Source of the DNA: Roseateles sp.
GTDB lineage: Bacteria; Pseudomonadota; Gammaproteobacteria; Burkholderiales; Burkholderiaceae_C
Length of the DNA: 64,000 nt
Assembly (NCBI GenBank): GCA_016790285.1
Contig: JAEUPJ010000008.1
Location: 58,544 to 122,543, forward strand
Direction: 5' to 3'
The position numbers and the translations under genes are program-made. The notes beneath the pieces are model-generated. The model saw only the letters and a list, made by a program, of their open reading frames with translations, made no database searches and had not been told where the DNA came from. Position 1 is the stretch's first letter. Each line of letters opens with the position of its first letter. Below, one piece after another: positions 1 to 64,000 of the stretch.

Positions 1-124
1 TGTGCTCGAAGGCGAAGTCAGCCGCCGGCCCGCCGGGCGAGAACTGGGCCTTGATGCGCTGATGGAGCTCGGTGACGTTCTCCGCCTCGTTCAGGCAGCT
101 GGTGACGATGCTGATCAGGGTCAT
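1..124 (-). CDS. Family 2 glycosyltransferase, N-terminal fragment (cut by window edge)
   Basis: Reading leftwards from the ATG at 122-124 gives an open frame that runs off the window, about 41 residues. It begins MTLISIVTSCLNEAENV, the typical first beta strand and nucleotide-binding turn of GT-A family 2 enzymes, especially polyprenyl-phosphate (dolichol-phosphate mannose-like, ArnC/DPM-type) sugar transferases. Such enzymes move a sugar from a nucleotide donor to a lipid carrier at the inner membrane face. The catalytic DxD region lies outside the window, so donor and acceptor cannot be told. The L,D-transpeptidase-like gene upstream on the same strand ends 38 bases before this start, so the two may be cotranscribed. 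Confidence 0.75.
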   Translation of the reverse strand, partial: MTLISIVTSCLNEAENVTELHQRIKAQFSPGGPAADFAFEH

Positions 125-162
125 GCGGCCGCATCCTAGGGCCTGGCCGACCGGCCCGGCGC

Positions 163-786
163 TCAGGGGGCGGCGGCCCGGGGCGCCTTGCCCGCGCCGG
201 CGAGAACGGGTTCACGCTCCGGCAGGATGTAGACGAGGCTCCTGCCACTGCCGAGCACGGGCAAGACGACCTCGTCGAAGAAGGCGGGGTCCACGGCGAC
301 ACAGCCGAGGGTGATGCGCCGGTCTTCCACGCGGGCCGACGCCAGCCGCTCGGGCCGCTGCTGGCTGGCCGGTGCGGGACGCAGGCGGTGGATGGCGAGG
401 TTGGCGTCGTAGTCGAACCACACGATGCGCTCGCCGCTGAGGTTGCGGCCCGGCTGGGCCTCGAATCGACCCGCGGGCGTCACACGCTCGTGCACGCCGA
501 GCGCGGCAGGGTCCTTGCCCCGGGCGCTGGCGGGCTCCACGTCTCCGGGCGTCAGGCCGAGCAGTACGGGGGCTCGGCCGAGAAGCTGGCCATCGGCCGC
601 GTGCACGGACAACGTCGCCTGGCGCTTGTCGACGATGGCAAACGGGCGTCCGTCGTGCTGGTCGGCGGCCACCGGCCGTGAGATGACCTGCCCGTGCGCG
701 CCACACGCACCCAACACACCCACCAGGGCCATGACGGCCCACACCCCTTGCACCACTGCTGCCCGACTGCCCACGCGACGCCCCAT
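163..786 (-). CDS. L,D-transpeptidase (YkuD)-like family protein, probable lipoprotein
   Basis: The 207-residue product starts with a hydrophobic segment (about 14-28) ending in a lipobox-like LGAC (Cys28), so it is probably a periplasmic lipoprotein. A YkuD-like domain follows at about 48-195, with a candidate catalytic His133 (AIHRLR) and Cys162 in ITLGCVAV. YkuD L,D-transpeptidases make 3-3 crosslinks in peptidoglycan or attach proteins to it. The usual SHGC(I/V)R signature is altered here: Thr replaces Ser, Leu replaces His, and no Arg follows the Cys. Activity is therefore uncertain. It is a paralogue of the next gene upstream on the same strand; both share the PFAIVDKR segment and a TPAGRF motif, which indicates an old tandem duplication. 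Confidence 0.7.
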   Translation of the reverse strand: MGRRVGSRAAVVQGVWAVMALVGVLGACGAHGQVISRPVAADQHDGRPFAIVDKRQATLSVHAADGQLLGRAPVLLGLTPGDVEPASARGKDPAALGVHERVTPAGRFEAQPGRNLSGERIVWFDYDANLAIHRLRPAPASQQRPERLASARVEDRRITLGCVAVDPAFFDEVVLPVLGSGRSLVYILPEREPVLAGAGKAPRAAAP

Positions 787-872
787 ACCGGCTGGTTCCG
801 GGCGGCGCGAGTTTGGCGACCACCCGGGCAGGCAGTCTAGGCAGGCCCGTGGGCAGGCAGCAGGTCAGGACT

Positions 873-1700
873 TCACGGTTTGGCGGTGTTACGTTTGTGC
901 CCGCCGGCCTGTGCGACCAACGTGGCCGCAGCGCCGGGGAAGAACGCCGTTAGTGAGCTGCGCTCCGGCAGCACGTAGACGACGGCGCGCCCCCGGCCGA
1001 GGTGGGGCCAGACGGTCTCGTCGAAGAACGCCACCGGCACGTTGATGCAACCCCAGCTGATGCGGTTGTCCGCCGGCGTCGGCGTGGCCAGGCGTTCCAA
1101 CCGCCGCTCCTTGGGGTTGGTGGCGCGCACCCGGTGCATGGAAACGGCGGCTTCGTAGTCGACCCACACCACGTCGTGCCCCAGCGAGTTGCGACCCGGC
1201 TCCGACACGAAGCGGCCAGCGGGCGTCGTGCGCTCCTGCGGCTTGATGTCCTCGATGGCCTTGTTGCCGATGCCGGCGACGGTGTGATCGCCAGCCGCAT
1301 AGCCAAGCAGCACCGGGCTCGTGCCCAGCAGGCGCCCCGTGGCGGCGAACACATAGACCTGCGCGCGCCGCTTGTCGACGATGGCAAAGGGGGCGCGGCC
1401 GTTGTCCGCCTGCGCCACCGCCCAGGCGGCAACACGGTGCACATCGTCGGGCGCGCTCACGTCCCCGAACTCCAGCGCCCGGGACAGGGGAGGCTCGGCA
1501 GGCTGGGCAGCGTGGGTGGGCGAGGTGAGGTGAGCGGCCGCCGGCGCTGGCTTGTGCCAGAAGCGGTAGCGGTCGCCGAAAAAGAGGAAGAACACGGCCA
1601 GGGCCAGGGCGGCAAGCAGCGCGCCCTGGCCGAGGCCGATGAGGATGTCGCGCCGCCGCTGGGCGGCGGCGCGGTGGTCAGCGCCTTCTCCGGGTGCCAT
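873..1700 (-). CDS. L,D-transpeptidase (YkuD)-like family protein, membrane-anchored
   Basis: The 275-residue product has one N-terminal transmembrane anchor (about 18-41) after a short basic cytoplasmic tail. A Pro/Ala linker follows, then a YkuD-like domain (about 100-250). Candidate catalytic residues are His189 (SMHRVR) and Cys218 in RISWGCINVP, with Ser215 in the expected Ser/Thr position. Enzymes of this fold crosslink or trim peptidoglycan in the periplasm. The motif departs from the usual HGC-R form, as in the paralogue just downstream at 163-786. The 86 bases between the two genes allow one transcript. The catalytic role is inferred from motif spacing only. Confidence 0.7.
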   Translation of the reverse strand: MAPGEGADHRAAAQRRRDILIGLGQGALLAALALAVFFLFFGDRYRFWHKPAPAAAHLTSPTHAAQPAEPPLSRALEFGDVSAPDDVHRVAAWAVAQADNGRAPFAIVDKRRAQVYVFAATGRLLGTSPVLLGYAAGDHTVAGIGNKAIEDIKPQERTTPAGRFVSEPGRNSLGHDVVWVDYEAAVSMHRVRATNPKERRLERLATPTPADNRISWGCINVPVAFFDETVWPHLGRGRAVVYVLPERSSLTAFFPGAAATLVAQAGGHKRNTAKP

Positions 1701-1733
1701 GGTGGATGCCAGGGGTCAGCGCCGGGTCAGTCC

Positions 1734-2129
1734 TCAGTTGCGGTCGGCACGGGGAGCCGGCTCGGTGGTGCTGCTCATGCCGTCATTGCCCGAGGGCATC
1801 GTGTTGGACGAGGCCGGATAGGCGCTGTTGGTGGACGAGCGCGTCGTGGTGTCGCTGGGCAGCGGCGTGGTCGTGCTCGGGGTGTCCACGGGCGGGGTCT
1901 GCTGCTGCATCTGCTGGGTCTGCTGCATTTGCTGGGTCTGGTCCAGTTGCTGCGACTGCGCGTTGGGGTCGGCCGGGGTCTGCTCGCTCGGCGCCGGGGT
2001 GGCGGCCGTGGCGGCGGTCATCGGCTCGGCGGGCTGGTTCTGGTCGCCGGTCTGGGCAACGGCCAGGCCGATGCCGGTCACGAGGAAGGCGGCGGTCAGG
2101 GCGGTGGTGGCAGTCTTGATGCGGGACAT
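1734..2129 (-). CDS. Gln/Pro/Thr/Ser-rich secreted low-complexity protein
   Basis: This 131-residue protein has a clear signal peptide (about 1-25, ending AVAQ). The rest is low-complexity: Ala/Thr/Pro, then a run of Gln-Met-Gln units (about 58-76), then Ser/Thr/Asn. No domain is recognised. A good ribosome site (GGAGTT) precedes the ATG. It lies 33 bases upstream of the L,D-transpeptidase-like gene on the same strand, so it may be first in that unit and may be exported to the periplasm or outside. The repetitive composition suggests an unstructured linker-like or surface role, which is speculation. Confidence 0.6.
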   Translation of the reverse strand: MSRIKTATTALTAAFLVTGIGLAVAQTGDQNQPAEPMTAATAATPAPSEQTPADPNAQSQQLDQTQQMQQTQQMQQQTPPVDTPSTTTPLPSDTTTRSSTNSAYPASSNTMPSGNDGMSSTTEPAPRADRN

Positions 2130-2313
2130 GGTGAACTCCTTTGGAAAGCGGGACCGGCGGTCGGGCCGGGCGGTGAGGCCGGGCTGTCACCGGCTGGAGC
2201 TCACTCTAGGACGGGGTCATCGCGGGCGGCGTCGGCCCGGCTTCCAAAGCCATGTAGGAGGCGCCCCCACCCCGTAGCCGCTCGTTACGCCGCGCAACAG
2301 CGGCGTTCGGCGC

Positions 2314-3108
2314 TCAAAGCTTGAAGTCGTAGTCGATGGTCAGCGGCGCGTGGTCGCTGAACATCTGGCCCGTGTAGATGGCTTCCTTGCGGGCCAGCGC
2401 GGCCAGCGCGGGCGTGGCCAGGTGGTAGTCCAGCCGCCACCCGACGTTGTTGGCGCGCGCCGCGCCGCGGGCGCTCCACCAGGTGTATTGCTCGGGCTTG
2501 TCGTTGAGGGTGCGGAACACGTCCACGAGGCCGCCGCCCGCTTCGCCCGCGTCGAAGAGCTGCGTGAGCCAGGCGCGTTCTTCGGGCAGGAAGCCGCTGT
2601 TCTTCTGGTTGCCACGCCAGTTCTTGAGGTCGATCTCCTTGTGGGCGATGTTGACGTCGGCCACGAGGATGAACTCGCGTTCGGCCTTGAGCGCGCGCAG
2701 GTGGGGCGCCAGCGCCGCGAGGAACCGGAACTTCACGGCCTGGCGCTCCTCGCCGCTGGTGCCACTGGGGAAGTAGACGCTGATGAGGCTCAACTTGCGG
2801 CCGGGCTTGTCGAAGCGCTTCTCGACCCAGCGGCCTTCGCTGTCGAACTCCGCGATGCCGACCCCGGTGACCACGTCGCTGGGCTCCTCGCGGGTGTACA
2901 GACCCACGCCCGAGTAGCCCTTCTTCTCGGCGTAGTGGAAGTGGCCGCGCAGCTTGTCGCAGTCGCGGAACTTGGCCTCGACCACGTCAGCCTGCGCCTT
3001 GAGCTCCTGCACCCCGACCGCGTCGGCCTTCTGCTGGTCGAGCCAGTCGAAGAAGCCCTTGCTGGCGGCGGAGCGGACGCCGTTGAGGTTGGCGGTGATG
3101 AAGCGCAT
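2314..3108 (-). CDS. xthA: Exodeoxyribonuclease III
   Basis: The 264-residue length is typical of exonuclease III/AP endonuclease, which cuts abasic sites and removes 3'-blocking groups in base excision repair. The N-terminus MRFITANLNGVRSAASKGFF is the family start, so the ATG at 3106-3108 is preferred to an in-frame ATG 54 bases further out. Metal and catalytic residues are visible: Glu35 in VQELKAQ, the ADVNIAH segment near residue 160, and the C-terminal FSDHAPLTID with the catalytic Asp-His pair. It is transcribed away from the receptor gene at 3274, and about 165 bases of promoter-bearing DNA separate the two. Confidence 0.95.
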   Translation of the reverse strand: MRFITANLNGVRSAASKGFFDWLDQQKADAVGVQELKAQADVVEAKFRDCDKLRGHFHYAEKKGYSGVGLYTREEPSDVVTGVGIAEFDSEGRWVEKRFDKPGRKLSLISVYFPSGTSGEERQAVKFRFLAALAPHLRALKAEREFILVADVNIAHKEIDLKNWRGNQKNSGFLPEERAWLTQLFDAGEAGGGLVDVFRTLNDKPEQYTWWSARGAARANNVGWRLDYHLATPALAALARKEAIYTGQMFSDHAPLTIDYDFKL

Positions 3109-3273
3109 CGGAAGTTGGGGAGAGGGATGACCCGCAGAAGTATCGCAGTGCAGCAAATGCACAACAGCCCGCGTGCTTTCATCATGAATCCGTCACGTGA
3201 TCTTTACGATCCCGTAGGAATCCAGAGGCGCAACCAGCGCCCATCGCCCCTCTCCCAACCCGAGGACACCCCC

Positions 3274-5604
<2,331 letters not shown>

Positions 5605-5651
5605 CCGCGCCGCGGCAGCCCCGGGCTGCCGCCCTCGGTAAAAACCACCGG

Positions 5652-5689
5652 CCGGCCTGCTCCTTCTTGGGGGGCAGGCCGGTTTTTTT
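5652..5689 (+). terminator. Rho-independent terminator after the TonB-dependent receptor
   Basis: A perfect 9-bp stem (5652-5660 with 5674-5682) encloses a 13-base loop and is followed by seven T residues (5683-5689). The A-run before the stem at 5640-5644 could give it some activity on the other strand. It separates the receptor transcript from pyrE, which starts 20 bases later. Confidence 0.85.
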
Positions 5690-5708
5690 GACCCCTAGAA
5701 TCTTCCCC

Positions 5709-6377
5709 ATGTCCGCCGCGCCCACCGACGCCCTCGCCCAGTCCTTCGTCGCCTTCGCCGTGGAGGCCGGGGTGTTGCGCTTCGGCGAGTTCAAGACCAA
5801 GGCCGGGCGGCTGAGCCCGTACTTCTTCAATGCGGGCCTGTTCGACGACGGCGCCAAGCTCGGCCGGCTCGCCAGCTTCTACGCCGAGCGGCTGATCGCC
5901 TCCGGCCTGGCCTTCGACATGATCTTCGGCCCCGCCTACAAGGGCATCACGCTCGCGGCAGCCGTCTCGATGGAGCTGGCCCGGCGCGGACATAACCTGC
6001 CATTCGCCTACAACCGCAAGGAAGCCAAGGACCACGGCGAAGGCGGCACCCTCGTCGGCGCGCCGGTGCGGGGCCGCGTGCTCATCATCGACGACGTCAT
6101 CTCCGCCGGCACCTCGGTGCGCGAGTCCATCCAGATGATCGAGGCGGCCGGCGCCACGCCCTGCGGCGTCGCCATCGCGCTGGACCGCCAGGAAAAAGCA
6201 GCCGAAGGCGGCGTCGACAGCCCGCTGTCTGCCGTGCAGCAGGTGCAGGAGCGCTACGGCCTGCCGGTCGTGGCCGTCGCCGGCCTGGCCGACCTGCTCG
6301 ACTACCTGGACGGCACGCCCGCGCTGGCCGCCCACCGCCCGGCCGTGCTGGCCTACCGCGAACGCTACGGGGTGTGA
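5709..6377 (+). CDS. pyrE: Orotate phosphoribosyltransferase
   Basis: The 222-residue enzyme joins orotate to PRPP to give OMP in pyrimidine synthesis. The PRPP-binding loop VLIIDDVISAGTSV (about 122-135) and the N-terminal FGEFKTKAGRLSPYFFNAG region are diagnostic. The start at 5709 fits the family N-terminus; an in-frame ATG further upstream falls inside the terminator. Its TGA overlaps the ATG of the next gene (TGATG at 6375-6379), so the two are translationally coupled. Confidence 0.95.
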   Translation: MSAAPTDALAQSFVAFAVEAGVLRFGEFKTKAGRLSPYFFNAGLFDDGAKLGRLASFYAERLIASGLAFDMIFGPAYKGITLAAAVSMELARRGHNLPFAYNRKEAKDHGEGGTLVGAPVRGRVLIIDDVISAGTSVRESIQMIEAAGATPCGVAIALDRQEKAAEGGVDSPLSAVQQVQERYGLPVVAVAGLADLLDYLDGTPALAAHRPAVLAYRERYGV

Positions 6378-7060
6378 TGCGCATCCTGCCCGTCGTTGCC
6401 GCGCTCTGGATCGCCGCCCCTGCGCTGGCGCAGGACGCCACGCCGGCCAAGGGCATCTACACCTGCACGACATCGGACGGCCGCAAGCTCACCAGCGACC
6501 GCCCCATCCCCGAATGCCTGTCGCGCGAGCAGCGGGTGCTCAACCCGGACGGCTCCCAGCGCAGCACGCTGCCGCCCTTCCTGAGCCCGGAGGAACGCGC
6601 CGCCAAGGAGGCCGCCGACCGCCGCACCGCGGCCGACCGCCTGGCCCAGCAGGACGCCATCCGGCGCGACCGTGCGCTGGTGCTGCGCTACCCCAACGAG
6701 GCCTCGCACCAGCGCGCCCGCAATGCCGCCCTGGACGACGCCAACAAGGCCATGCGCATCTCCGAGCGCCGCATCAAGGACCTGACCGCCGAGCGCAAGC
6801 CGCTGCTGGACGAAGCCGAGTTCTACAAGGGTCGGCCCCTGCCGGCCAAGCTCAAGCAGTCGCTGGACGCCAACGACGCCAGCATCGAGGCCCAGCACGT
6901 GCTGATCGAGAACCAGAAGGCCGAGCTCGTGCGCATCAACAAGGGCTTTGACGCCGAACTGGCCCGGCTGCGCAAGCTGTGGGCCGGCACGGCGCCCGGG
7001 AGCCTGCCGCCGCTGGGCGAGATGCAGGCCACCACACCCGCGCCGACACCCAAGCGTTGA
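6377..7060 (+). CDS. DUF4124-like secreted coiled-coil protein
   Basis: The 227-residue product has a signal peptide (about 1-17, ending ALAQ). A short domain with the IYTCTTSDGRKLTSDRP pattern of DUF4124-like envelope proteins follows (about 25-65). The rest is a charged helical stretch rich in Ala, Arg, Lys and Glu (about 70-200) that should form a coiled coil. It is probably periplasmic; its role is unknown. The start overlaps the pyrE stop codon, which shows coupled expression but no obvious functional link to pyrimidine synthesis. It meets gatB tail to tail. Confidence 0.8.
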   Translation: MRILPVVAALWIAAPALAQDATPAKGIYTCTTSDGRKLTSDRPIPECLSREQRVLNPDGSQRSTLPPFLSPEERAAKEAADRRTAADRLAQQDAIRRDRALVLRYPNEASHQRARNAALDDANKAMRISERRIKDLTAERKPLLDEAEFYKGRPLPAKLKQSLDANDASIEAQHVLIENQKAELVRINKGFDAELARLRKLWAGTAPGSLPPLGEMQATTPAPTPKR

Positions 7061-7102
7061 CGGCGCGGCGGCGGGCGCCCAAGCACCCGCCCCGGCCCGG
7101 GT

Positions 7103-8554
7103 TCAGCCGAGCTTCTTCTTGAGCAGCTCGTTGACGAGCGCCGGGTTGGCCTTGCCCTTGGTGGCCTTCATGGCCTGGCCGACCAGCGCGTTGAACGCCT
7201 TGTCCTTGCCCGCGCGGTACTCGTCGACCGACTTGGGGTTGGCCGCCAGCACCTCGTCCAGGATGGCCTCGATGGCGCCGGTGTCGCTGACCTGCTTGAG
7301 GCCCTTGGCCTCGATGACGGCGTCGACATCGCTCGACTCGCCGCTCCACAGCGCCTCGAAGACCTGCTTGGCGGCGTTGTTGGAGATGGTGCCGTCAGAG
7401 ATGCGGGCAATGAGCCGGGCCAGCAGCTCGGGGCCGACCGGCGCGGCATCGATCTCCGCACCCGAGGCGTTCAGCCGCTTGCTGATCTCGCCCATGACCC
7501 AGTTCGCCACCAGCTTCGGCGTCGCGCCCGCGGCCTTGGCGGCCTCGTAGTAGCGCGCCGTGGCCAGGCTCTGGGTCATCATGGTCGCGTCGTAGGCGGG
7601 CAGGCCGTCCACGCTCTCGAAGCGCGCCGCCATGACCGACGGCAGCTCGGGCATCTCGCCCCGCACACGCTCCACCCACTCCGGCGCGATGACGAGCGGC
7701 GGCAGGTCGGGGTCGGGGAAGTAGCGGTAGTCCGCCGAGTCTTCCTTGCTGCGCATCGCGCGGGTCTCGCCGGTGTCGGGGTTGTACAAGACCGTCGCCT
7801 GCTGGATCTTGCGGCCGTCCTCGATCTCGTCGATCTGCCAGTTCACCTCGTAGTTCACCGCGTCGACCAGGAAGCGGAAGCTGTTGAGGTTCTTGATCTC
7901 GCGGCGCGTGCCGAAGGGCTCGCCGGGCTTGCGCACCGACACGTTCACGTCGCAGCGGAACGAGCCTTCCTGCATGTTGCCGTCGCAGATGCCCAGCCAC
8001 ATGACGAGGGCGTGCAGCGTCTTGGCGTACTCGGCCGCTTCAGCCCCCGAGCGCATGTCGGGCTCCGACACGATCTCCAGCAGCGGCGTGCCGGCGCGGT
8101 TCAGGTCGATGCCGCTCTGGCCGTGGTAGTCCTCGTGCAGGCTCTTGCCTGCGTCCTCCTCGAGGTGCGCACGGGTCAGGTTGACCTTGTGCTTGACGTC
8201 GCCGACGAAGAACTCGACCGAGCCGCCCTGCACCACCGGGATCTCGAACTGGCTGATCTGGTAGCCCTTGGGCAGGTCGGGGTAGAAGTAGTTCTTGCGG
8301 GCGAAGATGGACAGCGGCGCCACCTTGGCGCCCACCGCCAGACCGAAGCGGATGGCGCGCTCGACCGCGGCGCGGTTGAGCACCGGCAGCGTGCCGGGCA
8401 GGGCCAGGTCCACGGGCGAGGCCTGGGTGTTGGGCGCCGCACCGAAGGCGGTGGAGCTGCCGCTGAAGATCTTGCTCTGCGTGGAGAGCTGGACGTGGTT
8501 TTCGAGGCCGATGACGACTTCGTAGCCGCGGATGAGTTTCGGGGTGCTGGGCAT
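7103..8554 (-). CDS. gatB: Asp-tRNA(Asn)/Glu-tRNA(Gln) amidotransferase subunit B
   Basis: The 483-residue subunit B of GatCAB activates mischarged Glu-tRNA(Gln) or Asp-tRNA(Asn) with ATP so that it can be amidated. Family motifs are clear: [14 protein letters not shown] at the N-terminus, the [11 protein letters not shown] and [15 protein letters not shown] segments, and the C-terminal YqeY-like tail ending KKKLG that contacts tRNA. It is the last gene of gatC-gatA-gatB. The 82-base gap after gatA contains a GC-rich hairpin repeat, unlike the tight gatC-gatA overlap. Confidence 0.97.
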
Positions 8555-8576
8555 GGTTAGATCAGACTCCGCAGAG

Positions 8577-8636
8577 CCGCCTCAAGGAGGCTGGCGCCCC
8601 CTCGGGGGGCAGCGAACAAAGTGAGCGTGGGGGCCA
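8577..8636. repeat. GC-rich intergenic hairpin repeat, type A, in the gatA-gatB gap
   Basis: The gap contains a block with a strong hairpin formed by GCCCCCTCGGGGGGC, followed by AGCGAACAAAGTGAGCGTGGGGG. Similar CCCC(C)GAGGGG-centred blocks occur at 16441-16566 and 41089-41217. Short hairpin repeats of this style are common between genes in Burkholderiales genomes. The element may act as a processing or attenuation site between gatA and gatB. Confidence 0.6.
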
Positions 8637-10120
<1,484 letters not shown>

Positions 10121-10124
<4 letters not shown>

Positions 10125-10420
10125 TCGATGACCTTGGGAACGAGGAACAGGCCGTCTTCCACGGCCGGGGCGCTCTGCTGGTTGAGCTCGCGCTGGTTGG
10201 TCTCGGTGACGACGTCGTCCCGCAGGCGCAGCTGCACCTGCTGGATGGCCGACAGCGGCGTGTACAGCGGCTCGATGCCCGCCGTGTCGACGGCGCTCAT
10301 CTGGTCCACGATCTTGAAGAAGTCGTTCAGGTTGCCCAGCAGCGCGTCCGACTCGGCCGGCTGCAGTTCCAGCCGGGCCAGGTGGGCGATGCGGCTCACG
10401 TCGTCAGGGGTGAGGCTCAT
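10121..10420 (-). CDS. gatC: Asp-tRNA(Asn)/Glu-tRNA(Gln) amidotransferase subunit C
   Basis: The 99-residue GatC stabilises the GatA-GatB complex. The N-terminal [19 protein letters not shown] is the family hallmark and the length is normal. It is the first gene of gatCAB. The 212 bases between it and mreB (10421-10632) must hold divergent promoters for both operons; an AT-rich TTATTAT near 10490 is a candidate -10 element, but no confident pair was found. Confidence 0.95.
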
Positions 10421-10596
10421 GAAGGGTTTTCAGATGTAAGCCCAGCGCCAGAAACCTAGTGCTGACCGGCTTAAAAACAGGGTGATCGGTTATTATCGCC
10501 GCCCATCTTCATGGCCTTCGAGGCTGCCCTTTCTGCGACGGATTTCGTCGCCGGCCGGGCGGCCTCGATGCTTATCCAGCCCCCCGTTTTTCTTGA

Positions 10597-11676
<1,080 letters not shown>

Positions 11677-11711
11677 CCCCAGAGTAGCGGCCTCGGGCCG
11701 CGCAGCAAGCC

Positions 11712-12704
11712 ATGCCGCTCGGCACCCTGGATCGCTCCCCCCCGCCATTCTTTCGCCAAGGTCCGTCGGCGCTGACCAAGCTCGCGCTGTGCACGGCCCT
11801 GGCCCTGCTGCTGATGGTGGCGGACGCCCGGTTCAAGCTCATGCAGCCGGCCCGCTCGGCGCTGGCACTGGTCCTGCACCCCGTGCAGCGCCTGCTGCTG
11901 ACGCCCGTGGACGCCTGGGAGACGGCGGGCGACTACCTGCGCGGCACCCAGCGCGCCATGCAGGCCGAAGACCTCGCGCGCCGCCAGCTCGCCCAGCAGG
12001 CCGAGCGGCTGTCTCGCGCCGAGGCCCTGCAGGCCGAGAACGAGCGGCTGCGCAAGCTGCTGGGCCTGCAGCCCTCGCTCACGGTGCCCTCCATCCCGGC
12101 CGAAGTGCTGTTCGAGGCCCCCGACCCCTTCTCCCGCCGCGTCGTCATCGACCGCGGCGCCGCGCAGGGCATCACGGCCGGCTCGCCCGTCATCAACGAA
12201 GCCGGCGTGCTCGGGCAGGTGACGCGCGTGTACCCGCTGTCCAGCGAGGTCACGCTGCTCAACGACAAGGACGCCGCCATCCCGCTGCTCAACGCCCGCA
12301 CCCAGATGCGCAACGCCGCCTCCGGCCGCGCCGACGGCGCCGGCATGGAGCTGCGCTTCCTGGCCGCCAACGCCGACGTCAAGGTGGGCGACCTGATGAC
12401 CACCTCGGGCCTGGACGGCGTCTACCCGCCGGGCCTGCCGGTGGCCAAGGTGGCCATCGTCGAGCGGCGCGGCGACTCCAGCTTCGCGCAGGTGCTGCTC
12501 GCGCCCATCGCCCAGCCCGACAGCGCCCGCCACGTGCTCGTGCTGCTGCCGCACGACCGCCACCTCGCCGCCAAGAAGGAAGCCGAGGCCGCCGCTGCCG
12601 ACGAGGCCGCGTCCGCCGCCGCCGCCAAGGCCGCCGTGCGGGCCGCCAAGAAAGCCGAACGCGCCGAGAAGGCCGCCGCCAAGGCTTCGGGAGCCACGCC
12701 ATGA
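11712..12704 (+). CDS. mreC: Rod shape-determining protein MreC
   Basis: The 330-residue bitopic protein links MreB filaments to penicillin-binding proteins in the periplasm. A transmembrane segment (about 24-40), a coiled coil (about 65-120, rich in Glu, Arg, Leu and Gln) and the beta-rich MreC core (about 125-275) are seen. The last 50 or so residues form an unusual Ala/Lys/Glu-rich tail (KKEAEAAAADEAASAAAAK and on), longer than in most homologues and probably disordered. The stop overlaps the mreD ATG (ATGA at 12701-12704). Confidence 0.95.
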   Translation: MPLGTLDRSPPPFFRQGPSALTKLALCTALALLLMVADARFKLMQPARSALALVLHPVQRLLLTPVDAWETAGDYLRGTQRAMQAEDLARRQLAQQAERLSRAEALQAENERLRKLLGLQPSLTVPSIPAEVLFEAPDPFSRRVVIDRGAAQGITAGSPVINEAGVLGQVTRVYPLSSEVTLLNDKDAAIPLLNARTQMRNAASGRADGAGMELRFLAANADVKVGDLMTTSGLDGVYPPGLPVAKVAIVERRGDSSFAQVLLAPIAQPDSARHVLVLLPHDRHLAAKKEAEAAAADEAASAAAAKAAVRAAKKAERAEKAAAKASGATP

Positions 12705-13222
12705 TCATGCCGCGCGCCGCCGGCCAGCTGCTGCTGCCGGCCAACCCCTGGTTCATCGGCTTCACGCTGGTCGTGGCGATGATGATCGACATGGTGCCCG
12801 CCGGGCGCCTGGCGGCCATGCCGGACGTGCTGGCCGTGGTGCTCGTGTTCTGGGGCGTGCACCAGCCGCGCCGCATCGGCGTGCTGTGGGCCTTCGTCTT
12901 CGGCCTGCTCATCGACGTGCACGACGGCGCCCTGCTCGGCCAGCATGCCCTGGCCTACAGCGGGCTGAGCTTCGGCGCGATCACGCTGCACCGGCGCCTC
13001 ACCTGGTTCCCGCTCGGCGCGCAGGCCGTGCAGGTGCTGCCGCTGTTCTTCGCGGCGCACGCGCTGTCGCTGATCGTCCGGCTGCTCGTCGGCGGCATGT
13101 GGCCCGGCTGGACGGTGCTGCTCGCCCCGGTCTTCGAGGCGGCGCTCTGGCCGCTGGCCAGCGTGCTGCTGCTGGCCCCGCAGCGCCGCGCGCCGGACCG
13201 CGACGCCCACCGGCCCCTGTGA
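12701..13222 (+). CDS. mreD: Rod shape-determining protein MreD
   Basis: The 173-residue integral membrane protein has five or six hydrophobic segments, including the conserved GLLIDVHDGALLGQHAL stretch of MreD. It bridges MreC and the PBP2/RodA synthase. The ATG at 12701 overlaps the mreC stop; the open frame extends upstream only as an out-of-frame shadow of mreC. The ATGA overlap implies coupled translation, which suits fixed stoichiometry of the elongasome. Confidence 0.93.
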   Translation: MIMPRAAGQLLLPANPWFIGFTLVVAMMIDMVPAGRLAAMPDVLAVVLVFWGVHQPRRIGVLWAFVFGLLIDVHDGALLGQHALAYSGLSFGAITLHRRLTWFPLGAQAVQVLPLFFAAHALSLIVRLLVGGMWPGWTVLLAPVFEAALWPLASVLLLAPQRRAPDRDAHRPL

Positions 13223-13237
13223 GCGCCTGAGCCCGCC

Positions 13238-15286
13238 GTGGTCGTCCTCAAGAACCTCCACCAGGAGCTGTCGCGCTTTCGCCTGCGGGTGCTGGCGGCG
13301 GGCGCCTTCGTGCTGTTCTGCTTCGGGCTGCTGCTGGCGCGGCTGCTGTGGCTGCAGGTGGCGCAGTACGACAGCTTTGCCGAGCGCGCCGAGTCCAACC
13401 GCATCGCGGTCGTGCCCATCGTGCCCAACCGCGGCCTCATCAAGGACCGCAACGGCGTGGTGCTCGCGAGCAACTACTCGGCCTACACGCTCGAGATCAA
13501 CCCCGAGAAGGTCACCGAGCTGGACGCCACCATCGAGGCGCTGTCCCAGGTCATCGAGATCCAGCCGCGCGACAAGCGCCGCTTCAAGCGCCTTCTCGAC
13601 GAAGCCAAGCACACCGACTCCCTGCCCATCCGCACCAAGCTGACCGACGAGGAGATGGCTCGCTTCACCGCGCAGCGGTTTCGCTTCCCCGGCGTGGAGA
13701 TCAAGGCCCGGCTCTTCCGCTCCTACCCGCTGGGCGAGGTGGGCTCGCACCTGATCGGCTACATCGGCCGCATCAACCAGGCCGAGAAGAAGCAGATGGA
13801 CGAGTGGGAGGAGGAAGACCTCGCCAACTACCGCGGCACCGAGTACATCGGCAAACTGGGCCTGGAGCAGGCCTACGAGAAGGAGCTGCACGGCACGACC
13901 GGCTTCGAGCAGGTCGAGACGAGCGCAGGAGGCCGTGCGGTGCGCCGCCTGGACCACCGCCCGCCCACGCCGGGCAACACGCTCAACCTCTCGGTGGACA
14001 TCAAGCTGCAGGCGCTCGTGGAGCGCCTCTTCGGCGAGCGGCGCGGCGCGCTGGTGGCCATCGACCCGCGCAACGGCGAGGTGCTGGCGTTCGTCTCCAA
14101 GCCCACCTTCGACCCCAACCTCTTCGTCGACGGCATCGACGCCGACAGCTGGCGCGACCTCAACGAAGACATCGACAAGCCGCTGCTCAACCGCGCGCTG
14201 CGGGGCACGTACCCGCCGGGCTCCACCTTCAAGCCGCTGATGGCCATGGCCGCGCTCAACAGCGGCAAGCGCGCGCCGGGCACGGTCATCATGGACAACC
14301 TGACCTACAGCTTCGGCGGCCGCACCTTCGGCAGCCCCGAGACCGACCGGCCGGGCCCCAAGGACATGCGGCTGGCCATCGTCAGCTCATCCAACGTCTA
14401 CTTCTACAGCCTGGCCAACGAGATGGGCGTGGACCTGATCCACGACCAGCTCGCCCCGTTCGGCCTCGGGTCCAGGACCGAGATCGACGTGCAGGGCGAG
14501 GTCAGCGGCGTGCTGCCCTCGCAGGCCTGGAAGCGCGCCTACTTCCGCCGCAGCCCCGCCAACCAGAAGTGGTTCCCGGGCGAGACCATTTCGCTGGGCA
14601 TCGGCCAGGGCTACAACAGCTTCACGATGCTGCAGATGGCCAATGCCTACGCGACGGTCGCTTCCGGCGGCCAGCGCTACCGGCCGCGGCTGGTGCGCGA
14701 GATCGAGGACGTGGTCAAGCACGAGCAGCGCCGCGTGGCGAGCGACGCGCGCGAGCCGCTGCCGCTCAAGCCCGCCGACGTGGACGTGATCCGCAACGCC
14801 ATGAACGGCGTGACGCTGGAGGGCACGTCGCGCCAGGTCTTCATGGGCGCTCCCTACCAAAGCGGCGGCAAGACCGGCACGGCGCAGGCCGTCGGGCTGA
14901 AGGCCGGCGAGAAGTACAGCAACATCAAGGCTGACGAGCGCAAGCGCGACCACTCGCTCTACGTGGCCTTCGCGCCGCTGGACAAGCCGACCGTGGCGCT
15001 GGCCGTCATCGTCGAGAACGCCGGCTGGGGCTCGGCCTCGGCCGCGCCCATCGCGCGCCGCGTGTTCGACTATCTGCTGCTGGGCCAGTACCCGAGCGAA
15101 GAAGACATCGCGCTCACGCAAAAGGGCCAGTCCTTCGCACCCGTGGGCACGCCGCGCAAGGCCGCCGACGTGCCGCTGGTGGGCTGGCAGCCGCCCACGG
15201 CCGCGTCCACGCCGGCATCGACCGCCGCGGCCACCGTACCGGGCGCCTTCGCCCCCGCCGCCCCCGCTTCAGGAGCCTCGCGATGA
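13238..15286 (+). CDS. mrdA: Penicillin-binding protein 2 (elongasome transpeptidase)
   Basis: This 682-residue class B PBP is the monofunctional D,D-transpeptidase that crosslinks lateral wall peptidoglycan with RodA. An N-terminal membrane anchor (about 22-42) precedes the PBP dimerisation domain and the transpeptidase domain. The active site shows Ser329-Thr-Phe-Lys332, an SSSN motif and the K545-T-G-T548 motif. A GTG start at 13238 is used because no ATG fits the family N-terminus. The C-terminal 40 residues are Ala/Pro/Thr-rich. The stop overlaps the rodA ATG (ATGA at 15283-15286). Confidence 0.97.
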   Translation: MVVLKNLHQELSRFRLRVLAAGAFVLFCFGLLLARLLWLQVAQYDSFAERAESNRIAVVPIVPNRGLIKDRNGVVLASNYSAYTLEINPEKVTELDATIEALSQVIEIQPRDKRRFKRLLDEAKHTDSLPIRTKLTDEEMARFTAQRFRFPGVEIKARLFRSYPLGEVGSHLIGYIGRINQAEKKQMDEWEEEDLANYRGTEYIGKLGLEQAYEKELHGTTGFEQVETSAGGRAVRRLDHRPPTPGNTLNLSVDIKLQALVERLFGERRGALVAIDPRNGEVLAFVSKPTFDPNLFVDGIDADSWRDLNEDIDKPLLNRALRGTYPPGSTFKPLMAMAALNSGKRAPGTVIMDNLTYSFGGRTFGSPETDRPGPKDMRLAIVSSSNVYFYSLANEMGVDLIHDQLAPFGLGSRTEIDVQGEVSGVLPSQAWKRAYFRRSPANQKWFPGETISLGIGQGYNSFTMLQMANAYATVASGGQRYRPRLVREIEDVVKHEQRRVASDAREPLPLKPADVDVIRNAMNGVTLEGTSRQVFMGAPYQSGGKTGTAQAVGLKAGEKYSNIKADERKRDHSLYVAFAPLDKPTVALAVIVENAGWGSASAAPIARRVFDYLLLGQYPSEEDIALTQKGQSFAPVGTPRKAADVPLVGWQPPTAASTPASTAAATVPGAFAPAAPASGASR

Positions 15287-16437
15287 CCGTCATCGAGCGC
15301 CCGCCGCTGTGGAGCCGGCTCAAGCCCTGGCTCGTCGGCTTCGACATCCCGCTGCTGCTGGCCGTGCTGTGGCTGTGCGGCTGGGGCCTGCTGTGCATGT
15401 ACTCCGCGGGTTACGACCACGGCACCCGCTTCGTCGACCACGCCCGCAACATGCTGCTGGGGCTGGGCCTGATGTTCCTCGTCGCGCAAGTGCCGCCGCA
15501 GCGGCTGATGGCGGTGGCCATCCCGCTGTACGTGTTCGGCGTGACGCTGCTCATCGCGACCGCGCTCTTTGGCGTCACCAAGAAGGGCGCCACGCGCTGG
15601 CTGAACATCGGCATCACGCAGATCCAGCCCTCGGAGCTGCTCAAGATCGCCACGCCGCTGATGCTGGCCTGGTGGTTCCAGAAGCGCGAGGGCCTGCTGC
15701 GCTGGCCCGATTTCATCGCCGCCTTCGGGCTGCTGCTGCTGCCTTTCCTGCTGATCGCCAAGCAGCCCGACCTGGGCACCGGACTGCTGGTGCTGGCCGC
15801 GGGCCTGTACGTCATCTTCTTCGCCGGCCTGCCCTGGCGCTTGATCCTGCCGGTGATGGTGCTCGGCGCGGCAGGCATCGCGGCGCTGGTGGCCGGCGAG
15901 GACCACATCTGCGAACCCGACGTGAAATGGGTGCTGCTCAAGGAGTACCAGAAGCACCGCATCTGCACCCTGCTCGATCCCTCCAAGGACCCGCTGGGCA
16001 AGGGCTTTCACATCATCCAGGGCGAGATCGCGATCGGCTCCGGCGGCGTGACGGGCAAGGGCTTCATGCAGGGCACGCAGACCCACCTGGAGTTCATTCC
16101 CGAGCGCACCACCGACTTCATCTTCGCGGCCTTCGGCGAGGAGTTCGGCCTGCTCGGGGCGCTGGCGCTGCTGGGCGGCTTCACGGCCCTCATCCTGCGC
16201 GGGTTGATGATCGCGTCGGACGCACCCACGCTCTTCACGCGGCTGATGGCCGGCGCGGTGACGCTGTCGTTCTTCACCTACGTGTTCGTGAACATGGGCA
16301 TGGTCAGCGGCATCCTGCCCGTGGTGGGCGTGCCGCTGCCCTTCATCAGCTACGGCGGCACGGCGATGGTGACGCTGGGCCTGTCGCTCGGCCTGCTGCT
16401 GTCGATCGCGCGGGTCAAGAAGCTCGTCAAGACATGA
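15283..16437 (+). CDS. rodA: Rod shape-determining peptidoglycan polymerase RodA
   Basis: The 384-residue SEDS-family glycosyltransferase polymerises lipid II at the elongasome with PBP2. About ten transmembrane segments are visible, with SEDS hallmarks QPSELLKIATPL, AKQPDLGTGLLVL and the C-terminal GVPLPFISYGGTAMV. Translation is coupled to mrdA. It is the last gene of the mre operon and is followed by a type A hairpin repeat at 16441-16566, convergent with the histidine kinase gene. Confidence 0.97.
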   Translation: MTVIERPPLWSRLKPWLVGFDIPLLLAVLWLCGWGLLCMYSAGYDHGTRFVDHARNMLLGLGLMFLVAQVPPQRLMAVAIPLYVFGVTLLIATALFGVTKKGATRWLNIGITQIQPSELLKIATPLMLAWWFQKREGLLRWPDFIAAFGLLLLPFLLIAKQPDLGTGLLVLAAGLYVIFFAGLPWRLILPVMVLGAAGIAALVAGEDHICEPDVKWVLLKEYQKHRICTLLDPSKDPLGKGFHIIQGEIAIGSGGVTGKGFMQGTQTHLEFIPERTTDFIFAAFGEEFGLLGALALLGGFTALILRGLMIASDAPTLFTRLMAGAVTLSFFTYVFVNMGMVSGILPVVGVPLPFISYGGTAMVTLGLSLGLLLSIARVKKLVKT

Positions 16438-16440
16438 ACC

Positions 16441-16566
16441 TGGAGCCCCCGGCCCAGCGGGTACGCTGGGCCACCCCCCGAGGGGGTGGCGATGCTCGCG
16501 GCCTTGAGCCGCTCACACATCGCCTGACGGGCCGGCTTGGGGCGGCCCGGCGCTCGGCCCGAATCT
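16441..16566. repeat. GC-rich intergenic hairpin repeat, type A, between rodA and the histidine kinase gene
   Basis: Nearly the whole 133-base gap is a set of nested hairpins: GGCCCAGCGGGTACGCTGGGCC and a CCACCCCCCGAGGGGGTGG stem, then CGGGCCGGCTTGGGGCGGCCCGGCGCTCGGCCC. The second half closely matches 41180-41213. It may serve as a bidirectional terminator for the convergent operons despite lacking a T-run. Confidence 0.65.
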
Positions 16567-16570
16567 GCGC

Positions 16571-18082
16571 TCAACCCGTCTTCCCGGCCGTCGCCGGGAA
16601 GCGGATCGTGAAGCGCGCACCCGGCCCCTGGCCGTCAGGCGACTCGCCGCCGGCCGCGCGCCGCACGCGGGTGTCGTCCAGCGTGAGCTCGGCGTCGTGC
16701 TGCTGCACGATCTCCTGCACGATGGCCAGGCCCAGGCCCGACCCCTCCACACCGCTGCCGAGAGACCGGTAGAAGGGCTGGAAGACCTTCTCGCGCTCGC
16801 CCGGCGGGATGCCCGGCCCCGTGTCCTCCACCTGCAGCACCACGACCTGGCCGAACGGGTCTTCCACGACCCGCACCGTCACCACGCCGCCGGCTGGCGT
16901 GTACAGCAGGGCGTTGTCCACCAGGTTGCGGATCAGCTCGCCCAGCAGCACCGGGTGCCCCTGAACGCGCAACCGGCTCTCGTCGGGCACGACGCCGTCA
17001 TAGCCCAGGTCGATGCGCCGCTCCAGCGCCCGGGGCACGAAGTCGCGCACGGTGTCGATGGCGATCTCCGACAGGTCCAGCGGCTCGCGGCGCAGCGCGT
17101 GCTCCGCATCCTCGGCGCGCGCCATCGCCAGCAGCTGGTTGACCATGTGGGCGGCGCGCTCGCTGGCCCGCGCGATCTGCGACAGCGAGCGCTTGAGCTC
17201 CTGCGGCGACGAGCGCCCGGCGTCGATCTCGCGCTGCACGAGTTCGGCCTGCGTGCGCAGGCCCGCCAGCGGCGTCTTGAGCTGGTGGGCGGCGTCGGCC
17301 AGGAAGTGCTTCTGCCGGCTCATGGACTGGTCCAGCCGCATGAGCAGGTCGTTGATGGCCTGCACGAGCGGCGCCACCTCGTCGGGCACGCGCTGCTCGT
17401 CGATGGGCGACAGGTCGGAGCTCTCGCGCGAGCGGATGCGCCGCTGCAGCTCGTTGAGCGGAGAGATGCCGCGCGCCAGCGCCAGCCACACCAGCAGCAC
17501 CGCCAGCGGCAGGATGACGAACTGCGGCAGGATGACGCCCTTGATGATCTCGTTGGTCAGGCGCGCCCGCTTGCCCAGCGTCTCGGCCACCTGCACGAGC
17601 ATGGTCCTGCTCGACCCCGCCTGCCCCTCCGGCGCCACCCAGAGGTAGGCCACGCGCACGGCGTCGCTGCCGACCTCGTCGTCGCGGAAGTGCAACTCCC
17701 AGGGCACGATGGGCGCCTCTTCGGTCGGCACGGGCAGCGAAGCGTCGCCGCTGAGCAGCTCGCCGCGCAGCCCGAGCACCTGGTAGAAGACCGTGTCGGA
17801 CGCGTCCGCCCGCAGCAGCGCTGCGGCCTCGGGCGCCAGCGCGTAGCGATCCTTGCCCTTGACAAGCCCCGGCGGCGGCGCCTCCGCGGCCACCTGCAAC
17901 CCGAGGCTGCGCGCCATCTCGCCGAGTTCGCGGTCATAGGGGCGGCTCGCGATGCCCTGCGCCACCAGCCAGGTGAGTGCGACGCTGATGGGCCAGATCA
18001 ACAGCAGCGGCGCGAGCATCCAGTCCAGGATCTCGCCGAACAGCGAGCCCTGTTGCGGGCTGGCACCGTCCTTAGCGGGCAT
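16571..18082 (-). CDS. Two-component sensor histidine kinase (TctE/QseC type)
   Basis: The 503-residue kinase has two transmembrane segments (about 21-42 and 185-203) around a periplasmic sensor region of about 140 residues. A HAMP linker, a HisKA domain with phospho-acceptor His266 in DAAHQLKTPLAG, and a HATPase_c domain follow. The ATPase domain shows the N box NLVDNALLYTP and G boxes DTGPGIPPGE and GSGLGLAIV. The N-terminal organisation resembles TctE sensors for tricarboxylates, but the ligand is unknown. It lies 89 bases after the response regulator gene on the same strand. Confidence 0.92.
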   Translation of the reverse strand: MPAKDGASPQQGSLFGEILDWMLAPLLLIWPISVALTWLVAQGIASRPYDRELGEMARSLGLQVAAEAPPPGLVKGKDRYALAPEAAALLRADASDTVFYQVLGLRGELLSGDASLPVPTEEAPIVPWELHFRDDEVGSDAVRVAYLWVAPEGQAGSSRTMLVQVAETLGKRARLTNEIIKGVILPQFVILPLAVLLVWLALARGISPLNELQRRIRSRESSDLSPIDEQRVPDEVAPLVQAINDLLMRLDQSMSRQKHFLADAAHQLKTPLAGLRTQAELVQREIDAGRSSPQELKRSLSQIARASERAAHMVNQLLAMARAEDAEHALRREPLDLSEIAIDTVRDFVPRALERRIDLGYDGVVPDESRLRVQGHPVLLGELIRNLVDNALLYTPAGGVVTVRVVEDPFGQVVVLQVEDTGPGIPPGEREKVFQPFYRSLGSGVEGSGLGLAIVQEIVQQHDAELTLDDTRVRRAAGGESPDGQGPGARFTIRFPATAGKTG

Positions 18083-18171
18083 CGATCATCGGGGGCCGCA
18101 GCGCTGCGCCGCGCCCGAGCCAGCCCCACCTTCACGGAGGGTCGCCGGCCGTACCCGGCTGGCGGGTTGCG

Positions 18172-18843
18172 TCATGACGCGATCTTTTCGAGGCAGTAGC
18201 CGAGGCCTCGCACCGTCGCGATGCGGATGGGGCCTTGCTCGATCTTCTTGCGCAGCCGGTGGATGTAGACCTCGATGGCGTTGTTGGACACCTCTTCGCC
18301 CCACTCGCACAGCCGCTCGACGAGCTGGTCCTTGCTGACGAGACGCCCGGCGCGCTGCAGCAGCACCTCCAGCAGCGACAGCTCGCGCGCCGACAGCTCC
18401 AGCATCTGCTCGTTGATGTAGGCCACGCGGCCGGTCGCGTCGAACGTCAACGGCCCATGCTTGATGAGGCTGCTGGCCGTGCCCAGGCCCCGGCGCGTGA
18501 GCGCGCGCACGCGGGCTTCGAGTTCCTGCAGTGAGAAGGGCTTGGCCATGTAGTCGTCTGCGCCCAGGTCCAGGCCCTTCACGCGCTGCTCGACGCTGTC
18601 GGCCGCGGTCAGGATGAGCACCGGCATGGTCGAGCCACGCGCACGCAACTTGCGCAACACCTCCAGGCCGTGCAGCCGTGGCAGCCCGAGGTCCAGGATG
18701 ACGAGGTCGAACTCGTGCGTGGCCAGCGCCGTGTCGGCCTCCGTGCCGCTGCTCACGCGGTCCACCGCGTAGCCCGAGGCCCGCAGCGCCCGCAGCAGGC
18801 CATCGGCCAGCACCTGGTCGTCTTCGGCAATGAGGATGCGCAT
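18172..18843 (-). CDS. OmpR-family response regulator
   Basis: The 223-residue regulator has a receiver domain (1-115) with acidic pocket Asp8-Asp9, phospho-acceptor Asp51 and the conserved Lys of [10 protein letters not shown] winged-helix DNA-binding domain (about 127-220) ends in the usual VRGLGYCLE. It forms an operon with the kinase downstream and is divergent from recA across 173 bases that carry the recA LexA box. Target genes cannot be deduced here. Confidence 0.95.
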
Positions 18844-18963
18844 CTTGTTTGTCTCCTGGCCCGATGTTAGGTCTTGTGGGGGTGGCTCACCGCCTGAGCC
18901 ACCTGGCCTCTACGATGCCCTTCAATCCTGCGCTGCGGCTGACACGGCGCGGCGACAGAACCA

Positions 18964-18979
18964 CTGTACAAACATACAG
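18964..18979 (+). promoter_or_regulatory. LexA (SOS) box of recA
   Basis: CTGTACAAACATACAG fits the CTG-N10-CAG consensus of the proteobacterial LexA operator, with matching inner TA steps. It lies 37 bases before the recA start codon. By established knowledge, LexA binding here represses recA until DNA damage. Confidence 0.9.
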
Positions 18980-19016
18980 ATTGCCCCATAATCCGCCCAT
19001 TCCCACGGAGATTCGC

Positions 19017-20054
<1,038 letters not shown>

Positions 20055-20069
20055 GGCTGCCGCCCGGGC

Positions 20070-20660
20070 ATGGCGCGGCAACCCCTGTCGCTCAAGGCCC
20101 GGGCCATCGGCCTGCTGGCCCAACGTGAGCACAGCCGGCTCGAGCTGCGGCGCAAGCTGCTGGGCATCGAGCGGCGTGCGCGCGCATCGGCCGCGGCCAC
20201 CGGGGCGTCGGATGGCGACGCGCCCTCCCACACGCTCCCTGATACGCTCCCTGCTACGCCCTCTGACACGCCCTCTGACCCGGCGCACCTCGACGAATCC
20301 GGGGCGATCGAAGCCGCCGAGGCCACGGTCGACGCCCTGCTCGACACCCTCGCCGCCGGTGGCTACCTGAACGAATCCCGCTTCGTCGAATCCCGCGTGC
20401 ACCTGCGCTCGAGCCGTTTCGGCGTGCAGCGCATCCAGCAAGAACTTGCCCAGCACGGCCTCAAGCTCGACGCCGAGCAGCACGACGCCCTGCGCGCCAG
20501 CGAGCTCGAACGCGCCCGCGAGGTGTGGCTCAAGCGCTTCGGCCCGGAGCCGTCCCGTGAACCCGCAGAGCAGGCTCGCCAGACGCGCTTCCTGCTCGCG
20601 CGGGGGTTTTCCCCCGATCAGGTGCGCCGTTTGCTCCGCTTCGCAGGTGCCCTTGACTGA
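20070..20660 (+). CDS. recX: Regulatory protein RecX
   Basis: RecX binds and shortens RecA filaments. The 196-residue protein has helical repeats typical of RecX (start LSLKARAIGLLAQREHSRLELRRKL; end LLARGFSPDQVRRLLR). Between helices of the first repeat sits an insertion (about residues 38-75). Its core is a short Thr/Pro/Asp repeat (TLPDTLPATPSDTPSDP), encoded by an imperfect 12-base tandem repeat at about 20225-20282. Many RecX proteins are about 150 residues and lack this. It is co-transcribed with recA, so SOS control is likely. Confidence 0.92.
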   Translation: MARQPLSLKARAIGLLAQREHSRLELRRKLLGIERRARASAAATGASDGDAPSHTLPDTLPATPSDTPSDPAHLDESGAIEAAEATVDALLDTLAAGGYLNESRFVESRVHLRSSRFGVQRIQQELAQHGLKLDAEQHDALRASELERAREVWLKRFGPEPSREPAEQARQTRFLLARGFSPDQVRRLLRFAGALD

Positions 20661-20818
20661 CGGCCAAGGGGCGTTTTCCCCCTCCGTGCTACATTGCCGG
20701 CTGCCCCAAAACGAGGGTTCACCCGGTGACGGGCGCTTTTTCGACCCCGAAAAGTGGCGCTCATGCCGGCCGGACTCCGTCCCGGCACGCGCCGGGTTCA
20801 GCACCAGACCCGCCTCCC

Positions 20819-21388
20819 ATGCCCGCCGCCCACCCGTCCGTCTCGCGCCGTCTGCTGCATCGCCGCGCCTTCGATGTGCAGGTTTTCGCGCGTGATGACG
20901 GCCAGTTCGACGTCGAAGCCGGCTTGACCGACACCAAGACGCACGAGGTGCCGCTGGCCGGCGAGGCCCGCCAGGCTGGCGACCCCATCCACGAGATGCG
21001 CCTGCTGCTCACCGTGGACGCCCAGCTCACCATCACCGCCGCCACCTCGCAGACGTTGTGGATGCCCTACGCCGGCGCGTGCGATGCGCACGGCAATGCG
21101 TATGCCCGGCTGGTGGGGTTGAACCTGATGAAAGGCTTCCGTCAGGCCGTCCAGGAACGATTGGGCGGCACGCGCGGCTGCACCCACCTGACCGAACTCT
21201 GCCAAGTGCTGCCCACGGCCGTCATCCAGGCCATGGCCGGCTCCGTCATCGACACCCGCGAGGGCGATGGCGACGGCAACCCGCCTTTCCAGCTCGACCG
21301 CTGCCACGCCCTGCGTCGCGACGGCCCGACCGTCGCCAAGTTCTACCCGCGCTGGCACCTGCCTGCCGACGCGGCCACCGTTTCCTGA
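20819..21388 (+). CDS. DUF2889 family protein
   Basis: The 189-residue cytoplasmic protein matches the conserved but uncharacterised DUF2889 family. It begins with [19 protein letters not shown] and carries the [15 protein letters not shown] and [18 protein letters not shown] segments. There is no signal peptide or membrane segment. A His/Cys pair (GCTHLTELC) might bind metal or be catalytic. The ATG at 20819 is preferred to an upstream in-frame ATG because homologous-looking sequence starts here. It lies 25 bases before sucC, suggesting a shared transcript. Confidence 0.8.
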
Positions 21389-21413
21389 CTTCCCCGACCC
21401 GAGAGACCCAGCC

Positions 21414-22574
<1,161 letters not shown>

Positions 22575-22595
22575 GCCAGCCCAGAGGAATCAGAC

Positions 22596-23489
22596 ATGTC
22601 CATCTACATCAACAAAGACACCAAGGTCATCACCCAGGGCATCACCGGCAAGACGGGCCAGTTCCACACCCTGGGCTGCCAGGCCTACGCCAACGGCAAG
22701 AACGCCTTCGTCGCGGGCGTGAACCCCAAGAAGGCCGGCGAGAAGTTCAGCGAGATCCCCATCTACGCGACCGTCAAGGAAGCCGCCTCGCAGACGGGCG
22801 CGACCGTCTCGGTCATCTACGTGCCGCCCGCGGGCGCGGCAGCCGCCATCTGGGAAGCCGTTGAAGCCGACCTGGACCTGGCCATCTGCATCACCGAAGG
22901 CATCCCGGTGCGGGACATGCTCGAAGTGCGCAACAAGATGAAGGCCAAGGAAGCCGCCGGCGGCAAGCGCACGCTGCTGCTGGGCCCCAACTGCCCGGGC
23001 CTGATCACGCCGGAAGAAATCAAGATCGGCATCATGCCGGGTCACATCCACCGCAAGGGCCGCATCGGCGTCGTGTCGCGCTCGGGCACGCTGACCTATG
23101 AAGCCGTGGCGCAGCTGACCGAGCTGGGCATCGGCCAGTCCTCCGCCGTGGGCATCGGCGGCGACCCGATCAATGGCCTGAAGCACATCGACGTGATGAA
23201 GGCCTTCAATGACGACCCCGACACCGACGCCGTCATCATGATCGGCGAGATCGGTGGCCCGGACGAGGCTGAAGCCGCCCGCTGGTGCAAGGCCAACATG
23301 AAGAAGCCCATCGTCGGCTTCATCGCGGGCGTCACCGCCCCTCCGGGCAAGCGCATGGGCCACGCCGGCGCGCTGATCTCCGGCGGCGCTGACACGGCGG
23401 ATGCCAAGCTCGCCATCATGGAAGAGTGCGGCTTCACCATCACGCGCAACCCGTCGGAGATGGGCAAGCTGCTCAAGGGCCTGCTGTAA
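22596..23489 (+). CDS. sucD: Succinyl-CoA synthetase alpha subunit
   Basis: The 297-residue alpha subunit binds CoA and carries the phosphohistidine. The CoA-binding Rossmann start ([15 protein letters not shown]), the [13 protein letters not shown] segment and the catalytic His in [13 protein letters not shown] are present. It is followed 18 bases later by an intrinsic terminator, which ends the sucCD transcript. Confidence 0.98.
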
Positions 23490-23507
23490 TCCACGCAGGG
23501 TTCGCAC

Positions 23508-23537
23508 AAGCCGTCGGTTCACCCGACGGCTTTTTTT
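23508..23537 (+). terminator. Rho-independent terminator after sucD
   Basis: A perfect 8-bp stem GCCGTCGG/CCGACGGC (23510-23517 with 23523-23530) has a 5-base loop and seven T residues after it. It ends 11 bases before the next start codon, so the TerC gene promoter must overlap it or lie inside sucD, unless read-through is used. Confidence 0.9.
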
Positions 23538-23548
23538 CTTCCCAGTCC

Positions 23549-24244
23549 ATGGAACACCTCGACACCGCCTTCCTCTTCGCCCTGATCAAGATCGTCTGGG
23601 CCGACATCCTGCTGTCTGGCGACAACGCGGTGGTCATCGCGCTGGCCACTCGCAACCTGCCGGCGCGCCGGCAGCGCCAAGCCATCATCGGAGGCGCCGC
23701 CGCCGCCATCCTGATGCGCGTGGTGCTGGCCCTGTTTGCCATCGAGCTGCTCCAGTTGCCCTACCTGAAGCTGGTCGGGGCCGCGTTGCTGATCTGGATC
23801 GGCATCAAGCTGATGAACCAGGCCGACGAGGAAACCGGGGTGGGCCAGGCCGACGGACTGTGGGCCGCCGTGCGAACCATCCTGCTGGCCGACCTGGCGA
23901 TGAGCCTGGACAACGTGGTCGCGATCGCGGCCGCCGCCAGTGCGGCCGCGGCGCCCATGCGACCCATCCTGCTGCTGATCGGCCTGGGCCTGTCGATTCC
24001 GCTCATCATCTTCGGCAGCACGCTGCTGCTCAAGCTCATGCGGCGCTTCCCGGCCATCATCACGCTCGGCGCGGCGTTGTTGGGCTTCGTGGCCGGCGAG
24101 ATGGCGACGACCGACGCCGCCATCCACGACTGGTTCCAGACCCATATGCACGACCTGGACTTCACGGTCAGCATCGTCTGCGCCGTACTGGTGGTTGCAG
24201 TGGGGCTCGCACTGGGCCGCCGCGGCAAGCGCGACGCGGCCTAA
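23549..24244 (+). CDS. TerC-family integral membrane protein (YjbE type)
   Basis: The 231-residue protein has seven or so transmembrane segments and the two TerC hallmarks: SGDNAVVIALATRNLP near the N-terminus and MSLDNVVAIAAAA in the middle, whose acidic residues lie in the membrane. TerC/YjbE proteins have been linked to metal ion, mainly manganese, export or to metal loading of exported enzymes. The ATG at 23549 begins just after the sucD terminator; the open frame extends upstream through the terminator without support. It precedes the protein kinase gene by 10 bases. Confidence 0.88.
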   Translation: MEHLDTAFLFALIKIVWADILLSGDNAVVIALATRNLPARRQRQAIIGGAAAAILMRVVLALFAIELLQLPYLKLVGAALLIWIGIKLMNQADEETGVGQADGLWAAVRTILLADLAMSLDNVVAIAAAASAAAAPMRPILLLIGLGLSIPLIIFGSTLLLKLMRRFPAIITLGAALLGFVAGEMATTDAAIHDWFQTHMHDLDFTVSIVCAVLVVAVGLALGRRGKRDAA

Positions 24245-24254
24245 GATCGGCCGC

Positions 24255-25373
24255 ATGGCAAGCGGCGGCAAAACCGGCAAGGCGGGCGGCTTCTGGCAGC
24301 GCCTCATCGGCCGGGTGGCCGAAGGCGCCGACGCGCCTGCACAACCGGGCATGGCCGACGACGCCCCGGCCGCGGCGCCACCCCCCAAGCCCGGCACCCC
24401 GCCGCCCGACCTGCGCGACTTCGACATCGGCGCCGAGATCGGCCGCGGCGCCATGGCCATCGTCTACAAGGCCACGCAGCGCTCCACGGGGCGGCAGGTG
24501 GCGATCAAGCGCCTGGCGCTCAGCCGCGAGTTCTCCACCGAAGACCTCGCCGACGTGCGCGAGCGCTTCATGCGCGAGGCGCGCGCCGCCGGGGCACTGG
24601 AGCACCCCGACATCCTCCAGGTGGTGGACGCCGGGCAGGAGGGCAACGACGCCTGGCTGGCGCTGGAGTATGTGCTCGGCCGGGACCTGAGCCTGTTCAC
24701 GAAGGCGGGCCAGCTGCTGCCGGTGCGCGAGGTGGTGCAGCTCGGCGCTCGCCTGGCCCGCGCGCTGCACTATGCGCACAGCCGCGGGGTTATCCACCGC
24801 GACATCAAGCCGGCCAACATCATGCTGGACCGGGTCAACGGCAAGCTCAAGCTGATGGACTTCGGCATCGCCCGGGTCGGCGACGGCAGCCGCACCCGCA
24901 CGGGGCTGGTGCTGGGCACGCCCTCCTTCATGTCGCCCGAGCAACTCGCCGGGCTGACCGTGGACGGCCGCAGCGACCTGTACTCGCTGGGCGTGCTGCT
25001 GTACCAATTGCTCACGGGCACGCTGCCGCACCAGAGCGACTCGATGGCGCGGCTGATGCAGCTCATCGCCACCGAGCCGGCGCCCGACGTGCGCACCCAC
25101 CGGCCCGGCCTGCCCGAATCGCTCGCCCTGGTGCTGGCCGTGGCGCTGGAAAAGCGCCCCGAGCTGCGCTACCCCTCGGGCGAGCAGATGGCGCGCGACC
25201 TGGACGCGGTGCTCGTCATGGACCTGCAGACAGAGCCCGCTGCGGCGCAAAGTGTCACGCCTGAGGACCCGGCCTTCGCACAAACACTGCGCTTGGCGCC
25301 AGGGGAAGCAGGGCAGAATCGCCCCTCCGCTGCCCTCGGCCCCCAGCCGCCAGACCCACGCCAAGCCTCATGA
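24255..25373 (+). CDS. Serine/threonine protein kinase (Hanks type, soluble)
   Basis: The 372-residue kinase has a Pro/Ala-rich N-terminus (1-53), a full kinase domain (about 55-320) and a variable tail without a transmembrane segment. Catalytic elements are intact: glycine loop IGRGAMAIVYKA (62-73), Lys85 in VAIKR, His181-Arg-Asp183 in IHRDIKPANIM, Asp202 in MDFGIA and an SPE motif. A second ATG 32 codons in could also serve as start. Its stop overlaps the start of the PP2C phosphatase gene, and an FHA gene follows. Known sets of this type form reversible Ser/Thr phosphorylation switches. Confidence 0.93.
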   Translation: MASGGKTGKAGGFWQRLIGRVAEGADAPAQPGMADDAPAAAPPPKPGTPPPDLRDFDIGAEIGRGAMAIVYKATQRSTGRQVAIKRLALSREFSTEDLADVRERFMREARAAGALEHPDILQVVDAGQEGNDAWLALEYVLGRDLSLFTKAGQLLPVREVVQLGARLARALHYAHSRGVIHRDIKPANIMLDRVNGKLKLMDFGIARVGDGSRTRTGLVLGTPSFMSPEQLAGLTVDGRSDLYSLGVLLYQLLTGTLPHQSDSMARLMQLIATEPAPDVRTHRPGLPESLALVLAVALEKRPELRYPSGEQMARDLDAVLVMDLQTEPAAAQSVTPEDPAFAQTLRLAPGEAGQNRPSAALGPQPPDPRQAS

Positions 25374-26179
25374 CCCTGGAGTTCTTCAGCGCCACCGACG
25401 TGGGACGTGCGCGCGACAACAACGAAGACTCGGTCGCCCTGGATGAGGCCGCCGGTCTGGCCGTGCTGGCCGACGGCATGGGCGGCTACAACGCGGGCGA
25501 AGTAGCCAGCCAGATGCTGACCAGCTTCGTCGCCTCCGAGCTCGGCCGCTGGCTGAAGGACGCCGGCCGCGAGGCCCGGGCCGGCGAGGTCAAGCGGGCC
25601 ATGGACATCTGCGTGGACAACGCCAACCGCGCCATCTTCAACGCCGCCAACACCAACCCGCGCTATGCCGGCATGGGCACGACGCTGGTGCTCGGCGTCT
25701 TCCGCCCCGAGGGCCTGTTGCTCGGCCACGTCGGCGACTCCCGCGCCTACCGCCTGCGCGCCGGGCGCCTGACCCAGATCACCCGCGACCATTCCCTGCT
25801 GCAGGAGCAGATCGACGCCGGCCTGCTGACCGTGGAGGAAGCCGCGTTTTCGAGCAACAAGAACCTCGTGACCCGGGCTGTGGGTGTCGAAGACACGGTG
25901 CTGATGGAGTTGCATCTGCACGAAGTCCAGCCCGGCGACACCTTCCTGATGTGCTCCGACGGCCTGTCCGACATGCTCGACGACGACAGCCTGACGAACC
26001 TGCTCAATGGCAATCAGGCGCTGCCCGAGGCAGCGCGCGCCCTGATCAACGCGGCGAATGACAGCGGCGGGCGCGATAACATCGCGGTCATCCTGGCCCG
26101 CGCCGAGGGCCGCCAACGTACCGAAGGACGGGGCTGGTGGCCCTTCGGTCGGCGAGGCGGCAAAGACTCCGTTGCCTGA
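25370..26179 (+). CDS. PP2C-family serine/threonine protein phosphatase
   Basis: The 269-residue phosphatase shows the PP2C metal motifs in order: RDNNEDS (about 15-21), LADGMGGYNAGE (about 34-45), LLGHVGDSRAYRL (about 117-129), CSDGLSDML and GGRDNIAVIL near the C-terminus. PP2C enzymes use two Mn or Mg ions to dephosphorylate Ser/Thr. The ATG overlaps the kinase stop (ATGA at 25370-25373), so kinase and phosphatase are made together. Confidence 0.94.
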   Translation: MTLEFFSATDVGRARDNNEDSVALDEAAGLAVLADGMGGYNAGEVASQMLTSFVASELGRWLKDAGREARAGEVKRAMDICVDNANRAIFNAANTNPRYAGMGTTLVLGVFRPEGLLLGHVGDSRAYRLRAGRLTQITRDHSLLQEQIDAGLLTVEEAAFSSNKNLVTRAVGVEDTVLMELHLHEVQPGDTFLMCSDGLSDMLDDDSLTNLLNGNQALPEAARALINAANDSGGRDNIAVILARAEGRQRTEGRGWWPFGRRGGKDSVA

Positions 26180-26215
26180 AAGTCGCGGCACGCACAACAG
26201 AACTTGAGGTCATAC

Positions 26216-26869
26216 ATGGGCAAACTGGTGGTTTCGCTCGACGGCGTGGTGATCAAGGAAGTCCAGATCACCAAAGACAAGACCACGCTCGGTCGGCGGC
26301 CGTACAACGACATCGTCATCGACAACCTCGCGGTGTCGGGTGAGCATGCAGTCCTGCAGATGGTGGGTGCCGACGTCTTCATCGAAGACCTCAACTCCAC
26401 CAACGGCACCTACATCAACGGCAAGGCCATCAAGAAACAGTTGCTCGCCGACAACGACACGGTCGAGATCGGCAAATACAAGATCAAGTTCCTGCTCAAC
26501 GACGGCGGGGACTACGAAAAGACGATGATCCTCAAGCCCGGCGCCGGCGCACCGCCGAACCTGGGCCTGACGTCCTCCTTCGGCACCCTGGGCAACGGTG
26601 CGGCCATCGGCCCGGCCTCCATCAAGGTGCTCACGGGCGCTGCCGCCGGGCGCGAGGTGGCGCTCACCAAGGTCGTCACGACGCTGGGCAAGCCGGGCGT
26701 GCAGGTGGCCTCCATCACCAAGCGCCCCACCGGCTACGTCTTCGCCCACGTGGAAGGCGGCTCCCGCCCCAGCGTCAACGGCATCCCGCTGACGGGCGAA
26801 TCGATTGCATTGCGCACCGGCGACCTGATCGAGCTGGCGGGCACGCAGATGCAATTCATCCAGGGTTGA
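26216..26869 (+). CDS. FHA-domain phosphopeptide-binding protein
   Basis: The 217-residue protein carries an N-terminal FHA domain (about 1-95) with the phosphothreonine-binding residues GRRPYND, the Ser/His of SGEHAV and DLNSTNGTYING. A second beta-rich region (about 140-217) looks like a degenerate FHA domain that retains a VNGIPL turn but lacks the key Arg/Ser. A GAGG ribosome site fixes the start at 26216. With the upstream kinase and phosphatase it probably reads out phosphorylation. No type VI secretion core genes lie nearby. Confidence 0.9.
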   Translation: MGKLVVSLDGVVIKEVQITKDKTTLGRRPYNDIVIDNLAVSGEHAVLQMVGADVFIEDLNSTNGTYINGKAIKKQLLADNDTVEIGKYKIKFLLNDGGDYEKTMILKPGAGAPPNLGLTSSFGTLGNGAAIGPASIKVLTGAAAGREVALTKVVTTLGKPGVQVASITKRPTGYVFAHVEGGSRPSVNGIPLTGESIALRTGDLIELAGTQMQFIQG

Positions 26870-26875
26870 CGCCTA

Positions 26876-26957
26876 CCCCCGACCGGCTTCGCCGGCCCCT
26901 CTCGAGGGGGCACTCTCGCCCGCCCGGCAAGGCCGGATCGGCGAGGGTCGCTGGGTA
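26876..26957. repeat. GC-rich intergenic hairpin repeat, type B (single copy)
   Basis: This block holds ACCGGCTTCGCCGGC, a CCCCTCTCGAGGGGG hairpin and a CGGCAAGGCCGGATCGGCGAGG segment ending GTCGCTGG. Order and sequence match the start of the element at 36459-36540. It fills most of the gap after the FHA gene and may act as a transcript end. Confidence 0.6.
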
Positions 26958-27104
26958 ACCCGCCAGCCTCGCGAACCGTGTGATTTCCTCACGCATGGTG
27001 CGCTACCAACCCGGTATTACGACCGTCTGACTGATCAGGTAGGTGCGTACATTCTTGGCTCCGCCCCGCCTGACGCGTGGCACCCTTTCCAAGCCACGCA
27101 CTGC

Positions 27105-27890
27105 ATGAACATCCGCGTCCTGGGCTGCTCCGGCGCCATTGCCGCCGGCTACAAGACCACCGCCTTCCTGCTGGACGACGATGTCCTCATCGACGCCGGC
27201 ACGGGCGTGGGCGACCTGCCGCTGGATGCCCTGGCCGCCATCGACCACATCCTGCTCAGCCATTCCCACCTGGACCACGTGCTGGGCATCCCGCTGCTGG
27301 CCGACGCCGTGCTGCGCCTGCGCGTGGCCGCCGGCCGCCCCCCCATCCAGGTGCACGCCCTGCCGGAGACCCTGCAGGCCCTGCGCCAGCACATCTTCAA
27401 CGGCATCATCTGGCCCGACTTCACCGCCCTGCCGACCGCCGAGGCACCGGTACTGTCGCTGCACCCCTTCCAGATCGGTGAGCGCCTGGCGCTGGGTGGC
27501 CGCTTCATCGAAGTGCTGCCCGCCGCGCACACCGTGCCGGCCGTCGGTTTCGCGGTCGACGCCGGCCCGGCGGCTGATCACGCGCATTGGGTGTTCACCG
27601 GCGACACCGGCCCGAACCCGGCACTCTGGCACCGGCTGGCCACGATGCGGCTGTCGCACCTGGTCATCGAAACCGCCTTCAGCGACGACGAAGCCGAGGT
27701 CGCCCACGTCAGCCAGCACCTGTGCCCGGCCGACCTGGGCCACGAGCTCGCCCAACTGGGCGGCAGCGTGGACGTGCGCATCACCCACATCAAGCCCGGC
27801 GAGGTCGAGGCCGTCATGGCCGGCGTGCAGGCGCTGGACAGCCCGCACCGCATCAGCGCGCTGCAGGCCGGGCAGGTGATGCCGCTTTGA
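27105..27890 (+). CDS. Metallo-beta-lactamase-fold phosphodiesterase, class II cAMP-PDE-like
   Basis: The 261-residue protein has a metallo-beta-lactamase fold with metal motif HSHLDH (residues 53-58), further His in PAAHTVP, the Asp of FTGDTGPNP and a late His in ITHIKPGE. The N-terminal VLGCSGAIAAGYKTTAFLL and the overall layout match class II cyclic-nucleotide phosphodiesterases, which open cAMP. An alternative is another hydrolase of the same fold. Two class III cyclase homologues lie 25 kb away in this window. A terminator follows at 27911. Confidence 0.8.
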   Translation: MNIRVLGCSGAIAAGYKTTAFLLDDDVLIDAGTGVGDLPLDALAAIDHILLSHSHLDHVLGIPLLADAVLRLRVAAGRPPIQVHALPETLQALRQHIFNGIIWPDFTALPTAEAPVLSLHPFQIGERLALGGRFIEVLPAAHTVPAVGFAVDAGPAADHAHWVFTGDTGPNPALWHRLATMRLSHLVIETAFSDDEAEVAHVSQHLCPADLGHELAQLGGSVDVRITHIKPGEVEAVMAGVQALDSPHRISALQAGQVMPL

Positions 27891-27910
27891 CGGCCCCACC
27901 ACCAGCCACC

Positions 27911-27934
27911 AGGCGCCCGCGGGCGCCTTTTTTT
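27911..27934 (+). terminator. Rho-independent terminator after the phosphodiesterase gene
   Basis: The palindrome AGGCGCCCGCGGGCGCCT (27911-27928) is followed by a run of T to 27934. It insulates the phosphodiesterase gene from the pilA promoter region. Confidence 0.85.
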
Positions 27935-28064
27935 CGCCTGACGTTTCTTGCCCGGCATGCTGCCGGTGACACAACGCGTCGGTCGAAAGTGACCATTTTT
28001 GTCAGCGATCGACGGACTGGACCCCTGCGCGTGTGCTTTTCCACGGATCCACCGCCCTGAAAAG

Positions 28065-28082
28065 CTGGCACGCCACCTGCAT
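28065..28082 (+). promoter_or_regulatory. Sigma-54 promoter of pilA
   Basis: CTGGCACGCCACCTGCAT has the -24 GG (28067-28068) and -12 GC (28079-28080) with the required ten bases between. It matches the YTGGCACGNNNNTTGCW consensus at all but one position. It lies 48 bases before the pilin ATG. By established knowledge, type IV pilin genes in many proteobacteria use sigma-54 with the PilS/PilR system; no PilR site was looked for in detail. Confidence 0.85.
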
Positions 28083-28129
28083 TCAAGGAGACTGTCCCCC
28101 CACCCAACCCCCCTCGCTGGAGTTTTGAC

Positions 28130-28588
28130 ATGAACCTGAAAGCACGCGCCCAACAAGGCTTCACCCTGATCGAACTGATGATCGTCGTGGCCATCATCGG
28201 CATCCTGGCTGCTGTGGCCATTCCGCAGTACAAGGACTACACCGCCAAGGCCAAGGCCGGCAACGCGCTGAGCTCGGTCGACTCCCTGAAAACCGCCGTG
28301 GCACTGTGCGCCCAGGAAACGGGCGACGTCGCCCAGTGCGACCAGAACTCCAATGGCATCCCCCCCAATGCTTCGTTCAAGGCTACGAAGGAAGTTGCCT
28401 CTGTCACCGTCACCGATGGCGTCATCAAGGCCACGCTGCAGGCCTCCTCTGAAGTGGGCAACGACCTGGGCGGCAAGTACATCCAGTGGGAACCGTCCAT
28501 CGGCACGACCGGCATCACCTGGATCATCACGACCGACGTGGCGGCTGGCGCCATCAAGGACTCGATCATCAAGAACTCGAAGTCCTGA
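28130..28588 (+). CDS. pilA: Type IV major pilin
   Basis: The 152-residue prepilin has a short basic leader cut after Gly10, giving mature [17 protein letters not shown] with Glu5 of the mature chain, the PilD signature. The hydrophobic helix continues to about residue 34. Cys60 and Cys70 could form a small disulfide loop. The protein ends in Ser (KNSKS), which is notable because some pilins are glycosylated on a C-terminal Ser. It is driven by a sigma-54 promoter and closed by a terminator, and a putative glycosylation module lies directly downstream. Confidence 0.95.
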
Positions 28589-28608
28589 TCAAGGCTGACG
28601 CCGTCAGA

Positions 28609-28633
28609 CAAAGGGGCCTTCGGGCCCCTTTTT
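28609..28633 (+). terminator. Rho-independent terminator after pilA
   Basis: An 8-bp stem AAGGGGCC/GGCCCCTT (28611-28618 with 28623-28630) with a TTCG tetraloop runs into a T-rich end. TTCG loops are very stable. It should limit pilA read-through into the downstream membrane-protein genes. Confidence 0.88.
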
Positions 28634-28708
28634 GCTTGGCACGTGGCCACATGGGCGAGGTGGACGTCGCCACCTCGGCCACCTGCGCAACAATGGCTTC
28701 CTACCCCG

Positions 28709-30583
28709 ATGACGACGCCTCATCACCTCGCGGCCCGAAACGTCCTGATTCCGTTCGCCATCGCGCTGCTTTTGCTGGCGCGCCCCTACGAAGGCATCGA
28801 CAGGGACGATGCGCTGTACCTGGGCCAGGTTCTGCAAAGCGCGTCCCAGCCGCAGCTCGGCGCCGACCTCTTCTTTGCCAGCGGCTCCCAGAACGACTAC
28901 GCCCTCTACGCTCGCCTTCTGGCGCCGCTGTATGAGGCATTTGGCATTGCAGCCACACACATGGGCCTGCTGGGCCTGAGCTGGCTGGCGACGCTGGCCA
29001 CTCTGCTGCACTTGCAGCGGCGCCTGGGCGTCGAGGACGCGCACTTGCGATTGCTCGGCCTCGTGTGCCTCGTTGCAGCCAGCCCCTTTTATGGCGGCCT
29101 GCGCAAGTTCGGCGTGCTTGAACCCTTCCTGACAGCGCGTACGCTGGCAGAACCCCTCGTCGTCGGCAGCCTCGCGCTGCTGTCCATGCGCCGGCTGGGC
29201 GCGGCGGTCGCACTGCAGCTGGCTGCCGCGCTCCTGCATCCCTTGATGGCACTGCCGGCGCTGCTGATGACTTGGTTGCTCGCTGTCGCGCGCAATCGTC
29301 GCTGGCTTGCCCTGGCAGCAGCTCCGATCGTGCTGCTCGTGCTGGCTGCGCTGGGCATGGCGCCCGAACGATTGATCCAGCGCTATGACACCGCCTGGTG
29401 GGACCTGGTGGCCACCCGCAATGCCCAGGTGGTTCTGGGCCATTGGACGTTGCCCGACTGGCTGACCGTCGCCACCGACGCGCTGCTCGTGGCGCTCGCC
29501 GCGCTGGCACCGCAGCTCGCTGGTGGGCGCCGGGTGCTGCTCGCCCTGCTTGCTGCAAGCGGCCTGCTGCTGACGGTCAACTTGCTGGGCACAGACCTGT
29601 GGCAGGCCGTCTTCATCACGCAGCTTCAGCCCTGGCGTAGCCTCGGGCTGCTGCATCTGGCCGCCTGGGTGCTGACGCCCTTCGTGCTCTGGCACACCTG
29701 GCAACGCGGCCCGATGGGGCGTCTGTGCGCTGCGGCGCTGGCCCTTGCTCAGGTGAGCAGTCATGCTGGCAGCAGCTACGGGCTCCCGATCCTCTTCGTT
29801 TGGGCGCTGTGTCAGGTGGCCGCTGTGCGCGGGTTGATGGCGACGCCAGCCATGTACCGCCTCGCCCTCGGCGCCAGCGCGCTGGGCGCCTTGGCACTCA
29901 GCTGCGCCGACGTGCTGGCCCGACTGGAACGCCTGCATTGGCACCCGACGGTGTCGCTGGCTCTGGACGAAGCGAGCCGCATTGCCACGGAGCCCCTCAT
30001 CGCCCTGACCTTGGCGGGCCTTGTGCTGTGGGGCGCGGCCCGGCACGCTGCTGCGCGGCGGCTGGGTTGGGGATTGGGACTCGCGCTTCTGGTGTTTGCC
30101 GCTGCCCATTGGGATCGCCGGGATGCACTGGCGCGCGCGGTGGAGCAGCCGCCAGAACCGCGCCCCTTCCAGGATGTGGTGCCGCCTGACGCCTCCGTCT
30201 ACTGGCCCGAGCATCTCGCAGCCGTGTGGGGCCTGCTTCAGCGCGCCAGCCATTTCGACGAACAACAAGGTGCGGGCCTGCTCTTCAACCGGGCCACCGC
30301 GGAAGGCTTTCGAGCGCGCCGTGCGCTGTATGGGCCCATCATCGAAGCGCGCGACCAATGCCGAATGGGCGTTGCACTATCGCGCGGCTCGGCGTCCCAA
30401 CTGGCCGCCTGCGACCAGCCCAGCCCTGGCGCGCTTGCCGTCCTCTGCCAGGGCACCGACCGGCCCGATTTCCTCGTCTTCGCGCAGCCGCTCTCGCCGC
30501 CACCGCTGCGCACGTGGACCGTCGGCACCGCGCACTACCACCTCTATGCCTGCACCCAGTTCCAGCCGCCCGCCACGCGCTGA
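28709..30583 (+). CDS. Polytopic membrane protein, possible GT-C-type glycosyltransferase
   Basis: The 624-residue protein has about 11-12 hydrophobic segments over residues 8-480 and a soluble C-terminal region. Just after the first segment is an acidic loop (EGIDRDDALYLGQ), the place where GT-C glycosyltransferases carry their catalytic acidic pair. I do not recognise a named family, so the GT-C idea is inference from topology and from neighbours (GtrA-like, flavoenzyme, O-antigen-ligase-like). The ATG at 28709 is followed at once by the first membrane segment; an ATG 66 bases upstream in frame is also possible. Codon choice is slightly less GC-biased than the next genes. It overlaps the GtrA-like gene by 38 bases. 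Confidence 0.6.
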   Translation: MTTPHHLAARNVLIPFAIALLLLARPYEGIDRDDALYLGQVLQSASQPQLGADLFFASGSQNDYALYARLLAPLYEAFGIAATHMGLLGLSWLATLATLLHLQRRLGVEDAHLRLLGLVCLVAASPFYGGLRKFGVLEPFLTARTLAEPLVVGSLALLSMRRLGAAVALQLAAALLHPLMALPALLMTWLLAVARNRRWLALAAAPIVLLVLAALGMAPERLIQRYDTAWWDLVATRNAQVVLGHWTLPDWLTVATDALLVALAALAPQLAGGRRVLLALLAASGLLLTVNLLGTDLWQAVFITQLQPWRSLGLLHLAAWVLTPFVLWHTWQRGPMGRLCAAALALAQVSSHAGSSYGLPILFVWALCQVAAVRGLMATPAMYRLALGASALGALALSCADVLARLERLHWHPTVSLALDEASRIATEPLIALTLAGLVLWGAARHAAARRLGWGLGLALLVFAAAHWDRRDALARAVEQPPEPRPFQDVVPPDASVYWPEHLAAVWGLLQRASHFDEQQGAGLLFNRATAEGFRARRALYGPIIEARDQCRMGVALSRGSASQLAACDQPSPGALAVLCQGTDRPDFLVFAQPLSPPPLRTWTVGTAHYHLYACTQFQPPATR

Positions 30584-30989
30584 GCGAGCCGCCGTCGGGC
30601 GGGAGTTCGGGCTGTACCTGCTGGCCAGCGCCGCCGCCCTGGCACTGGACACTTCCACGCTGACCCTGGGTCTTGCCCTGGGCCTGTCGCTGCCGCTGGC
30701 GGCGAGTGCGGGCTTCCTGCTCGGGTTGCTGCTGATCTACACCCTGAGCACCGGGCACATCTTCCAGCGTCATCGGCTGGCGAGCCGCCGCGCCGAGTTC
30801 CTGGGGTTTGCTGCCATCGGCCTGGCGGGCCTGGCGGCCACCCAGGGTCTGCTTTGGCTTGCCACTGGCACGTTGGGTCTGGCCGTGCTGCCGGCCAAAG
30901 CCCTGAGCGCAGGAGGCGTGTTCATGCTGAACTTCACCCTTCGCAAATGGCTCCTCTTCATGCGGCCGGCTGAAACCAACCTCACCTGA
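30546..30989 (+). CDS. GtrA-like family membrane protein
   Basis: The 147-residue protein has four transmembrane segments and the typical GtrA ending [13 protein letters not shown]. GtrA-like proteins are thought to flip polyprenyl-phosphate-linked sugars across the inner membrane. The ATG at 30546 lies inside the end of the preceding gene in another frame, a 38-base overlap, and the stop overlaps the next ATG (TGATG at 30987-30991). This tight packing marks an operon with the genes on both sides. Confidence 0.75.
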
Positions 30990-32551
30990 TGCCCAGCACT
31001 CTCATCATCGGCGCCGGCCCGGCCGGCCTCACCGCGGGCCTGGAGCTGCTGCGCGCCGGCTACCCGCACGTCACGCTGCTCGAGGCGAGCGACGCCATCG
31101 GCGGCATCTCCCGCACCGTCACCTACAAGGGCAACCGCATCGACATCGGCGGCCACCGCTTCTTCTCCAAGTCCGACTGGGTGATGGACTGGTGGCGCGA
31201 CGTGCTGCCCGTGGCGCGCCCGAGCGGCGGCGGCGATGCGCGCCTGGCCTACCAGGGCCAGCAGCGCCTGCTCGGCGCCAGCCAGGCCACGGCCAGCGAG
31301 GCCGACGACGCCGTCTTGCTCGTGCGCAGCCGCCAGTCGCGCATCTACTTCGGCGGCCAGTTCTTCGACTACCCGCTCAAGCCCGGCCCCGACCTCGTGC
31401 GCAAGATGGGCGTCGGGCGCTGCCTGCAGTTCGCCGGCAGCTATGTGGCCGCGGCCGCGCGCCCGATCCGGCCCGAGCGCACGCTGGAAGACTTCTTCAT
31501 CAACCGCTTCGGCCGCCAGCTCTACCTGCAGTTCTTCAAGGACTACACCGAGAAGGTCTGGGGCGTGCCCTGCCGCGACATCAGTGCCGACTGGGGCGCC
31601 CAGCGAATCAAGAGCCTGTCCATCGGCACCGCCGCGCGGCAGGCGCTCAAGAAGCTCGTCACCGGCTCGGCGGGCACCGAGCAGACGTCGCTGATCGAGA
31701 GTTTTCTCTACCCCAAGTACGGCCCCGGCCAGATGTGGGAGGCAGCTGCCGCCGAGTTCGAGCGGCGCGGCGGGCGGCTGCTGCGCGGCTGGACGGTGGA
31801 CGAGATCCACCGGCGCGAGCACCTCGTGGAGCGTGTCGTTGCGCGCGACGCGCACGGCCAGCGCCAGAGCTTCGACGCGAGCGCCGTCGTCTCCACCATG
31901 CCCATCCGCGAGCTCGCCCAGGCACTGCGCCCGGCCCCGGACGCGCCCGCACTGGCCATCGCCGCGGGGCTGGAGTACCGCGACTTCATCACCGTCGGGC
32001 TGCTGTACCGGCGCATGTCGCCCCAGGTCGCCGGCGGCGCGCGGCATGTGAGCGACAACTGGATCTACATCCAGGAGCCCGGCGTGAAGGTCGGCCGCGT
32101 GCAGGTCTTCAACAACTGGAGCCCCCACCTCGTGGCCGACCCCGACACCGTCTGGCTGGGCCTGGAGTTCTTCGCCCGCGACGACGACGCGCTGTGGGCG
32201 ATGAGCGAGGACGCCCTGAAGGCCCTGGCCGTGCGCGAGATGCAGCAGTTGGGCCTCGCCGACGAGGGCGAGCTGCTGGACGCCACCGTGCTGCGCCAGC
32301 CCAAGGCCTACCCGGGCTACTTCGGCGCGGCCTTCCAGCGCTTTGACGAGCTGCGCGGCTGGCTGGACGGCCTGTCCAACCTCTACCTGTGCGGCCGCAA
32401 CGGCATGCACCGCTACAACAACCAGGACCACTCCATGCTGTCCGCGCGCCTGGCCGCCCAGGCCATCCTGAACGGCGGCGCGGGGCGCGAGGCGATCTGG
32501 GCCGTCAACATCGACGACGACTACCACGAGGAAGCGCCGACGAAGAACTGA
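30989..32551 (+). CDS. NAD(P)/FAD-dependent oxidoreductase, UDP-galactopyranose-mutase/amine-oxidase-like
   Basis: The 520-residue flavoprotein begins with the FAD-binding Rossmann motif [16 protein letters not shown], then [22 protein letters not shown], as in protoporphyrinogen-oxidase and UDP-galactopyranose-mutase-like enzymes. It ends in [20 protein letters not shown], the C-terminal FAD contact. Such enzymes beside polyprenyl-sugar genes are expected to modify a sugar nucleotide or lipid-linked sugar; the true substrate is unknown. It is coupled to the GtrA-like gene, and 27 bases separate it from the ligase gene. Confidence 0.8.
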
Positions 32552-32578
32552 AGGCCACGCGTGCCATGATGCGCGCCC

Positions 32579-34282
32579 ATGTCTTCCGCGACGCCCTCTC
32601 CCGCTGAACAGGTCGCCCCGCTCGGCCTCGTCATCGCCGCCGCCCTGCCGCCGCTGCTGGCCTACAACCAGACGCCCGCGGCCACGCTCTACAACCAGCT
32701 GCTGGCCCTGGCCGGCTGGGGCCTGGCCCTGGTGCTGTGGGCGCGCGCCACACCCGGCTGGCGCACCGGCCTGCACAGCCCCGCCGCCATCGCGCTGTCT
32801 CTGCTGCTCATCGCGCCGCTGAGCGCCGTGCTGTGGCGTGGCCTGCCGTCCTCGCTGGGCCTCGGGGCCGCCGCCATCATCGGCGCCGGCCTGGCCGTGC
32901 TGCTCGTGGCGCAGGGGCTGTCTCCGGCGCGGCGCCTGCTCGCCGCCGAAGCCCTGTGCTGGGGCCTGCTCGTGGCCGGGGGCGTGAGCATCGCCATCAG
33001 CCTGGTGCAGGTCTTCCTGCCCGACCTTGCGGACGGCAGCGTCATCGCCCGCTCGGGCATCCCCGGGCGGGCGGTCAGCAACCTGCGCCAGCCCAACCAC
33101 CTGGCCAGCCTCATGATGTGGATGGCGGTGGCGGCCGTCTTCATCACCGAGCGCCGCGGTTGGCGCCACGCCCTGGCGCCGCTGCTGTTCGCGTGCGTGT
33201 TCACGGTCGTGCTCAGCGCCTCGCGCACCGGCTTCATCGGCATCGGCATGCTCGCGCTGTGGGGCATCGTCGACCGGCGGCTGTCGCGCGGCGCCCGCCT
33301 GGCCCTGCTGGCCACGCCGCTCATGCTGGGCGTCAGCTGGTGGCTGATGGCGCTGTGGTCGGCCGAGAGCGGCCACGCCTTCGGCGCCGCCTCGCGCCTG
33401 TCCGAGGGCGCCGGCTCGCCCTCGCGCATGGGCATCCTGCGCAACGCCTGGGCCCTCACCGTGGCCAACCCGCTGCTGGGCGTCGGCTGGGGCGAGTTCA
33501 ATTTCGCCTGGAGCCTCACGCCCTTCCCGGGCCGGCCCATCGCCTTCTTCGACCACACGCACAACCTGCCTTCGCAGCTCGCCGTCGAGCTGGGCCTGCC
33601 GTGGGCGGGCGCGGTGCTGGCGCTGCTGGCCTGGGGCCTGGGCAAGGCCTGGCTCGGTGCGGCCCGCGCGGGCGAAGACGCGCCGCTGCGCCGTGCTGCC
33701 TTGATGATCGTGCTGACCATCGGCCTGCACAGCCTGCTCGAGTACCCGCTGTGGTACGCCTACTTCCTGCTACCCGCCTGCTTCGCGCTGGGCCTGGCGC
33801 TGCCGGCCGGAGAAGGCGCCGCAGCGGCGTCGCCGCGCCCCTGGCAGGTGGTCGGCGCCCTCTTGATCGCGGGCAGCGCCTTCGCGGTGTGGGACTACCA
33901 CCGCGTCGTCGTCATCTACGCGCCGGCCGAAGACGCCAAGCCCCTGAACGAGCGCATTGCCGACGGCCAGCGCTCCCTCTTCTTCGCCCACCAGGCCGAC
34001 TACGCCGCCGCCACGAGCTTCCCGCCCGGCAAGCTGGCGCTGGCGGCCACGCGCCGCACGGCCTTCAGCCTGATCGACGCGCGGCTGCTGATGCACTGGT
34101 CGCAGTCCCTGCAGGCCACGGGCGACGTCGAGGGCGCCCGCTTCCTGGCCGACCGGCTGCGGGAGTTCCGCAACCCCACGGGCGACACCTGGTTCGAGCG
34201 CTGCCAGGACGCCACCTCGGCCCCGGCCATGCCGCAATGCACGCCCGCTTCCGGCGTGCGGGACTGGCGCTCGCTGCGCTGA
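32579..34282 (+). CDS. PglL/TfpO-type O-oligosaccharyltransferase or O-antigen ligase family protein
   Basis: The 567-residue protein has about 12 transmembrane segments and a periplasmic Wzy_C-like loop with NLRQPNHLASLMMW and FFDHTHNLPSQLAVELG. These match PglL/PilO ligases that move a glycan from a polyprenyl carrier to pilin or other proteins. The C-terminal 120 residues form a soluble domain. O-antigen ligase (WaaL) is the main alternative, but the RQPNH and DHTHN motifs and the nearness of pilA favour protein O-glycosylation. It is probably the last gene of the 28.7-34.3 kb operon. Confidence 0.8.
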   Translation: MSSATPSPAEQVAPLGLVIAAALPPLLAYNQTPAATLYNQLLALAGWGLALVLWARATPGWRTGLHSPAAIALSLLLIAPLSAVLWRGLPSSLGLGAAAIIGAGLAVLLVAQGLSPARRLLAAEALCWGLLVAGGVSIAISLVQVFLPDLADGSVIARSGIPGRAVSNLRQPNHLASLMMWMAVAAVFITERRGWRHALAPLLFACVFTVVLSASRTGFIGIGMLALWGIVDRRLSRGARLALLATPLMLGVSWWLMALWSAESGHAFGAASRLSEGAGSPSRMGILRNAWALTVANPLLGVGWGEFNFAWSLTPFPGRPIAFFDHTHNLPSQLAVELGLPWAGAVLALLAWGLGKAWLGAARAGEDAPLRRAALMIVLTIGLHSLLEYPLWYAYFLLPACFALGLALPAGEGAAAASPRPWQVVGALLIAGSAFAVWDYHRVVVIYAPAEDAKPLNERIADGQRSLFFAHQADYAAATSFPPGKLALAATRRTAFSLIDARLLMHWSQSLQATGDVEGARFLADRLREFRNPTGDTWFERCQDATSAPAMPQCTPASGVRDWRSLR

Positions 34283-34286
34283 CGCG

Positions 34287-34775
34287 TCAGGCGGGCACGT
34301 CCGCCCGCCACTCGCCGCTCTTGCCGCCCTGCTTCTCCAGCACCCGCACGTTGCTGATGACCATGCCGCGGTCGGCGGCCTTGCACATGTCGTAGACGGT
34401 GAGCAGGCCCACCTGCACGGCGCACAGGGCCTCCATCTCGACGCCGGTGCGGCCGAGCGTCTCGACCTGGGCGCGGCAGTGCACGCGGCTGCCGGCTTCA
34501 TCGAGCTCGAACTCCACCGCCACGCGCGTGATGGGCAGCGGGTGGCACAGCGGCACGAGGTCGCTGCAGCGCTTGGCGCCCTGGATGGCCGCGATGCGCG
34601 CCACCCCCAGCACGTCGCCCTTCTTGGCGCTGCCGCTGGCGATCAGCGCGAAGGTTTCGGGCCGCATGCGGATCTCGCCGGCCGCGACGGCGATGCGGTG
34701 GGTCTCGGCCTTGGCGGAGACGTCCACCATGTGGGCCTGGCCTTGGGCGTCGAAGTGGGTGAGCGGGGTCGTCAT
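34287..34775 (-). CDS. moaC: Cyclic pyranopterin monophosphate synthase
   Basis: The 162-residue MoaC acts after MoaA to form cyclic pyranopterin monophosphate in molybdenum cofactor synthesis. [14 protein letters not shown] with its catalytic His and the [13 protein letters not shown] segment identify it. The ATG at 34773-34775 gives the usual N-terminus ([16 protein letters not shown]); an ATG four codons earlier is possible. It is convergent with the ligase gene (4-base gap) and divergent from the M48 protease gene. Confidence 0.96.
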
Positions 34776-34828
34776 GCCTGGAAACATTGGGGCAACGCGG
34801 TTGCAGGCATCATAGGAGGGTCCCTTCG

Positions 34829-36454
34829 ATGCGCGGCGCCTGCCGCACGCGCTGCCGCCCGATGAAGAAGTTCCTGCAACGTCCCCTGCTCAGCCTGGTT
34901 GCCGCAGCCACGCTGGCCCTGCCCGGCGCGCCGCTGAATGCCCAGGTGAACCTGCCCGCGCTCGGCGACTCGGTCTCGCAGGACCTGGACGTGACGGCCG
35001 AGCGGCAGCTGGGCGAGCGCTACATGCGCCAGATCCGCCTGGACCCGGCCGTCGTGCAGGACCCGATCCTGCAGGAGTACATGGAAGGCGTCTTCCAGCC
35101 GCTGGTGGCGGCGTCGCGCAAGCTGGGTCACATCGGGGAGGACATCCAGGCCCGCTTTGCGTGGGAGTCCTTCCTCGTGGAGGACAAGAGCATCAACGCC
35201 TTCGCGCTGCCGGGCGGCTTCGTGGGCACGCACCTGGGGCTGATCGCGATGACGGTGTCGCGCGACGAACTCGCCTCGGTGCTCGCGCACGAGATCTCGC
35301 ACGTCACGCAGCGTCACATCGCGCGGCGCATTGCGGGCGACTCCAAGAACAGCATGGTCGCCATCGCCGGCCTGCTGCTGGGCGTGCTCGCGGCCTCGCG
35401 CGGCAACATCGACCTGGCCAACGCCGGCATCGTGGGCGGCCAGGCGGCGGCCACGCAAATGTCGCTGAACTTCTCGCGCGACATGGAGCGCGAGGCCGAC
35501 CGCGTGGGCTTCAACGTGCTGGTCGAGGCCGGCTTTGCCGGCAGCGGCATGGTGAGCATGTTCGAGCGCATGGAGCAGGCCTACCACCTGATGGACAACG
35601 GCGCCTTCCCCTACCTGCGCTCCCACCCGCTGACGAGCGAGCGCATCGGCGACGCCCGCACGCGCCTGGCGCTGGAGCCCTTCTCGCGCCCCCGCGGCCT
35701 GGCCGAGCACGCGCTGATGGCCGCACGTTCGCGCGTGCTGATGGACCCGCGCGTGGAGGCCTGGAAAGTGCTCGAGAACTACGACGCCGGCGCGCGCAAC
35801 ATCCGAGAGAGCGGCGGCTACGAACAACTCGGCGCCCGCTATGCCGCAGCCCTGGCCTCCATCAAGCTGCGCAACTTCGACCGCGCCGAGGCGACGCTGC
35901 GCAGTGCCGACGTGACGCTGCAGCTCATCAACCCGAGCCCCGCCGAGACGGCCGCGGCGCGCCGGCAGCTGACCTACCTGCGCGCCGAGCTGGCGCAGGC
36001 GCGCGGCCGGCCGATGGAGGGCCTGGCAGCGCTGGAGTCGCTGCAGGGCGAGAAGTCGCGCCCGATGCTGATGGAGCGGGTGGCGCTGGCCCTCGTCCCG
36101 GGCACCAGCCCCGCCGCACTGCGGGAGGCGGCCGATGCCCTGCAGACGCATGTGAGCCTGGAGCCGAAGGACTCGTTCGCCTGGGCGCAGCTCGCCCTCG
36201 TCTGGCAGCGGCTGGAGCAGCCGCTGCGCGCGGTGCGCGCCCAGGCCGAGGTGCACGCCGCCGCCGGCGACCTCAACGGCGCCATCGACCGCCTGCGCTC
36301 TGGCCTGCGCCAGTCGCGCGGGCCGGATGCCGACCAGGTCGAGGCGTCGGTCATCGACGCGCGGCTGCGCACCCTCGTCTACGAACGCCAGTCGATGCTG
36401 GCCGAGATGTACCGCGGCCGCTACATCCCGCCGGACGTCGAACTTCCGAATTGA
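34829..36454 (+). CDS. M48-family periplasmic metalloprotease, BepA-like, with TPR tail
   Basis: The 541-residue protein has a signal sequence, an M48 zinc protease domain with His154-Glu155-x-x-His158 in [12 protein letters not shown], a downstream Glu ligand in [12 protein letters not shown], and a helical TPR-like C-terminal half (about 290-530). BepA/LoiP-type enzymes help assemble or clear outer-membrane proteins such as LptD and BamA. Start choice: a GGAGGG site at 34815-34820 lies 8 bases before the ATG at 34829, giving a 38-residue signal peptide. A second ATG at 34862 gives a more usual signal length but has no ribosome site. Confidence 0.9.
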
Positions 36455-36458
36455 GACC

Positions 36459-36731
36459 ACCCCCTACGGCCTGACGGCCGCCCCCTCAAGGGGGCACTCC
36501 CGGCGGACCGGCGAAGCCGGATCCGCGGGAGTCGCTGGAGGGGCGGCGAGGCTTTGCCCGCCTGGGGCCTCGGTCGAGGCCGTGCCGGGCTCGAAGGAAC
36601 GTGGGCGGACCGGCGCAGCCGGATCCGCGGGAGTCGCTGGAGAGGCGGCGAGGCTTTGCCCGCCTGGGGGCCTCGGTCGAGGCGGTGCCGGGCTCGAAGG
36701 AACGTCGGCGTGGCTTTGCCCGCCTGGGGGC
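36459..36731. repeat. Tandem GC-rich hairpin repeat array, type B
   Basis: The 330-base gap between the M48 protease gene and the holin-like gene is filled by repeats. A leader block with CCCCCTCAAGGGGG matches 26876-26957. Then two 102-base direct copies (36503-36604 and 36605-about 36706) differ at only a few positions, followed by a partial third copy (about 36706-36731). Each copy carries an ACCGGCGAAGCCGGAT-type hairpin, GTCGCTGGAG, GAGGCTTTGCCCGCCT and GCCGGGCTCGAAGGAACGT. No gene is seen in the gap; short open frames across the repeats look like chance products. Confidence 0.8.
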
Positions 36732-36784
36732 GCAGGTCAGCGCGGCGACAGGCAAGCCTTGGCGACGCCAGCAAGGGCCGCGAC

Positions 36785-37138
36785 TCAGTCGTCGGGGAAC
36801 ACCCGCTCGATGACAACGTCGATGACCATGCCGCACAGGCTGTAGATCAGCGAGCCGATCAGCGCCGCCCAGAAGCCGGCGACGGCCAGGCCGTCCAGCA
36901 GGGACGCCGCGGCCCAGAACATCAGCGCGTTGATGACGAACAGGAAGAGCCCGAGGCTCAGCACCGTCACCGGCAGCGTCAGCAGCACCAGCACGGGCCG
37001 CAGCAGCGTGTTGAGCAGGCCCAGCACCAGCGCCGCGATCAGCGCGGACGTGAAGCTCGTGACGACGACGCCTGGGTAGAGGTGCGCCACGAGCAGCAGC
37101 GCCCCGGCGAGCAGCAACCAACGGGTGAGGATCTTCAT
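36785..37138 (-). CDS. Small four-TM membrane protein of the phage-holin superfamily IV type
   Basis: The 117-residue protein is almost wholly hydrophobic with four transmembrane segments. It carries the LNTLLRPVLVLLTLPVTVLSLGLF motif of the widespread PF04020 family, named after a mycobacteriophage holin-like group. These are common chromosomal membrane proteins of unknown role, so phage origin should not be assumed. The ATG at 37136-37138 is chosen for the short Lys-Ile-Leu-Thr-Arg start; the longer frame upstream has no family support. Confidence 0.85.
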   Translation of the reverse strand: MKILTRWLLLAGALLLVAHLYPGVVVTSFTSALIAALVLGLLNTLLRPVLVLLTLPVTVLSLGLFLFVINALMFWAAASLLDGLAVAGFWAALIGSLIYSLCGMVIDVVIERVFPDD

Positions 37139-37216
37139 GGGCCCGAGCATATCGGCCGCCCGGGGCGCCAAGGTGTCGCTTGGCCGCCGCAAGCCCGTGG
37201 CGCCGGCAGGTCCATA

Positions 37217-37235
37217 AATAGGAATCGTTCGCATT
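37217..37235 (+). promoter_or_regulatory. Predicted Fur box upstream of the tonB-like gene
   Basis: AATAGGAATCGTTCGCATT is an imperfect inverted repeat in the AT-rich promoter region, resembling the betaproteobacterial Fur operator form (AATnnGAATnnTTCnCATT). It lies 26 bases before the GTG start. The downstream genes (TonB, siderophore receptor, PiuC-type oxygenase) are typical Fur targets, which supports the call. Confidence 0.7.
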
Positions 37236-37261
37236 CGTGTTAACATTTTTCCATCGTTTCT

Positions 37262-38026
37262 GTGGATGCCCCCGCCGTGAAGCCTCTCGCCTTCGTCGCC
37301 CCCTCGCCGGTTGCCGCCCCTGCGCGCACCGCCGTGCTGCGCGTGCCGACGCCGGGCGCCGAGCGCCGCTTCGGCGATACGCCGCCGAGCCGGCGGCTGC
37401 TGCTGGTGGGCATCGCGGCCTTTCACCTGCTCGCGTTCTGGGGCCTGAGCCAGGTGCAGAACGTGCGCCACACCGTGGCGCGGCTCGCGCCCGTTGTCGT
37501 GCGCCTGGTGGCCCCTGCCGAGCCGCCCAAGCCGCAGCCGCCGGTGCCCACGGCCCTGCCGGACATGAAGGCCCCGGCCGTGACGATGATCGACCCGCCG
37601 CTGATCGCCGTGGCCACCGCGCCCGCGCCGTCGCCGGTCGTGGCCGCCCTGCCGCCGCCCCCGCCGCCCACCCCCGTGCAGGCCACGCCCGCGCCCGCCC
37701 CGGTGGTGCAGGTCGTGCCCCCGCCCGCACCGCCGGCCCTCAAGCGCGTGCCGGCCAGCGCCGTGCGCTATGTGCGCGAGCCGCGCATGACGGTGCCGCT
37801 GATGTCCAAGCGCCTGCGTGAGTCGGGCGTGGTGCAGCTGCGCGTCGTCGTCGACGTGAACGGCCTGCCGCGCGAGATTTCGCTGGCGAAGTCCTCCGGC
37901 TTCGCCCGCCTGGACGAGCAGGCGCTGCAGGACATGCGCAGCGCCCGCTTCGCCCCCCAGACCGAGAACGGCCAGCCCATCGAGTGGGAGGTCATCGCCC
38001 CGATGTCCTACGAAGTCGATCGCTGA
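37262..38026 (+). CDS. tonB: TonB-like energy transducer
   Basis: The 254-residue protein has a single N-terminal membrane anchor (about 45-63) after a 44-residue cytoplasmic tail. A Pro-rich periplasmic spacer (about 75-165, many Pro-Pro and Ala-Pro units) leads to a C-terminal TonB domain (about 170-254; GVVQLRVVVDVNGLPREI). TonB passes the proton-motive force from ExbB/ExbD to outer-membrane receptors. No exbBD genes are in the window. A GTG at 37262 is taken as start; another GTG five codons later also fits. Adjacent to a siderophore receptor and preceded by a Fur box, so it is probably an iron-dedicated TonB. Confidence 0.85.
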   Translation: MDAPAVKPLAFVAPSPVAAPARTAVLRVPTPGAERRFGDTPPSRRLLLVGIAAFHLLAFWGLSQVQNVRHTVARLAPVVVRLVAPAEPPKPQPPVPTALPDMKAPAVTMIDPPLIAVATAPAPSPVVAALPPPPPPTPVQATPAPAPVVQVVPPPAPPALKRVPASAVRYVREPRMTVPLMSKRLRESGVVQLRVVVDVNGLPREISLAKSSGFARLDEQALQDMRSARFAPQTENGQPIEWEVIAPMSYEVDR

Positions 38027-38126
38027 GCCTCACCCCTTTCCCCGAGTAGCCATGCCGTGGGTGGTGCCTGACGCCGCCGTGGGCAAAGCCATGCCCATTC
38101 ACCACGATTCATCGGAAAGCAGTTCC

Positions 38127-40379
38127 ATGTCCCGCAAGAACAAGAAGGCCTCGTCGCCCCTCATGCCGCTCGGCGCCCTCGCCGCCGGCTTCGGCCTCGC
38201 CTCGGCCGCCCTCGCCCAGACCACGCCCGCCCCCGCGAAGGAAGACAACGTCCTGCCCACGGTGCGCGCCCGCGCCAGCGCCGAGCCCCAGGGCAAGGAC
38301 AGCTACCAGGCCACCGAGACCCGCATCGGCAAGGGCAAGCAGGACATCCGCGACATCCCCCAGTCGCTGACCGTCATCACCGAGAAGGTCATGGACGACC
38401 GCAACTTCAGCAACGTCAAGGAAGTGCTGAAGAACACCGCCGGCATCACGTTCCAGGCGGCCGAGGGCGGCGAGGAGGACATCAAGGTCCACGGCATCTC
38501 GCTGCAAAGCACCGGCGACATCTTCATCGACGGCATGCGCGACCCGGCCTTCTACGACCGCGACACCTTCTTCCTCGACAAGATCGAGCTGCTGCGCGGC
38601 TCGGCCTCGCTGCTGTTCGGGCGCGGCTCCACGGGCGGCGCGGTCAACCAGGTCACCAAGCAGGCCCAGCTCGCCGAGCAGAACGAGGTCGAGGTCAGCA
38701 TGGGCAGCCACGGGGCGCTGCGTGCCGTCGCCGACCTCAACACCCGCACCGGCGAAACCTCCGCCCTGCGCGTGAGCGCCATGACCAACACCGCCGACAG
38801 CAACGGTGCCGGCTCCAAGATCGACAAGCGCGGCATCGGTGTGAACTACCGCTTCGGCGTGGACGAGACCGACGAGTTCGGCGTGACCCTGTACGCGCTG
38901 CAGAACGACAACGGCATCAACTACGGCGTGCGCTGGATGCGCCAGAACCCGACCGACACGATCGCCAACCAGCTCAATACCCAGCTCGACCCCAACGCCT
39001 ACTACGGCCTGGCCAGCGACTTCAACAAGGGCACGGCCTACTACGGCATGCTCTCGCACACGCACCGCTTCTCGCCCAGCACCGAGCTGGTGACGAAGGT
39101 GCGCTACGCCGAGTACACCCGCGACCAGCGCGCCACGCTCTGGAACTTCGCACCGACCGCGCAACAGCCGGGGGGCCAGGTCGTCTCGCTGGCCACGCTG
39201 AGCCCTGCCACCGTGCTCACGCGCGGCTTCCAGCCCAAGAAGCAGGACATGCAGACCGTCACGGCGCAGAGCGACCTGAGCACGCGCTTCCAGGCCCTCG
39301 GGTTCAAGCACACGCTGCAGGCCGGCATGGACTTCGCGCAGGAGAAGAAGCAGGTCTTCGGCCAGATCACGGCCGCCCAGGGCGGCATCGTGCCCACGCG
39401 CCCCAGCACCACCATCGGCACACCCAACGACGGCGCCAGCATCGACGAGTCGCTGCGCAGCTACCGGCAGACCAGCGGGTATGTCTCCAACGCCTACGGC
39501 GGCTATGTGCAGGACATGATCGAGATCGCCCCGATGTGGAAGGTCCTCGCCGGCCTGCGCTACGACCACCTCAAGGGCGACTACGACACCTACGCCGTGC
39601 CCACCAACGCCCTCACGCCGGTGACCACGAGCACCTACCAGATGAAGGTGTCGGAGGTCAGCAAGCGCGCCGCGGTGCTGTTCCAGCCGGATGCGCAGTG
39701 GTCCTTCCACCTGATGGGCGCCACGTCCTTCAACACCTCGGGCGACGCCTACTCGCTGAGCGCCGCCAACCAGGACATCCCGCCCGAGAAGTCCATCAAC
39801 GTGGAGCTCGGCGCCAAGTGGGACAGCGCCGACGGCAAGCTCAGCCTGCGCGCCAGCGCCTTTCGCAACACCAAGCTGCACGAGCGCAACACCGACCCGC
39901 TGAACACCAACGTGGTCACGCTCTCGGGCAAGCGCCACGCGGCGGGCCTGGACTTCGACGTCGTCGGCCGCATCACGCCCGCCTGGGAGATCTTCGGCAA
40001 CTTCACGTGGATGCCGGTGGCCAAGATCGACATCTCCAGCGCCACGGGTGGCGAACTGCAGGGCCAGCGCCCGTCGCTGACGCCGCGCTACTCCGGCAGC
40101 CTCTGGACGGCCTACCAGGTCCTGCCGCAGCTGCGCCTGGGCGCGGGCCTGAACGCGCGCAGCGGCCAGACGCCCAACCGCAACCCGGTCGGCATCTACG
40201 CGCCCAAGTTCGTGACCGCCGACGTGATGGCCGAGTACGCCGTGCTGCCCGAGCAGCTGAGCTTCAAGCTCTACGTGAGCAATGTGGCCAACAAGCTGTA
40301 CGCCGACCAGCTCTACACGAGCTTCTACGTGCCCGGCACGGGCCGCGTGACGACGCTGACCGGCACCTACAAGTTCTGA
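38127..40379 (+). CDS. TonB-dependent siderophore receptor
   Basis: The 750-residue receptor has a signal peptide (about 1-30, ending SAALAQ), a plug domain with [38 protein letters not shown] and NQVTK, and a barrel that ends [10 protein letters not shown]. The plug motif DIPQS and the final aromatic residue are typical of ferric-siderophore receptors (FhuE/Fiu/FcuA-like). A catecholate ligand is plausible given the adjacent piuC-like gene, since Fiu/PiuA receptors are often paired with it. The ATG at 38127 has a GGAAAG site; longer in-frame starts are possible. It is the second gene of the Fur-preceded unit. Confidence 0.92.
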
Positions 40380-40404
40380 CCCCCACGACGGACCGCGCGA
40401 CGCC

Positions 40405-41088
40405 ATGCTGCTGAAGATCCCCCAGATCCTCGACGCTGCCGGCGTCGCCCGTGCCCGCACGCTGCTGGCCGCCGCCCCCTGGGCGGATGGCCGCAGCACC
40501 GCCGGCCGCCAGGCCGCACAGGTCAAGAACAACGAGCAGCTGCCGCCCGGCGGCGAGCAGCACCGCGAGCTGCAGGCCCTGGTGCTGCAGGCCCTCGAGC
40601 GCCACCCGCTGTTCTTCTCGGCCACGCTGCCCAAGCGCGTGCTGCCGCCGCTGTTCAACCGGTACGCGGGTGCCGCCAACACCTACGGCAGCCACGTCGA
40701 CCAGGCCGTGCGCTACCTGCCCGGCGGCGTGCAGCGCGTGCGCACCGACATCTCCTGCACCCTCTTCCTGAGCGAGCCGGCCGACTACGACGGCGGCGAG
40801 CTCGTCATCGAGACCACCTTCGGCGAGCAGCGCGTGAAGCTGGCCGCCGGCGACCTGGTCGTCTACCCCGGCACCAGCGTGCACCGCGTCGAGCCCGTCA
40901 CGCGCGGCGCGCGGCTGGCGAGCTTCTTCTGGATCGAGAGCATGGTGCGCGCCGACGAGCAGCGCCGGCTGCTCTACGAGATGGACATGAGCCTCATGAA
41001 GCTGCGCACGGAACTCGGCGAGACGCCCGAGCTGGTGCAACTCACCGGGACCTATCACAACCTCCTGCGCATGTGGGCCGACACATGA
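40405..41088 (+). CDS. piuC: Fe(II)/2-oxoglutarate-dependent PKHD-type hydroxylase, PiuC family
   Basis: The 227-residue oxygenase carries the double-stranded beta-helix iron site His97-x-Asp99 (YGSHVDQA) and His160 (TSVHRVEP), with Arg170 for 2-oxoglutarate binding. The PiuC/YbiX family lies next to siderophore receptors in many proteobacteria and is iron-regulated; its substrate is not settled. It starts 25 bases after the receptor stop, so it belongs to the same unit. It is followed by a type A repeat. Confidence 0.92.
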
Positions 41089-41217
41089 AGCCCCTCGTCC
41101 AAGGTGGCCCTTGGCCGATCCCCCGAGGGGACGGCGATGCGCGCCGGCACGACCGGCGAGCCCATCGCCCGAGCGGGCCGGCTTGGGAGCGGCCCGGCGC
41201 TCGGCCCGCGGAGCAGC
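41089..41217. repeat. GC-rich intergenic hairpin repeat, type A, between piuC and the 2-hydroxyacid dehydrogenase gene
   Basis: The gap contains CCAAGGTGGCCCTTGG, a CCCCCGAGGGG hairpin with GGCGATGCG after it, then CGGGCCGGCTTGGGAGCGGCCCGGCGCTCGGCCC. The last part is nearly identical to 16541-16560 and its surroundings. The repeat runs to within two bases of the next start codon, so it forms the leader of the dehydrogenase mRNA or contains its ribosome region. Confidence 0.65.
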
Positions 41218-41218
41218 C

Positions 41219-42349
41219 ATGAACGCCCCGCGCATCGAGTCGCTGCCCGACGGCATCGTCAACCTCGCTGACTTCGAGGCTGCCGCGCAGTCCCGGGTCG
41301 ATGCCGCGGCCTGGGCCTACCTGAACGGCGGCGCCGCCGACGAGATCACCCGCCACGCCAACCGCGCCGCCTGGGATGCGATCCGGCTGCAGCCGCGCGT
41401 GCTGCGCGACCTGGCCCATGGCCACACGCGCGTGGAGCTGCTCGGCCGCTCGCTGCGCCACCCCATCCTGCTGGCGCCCATCGCCTACCAGCGCCTCTTC
41501 CACGACGACGGCGAGCTCGCCATCGCGCACGCGGCCGCCGCGCAGGAGGCCGGCCTCATCTTGAGCGCCCAGTCCAGCATGGACATGCGCGAGGTGGCCG
41601 CCCCCATGCTCGCCGACCCCGCTGCCGGGCCGCTGTGGTTCCAGCTCTACTGGCGCGACGACCGCGACTTCATGCGCGAGCTGCTGCAGCGCGTGCAGGC
41701 CGCGGGCTTCCAGGCGCTGGTGCTCACGGTCGACGCCCCGGTGCACGGCGCCCGCGACGCCGAACGACGCGCCGGCTTTCAGCTGCCCCCGCACATCCGC
41801 GCCGTGAACCTCGGCGGCCTGAAGAAGCCGATGGACGTGCAGCCCGGCCAGAGCGTGCTGTTCGACGGCCTCATGCCGCGCGCGGCCACCTGGGCCGACG
41901 TGGACTGGCTGCGCGCGACGAGCACGCTGCCGCTGCTGCTCAAGGGCGTCACGCATGCCGACGACGCCCGCGAGGCGCTGGCCCGCGGCGTGACGGGCTT
42001 CGTCGTGTCCAACCACGGCGGCCGCACCCTGGACACCCTGCCCACCACGGCCGAGCTGCTGCCGCCGCTGCGCGCCGCGCTCGGGCCCGACGTGCCGCTG
42101 CTGGTCGACGGCGGCATCCGCCGCGGCACCGACGTGCTCAAGGCCATCGCGCTCGGCGCCAACGCCGTGCTGTTGGGCCGCCCCTACGTCCATGCCCTGG
42201 CCGCCAGCGGCGCGCTGGGCGTGGCCCACGCGCTGCGACTGCTGCGCGACGAGCTGGAGATCGCCATGGCACTCGCCGGCTGCAAGACCCTCGCCGATGC
42301 CGGCCCGCAGCTGCTGTGGCCCGGCACCTTCCCCCGCATCCCTCGTTGA
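41219..42349 (+). CDS. FMN-dependent 2-hydroxyacid dehydrogenase/oxidase (LldD/glycolate-oxidase family)
   Basis: The 376-residue enzyme is a TIM-barrel FMN protein that oxidises 2-hydroxyacids such as L-lactate, glycolate or mandelate. Key segments are AWAYLNGGAADEITR (start), PILLAPIAYQRL, the catalytic His in VVSNHGGRTLD, the substrate Arg/FMN segment LVDGGIRRGTDVLKA and GANAVLLGRPYV. The order matches the soluble oxidase subgroup rather than a membrane-bound lactate dehydrogenase; the substrate cannot be fixed. A small PepSY protein and a cytochrome b follow, which may provide an electron outlet. Confidence 0.92.
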   Translation: MNAPRIESLPDGIVNLADFEAAAQSRVDAAAWAYLNGGAADEITRHANRAAWDAIRLQPRVLRDLAHGHTRVELLGRSLRHPILLAPIAYQRLFHDDGELAIAHAAAAQEAGLILSAQSSMDMREVAAPMLADPAAGPLWFQLYWRDDRDFMRELLQRVQAAGFQALVLTVDAPVHGARDAERRAGFQLPPHIRAVNLGGLKKPMDVQPGQSVLFDGLMPRAATWADVDWLRATSTLPLLLKGVTHADDAREALARGVTGFVVSNHGGRTLDTLPTTAELLPPLRAALGPDVPLLVDGGIRRGTDVLKAIALGANAVLLGRPYVHALAASGALGVAHALRLLRDELEIAMALAGCKTLADAGPQLLWPGTFPRIPR

Positions 42350-42359
42350 AGGACTCCTC

Positions 42360-42656
42360 ATGAAGCACCTCCTCACCCTCGCCCTCACCGCCACCCTTGC
42401 CCTGGGCACTTCCGCCGCCTTCGCCCACGGCAACGTGTCCTGCCCCGCCATGCCCAAGGAAGAGAAGAAGCCGCAGATGGAACTGCAGAAGAAGCTCGAA
42501 GCCGAAGGCTGGAAGGTGCGCCAGGTCAAGAACTACAACGGCTGCTACGAGGTCTACGGCTTCGACGCGCAGGGCAAGAAGGCCGAGGTCTTCTTCAACC
42601 CCAAGACCTTCGAGCGCGTCTACGCCGAGGGCGAGCAGCCCGCCGAGAAGAAGTAA
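42360..42656 (+). CDS. Small periplasmic PepSY-domain protein
   Basis: The 98-residue protein has a signal peptide (about 1-22, ending AFAH). A short PepSY_2-like domain follows: LQKKLEAEGWKVRQVKN, then CYEVYGFDAQGKKAEVFFN. Such small proteins often lie beside cytochrome b561 or redox genes. Two Cys residues (about 27 and 61) may form a disulfide. The start lies 10 bases after the dehydrogenase stop with a GGAC-like site, and the cytochrome b gene follows 9 bases after. Confidence 0.85.
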   Translation: MKHLLTLALTATLALGTSAAFAHGNVSCPAMPKEEKKPQMELQKKLEAEGWKVRQVKNYNGCYEVYGFDAQGKKAEVFFNPKTFERVYAEGEQPAEKK

Positions 42657-42665
42657 GCCGGCCGC

Positions 42666-43211
42666 ATGCGCATCCGCGTCTGGGACGGCCTCGTCCGCGC
42701 CCTGCACTGGACGCTCGCCGCGGCGGTGGCCACCGCGTGGATCAGCGGCCACTGGGCGCCCGCCGACTTCGACGCGGTGCACCACACCGCGGGCTACGTG
42801 GCGCTCGGTGCCGTGGCGCTGCGCCTCATCTGGGGCTTCGTCGGCAGCCGCCATGCGCGGCTCGCCCAGTTCGTGCGCCGCCCGCGCGAGGTGCTCGCCT
42901 ACGCGCGCGCCCTGCGCGCGGGCCATGAGCCGCGCTACATCGGCCACAACCCGCTGGGCGGCTGGATGGCGCTGATGCTGTGGTCGTGCGCGGCGGCGGT
43001 CAGCCTCACCGGCTGGCTCTACACCACCGAGTGGCTGTGGGGTTATGGCTGGCTCGAGGCCCTGCACGTGGCGCTCGGCTGGCTCATCGCGGGCCTCGTG
43101 GGCGGGCACCTGGGCGGCGTCGTGATGACGAGCTGGCGGCATCGCGAGAACCTCGTCGCGGCGATGTTCAGCGGCATGAAGCGCGGCCCGCAAGGCAGCG
43201 ACGTCGACTGA
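42666..43211 (+). CDS. Cytochrome b561/Ni-Fe-hydrogenase-type diheme cytochrome b
   Basis: The 181-residue membrane protein has four transmembrane helices and His residues suitable for two b hemes: RALHWTL in helix 1, AVHHTAGYVALG in helix 2, LEALHVALGW and VGGHLGG in helix 4. The family passes electrons between quinone and periplasmic partners. With the PepSY protein and the FMN dehydrogenase it forms a compact three-gene set; joint function is inferred. Confidence 0.9.
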   Translation: MRIRVWDGLVRALHWTLAAAVATAWISGHWAPADFDAVHHTAGYVALGAVALRLIWGFVGSRHARLAQFVRRPREVLAYARALRAGHEPRYIGHNPLGGWMALMLWSCAAAVSLTGWLYTTEWLWGYGWLEALHVALGWLIAGLVGGHLGGVVMTSWRHRENLVAAMFSGMKRGPQGSDVD

Positions 43212-43432
43212 CTGACAGCCTCGCGAAGGCCCGAATGATGCGGCCCCGCGACATGCGAGGCCTCAAAGGGCCGATTTCATGGGCCTCTGCGGGTCATCCC
43301 CTCTATGAAAGCCTTCTTTTTCCCCAGGGAGAGCAGTACCATCGCCGGCGCAGGGTGCTAGAGAGTATTGAAGGCTTACGCGGCCTTCACCCGGACCCGG
43401 CACATCAACAACCTTTGATGGAGTGAATCGAC

Positions 43433-43867
43433 ATGGCAACTGCGAAGAAGGCCGCGCCCGCGAAGAAGGCGGCACCGGCGAAGAAGGCCGCTCCGGCCAA
43501 GAAGGCGGCCGCGCCCGCGAAGGCACCGGCGGCGAAGAAGGCGGCACCGGCCAAGAAGGCCGCCACGCCGGCCAAGAAGGCAGCGCCGGCCAAGAAGGCC
43601 GCCGCCCCCGCCAAGAAGCGCACGCCCAACGCCGCCTTCATGAAGGCCCTGACCCCCAGCGCTGCCCTGGCAGCCATCGTCGGCTCGGCCCCGCTGCCGC
43701 GCACCGACGTGACCAAGAAGGTCTGGGAATACATCAAGAAGAACAAGCTCCAGGACGAGCTGCAAAAGCGCGTCATCAACGCCGACGCCAAGCTGAAGGA
43801 AATCTTCGGCAAGGCCAAGGCCGACATGTTCGAGATGACCAAGCTGATCAACAGCCACCTGAAGTGA
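43433..43867 (+). CDS. Histone H1-like Lys/Ala-rich tail fused to a SWIB/MDM2 domain
   Basis: The 144-residue protein starts with about 62 residues of nearly regular KKAAPA repeats, like bacterial histone H1-like or AlgP-type DNA-binding tails. A C-terminal SWIB (BAF60b) domain follows (about 65-144: LTPSAALAAIVGS, KKVWEYIKKNKLQD and DMFEMTKLINSHLK). SWIB domains are best known in eukaryotic chromatin remodelling and chlamydial proteins; in bacteria the role is unclear, probably nucleoid binding. A GGAG site lies 10 bases before the ATG. A terminator follows. Confidence 0.9.
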   Translation: MATAKKAAPAKKAAPAKKAAPAKKAAAPAKAPAAKKAAPAKKAATPAKKAAPAKKAAAPAKKRTPNAAFMKALTPSAALAAIVGSAPLPRTDVTKKVWEYIKKNKLQDELQKRVINADAKLKEIFGKAKADMFEMTKLINSHLK

Positions 43868-43900
43868 TGCAGCGCCGCGCCAGCGGCCTGCCCACCACCA

Positions 43901-43924
43901 AGCCCGGCCCTGCCGGGCTTTTTT
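43901..43924 (+). terminator. Rho-independent terminator after the SWIB gene
   Basis: An 8-bp stem AGCCCGGC/GCCGGGCT (43901-43908 with 43912-43919) with a 3-base loop leads into six T residues. It lies between two convergent genes and could serve the response-regulator gene as well. Confidence 0.88.
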
Positions 43925-43943
43925 CTTGCCGCCGCCGCGCCGC

Positions 43944-44336
43944 TCAGGCGAGCAGCTGCTGCAGCGCTGCCTGCAGCTTGGGCACGTCGATGGGCTTGAG
44001 CCAGTAGTCGTCGAAGCCCGCCTCGCGCGCCGCACGCACCACGCTGCCGGGGTCGTCGGCCGACAGGGCCACCCAGCGCAGGCCGCGCTGGGCCTCGGCC
44101 AGGCCCGCATCCGAGCGCGCCCGCGCGATGAGCTCCAGGCCCGTCATGTCGGGCAGGTGCATGTCCACCAGGGCCAGCGTCGGCCGGCACTCCGCCAGCG
44201 CCGCCAGCGCCTCCGCCCCCGTCTCCGCACAACGAAGCTCCCAGCCCGGCAGCAGCCGGAACACCTCCTCCATCAGGATGAGGTGGATGCGGTCGTCTTC
44301 AACGTAGAGCACCAGCGGCGCGGCGCGTTCAGGCAT
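43944..44336 (-). CDS. Single-domain response regulator (CheY-like receiver)
   Basis: The 130-residue protein is only a receiver domain. It has the acidic pair in VLYVEDDRIH, the phospho-acceptor Asp in LALVDMHLPDMTG and the Lys in YWLKPIDVPKL. There is no output domain, so it must act by protein contact or phosphotransfer. The ATG at 44334-44336 gives a normal start; an upstream in-frame ATG adds 12 atypical residues. No histidine kinase is adjacent. Confidence 0.88.
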   Translation of the reverse strand: MPERAAPLVLYVEDDRIHLILMEEVFRLLPGWELRCAETGAEALAALAECRPTLALVDMHLPDMTGLELIARARSDAGLAEAQRGLRWVALSADDPGSVVRAAREAGFDDYWLKPIDVPKLQAALQQLLA

Positions 44337-44519
44337 GGCGGGTTCAGGGGTACAGCAGAGGGCCGGCGGCACGATAGCAGCAATGCCGGGGCAGGCCGCC
44401 CGGGCCGCGGGCGCTTCATTCCACGGTTTTGCGTGATTTATCTCACCCTGGACTCCCCCCTGCTTCGCGGGAGGTTCAACGCGGACAAACCCTTGTTATC
44501 CCTAGTATTAGGTCCCATG

Positions 44520-44546
44520 GCGCCCGACTCCGGGCGCTTCGCTTTT
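44520..44546 (+). terminator. Terminator-like hairpin in the leader of the PEP-CTERM gene
   Basis: A perfect 7-bp stem GCGCCCG/CGGGCGC (44520-44526 with 44531-44537) has a 4-base loop and is followed by TTCGCTTTTT. It ends about 14 bases before the next ATG. No plus-strand gene precedes it in this gap, so it may be a leader attenuator rather than a transcript end. Confidence 0.5.
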
Positions 44547-44559
44547 TCCGGACCGCGTC

Positions 44560-45354
44560 ATGTCGCTGATCGCCACGCTCGCCCTTGCTGTTTCCGCCGG
44601 CTCCACGCTGCCCCAGTGCAGCTGGGATCGCCCGGGCGTCAACCCGTTCATGGGTGACGTCGTCGCGGCCGTCGACCGCTACGCCGACATCCCCGCTGCC
44701 ACGCGGGACAAGCTCAAGGCCCGCATGAAGGTGCGCAACTACGACGACATCGCCGTCATCGAGCGCGACGCCATCAAGGGCAAGGGCAGCTACGCGCCCG
44801 AGATCCGCGACATGCACTTCGGCCCCGGCGCCGTCTGCCGCACGGTGACGCGCAGCAAGTGGACGGCCACGACGCAGGAGCGCGGCCTGGTCTACTGCGA
44901 GGACGGCCAGTGCATCCTCGTGCCCACGGTCTGCCGCAACGTGAGCCGCATCCGCCGGCTGGACAAGCCCGTGGCCGTCGCACCGGCCCAGGCGACCAAC
45001 ATGGCCTCGTCCACCCGCGCGACCGAGGAGGTCACGCCGCTGGAGTTCGACCCGCCCGCGGCCGGCCCGGCGCCGGAGACGTTCGCCTCCGCCTCGGGCG
45101 TGCCCTCGCTGGGCAGCACGCCGCCCACCGAAGGCAGCCTGCGCCTGGCGGCAGGCAACGCGCCCACGCCCACCACCACGCCGGGCGGCGCGGGGCTGGT
45201 CAACCTGGGCATCCCCGCGCTGCCGCGGCGGGCGACCACGGCCGAGGCGCCACTGCCGGGCGACACCGTGCCCGCCGTGCCCGAGCCGGGCACGTGGGCC
45301 ATGATCGTGCTGGGGCTGCTGGTCGTGGGCTACCGCGCGCGCCAGCGGCGCTGA
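44560..45354 (+). CDS. MHFG-type PEP-CTERM sorting-domain protein
   Basis: The 264-residue exported protein begins with a short hydrophobic signal (about 1-18) and has a core domain containing the MHFG motif (about 87-90) and paired Cys residues. A Pro/Thr/Ala-rich linker leads to the C-terminal PEP-CTERM tripartite signal: VPEPGTWAMIVLGLLVVG followed by the basic RARQRR. PEP-CTERM proteins are processed by exosortase (EpsH/XrtA-type) and displayed in exopolysaccharide-producing bacteria. No exosortase gene is in the window. The MHFG family label is from memory of named PEP-CTERM families. Confidence 0.88.
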   Translation: MSLIATLALAVSAGSTLPQCSWDRPGVNPFMGDVVAAVDRYADIPAATRDKLKARMKVRNYDDIAVIERDAIKGKGSYAPEIRDMHFGPGAVCRTVTRSKWTATTQERGLVYCEDGQCILVPTVCRNVSRIRRLDKPVAVAPAQATNMASSTRATEEVTPLEFDPPAAGPAPETFASASGVPSLGSTPPTEGSLRLAAGNAPTPTTTPGGAGLVNLGIPALPRRATTAEAPLPGDTVPAVPEPGTWAMIVLGLLVVGYRARQRR

Positions 45355-45365
45355 TCAGCGCTTGA

Positions 45366-48260
<2,895 letters not shown>

Positions 48261-48333
48261 GGCAGTTTTCACAAGGGAACCGGCCATGATAGGCCGCCAC
48301 AATGGCTCGGACCCAACGCTTGCCTTTGCCCGC

Positions 48334-50364
48334 ATGAAGAACTGCCTGGCCGCCACCCTCCTGGCCTTGTCCAGCGCCCTCGTCCCGGTCGCCTCGGCCC
48401 AGCCGGCCCCTGCCGCCAGTGGCGCCTCTGCCGTGCGGCCATCCGCTCCCAGCGCCACCGCCTTCTTCAAGCGCGCCGCCGTGCGCGCGCCCAAGCTCAG
48501 CCCGAGCGGCCGCTACCTGGCCATCCAGGCCGCGGGCAAGGGCGACCGCATGTGGCTGGCCGTGCTGGACCTGCAGACCATGCAGCCGCCGAAGTTCATC
48601 GCCGGCTTCAACGACGCCGACATCGCCAACCAGCACTGGATCAGCGAAGACCGCCTGGTTTTCGACGTCTCCAACTCGCCCGACGGCACCACGCGGGTGA
48701 ACGGCCAGGGCCTGTGGGCCATCAACCGCGACGGCACGGTGATGCGCCAGCTCATCAAGAGCGACCAGCACTTCATCACCGAAGCCACCCTCATCGCCGA
48801 CCGCCGGCTCGACATCAACTGGATCCTCTACCGCGTGCCGCCCAGCCTGGATGGCAACGAGGTCATCGTGATGCGCCGGCCCTGGCTGCATGAAACCAGC
48901 ACGGGCGTGCAGCTGGCACGGCTGGACACGCGCACGGGCCAGATGCGCAACCTCAACGAGGGCATCCCCGACCACAGCACCAGTTGGCTGCTCGACTGGC
49001 GGGGCGAGCCGCGCGTCATCGACACGCTCAAGGACGGCAGCAGCCGCGTCTACCGCCGCGACGACGCCGGGCGCTGGCAGTTCTGGTTCGAGGACGACCC
49101 CCAGGCGCGCAAGCATCCGGCGCCCATCTGGCTCGGGCCCGACAACCAGATGCTCGGCGAGCAGGGCTTCAACGGCTACGGCGCCGTGTTCCGCCTCGAC
49201 CCGGAGACCGGCCGCGCCGACGGCGAACCCCTGATCGCCACGCCGGGCTACGACTTCACGGGCCGCCTGATCTCCGAGCCCGGCACCGGCCGCCTGCTGG
49301 GCGTGCGCTACGAGACCGACGCCCCGGGCACCGTGTGGTTCGAACCGACCATGAAGGCCCACCAGGCCGACATCGACGCCAAGCTGCCAGGCACCGTCAA
49401 CCTCATCGAGTGCCTGCGCTGCGTGCAGGCCAGCCACCTGGTCGTGACGTCCCTGTCGGACGTGCGCCCGCCGCTGTACTTCCTGTACGGCACGGCTGAC
49501 AAGCGGCTTCAGGCCCTCGCCGGCGCCCGGCCCGACCTGCCCGTGGCCGCCATGGGCCAGCGCGACTACCACCGCTTCAAGGCCCGGGACGGCCTGTCGG
49601 TGCCCGTGCTCGTCACCCAGCCGGCCGGCGGCGTCAAGGGCCCGGCCCCCACCGTGGTGCTGGTGCATGGCGGCCCCTACGTGCGTGGCACCCACTGGCG
49701 CTGGGAGCCCGACGCCCAGTTCCTGGCCAGCCGCGGCTACCTCGTCCTGGAGCCCGAATTCCGCGGCAGCACCGGCTACGGCTTCCGGCATTTCCGTGCC
49801 GGCTGGAAGCAGTGGGGCCTGGCCATGCAGGACGACGTCGCCGACACCCTCGCCTGGGCCGCGAAGCAGGGCTGGGCCGACCCCCGGCGCGCCTGCATCG
49901 CGGGCGCGAGCTACGGCGGCTACGCGGCCATGATGGCCGCCGTCACGCAGGGCGACCTCTTCAAGTGCGCCGTCAACTGGGTGGGCGTGACCGACATCGG
50001 CCTGTTGTCCAGCATCAGCTGGAGCGACCTCTCCGCCGAATGGAAGAACTACGGCATGAAGCGTTTGGTCGCCGACCCCGACACCGACGCCGAGCAGATC
50101 CGCAAGACCTCGCCGCTGGCGCGCGCCACCGAGATCCGCATCCCGCTGCTGATGGCCTACGGCGCCGAGGACCTGCGCGTGCCGCTCAAGCACGGCACGG
50201 CGCTGAAGGGCGCCCTGCGCGCCGACCAGCCGCTCGAATGGGTCGTCTACCCCGAAGAGGGCCACGGCTGGTTCAACCTCAAGACGAATGAAGACTTCTG
50301 GGGCCGGGTGGAGCGCTTCCTGGCGCAGCACATCGGCCCGAACGCGCCGAACCGGAAGCCATGA
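48334..50364 (+). CDS. S9-family (prolyl-oligopeptidase-type) serine peptidase, exported, copy 1
   Basis: The 676-residue protein has a signal peptide (about 1-23, ending ASAQ), a seven-bladed-propeller-like region (about 40-400) and a C-terminal alpha/beta-hydrolase domain. The catalytic triad is visible: Ser in [11 protein letters not shown], Asp in [10 protein letters not shown] and His in EEGHGWFN. Dipeptidyl/acylaminoacyl peptidases of this type digest oligopeptides in the periplasm. The start at 48334 is set by the signal peptide. Its stop overlaps the start of a paralogue (ATGA at 50361-50364). Confidence 0.9.
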
Positions 50365-52322
50365 CCCTCTTGGACCTTCGCGCCCTCGCCCTGCTGCTGG
50401 CCGCCGCAGCTGCACAGGCCACACCGCCCAGCATCGAGGACTTCCAGCGCCCGCCCGCCTTCTCGGGCCCGGTGCTGTCCCCGGACGGCCGGCACATCGC
50501 CGCCATCGTCAACCCCGACGGCAAGACCACCGCGCTGGCCGTCATCGCCACCGACAAGCCGGGTGAGGCCACGCCGCTGAAGGCCTTCGGGCAGGCCGAC
50601 ATCCGCAGCGTCCACTGGATCGACAACGAGCGCCTGGCCTTCACCGTGCGGCCGCGAGTGGACGGCGAAGGCAGGGCCATCGGCGCCGGGCTCTGGACGC
50701 TGGACCGTCAGGGCGGCAGCCTGCGTCAGTGGGTCAACCCCAGCACCCGCGGCAGCCGCGAGGACACCCCCCAGGTCAAGCGGGCCCTCGACGCCAACTG
50801 GAGCCTCTTCCAGGCCCCGGACGTGGCGCGCCCGGGCGAGCTGGTGCTGCGGCACTACGTGCCCAACGTGCAGCGCGAGCTGAGCTATGTGGAGCTCGCC
50901 CGGCTGGACCCGAGCACCGGCGAACGCAAGCTGCTCACCGAGGGCGCGCCGGACCATGTCATGGACTGGGTCCTGGACGCCGCCGGCAACCCGGCCTTCG
51001 CCTTCAGCAGCAATGGCCGCGGCGGCAGCCTCGTGCACTGGCGCACGCCCGAAGGCCGCTGGGCGGTCTGGCATGAGCAGGCCGACGACGAGCCCTACCG
51101 TCGCCCGCTGGCGATCGACCGCGCCGGGCGGCCCTACCTTCTGGTCAACGAGAACGGCCGGATGGCCCTGCACCGCGCCGACAACCTGGCGCCCGATGCG
51201 CCCACCACACGGCTGGCAGGCTCGACGGTCTACAGCCTGTGGCCCCGGCTGCTGCGCGACGCCGACAGCGACGACCTCCTGGGCGTGCAGTTCGACGCCG
51301 ATGTGCCGCAGACCGCCTGGTTCGCGCCGGCGCTGGCCGGCGCCCAGGCCGAGATCGACCGCCGCCTGCCCGGTGCGGCCAATCTCATCAGCTGCCTGCG
51401 CTGCCTGGCGGTGCCCACGGTGCTGGTCACGTCCTTCAGCGACCGCCGGCCGGTGCGCTACTTCCTGTTCAACCGGGAGACCGGCCAGCTGACCGGCCTG
51501 GCCGCGTCCATGCCCTGGATGCCCGAGGGCCGCCCGCGCCAGGTGGCCAGCACTGCCGCCCGCGACGGCCTGCGCCTGCCGCTCATCGTCACGCACCCGG
51601 CGCAGCCGACCCCCGGGCCGGCACCCACCGTGCTGCTGGTGCACGGCGGCCCCTGGGTGCGCGGCAACCACTGGCCGTGGCAGCCCGAGCCCCAGTTCTA
51701 TGCCTCGCGCGGCTACCTGGTGCTGGAGGTGGACTACCGCGGCAGCACCGGCTACGGCGTGCGGCATGAGCGCGCGGGCGACAAGCAATGGGGCCTGAAG
51801 ATGCAGGACGACCTCGACGACGCCGTCGCCTGGGCCGTGAAGCAGGGCCTGACCGACCCGAAGCGGGTGTGCATCGTCGGCGCCAGCTACGGCGGCTACG
51901 CCGCGCTGATCGGGCTGTCGCGCGGCCAGATGGCCTGCGCCGTCGCGAGCCTCGCACCGACCGACCTGACCAAGCTGACCTCACGCCACTGGTCTGACGC
52001 GCGGGTGGAGACGCTCGCCTACAGCCTGCCGCGCCGGCTGGGCGACCCGGTGGTTGACGCCGCGCAGCTCAAGGCCAGCTCGCCCATCCAGCGCATCGAC
52101 CAGCTGCAGGGCCCGCTGCTCATGCTCTACGGCGCCCTCGACACCCGCGTGCCGCTGGCCCATGGCACCGAGCTGCGCGACGCCCTCACCGCCGCCGGGC
52201 GCCCGCCCGAGTTCGTGGCCTACCCCAACGAGGGTCACGGCTTCTACAAGTGGGAGCACCAGCAGGACGCCTGGCGCCGCATCGACGCCTTCCTGGCCAC
52301 GCATCTCGCCCCGAAGCCCTGA
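50361..52322 (+). CDS. S9-family (prolyl-oligopeptidase-type) serine peptidase, exported, copy 2
   Basis: The 653-residue paralogue has a signal peptide (about 1-20, ending AAQA), propeller-like repeats and a hydrolase domain. Its triad is Ser in [11 protein letters not shown], Asp in [10 protein letters not shown] and His in NEGHGFYK. Alignment by eye with the preceding gene shows the same block order, including [15 protein letters not shown] and RGSTGYG motifs, so a tandem duplication made the pair. Translation is coupled to copy 1. Confidence 0.9.
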
Positions 52323-52459
52323 CCATTCATCGCCGCCCCCCGCAGATCGCCCCCCCGCTCTGACGCTTCATCGCAGCGCCATGGCGGCGCGGGGCTCGGT
52401 TGCAGAAACTGCTTCCATCGACACAGCAATACCGCTGTGCGAACCCCAAAGGAAGCATC

Positions 52460-52684
52460 ATGAAAGCCACCGTCCTGATCCAAGCTGCTGCTGTCGCCGC
52501 CTTCGCGTTCACCGCCTTCGCTGCCAGCGCCGCGCCCCAGGAAGTCAAGCAGCTGCCGCGCGTCGTCGTCACTGGCAAGGCCACCCAGGAAGTCGCCCAG
52601 CTGCCGCGCGTCGTCGTGACCGGTTACGCCGTGCGCGAAGTCGCCCAGCTGCCCCGCGTGACCATCACCGCCCGCCGCGCCTGA
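52460..52684 (+). CDS. Tiny exported protein of three TonB-box-like 16-residue repeats
   Basis: The 74-residue product has a signal peptide (about 1-25, ending ASA-A) and then exactly three 16-residue repeats (27-42, 43-58, 59-74). Repeats one and two contain EV(K/A)QLPRVVVTG; the third has EVAQLPRVTITA. The LPRVVVTG core resembles the TonB box near the N-terminus of many TonB-dependent receptors, such as LEAVIVTGSR at 3274-5604. The repeats are encoded by a 48-base period (52538-52681). A GGAAG site precedes the ATG. The function is unknown; a TonB-interacting peptide is inference only. Confidence 0.65.
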   Translation: MKATVLIQAAAVAAFAFTAFAASAAPQEVKQLPRVVVTGKATQEVAQLPRVVVTGYAVREVAQLPRVTITARRA

Positions 52685-52722
52685 GCCCTCGCATGACGAT
52701 GCGAACCCCCGCGAACACCCGA

Positions 52723-52775
52723 GCCGAGTCGCCGGCGCAGCAGGCCGGCGGGCCGGGCTGCGCCGACGAGTCGGC
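52723..52775. other. Long GC-rich hairpin after the repeat-peptide gene
   Basis: Two arms (52723-52741 and 52757-52775) pair at 17 of 19 positions around a 15-base loop that is itself self-complementary (GGCCGGCGGGCC). There is no T-run. It sits between the small repeat-peptide gene and the first cyclase-like gene and could stabilise the 3' end of the short mRNA or act as a regulatory structure. Confidence 0.6.
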
Positions 52776-52836
52776 TTGGCGTGAACATTTCACGCAACTC
52801 TGAAAGACAATCCGGGCTTCTCACTGGAGCCCGCTT

Positions 52837-54087
52837 GTGAAAGAAGAGCTGCGCAAACGCCGGTCCTGGCTGGATGGCTTCATGGCTTATCCCGCGCCAG
52901 CCGGCCTGAGCGAAACCACGCTGCGCGACAACATCATCCTGCTGGACCAGGCGCTGTACGCGCTCTGGAACCTCGGCGACAACCTCATCTACGCCTGGAC
53001 GCCCGAGGCCCGCGGCCTGCGCGTGCTGGTGGCGCCGCACCAGATGCTCACCGAGTACGCCCTGGGCGACGGCACGCTGCCGATGAACGAGGTGGGGCGG
53101 CGCACCAAGCTGCTGGACAAGCTGCTGTCCAACCAGGAGCACCTGGACGCCCAGGCCTTCGACGCCGTGGCCGCGGCGCTGGACATCACGCCGCGCGTGA
53201 TCGCCCTGCCCTTCTCGCCCGAGCGGGGCCTGGGCCTGCCGCTGATCGCCGCCATCGCGGCGCGCTACGGCATCCGGCTGGTGGAAGACCGCGCCGTCAT
53301 CCTGTTCGACGCCGTCGGCTTCTCGCTGCTGACGCCGCTGCAGCAGGTGGTGCAGCTCAACAGCCTGTCGTGCTCGGTGAATGCCGCCTACGCCAAGCTG
53401 CTGGACCGCGAGATCAACATCAACTTCGCGCGCACCACCACGGGCGACGGCTTCTACATCTGGAACCGCATGCGCGGCGTGGAGGCCAACGTCGAGCTCT
53501 ACCAGCTCATGCAGTTCATCCTGGCCGACAACGCCATCGCCCGCGAGCGCGCGACGCGCCCCGAATCGGTGCCCAAGCTGCGCGCGTGCTTCCACGTGGG
53601 CTCGCACTACGAGTTCTACCAATCCGAGGGGCTGAACCCGACGTCCTTCAGCTACTTGGTGGGCCAGGTCACCATCGAGCTCGCCCGCATGATCGAGCGC
53701 GCCCAGCCGGGCCAGATCCTCGTGGGCAAGTTCAACACGATGATGCACGACGCCACCACGGGCGAAGACGTGCGCATCGACAGCCTGGACTTCGTCGAGC
53801 GCACCCGCGCGCCGCTGCGCAGCCTCAATGGCCTCAAGCTCGCCGGCTCCGAGGTCGACGAGATCGCCTGCTACCTCACCGGCCGGCGTGACGCCACGGG
53901 CCTGTGGGGCATCAGCGAGTACCAGATGGCCGACAAGCACGGGCTGATCCACCGCGTCTACAACGCCAAGATCAACATCCACCGCCGCAACGGCGAGCCC
54001 ATCTACCTCGGCCTGCGCGAGGAAGACCTGCCCAGCGACGCCCCGCGCACCACGGCGGACACCGATTTCAGCCCGCTGCAGGCCTGA
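52837..54087 (+). CDS. Class III nucleotide-cyclase-homology-domain protein (stand-alone)
   Basis: The 416-residue protein has an unfamiliar N-terminal region (1-150). A cyclase-homology domain (about 150-330) keeps both metal-binding Asp positions: Asp158 in ILFDAVGFSLLTP and Asp204 in RTTTGDGFYIWN. No transmembrane segment or signal peptide is seen. A GTG start at 52837 is used. Activity cannot be assumed, because the substrate-specifying residues are not clear. It is followed 96 bases later by a second, larger cyclase homologue on the same strand. Confidence 0.7.
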   Translation: MKEELRKRRSWLDGFMAYPAPAGLSETTLRDNIILLDQALYALWNLGDNLIYAWTPEARGLRVLVAPHQMLTEYALGDGTLPMNEVGRRTKLLDKLLSNQEHLDAQAFDAVAAALDITPRVIALPFSPERGLGLPLIAAIAARYGIRLVEDRAVILFDAVGFSLLTPLQQVVQLNSLSCSVNAAYAKLLDREININFARTTTGDGFYIWNRMRGVEANVELYQLMQFILADNAIARERATRPESVPKLRACFHVGSHYEFYQSEGLNPTSFSYLVGQVTIELARMIERAQPGQILVGKFNTMMHDATTGEDVRIDSLDFVERTRAPLRSLNGLKLAGSEVDEIACYLTGRRDATGLWGISEYQMADKHGLIHRVYNAKINIHRRNGEPIYLGLREEDLPSDAPRTTADTDFSPLQA

Positions 54088-54183
54088 CGGGCCCCAGGCT
54101 GGCCGGGGCGTGCTGGAGTACCGCCCCCAATCGCGCGCTTTTCGTCACAGCCGCGGGTCACAACGGCTAGCATCCTCGCCGTT

Positions 54184-57147
54184 GTGACCGAGTCCCCCGC
54201 CTCTTTCGCCGCAAGTCCCAACGCCGCCGGCCGTCGCCGGCTGCTGACCCTGCTGTTCGTCGATCTGAGCGGCTCCACGGCCATGGCCGAGTGGATGGAG
54301 GCGGAGCACTACGCCGCCATGCTGGCGGGCCTGCGTGAGCTGTACGAGCGCATCGTGCCCCACCACGGCGGCGTCATCGCCCGCATCCAGGGCGACGGCA
54401 TGCTGGCCGTGTTCGGCCACCCCGAGGTGCGCGAGGACGACGGCCGCCGCGCCACCGAGGCGGCGCTGGAGCTGCACGCCGCCGTGCGTGGACTGCTGCC
54501 GCCCGGGCCGCGCCCGGCGGGCTTCGCCGGCCTCACGCTGCACAGCGGCGTTCACGCCGGCATCGTGCTCGTCAACGAGGGCGACCAGATGCGAGGCCGC
54601 TTCGAGCTGCTGGGCAATGCGCCCAACATCGCCGCGCGCCTGTCGGAGGCGGCCAAGGCCGACGAGATCATCGCCAGCGAAGAGAGCCTGGGCCTGCAGA
54701 GCCAGTTCTTCGAGACCGGCCCGCGCTTCTCGCTGCAGCTGCGCGGCCGCGCCACGCCGCTGGCGGCCTACCGCGTGCAGGGCCGCGCGCCCGTGGGGCG
54801 GCGCTTCGAGGCCAGCGTGCGCCGGGGCCTGGCGCCATTTGTCGGGCGCTGCGGCGAGCTGGCGGCGCTGGACGGTGCGCTCGGGCGCATGTTGTCGGGC
54901 CACACGCTGTGGCTGGGCATCCGCGCCGGGGCCGGCGTGGGCAAGACCCGGCTCACCGAAGAATTCCTGCGCCATGCCGCCGACCAGGCCGAACAGCCCG
55001 TGCAGATCCACCGCGGCTACTGCGAGAGCTACCTGAGCGCCGAGCCGCTGCAGCCCTTCCTGCAGATGCTGCGCGCGCTCGAGGGCCTGCACGAGGCGCC
55101 GCCCGAGCTTTTCGCCGCCCAGCAAAGCGCGCCGGCCCAGCGCGCCGATGCCCTGCTCGCGCTGCTGCTGGCCCTGGCCCGGCGCACGCCGCAGCTCGTG
55201 TGCATCGACGACCTGCAGTGGGCCGACGACGCCTCGCTGCGGCTGCTGCACCGCCTGCGCGCCGCCGCCCAGGCGCAGGGCCTGCCGCTGCTGCTGCTGA
55301 CCGCCAGCCGGCCCCAGCCCAGCCTGCCCGGCAGCAACGACGGCGACGCCGAGATCATCGAGCTGCCGCCGCTGACCGAAACCGAAGCCGCCCGCGCCGT
55401 GCAGCAGCTGCTGCCGCAGACCGACCCCTTCATCGCCTCGGAGGTGCAGCGCCACGCCGGCGGCAACCCGCTGTTCATCGAGGAGCTCTGCCACGCCGCC
55501 GCCGACGCGGGCACGGCGCTGGGCGAGGGGCAGAGCAGCTCCGCCTGGCTCGCCGCGCTGGTCGAGTCGCGCGTGGGCCGCCTGCCGCCCGAGCAGGCGC
55601 AGCTCGTGCGCGTGGCCGCCGTCATCGGCAACGTGATCCCTGTGTGGCTGCTGGAGGCCCTGACGGCTTGCGGCGAGCGCCACCCGGCGGTGCTGGCCCT
55701 GGCGGCGCAGGATTTCATCTTCCCCGACCAGCGCCCGGGCCACCTGCGCTTCAAGCACGGCATCACGCGGGACGTCGTCTACGAGGCCACCGGGCTGCAC
55801 GACCGCCAGGCCCTGCACCGGCGCATCAGCTTCGAGCTCGCCTCCCACGGCGGGCCCGAGGACCACCTGCACGAGCAACTGGCCTACCACGACGCCGCCG
55901 CCAACGACTGGCCCGCGGCCGCCCACCACGCCGAGTCGGCCGGTGACCAGGCACTGGCCACCTCGGCGCTGGACCGCGCCAAGAAGCAGTTCCGCGCCGC
56001 GCTGGCGGCGCTGGAGTTCCTGCCCGACGACGCGGCCCGGCGACGCCGCTGGGTCCACATCGCCCAGCGGCTGGGCATGGCCTGCGTCTTCGACGCCTCC
56101 CAGGACGACCTGCGCGTGCTCAAGCACGCCGCCAGCCTCGCCCAGGCCGACGGCGACCCCAGCCTCGTCGCCCGCACGGAGTACTGGCTGGCCTATGTCG
56201 GCTTCGCGCTGGGCGAGACGCGCGACAGCCTCGGCCACGCGCAGGCCGCCGTGCAGACCGCCCAGCTCTGCGAAGACCGGGCGCTGCTCGCGCAACTGCC
56301 CGGCACCGTCGGCCAGCTCAAGGCGGCCGCTGCCAACTACACCGAGGCCTTGCCGCTGCTGGACCTGGCCATCCACCTGCAGGGCGCCCGCGCCAGCAAG
56401 AGCCCGGCCAACCGCATCGGCCTGGCCTACTCGCTGTGCTGCCGCGCCTACGTGCTGGCCGACCAGGGCCATTTCAGCGACGCCCACGCGATCTTTGCCG
56501 AGGCCCTCTCGCCCTTCGACGGCAGCGGCCACGCGGTCGAGGCCAGCATCCAGGGCTGGCGCGCCGCCGTGCTGCTCTGGCAGGGGCGCTGGGCCGAGGC
56601 GCGGGACGCCGCTGCGGTGGCCCACCGCGTCGGCGCCCAGGTGCGCAGCATGTTCACCTGCGCCATGGGCCACGCCGCCGGGGCCTATGCCGCGTGGATG
56701 CAGGAGGGCGACCCCGCCGCGCGCCAGCACATCCTGGACGCCGTGGCCTGGCTGGCGCCGCGGGGCGGCGGCCTGTACAGCAGCTTCAACCACGGCTGGC
56801 TGGCCGACATCCTGGCCACGCAGGGCGACGCCGGTGCCGCGCGCCACCAGGTCGCCCTGGCCCTCAAGCGGGGCCGCCAGCACGACTGGATCGGCGGCGC
56901 CATGGCCTACCGGGCCGCCGCCCGGCTGGCCGCGCGCGTGGGCGACGGCGACCGCGCCAAGCGCTACCTGGGCCTGGCGCGCGGCGCCGGCGAGCAGCGC
57001 AACTCCGCGCACGAAGCCGCCGTCACCGCGCTGCTGGAGGCCGAGCTGCGCCTGGACGACCGCTGGCAGGCGTCCCTGGACTTCGCCCGCGCCGAGTTCG
57101 CCCGATTGGGCATGACCGGCTTCCTCGAACGCGCCCGCTCGCTCTGA
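54184..57147 (+). CDS. Class III adenylate/guanylate cyclase with AAA/NACHT-like ATPase and TPR region
   Basis: The 987-residue protein has a class III cyclase domain (about 18-200) with metal Asp27 in LFVDLSGST and Asp71 in IQGDGMLAVFG, and a conserved LLGNAPNIAARL segment. An ATPase module (about 217-470) follows, with Walker A GAGVGKTRL (about 249-257) and Walker B LVCIDDLQWADD. The C-terminal half is helical and TPR-like (about 560-987). This layout is known from large bacterial cyclase-AAA-TPR proteins thought to combine signalling with a LuxR/MalT-like switch. A GTG start is used; no ATG fits. Confidence 0.85.
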   Translation: MTESPASFAASPNAAGRRRLLTLLFVDLSGSTAMAEWMEAEHYAAMLAGLRELYERIVPHHGGVIARIQGDGMLAVFGHPEVREDDGRRATEAALELHAAVRGLLPPGPRPAGFAGLTLHSGVHAGIVLVNEGDQMRGRFELLGNAPNIAARLSEAAKADEIIASEESLGLQSQFFETGPRFSLQLRGRATPLAAYRVQGRAPVGRRFEASVRRGLAPFVGRCGELAALDGALGRMLSGHTLWLGIRAGAGVGKTRLTEEFLRHAADQAEQPVQIHRGYCESYLSAEPLQPFLQMLRALEGLHEAPPELFAAQQSAPAQRADALLALLLALARRTPQLVCIDDLQWADDASLRLLHRLRAAAQAQGLPLLLLTASRPQPSLPGSNDGDAEIIELPPLTETEAARAVQQLLPQTDPFIASEVQRHAGGNPLFIEELCHAAADAGTALGEGQSSSAWLAALVESRVGRLPPEQAQLVRVAAVIGNVIPVWLLEALTACGERHPAVLALAAQDFIFPDQRPGHLRFKHGITRDVVYEATGLHDRQALHRRISFELASHGGPEDHLHEQLAYHDAAANDWPAAAHHAESAGDQALATSALDRAKKQFRAALAALEFLPDDAARRRRWVHIAQRLGMACVFDASQDDLRVLKHAASLAQADGDPSLVARTEYWLAYVGFALGETRDSLGHAQAAVQTAQLCEDRALLAQLPGTVGQLKAAAANYTEALPLLDLAIHLQGARASKSPANRIGLAYSLCCRAYVLADQGHFSDAHAIFAEALSPFDGSGHAVEASIQGWRAAVLLWQGRWAEARDAAAVAHRVGAQVRSMFTCAMGHAAGAYAAWMQEGDPAARQHILDAVAWLAPRGGGLYSSFNHGWLADILATQGDAGAARHQVALALKRGRQHDWIGGAMAYRAAARLAARVGDGDRAKRYLGLARGAGEQRNSAHEAAVTALLEAELRLDDRWQASLDFARAEFARLGMTGFLERARSL

Positions 57148-57158
57148 ACCCGCCCACC

Positions 57159-57593
57159 ATGCGCCCGCTCTCCCCGCTGCTGCTGCTCGCCTTCGCCACC
57201 GCCACCACGGTCGCCGCTGCGGCGCCCCAACCCTTCACCGGGCCCGACTACAGCGGCCGCTACGACTGCCAGGGCCAGGACGACCACGAAGGCCCCTACA
57301 CCGGCACCGTCACGCTGGCCCTCGTGCGCGAGCAAAGCAGCGGCCGCCACGGCGCCTACCGCTTCGAGCTGGAAGTGCCCGGCTACGGCCGCTACCCCGG
57401 GCAGGCGGCCAGCGACGGCGCCCACATGGCCATCCATTTCGCGCTGACCGACCCGGCCACCAAGGACTACGGCACGGGCATCGCCACCTTCCGCAAGACG
57501 CGCGACGGCCGCTGGCAGTTCAGCAAGTGGTACTACGAGCCCGAGTTCAAGGGCGGCAACTTCGGCAGCGAGACCTGCACGCAGGCCCGGTAG
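57159..57593 (+). CDS. Small secreted protein, unknown
   Basis: The 144-residue protein has a signal peptide (about 1-22, ending VAAA) and a beta-rich remainder starting FTGPDYSGRYDCQGQDDHEG. It keeps two Cys (about 41 and 140), which could pair. No family is recognised; the YSGRYDCQG start resembles small periplasmic lipocalin-like or avidin-like barrels, but this is weak. It starts 11 bases after the cyclase gene stop and is probably co-transcribed. Confidence 0.65.
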   Translation: MRPLSPLLLLAFATATTVAAAAPQPFTGPDYSGRYDCQGQDDHEGPYTGTVTLALVREQSSGRHGAYRFELEVPGYGRYPGQAASDGAHMAIHFALTDPATKDYGTGIATFRKTRDGRWQFSKWYYEPEFKGGNFGSETCTQAR

Positions 57594-57733
57594 CGCGGGC
57601 CGTCCCGGCGCGAGGTCCTGCGCATGGGCGCGCTGCGCGCACCGGACGACCTGCTCAAGCCCTCCACCCGGTCGGGCTCCAGCGTGCTTGGCAGTTCCGC
57701 CAGATCGGCATCCCAGGGATGCACGGCGTGCGT

Positions 57734-58876
57734 TCAGTGCACCGCGCTGGCGGCGGCCTGGCGGGCGCTGAGCTCGCGCAGCGCCACCACCTCGCCGGCG
57801 CGCGCCACCTCGGTCAGGTGCTGCTGCCAACTCTGCACCGTGTCGCAGGCCATGGGCTGGCCCTGCCGGCGCCACCAGGTGGGCGAGGCGCGGGCGAGCC
57901 GCTCGGCCTCGGCGCGCAGGCGCTGCTGGCGGTCGGCCGGCCAGCCTGCGGCCTGGGCCAGCGCAGTGGCGTTGCCCAGCGTGCGCAGCGCGTCGCTGCG
58001 TTCGGACAGCAGCCGCGCCAGCGCGCCGCATTCCTCGGCGCGGCCCTGCTGCTGGCAGCGCTCCTGCATGAAACCCTCGCCGCCGCCCGATGGCGCCGGC
58101 GCGCGCAGCCGCATCTCGGCACCCAGCGCCAGGCGCAGATAGCCGGGCAGGCTGTCGGGCAGCGCCGCCTGGGCGGCCAGCAGCAGCGACTGCGGGCGCT
58201 CCTGCCAGCGGCGCGACTGCAGCAGGCCGCGCCAGGCCTCGTCTGAGGCGCTGGGGTCGGCATCGGCCAGCGCGGCCCAGTGGGCGGCGTTGTCGGGCTC
58301 CAGCTTCAGCCGCGCACGGATCAGGCCGTGGCGGCAGGCCCTGGGGTCGGGCTGTGTCGCGCAGGCGCCCTCGGCCCAGCCCAGCACCTCAGGCTGGCCG
58401 CTGCTCTGTGCCAGCTGCAGCAGCTGGCGCGACCAGGCCTGCTCGGCGGCAGGGTCGTCCCCTTCGGGGGGCGACAACAGCAAAGCGGCGGCGCGGGCGC
58501 GCGCGTCGCCCTGGCGCAGCTGGGCCAGCAGCGTCGCACGCGCGGCGGCCAGCGGCTCGCGGCCCACGGGGCCGGGCAGCGATTCCAGATCCAGCGGCTC
58601 CTCGTCGTCAGCGGCGGGCGCGGCGACGGAGAAGCGGCCCAGGCCGCACAAGTCCACCACCGTCGTCCTGGCGCCCGCAAGCAGCACCGGCTGCGCGGCA
58701 GCGGGCCCGGCCGGCGGCGCCGAACCGGCTGGCGCGGAGGGCAGCGCCAGCGCCTGCGCGGGGGGCGATTCAGCGATGTGCGGCGCGGGCGCCTCGGCGC
58801 TGGGCCAGGCCAGCACGGCGACGAGCACCACGACAGCGATGACGGCAGCGGCGGTCCAGGCGGTGCTTGGTTTCAT
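57734..58876 (-). CDS. Membrane-anchored hypothetical protein, Ala/Pro-rich
   Basis: The 380-residue protein starts with a transmembrane segment (about 8-25), then a Pro/Ala-rich stretch (about 27-65). A helical, Leu/Ala/Gln-rich periplasmic region with several Cys (CGLGRF, GACATQPDPRACRHG, RCQQQGRAEECG) follows, which may form disulfides or Sel1/TPR-like repeats. I do not recognise the family. The SPPEGDDP segment is encoded by a CCCCTTCGGGGGG sequence like the core of the intergenic type A repeat. It is convergent with the small secreted gene upstream. Confidence 0.6.
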   Translation of the reverse strand: MKPSTAWTAAAVIAVVVLVAVLAWPSAEAPAPHIAESPPAQALALPSAPAGSAPPAGPAAAQPVLLAGARTTVVDLCGLGRFSVAAPAADDEEPLDLESLPGPVGREPLAAARATLLAQLRQGDARARAAALLLSPPEGDDPAAEQAWSRQLLQLAQSSGQPEVLGWAEGACATQPDPRACRHGLIRARLKLEPDNAAHWAALADADPSASDEAWRGLLQSRRWQERPQSLLLAAQAALPDSLPGYLRLALGAEMRLRAPAPSGGGEGFMQERCQQQGRAEECGALARLLSERSDALRTLGNATALAQAAGWPADRQQRLRAEAERLARASPTWWRRQGQPMACDTVQSWQQHLTEVARAGEVVALRELSARQAAASAVH

Positions 58877-59036
58877 GGGCTCCTTGGGGTGGCGGGCCCG
58901 GGCGGGCCGCGCCGGCGACGGAGGTTACCGCGTCGCCCGTGCAGATCTGTCCGTGGCCCAGCCGCGCTGTCGCGACACTGCCCGGCCCTGCCACGTCACG
59001 ATGTGCGTACTGCGGCAGAACCGGGACGAGTGCGCT

Positions 59037-59774
59037 TCAGCTCAGGTTGCAGCCGCTCGGGGTGGCCCAGGTCGTCGTCGGCTTCATCGCCTTGACCGTG
59101 GCGGTGGCGGTGATCCCCACGTTGGCCGCGCCGATCTTGGTCTCCAGTTCGCTGATGGACACGATGTAGCTGTTCAGCGAGCTCAGGCCGGCCTTGTTCG
59201 GGATGTACCAGCTGATCGCCTTGGTCGCGCCAGAGGTGGCGTCGGTGGTGATGACGGTCTTCCAGAAGTAGTCCGGCGTCTTGATGCCGTGCGAAGAGAC
59301 GAAGTAGTCGTTGCTCGTGTCGTTGTAGACCAGGCCGCCGTAGACATAGACCGTGGCCAGGTCGCGGTAGCACTCGGCCACGTTCTCCGCCTCCACCCAG
59401 ATGCCTTGGTTGAAGCTCGAGACCTGCGGCACGATGTTGCTCATGTAGTTGGCACGCTTGATATAGGTCGTGCTGGCGTCCATGTGGTTGCTCGTGACCA
59501 GATGGCCGCGGTCCCAGCCGCTGACGACGCTGGCGTAGGAGGCGGTCGACAGCTGGCCCAGGCAGCCCGACGGCAGATCGGGGTCCAGGTAGAAGCTGGA
59601 CGGACGCGCGGCGCTGCCCGTGTCCTTGGTCAGCGTGTATTCGTAGCGGGTGGCCGCGCGGTTGGTGCAGTCGTAGGTCAGCTTGAAGCCACCCTTGTCC
59701 AGCGTGACGACGGCGCCCTGGGCATTCAGGCCCAGCACGGCAAAGAACAGGGTGACGATCAATTGGCGAGTCAT
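59037..59774 (-). CDS. Secreted DNA/RNA non-specific endonuclease (NUC family)
   Basis: The 245-residue nuclease has a signal peptide (about 1-20, ending AQGA) and the beta-beta-alpha-metal motif WDRGHLVTSNH, with catalytic His91 in DRGH. Asn113 and Asn122 in MSNIVPQVSSFNQGIW and a following Glu match the magnesium site of Serratia nuclease-type enzymes. It degrades DNA and RNA outside the cytoplasm for nutrition, competition or matrix turnover. Codon use is less GC-biased than in the genes to the left, suggesting transfer. No immunity gene is evident, which suits an exported enzyme. Confidence 0.9.
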   Translation of the reverse strand: MTRQLIVTLFFAVLGLNAQGAVVTLDKGGFKLTYDCTNRAATRYEYTLTKDTGSAARPSSFYLDPDLPSGCLGQLSTASYASVVSGWDRGHLVTSNHMDASTTYIKRANYMSNIVPQVSSFNQGIWVEAENVAECYRDLATVYVYGGLVYNDTSNDYFVSSHGIKTPDYFWKTVITTDATSGATKAISWYIPNKAGLSSLNSYIVSISELETKIGAANVGITATATVKAMKPTTTWATPSGCNLS

Positions 59775-60293
59775 GTCAGATCCTCTTGGTGTTTAGAAGG
59801 GAGAGGTGACATGTCCCTGCACGGCATACGGCGCGACCTCATCTCAGCCCGATCGGGCCGAGCACACACAATCCGGTCGCTGCCCGCTCTTGGCAGGCAT
59901 CGGCCGGATGCGGCTTCCTACAGCTACTTCCCAACGCGCCCCGTGTCGCAGCACCCGGAACGGTGCGATCGGCACCGCTTTAAGGCATTTCCGGGCTGCA
60001 GGGTCATGAAGCCAAACCGTTTTGTTTGACTTACTAGTAAGTAAGCAATATTCGTGTGACGCTGATGGGGCATGAGCCCTGGGACTTTCCCGGGGCGGCG
60101 CTGGTCAGGTCCTGTCGTGATCAGCGCGGAGGAAGCACGGTACGTTCAGTGGCGGGCGCAGTTGCTGCCCGGATGAATATCGCCATGTCCAGTCCACTGG
60201 CAGAGCCGGGCCTGCGGCTCACGCTCATCCAGGCTGGGTAGATGCCGCCACGCGGGTCCGCCCTGCCACGCACGCGGGCCTGCCCGGGACGGG
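59775..60293. other. Long gene-poor stretch with an orphan promoter/operator
   Basis: No convincing gene is seen in these 519 bases. The left end carries the ribosome site and upstream region of the nuclease gene. The centre (about 60010-60060) is a sharply AT-rich island with a perfect 14-base palindrome. The right end has short open frames with poor codon character. A decayed gene is possible. Confidence 0.6.
60026..60054 (+). promoter_or_regulatory. Sigma-70-like promoter overlapped by a perfect palindromic operator
   Basis: TTGACT (60026-60031) and TATTCG (60049-60054) are spaced by 17 bases, the ideal distance; the -10 is weak. ACTTACTAGTAAGT (60029-60042) is a perfect 14-base palindrome that covers the -35 edge and spacer, the usual layout of a TetR-family operator. 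No TetR gene or clear target gene adjoins it. Confidence 0.5.
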
Positions 60294-60953
60294 CTACCCC
60301 GCGGGCCGCGGCTCCAACTTCACTCGCGTGCGCAGGTGGACGGCGATCCGGATCGGCGCCGAGACCGGGTCGCCAGGATCGGATGCGTAGCGCTCGTCGG
60401 CGCGCATGACCATGTTGTCGAAGTTCGGGTTGCGGCCGAGATAGGCGATCACCAGGGGCGCACAGCTGACGAGGAGCTTCATGAAATCCACTTCCTGCCT
60501 GTCGCCGTTGACCAGCGCATCGAGTTGGGCCATGTCCTCGGTGATCGGCAGCGACGCCAGGAGCCATGCCTTGACATGGGCGGCGAAGGTCTTGAGCGCC
60601 TCGGGGCTGTCCACCACCCGGTCATCCTCCTGCACGGAGCTGGAGAACTTCAGCAAAGCCGTCGGCTGGTTGGCTTCGTGCGGCGTGCACTGCTGAATCA
60701 CCCGCTCGACCCGCCGGTCGCGGACCTCCAGCCAGATGTCGCAGAAGTAACCGGCGTTCTCGTCGTACTCGTCGCGCCGCCAGACGAAGGGGCGCAAATA
60801 CTGTGTGCCCAGCGCATTCGTGCGCTGCAGGGAGTGCCACACCTCGCCACGCGGGGATGCTTGCACACGCACGAAGCCCAGAGGCGCCAACGCTTCGGCC
60901 AGAGCCTGGGCCAGGAGCACCTCCATGTCGGCGACGATCGGCGGCAATGTCAT
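60294..60953 (-). CDS. Hypothetical cytoplasmic protein, perhaps DUF4304-like
   Basis: The 219-residue protein has no signal or membrane segment. The start (MEVLLAQALAEALAPLGFVR), then VWHSLQRTNA and WLEVRDR, resembles the DUF4304 style of small proteins often found near toxin-immunity or accessory loci. The similarity is judged by eye and is weak. Codon bias supports real coding. It lies in the accessory-looking block between the nuclease gene and the zinc-ribbon gene. Confidence 0.6.
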   Translation of the reverse strand: MTLPPIVADMEVLLAQALAEALAPLGFVRVQASPRGEVWHSLQRTNALGTQYLRPFVWRRDEYDENAGYFCDIWLEVRDRRVERVIQQCTPHEANQPTALLKFSSSVQEDDRVVDSPEALKTFAAHVKAWLLASLPITEDMAQLDALVNGDRQEVDFMKLLVSCAPLVIAYLGRNPNFDNMVMRADERYASDPGDPVSAPIRIAVHLRTRVKLEPRPAG

Positions 60954-61064
60954 CCCGGATCCTGGGGGCGAAGACTCACTGGTTGCGATCCCAACTAGCT
61001 GGCGACGCGGTCGACGGTTGGGGAAGCGGGTGCGTCAGGCTGGGTGCGGTCTTTCGCTTCAAGC

Positions 61065-61583
61065 TCAGCGACCGCCTGCTTTAGCACCCGGGGTCGCCCT
61101 TTCTGCCGGGGGTGCCCACATGGGCTGGACCTTCCACCCCGAGCCTTGACCGAACAGCGCACCGCACTTGGTGCAGCTTGGCGATGCGATAGGTAGCTCT
61201 GCCGAACAGTTGGGGCAGGTGCCCAAAGTGGGGTGTGAGTGCGCCGGCGACACCACCAATCCGATAGGCGTGAGCTGCCCATCCTTACGCTCCTGCTCTT
61301 GCTGGAGTCGCAGAGCCTTCAAAAACTTTTGGACGCCAAAGCTCAGACCCAGGGAACCCGCCATGAAGAAGCCTGCCCCTACCTGAAATGCTTCATCAAT
61401 GTTCAGGTATCCGCTGTTGTAAAGGATCATCATGCCGGGTTCCGCGATGCCGACACACGCACCTCCGGCATAGAAGGTGGGCTTGTATGAAGTCAGTCGA
61501 TCCATGCGCCCCAGAATCGATCCAACAACCCACGCTGCAAATAAAAGTAAGACGAAGGACCAGGCAGTGAGACTTGCTTGCAT
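61065..61583 (-). CDS. Membrane protein with C-terminal zinc ribbon
   Basis: The 172-residue protein has three hydrophobic segments (about 5-24, 36-56 and 66-86), a short charged helix (about 88-104) and a zinc ribbon with Cys123-x-x-Cys126 and Cys137-x-x-Cys140. The zinc ribbon is probably cytoplasmic. Function is unknown. The gene is clearly less GC-rich than the backbone, with many A/T third positions, which points to recent acquisition. Confidence 0.7.
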   Translation of the reverse strand: MQASLTAWSFVLLLFAAWVVGSILGRMDRLTSYKPTFYAGGACVGIAEPGMMILYNSGYLNIDEAFQVGAGFFMAGSLGLSFGVQKFLKALRLQQEQERKDGQLTPIGLVVSPAHSHPTLGTCPNCSAELPIASPSCTKCGALFGQGSGWKVQPMWAPPAERATPGAKAGGR

Positions 61584-61689
61584 GTGCTGCGTACCAGTTG
61601 CCGCGCCGGGATCCGGCCACCCGTTAATTCGCGATTTTCGCCTTGCGGCCTTCTACTGCTAGCACCCGTTGCGAATACCAGCGCTCACC

Positions 61690-61908
61690 TCATGAATGCA
61701 TCTGATTGACCGCTATTGCTGCAAAGCAGACCAAGCGTCCCAGTTCTCCGCCGTCGGAGCCGCAGCTCCGCGCGAAGGCCATGGCCTGCAGGTTGGCGTC
61801 CAGCGCCGCGGCGAGGTCGTCGGGCACGGCGGACGTCTTCGCGCCGTCGCAGGCCTGGGCCCAGCGGCCGTCGGCCTTGGCGCGCGTAAGAATGAGCTGC
61901 CGCGCCAT
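61690..61908 (-). pseudogene. Short open frame with real codon bias, possibly a gene remnant
   Basis: A frame read leftwards from the ATG at 61906-61908 gives 72 residues (starts MARQLILTRAKADGRW). Its first 50 codons are strongly biased to G/C in the third position, as in genuine genes here. The last 20 codons lose that bias, which suggests that the original 3' part was replaced or lost. No family is recognised. It could instead be an intact small gene; an upstream in-frame ATG would overlap the divergent coiled-coil gene. Confidence 0.4.
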
Positions 61909-61985
61909 CCCCTCTTTGAAGCGCCGGCACAGGGAACCGGCCCGCGGCCCAACGTTACTAACCCAGCCAAACGCCGGAGCCCGCC

Positions 61986-63779
61986 ATGGACACGCCCTTG
62001 CCAGAGACCGACTCGTCGCCGCCTTCACGGCCCCGCTCCATGTCCGGCACGCGCGAGGTCTTGCTGTCGTTCAGGGGCGGGAGCGATGTCGGCTCGGACG
62101 CGCCCCGGGAGCCTGTCGAGCCCGTGGTGCGGGTCGAGGCGCCCGAACCCAGCTACGAAAGCTGCCAGCTCGCCCTCGAAACCGAGCATGCCCGGCTGAA
62201 GAAACCGGTTCCGCAGAAGGACCAGAAGGACGCGGCCTTCCTGCCGGCGCTGAACGAGTACGCCAAGCAGTACCAGGCCGTGGCGAACTTGATCAAGAAG
62301 AAGTCTCAGGCGCCGGCGCTGATCCTGCTGGAGATCCCCAAGCTCGAGGCCCTGTTCCGCCGCGGCCTGGAGCTGTTCCCGGTCAAGCAGTCGGAGACCG
62401 CTGCCGCCGAACTGGCCGGCCTCAAACAGAGCTCGAGCGCGGCTGAGAGCCTGCGCATGGACAAGCTCAGGGCCGCCGAGCGGGTGAGGCTGTTCGACCT
62501 GGAAAAGGACCTGGCGGCGAAGAAGAAGCAGATCGAGACGCTGCAAGGCAATCTGCAGGGCCAGACCGTCCAGAAAACGCGACAGGAAACCCAGCGGCGA
62601 ATCACGGCGGCGGAACTGGAAAAGAGCGGGCTGGAAACCAAGCTGAAGGAGTTGGCCAGCGTCAAGGCGGAGTACGAAGACGCCGTGCGCGAGAACGACA
62701 CGCTGAAGGAGAAGCTCAAGGCCAGCCAGAAGCGTTGCGACGAACTCGCCGAGCAGCAGCAGGCCCAGGTGCAGGCGGCACGCAGCCGAGCCACCCAGCT
62801 GGAGGCGCGGTGCCAGTTGATCCAGAAGGACAACTCCTTGCCCGAGCCGATTTCGAGGGCCTCGGAAGCCGTCCCGCCGGACATCGACGCGTCGACCGTC
62901 GTCAGCGCCGGCTGGGCGCTCGACAGCCTGGAAGCACTGCTGGACGCCGAAGAAGAGCGGCTGCGCGAAACTCATCCCCCGCGCGATGACTTCCTGGTGG
63001 AGCTGGCCAAGCTGGAGCAGCAGGCCAGGCTCATCGACGCGGAGGACCTGGCCAGCCCCGACTACAGCGAGGCGCATGAGAAAAAGCTGGTCGCCTTGCG
63101 CAAGCTGGCGGCCCAGCGCAACTACGTCGAGGCGGCGCAGCAGGCTGTGCAGCTGTTTGAGGAAATGCGGGCCTGGATTGAAGAGGCGCGCAAGGCGCAG
63201 AAGGCCCTTGAGGAAGCGCTGAACCTGGCGCTGGACGAGATCGCGTTCTACGAGGAGGGCGAACATGTCGACCCAGAGGAGCGCAAGGCCATGTATTCGC
63301 TGGTGGACGACGCCCGCTCGATTGACGACTTCGTCGAGGCCCTCAAGTTCGTCAACGAGACCGTCAAGAAAAAGATCAAGGGCTTTCTGCAGCGGCAGGC
63401 CGAGTGGCGGACGGTCGGCTCGCCGGTTCGCGTGCGCCGGCCGCGCCTGCCGCCCAACTATGACGAAGCCGCAGACCGCATCGTGGACGAGGTGCTCCGC
63501 ATGTTCCGCCACACCTTCGACTACGCAGGCCCAGCCCTCAACGTGCAGGAGCTCTATCCCAGGGAAAGGTACAACCCCGGGCGCCTGAAGCAGGTGGTGC
63601 GCAACCGCTTCGCCACACTCACCCCTTCAGCGCAGCTGCCCGGCAAAAGGCTGGGGGCCAGGTGCTACTTCAACCTCGGCGCGGGTGGCACGACGAAGAA
63701 GAAGTACGAGTACAACGTCAAGGTCAAGCGCGAAGGCGTGGAGAGGGCCTTGGCTCAGATTCACATCGTCTATCCATAG
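61986..63779 (+). CDS. Large coiled-coil protein of unknown function
   Basis: The 597-residue protein has a disordered Ser/Pro N-terminus (1-50). A long coiled coil rich in Lys, Glu, Gln and Leu (about 140-275) is followed by a second helical region (about 310-460). A compact C-terminal domain (about 475-597) is basic and aromatic, with RERYNPGRLKQVVRNRF and KKKYEYNVKVKREG. No signal, membrane segment or known enzyme motif is seen. The C-terminal domain may bind nucleic acid or act as an effector, but I cannot name it. It sits in the accessory block beside an apparent gene remnant. Confidence 0.7.
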   Translation: MDTPLPETDSSPPSRPRSMSGTREVLLSFRGGSDVGSDAPREPVEPVVRVEAPEPSYESCQLALETEHARLKKPVPQKDQKDAAFLPALNEYAKQYQAVANLIKKKSQAPALILLEIPKLEALFRRGLELFPVKQSETAAAELAGLKQSSSAAESLRMDKLRAAERVRLFDLEKDLAAKKKQIETLQGNLQGQTVQKTRQETQRRITAAELEKSGLETKLKELASVKAEYEDAVRENDTLKEKLKASQKRCDELAEQQQAQVQAARSRATQLEARCQLIQKDNSLPEPISRASEAVPPDIDASTVVSAGWALDSLEALLDAEEERLRETHPPRDDFLVELAKLEQQARLIDAEDLASPDYSEAHEKKLVALRKLAAQRNYVEAAQQAVQLFEEMRAWIEEARKAQKALEEALNLALDEIAFYEEGEHVDPEERKAMYSLVDDARSIDDFVEALKFVNETVKKKIKGFLQRQAEWRTVGSPVRVRRPRLPPNYDEAADRIVDEVLRMFRHTFDYAGPALNVQELYPRERYNPGRLKQVVRNRFATLTPSAQLPGKRLGARCYFNLGAGGTTKKKYEYNVKVKREGVERALAQIHIVYP

Positions 63780-64000
63780 CGAGGCGCAGCGACACGGTTC
63801 CGTCATCGTTTGCGATGGCTGACCGCGGTCTCTTGTAGAGGTGACGTCGGCTTCAGGCTGATTCCGTTGAAAAACTCGTCCGGCAAACGGCATCGAAGCG
63901 GTGTTCGACGAGGCTGCAGTTCGAAGCTGCAGCGACATTGCACGCGAGGCGGCCTCGCCGGCCCCTTCACGCTGGCATCAGTTGCTGACCGTTCAATCGC
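63780..64000. other. Right-edge non-coding stretch, possible mobile-element terminus
   Basis: No gene is supported here. GGCTGATTCCGTTGAAAAAC at 63857-63876 resembles the sequence often found at the 3' end of transposase genes, which end in a Phe-Phe-Asn motif (TTTTTCAACGGAAT on the other strand). This recollection is not backed by a match I can show. The remainder holds small inverted repeats such as GCTGCAGTTCGAAGCTGCAG near 63913. Confidence 0.3.

Follow-up and report, generated by a model that had tools for sequence, protein, structure and literature searches.

A family of small TonB-box-like repeat peptides in Roseateles and relatives, with a common LytTR-type promoter and a putative role as TonB ligands

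We found that a 74-residue open reading frame in the window, the 64,000-nucleotide stretch of Roseateles DNA analysed here, belongs to a multi-gene family of small repeat peptides, that the cores of these repeats match the TonB boxes of receptors in the same genome, and that the family genes have a LytTR-type promoter in common and co-occur with one LytS-type two-component system. Judged from sequence comparison, all five elements (gene, family, core-to-box match, promoter and co-occurrence) are clear, and the family, its promoter and the two-component system go beyond the initial annotation, which had described a single secreted peptide. As to function, we tentatively read the peptide, with confidence somewhat short of even, as a periplasmic TonB ligand or decoy that would be produced when the sensor fires.

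The translation of 52460-52684 on the forward strand is a 74-residue chain, MKATVLIQAAAVAAFAFTAFAASAA-PQEVKQLPRVVVTGKATQEVAQLPRVVVTGYAVREVAQLPRVTITARRA, and bears out the initial description of a signal peptide (by inspection) followed by three 16-residue repeats. The mature chain has about 50 residues, and its three cores, which begin at residues 31, 47 and 63, recur at intervals of exactly 16. The features of the gene are as follows.

52450..52455, + strand: Shine-Dalgarno AGGAAG, 4 nt 5' of the ATG (sequence)
52460..52684, + strand: coding sequence of the 74-residue repeat peptide, stop included (ORF list, orthologs, dN/dS)
52460..52531, + strand: signal peptide, residues 1-24 (inspection: hydrophobic stretch, AxA-type cleavage near ASA-A)
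52550..52576, + strand: core 1, QLPRVVVTG, residues 31-39 (receptor-box score 19.8)
52598..52624, + strand: core 2, QLPRVVVTG, residues 47-55 (receptor-box score 19.8)
52646..52672, + strand: core 3, QLPRVTITA, residues 63-71 (receptor-box score 20.1)

That no receptor is attached to the repeats was also confirmed, as Pfam and NCBIfam gave no match over cut-off to the peptide, the matches lying well under it. Several identities were tried and rejected: DUF4148 (PF13663) reached 8.1 bits against a cut-off of 27, the excisionase and all other Pfam matches were below cut-off, and a TonB-dependent receptor was dropped for want of the plug PF07715 or a barrel (Pfam matches below cut-off). Colicin or microcin identity was set aside on the absence of receptor-binding and killing domains in Pfam and NCBIfam, and a double-glycine-leader (NHLM/class II) peptide on the Sec-type signal (by inspection) and the missing GG site. 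A search of plasmids with the 74-residue peptide returned no matches. The single-sequence AlphaFold model had a pLDDT of 49.6 and a pTM of 0.15, with no confident fold; this would be expected of a disordered linear motif and led us to discard a solenoid or amyloid fold, although one such model is weak evidence. The neighbouring genes read as S9 peptidases, of which one was assigned by Pfam and the other by eye, a 416-residue protein that matches nothing in Pfam and, by eye, a cyclase-like protein; no exporter gene was recognised among the flanking ORFs. The two S9-type peptidase genes overlap each other and lie directly 5' of the peptide gene (window 48106-50364 and 50361-52322).

Upon examining related genomes, we found that 17 of 19 from the same genus hold a direct ortholog that is 81-92% identical and aligns over at least query residues 1-70. 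At E <= 0.01, matches occurred in 22 of 60 genomes, comprising the own genome, all 19 of the same genus and two of 16 others of the same family, whereas the same search of 24 order-level genomes (E 0.01) gave none. Across 18 orthologs, own included, dN/dS was 0.20 in the signal, 0.26 in the cores and 0.29 in the linkers, with non-synonymous change of 0.061, 0.065 and 0.172, respectively, and synonymous change lower in the cores (0.22) than in the linkers (0.44), which indicates that the frame is under purifying selection. The element LPRV is retained in 53 of the 54 core copies of this alignment. The exact 16-residue period described initially holds for the window peptide but not across the orthologs, some of which have linkers 3-4 residues longer (EVAQ versus EVAQVQQ), and we therefore take the core to be the conserved unit. 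The ORF is short and lies in a GC-rich region rich in spurious ORFs, as would suit a chance reading frame or the remnant of a receptor gene, but in view of the orthologs present in all but two of the 19 same-genus genomes, the dN/dS of 0.20-0.29, a promoter of its own and paralogs, we regard such an origin as exceedingly improbable.

The homologues with varying repeat number foreseen in the initial annotation were found by sequence: small proteins that bear two or three L(P/E)RVVxxG cores make up a family in the Roseateles/Pelomonas/Paucibacter group, and five clear copies are in the own genome. Besides the window peptide, the own-genome paralogs comprise a pair of nearly identical three-core copies on contig C39, 7.9 kb from each other, two-core copies on contigs C100 and C99, and a one-core copy on contig C65. 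The two copies on contig C39 (L009:2288-2557 and 10188-10457) flank a region with a peptide ABC transporter and a DmpA-like peptidase, as read by eye. With a two-core member as query, 16 of 150 same-family genomes matched at E <= 0.001. We gathered 61 distinct family proteins from the fetched loci by the core pattern, a procedure that required cores and so missed core-less relatives, some of which surfaced later through the promoter. Of the 153 cores in these proteins, 116 have P at position 2 and 35 have E, 150 have R at position 3, and 151 have G or A at position 8; at position 7, T occurs in 87, V in 25 and E in 23, T being lost in 66. The conservation of LPRVVVTG is thus partly upheld, in that direct orthologs keep it and wider members keep L(P/E)RVV, but the latter often have V, E or I in place of T. 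No Pfam family (one member tested) or NCBIfam family (three members tested) was matched. The 32 named family loci are in records titled Roseateles, Pelomonas, Paucibacter, unnamed Burkholderiales, Burkholderiaceae or Comamonadaceae, and three odd records. The odd records are a Methylotenera MAG, a Rhodoferax MAG and a Nostoc sp. CHAB 5836 culture (L204, L208 and L218), in which the family genes may reflect contamination in binning or culture.

Next, we investigated the likeness of the core to the TonB box, for which the initial annotation had pointed to a receptor and a TonB gene of the window.

3274..5604, + strand: TonB-dependent receptor with box QLEAVIVTG, for comparison (sequence; N-terminus matches family profile A2, E 9.9e-4)
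37262..38026, + strand: TonB, PF03544, E 8.5e-15, candidate partner by inference (Pfam)

The window receptor at 3274-5604 bears the box sequence VSQLEAVIVTGSRR. The own genome has 52 plug domains and seven TonB_C matches, 37262..38026 among the seven. We read the N-termini of 30 of the 52 receptors and took 25 boxes by a loose self-written pattern, dropping the five of 30 that lacked a match; the matrix built from these 25 boxes is partly circular, as the same loose pattern chose them. Examples are KLERVEITGSS, KLERILVTGSN, ALPRIVVSATR and ELEAVVVTGTA. On this matrix the three repeats scored 19.8, 19.8 and 20.1, and the receptor boxes themselves, in leave-one-out scoring, ranged from 2.5 to 29.2 with a median of 22.1, so that the claimed resemblance stands, all three repeats falling inside the own-genome receptor range. 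The best scores of the 61 family members (14.7-24.2, median 20.2) likewise all fall inside it, whereas the 192 ORFs that served as background, drawn from the window and from 11 loci, had a median of 1.3 and a 95th percentile of 9.4. Seven of the 192 exceeded 12, namely two receptors, two receptor-sized ORFs lacking a domain scan, the peptide itself, a 171-residue protein with a signal-like N-terminus and a promoter match, and a 453-residue ORF at 12.8. None of 5000 shuffles of the mature chain reached the peptide's score. In the reverse direction, family profile A2, run on 300 Burkholderiales genomes, matched receptor-type N-termini at E 1e-4 to 1e-3, six of them in other genomes (by eye) together with the window's own receptor. 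The likeness of the core to receptor TonB boxes is real at the level of sequence, and the 74-residue peptide is, by the measure of same-organism receptor boxes, TonB-box-bearing. At the position of the core Arg, receptor boxes vary among R, T, K, A and P; the near-invariant Arg of the peptides, together with their frequent loss of Thr, shows that they are under some further constraint beyond that of a receptor box.

The same 300-genome search, in which some 0.3 matches at E 0.001 would be due to chance, also returned small peptides in three genomes of one other Burkholderiales genus (E 2e-5 to 1e-4). In the Burkholderiales family of that genus 12 of 28 genomes match, and all 11 of the 12 that were read encode a double-glycine leader followed by two repeats, as in VVKLEKITVTAKREQPQQVVKLDKVTVTAKRE (loci L294, L295 and L296, from G412, G057 and G317, and L297-L307). 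On the own-genome matrix, the better repeat of these peptides scored 13.1-19.9 and the other as low as 7.6. In the three neighbourhoods fetched, the peptides lie near C39-type ABC transporters, a transporter pair being visible in two, and the one pair scanned is NHLM-type (TIGR03796, E 3.6e-273), with ABC1 over the cut-off and ABC2 just below. The lone receptor box read in this lineage, QIEKVSITATKR, has K and TAxKR in common with its peptides (KLEKITVTAKR), a likeness drawn from one receptor.

Upstream of the family genes we observe a conserved promoter, laid out in the window as follows.

52322..52331, + strand: LytTR-like site 1, ACCATTCATC, overlapping the stop of the upstream S9 peptidase gene (offset 12)
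52342..52351, + strand: LytTR-like site 2, GCAGATCGCC (offset 32)
52363..52372, + strand: LytTR-like site 3, ACGCTTCATC (offset 53)
52405..52411, + strand: conserved GAAACTG, possible -10 region (the word or a close variant occurs upstream of 57 of the 61 family members)
52341..52427, + strand: match to promoter model R1, 61.3 bits, E 3.8e-16 (the sequence is itself one of the model's 27)

The upstream DNA of 57 of the 61 members was anchored on the GANACTG-like word, which four lack, and 27 chosen stretches align gap-free across 108 bases. They hold three GCAGTTCATC-like sites at offsets 12, 32 and 53 (spacing 20 and 21), then CTGG, then GANACTG, whose start lies 33-65 bases from the ATG across the family promoters. 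Scored against a 10-base site word that is a consensus drawn from the same alignment, the mean matches of 10 at the three offsets were 6.9, 7.4 and 7.1, compared to 2.55 over all offsets. All three sites reached at least 6 matches in 36 of the 57 promoters, two in 18 and one in three, and in a five-shift control any site was found in at most one of 57. According to the cited passage of PMC4847170, LytTR sites are repeats of 9-11 nt with 11-13 nt between them; the family gaps of 10 and 11 nt are at or just under that range, and such a pair of repeats is present in the window promoter (52322, 52342, 52363) and at least two of the three sites in 54 of 57. FliA-, sigma-54- and ECF-type readings of the element, considered by eye, were dropped after the phased repeats were seen. 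With R1, a sequence-only model built on the 27 stretches, the five clear family genes rank first in the own genome, and copies outside the model are recovered as well, that on contig C100 at E 1.1e-8 and the second on contig C39, a near-duplicate of a modelled copy, at E 1.1e-19.

When R1 was applied to 29 loci (496 kb), we obtained 71 matches at E <= 0.5, of which 37 exceeded 28 bits. One ORF was read after each of these 37, some of whose promoters had belonged to R1: 30 are members with at least two cores, two are one-core ORFs (one apparently broken), four are small proteins lacking a full core and one is an AraC/cupin-like protein (by reading). The four core-less proteins, which count against full conservation of the core, have a hydrophobic N-terminus, in three of them resembling that of some members, and this partial similarity suggests relatives that lost their repeats or never had any. 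Their loci are L078:12679-12779, L162:6056-6150, L081:8426-8527 and L161:4382-4474. Across six whole genomes, already sampled, there were 39 matches at E <= 1e-4, or 5-9 each, and the 11 read precede seven two-core members, a core-less 58-residue protein, an AraC-like protein, an ABC-transporter ATPase and a 178-residue protein. Among the downstream ORFs read, a subset of the promoter matches, no receptor, tonB or exbBD was recognised. Additionally, the 171-residue protein mentioned above is present in the own and 18 of 19 same-genus genomes behind a weaker promoter match (L149:5777-5850; protein L227-L246), with a site-like word upstream and an LERVEVSG-like motif after its signal-like N-terminus. 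It had no matches in Pfam, NCBIfam or PDB, and only faint similarity to the own TonB_C set (hhalign probability 25%, E 7.5e-4, 50 columns).

In other genera, a recurrent gene set lies near the family genes, consisting of a PF06580 kinase, a LytTR regulator and a DUF2807 protein, often with recQ nearby. The DUF2807 gene comes after the kinase and regulator in G026 and in the own genome and is present in several other loci, and the DUF2807 proteins of this operon have signal-peptide-like N-termini (by inspection). Among the 13 LytTR matches of the own genome, the ortholog is on contig C85, 64% identical to that of G026 and accompanied by the kinase and the DUF2807 partner. The operon, recurrent across genera, is at L148 ~6497-8347 and on (own contig C85) and at L078:2263-4882. 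In a search at E 1e-70 over a 150-genome draw taken to be the same as that of the family, the regulator ortholog was found in 21 genomes, in 14 of the 16 with the family versus seven of the 134 others (Fisher P 7e-13, or 3e-11 without the own genus, both ignoring shared ancestry). Two genomes have the family only (G126, 86% complete, and G138), and seven the regulator only (G064, G088, G108, G161, G181, G182 and G191); no divergent member turned up in these seven when, in each, one 19.5-kb stretch surrounding the regulator was scanned with a pattern. Of the 14 genomes with both, 10 have the regulator within 3.7-12.1 kb of a family gene; in G012 the distance is 21.7 kb, and in the own genome, G095 and G169 the regulator is on a separate contig. 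Furthermore, in eight of 17 kinase-bearing loci an R1 match lies 2-41 nt before the kinase alignment on the same strand, one of them clear (E 8e-6), three at 0.003-0.009 and four at 0.01-0.5. In eight other loci and the own genome (own: E <= 0.5) no R1 match precedes the kinase, which for the own operon, where one site-like word was seen by eye, argues against simple autoregulation. Overall, the LytS-type kinase/LytTR/DUF2807 system is probably the master of the peptide regulon.

TonB is scarce relative to the receptors that it serves, and how it is allocated in many-receptor cells is an open question. In the mechanism that we propose, the LytS-type kinase and its LytTR partner would fire, the regulator would bind the phased upstream sites, and two- and three-core peptides would be made. 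The window ORF would encode a Sec-exported periplasmic peptide, probably disordered alone, that presents three TonB-box-like strands, and in that compartment these would most likely pair with the TonB C-terminal domain where a receptor box would dock. Such pairing would bring competition with, or redistribution of, TonB among the ~52 receptors, and the peptide may thus be a natural brake on TonB-powered uptake; the steps that we infer are export, promoter binding by the LytTR regulator, contact with TonB, and an effect as throttle or decoy. If this is true, a box peptide encoded by a gene and placed under regulation would directly answer how TonB is allocated and would be the natural counterpart of the synthetic inhibitor pentapeptide. 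A broader and rather doubtful proposition is that bacteria encode dedicated free TonB-box repeat peptides, multi-copy ligands of TonB through which a LytTR two-component system would command the throttling or re-allocation of TonB energy among dozens of receptors, and that these arose at least twice, with a Sec signal in the Roseateles group and with a double-glycine leader and a nearby transporter in another Burkholderiales family. A precedent for the inhibition step is given in the cited part of PMC5413942, in which a Ton-box pentapeptide was supplied in the medium to keep TonB from acting on a BtuB variant in E. coli.

The near-invariant Arg, the frequent loss of Thr and the core-less proteins under the same promoter speak against the TonB reading, and other readings have to be weighed with them. 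The cores could instead have a different beta-strand acceptor from within the regulon, for instance the DUF2807 (head-GIN/Toastrack) protein or the 171-residue protein, and would then feed back on the sensor, by reporting to it or tuning it, and not act on TonB; in our view this is unlikely. The DUF2807 gene placed behind the kinase and regulator genes both in the own genome and in G026, its presence in several more loci and an Arg outside the receptor-box pattern, suggestive of a dedicated partner, fit such a reading, but the cores match receptor boxes closely. In the part of PMC11237479 cited, DUF2807 (Toastrack) is portrayed as a beta-helix platform linked with two-component systems and with LytTR, in keeping with this reading; against it, the paper argues that Toastrack is intracellular, whereas the DUF2807 proteins here look signal-peptide-bearing on inspection. 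Core-less small proteins with partly similar N-termini under the same promoter, and the box T so often lost, would suit a general small envelope protein, with strand-forming repeats for structure or stress protection and a TonB-box likeness that is a by-product of a short beta-strand motif. This we consider more improbable still, as the similarity to receptor boxes is far above that of most other ORFs and recurs with a different leader in another family, and the AlphaFold model, weak evidence as it is, has no confident fold (pLDDT 49.6).

LytTR systems of Gram-positive bacteria are commonly pheromone systems. Correspondingly, the peptide could be an exported bioactive one, either an agr/com-like pheromone sensed by the LytTR system or a microcin-like product that enters neighbours through its TonB boxes; the double-glycine-leader two-repeat peptides near C39-type ABC transporters in the second Burkholderiales family are in keeping with this, as is the TonB box of colicin M reported in the cited part of PMC11658791. 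We hold this to be unlikely as well, as the window peptide is Sec-type, with neither a double-glycine leader nor a known domain, and no exporter was recognised beside it. Even with a partner other than TonB, the peptides would form a clearly delimited family with a promoter code and a sensor system of its own, ready for experiment in environmental strains kept in the laboratory.

Taken one by one, LytTR regulons, TonB boxes and proteins of the Toastrack type are known. For the Ton-box pentapeptide, PMC5413942 refers to Tuckman and Osburne 1992, and BtsSR is a further LytS/LytTR two-component system for comparison. In the open-access literature, outside which most subscription papers lie, we found neither this family nor any free peptides of TonB-box repeats described, and we rate such peptides with a dedicated promoter and sensor as new in kind, their function being putative. 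Compared to the TonB box of receptors (PF07715), the family core L(E/P)RVVVTG scores as an own-genome box and likewise follows a signal peptide, whereas the peptides lack plug and barrel, hold two or three boxes instead of one, and have a near-invariant Arg and a T that is often replaced. TonB-dependent colicins and microcins also have a TonB box in a non-receptor protein, but the window peptide has 74 residues, a Sec-type signal and no known receptor-binding or killing domain. The pentapeptide ETVIV, as described in the cited part of PMC5413942, is a free box peptide preventing TonB action in vivo, which is the role proposed for our peptide, but it is synthetic and externally added, whereas the window peptide is gene-encoded, repeated and regulated. 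The regulons of AlgZR and YpdAB, in the passages cited, similarly have directly repeated elements of ~10 nt separated by 10-11 nt, and the E. coli YpdB site GGCATTTCAT (PMC4847170) and the AlgR core CCGTTCGTC (PMC4064291) resemble the family site GCAGTTCATC, but the family has three phased sites in 36 of 57 promoters and its targets are small repeat peptides. In PSP/Lia systems, according to the cited part of PMC11237479, a two-component system also adjoins a Toastrack-type protein, whereas here there are a LytTR regulator, a PF06580 kinase and a regulon of repeat peptides; PspA/PspC and LiaI/LiaF were not recognised by eye in the listed sensor-operon neighbourhoods. NHLM-exported double-glycine-leader peptides are alike in that those of the second lineage bear two TonB-box-like repeats, but differ in leader and export, the window peptide lacking such a leader.

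Finally, the weaker own-genome R1 matches number 79 beyond the top five (E 0.001-10), and among the 14 for which downstream ORFs were read, five look plausible (L103, L104, L105, L110 and L113) and the others chance-like. R1 matches also precede ABC-transporter ATPases and another DUF2807 gene at L113 (contig C16), L283 (G026) and L110 (contig C18), those at L113 and L110 being weak in the own genome and that at L283 having an E of 4e-5 in G026; the genes behind them are possible further regulon members. We also observe a protein of ~105 residues with a signal-like N-terminus and little beyond a TonB_C domain at L249 (own contig C4:251892-252098).
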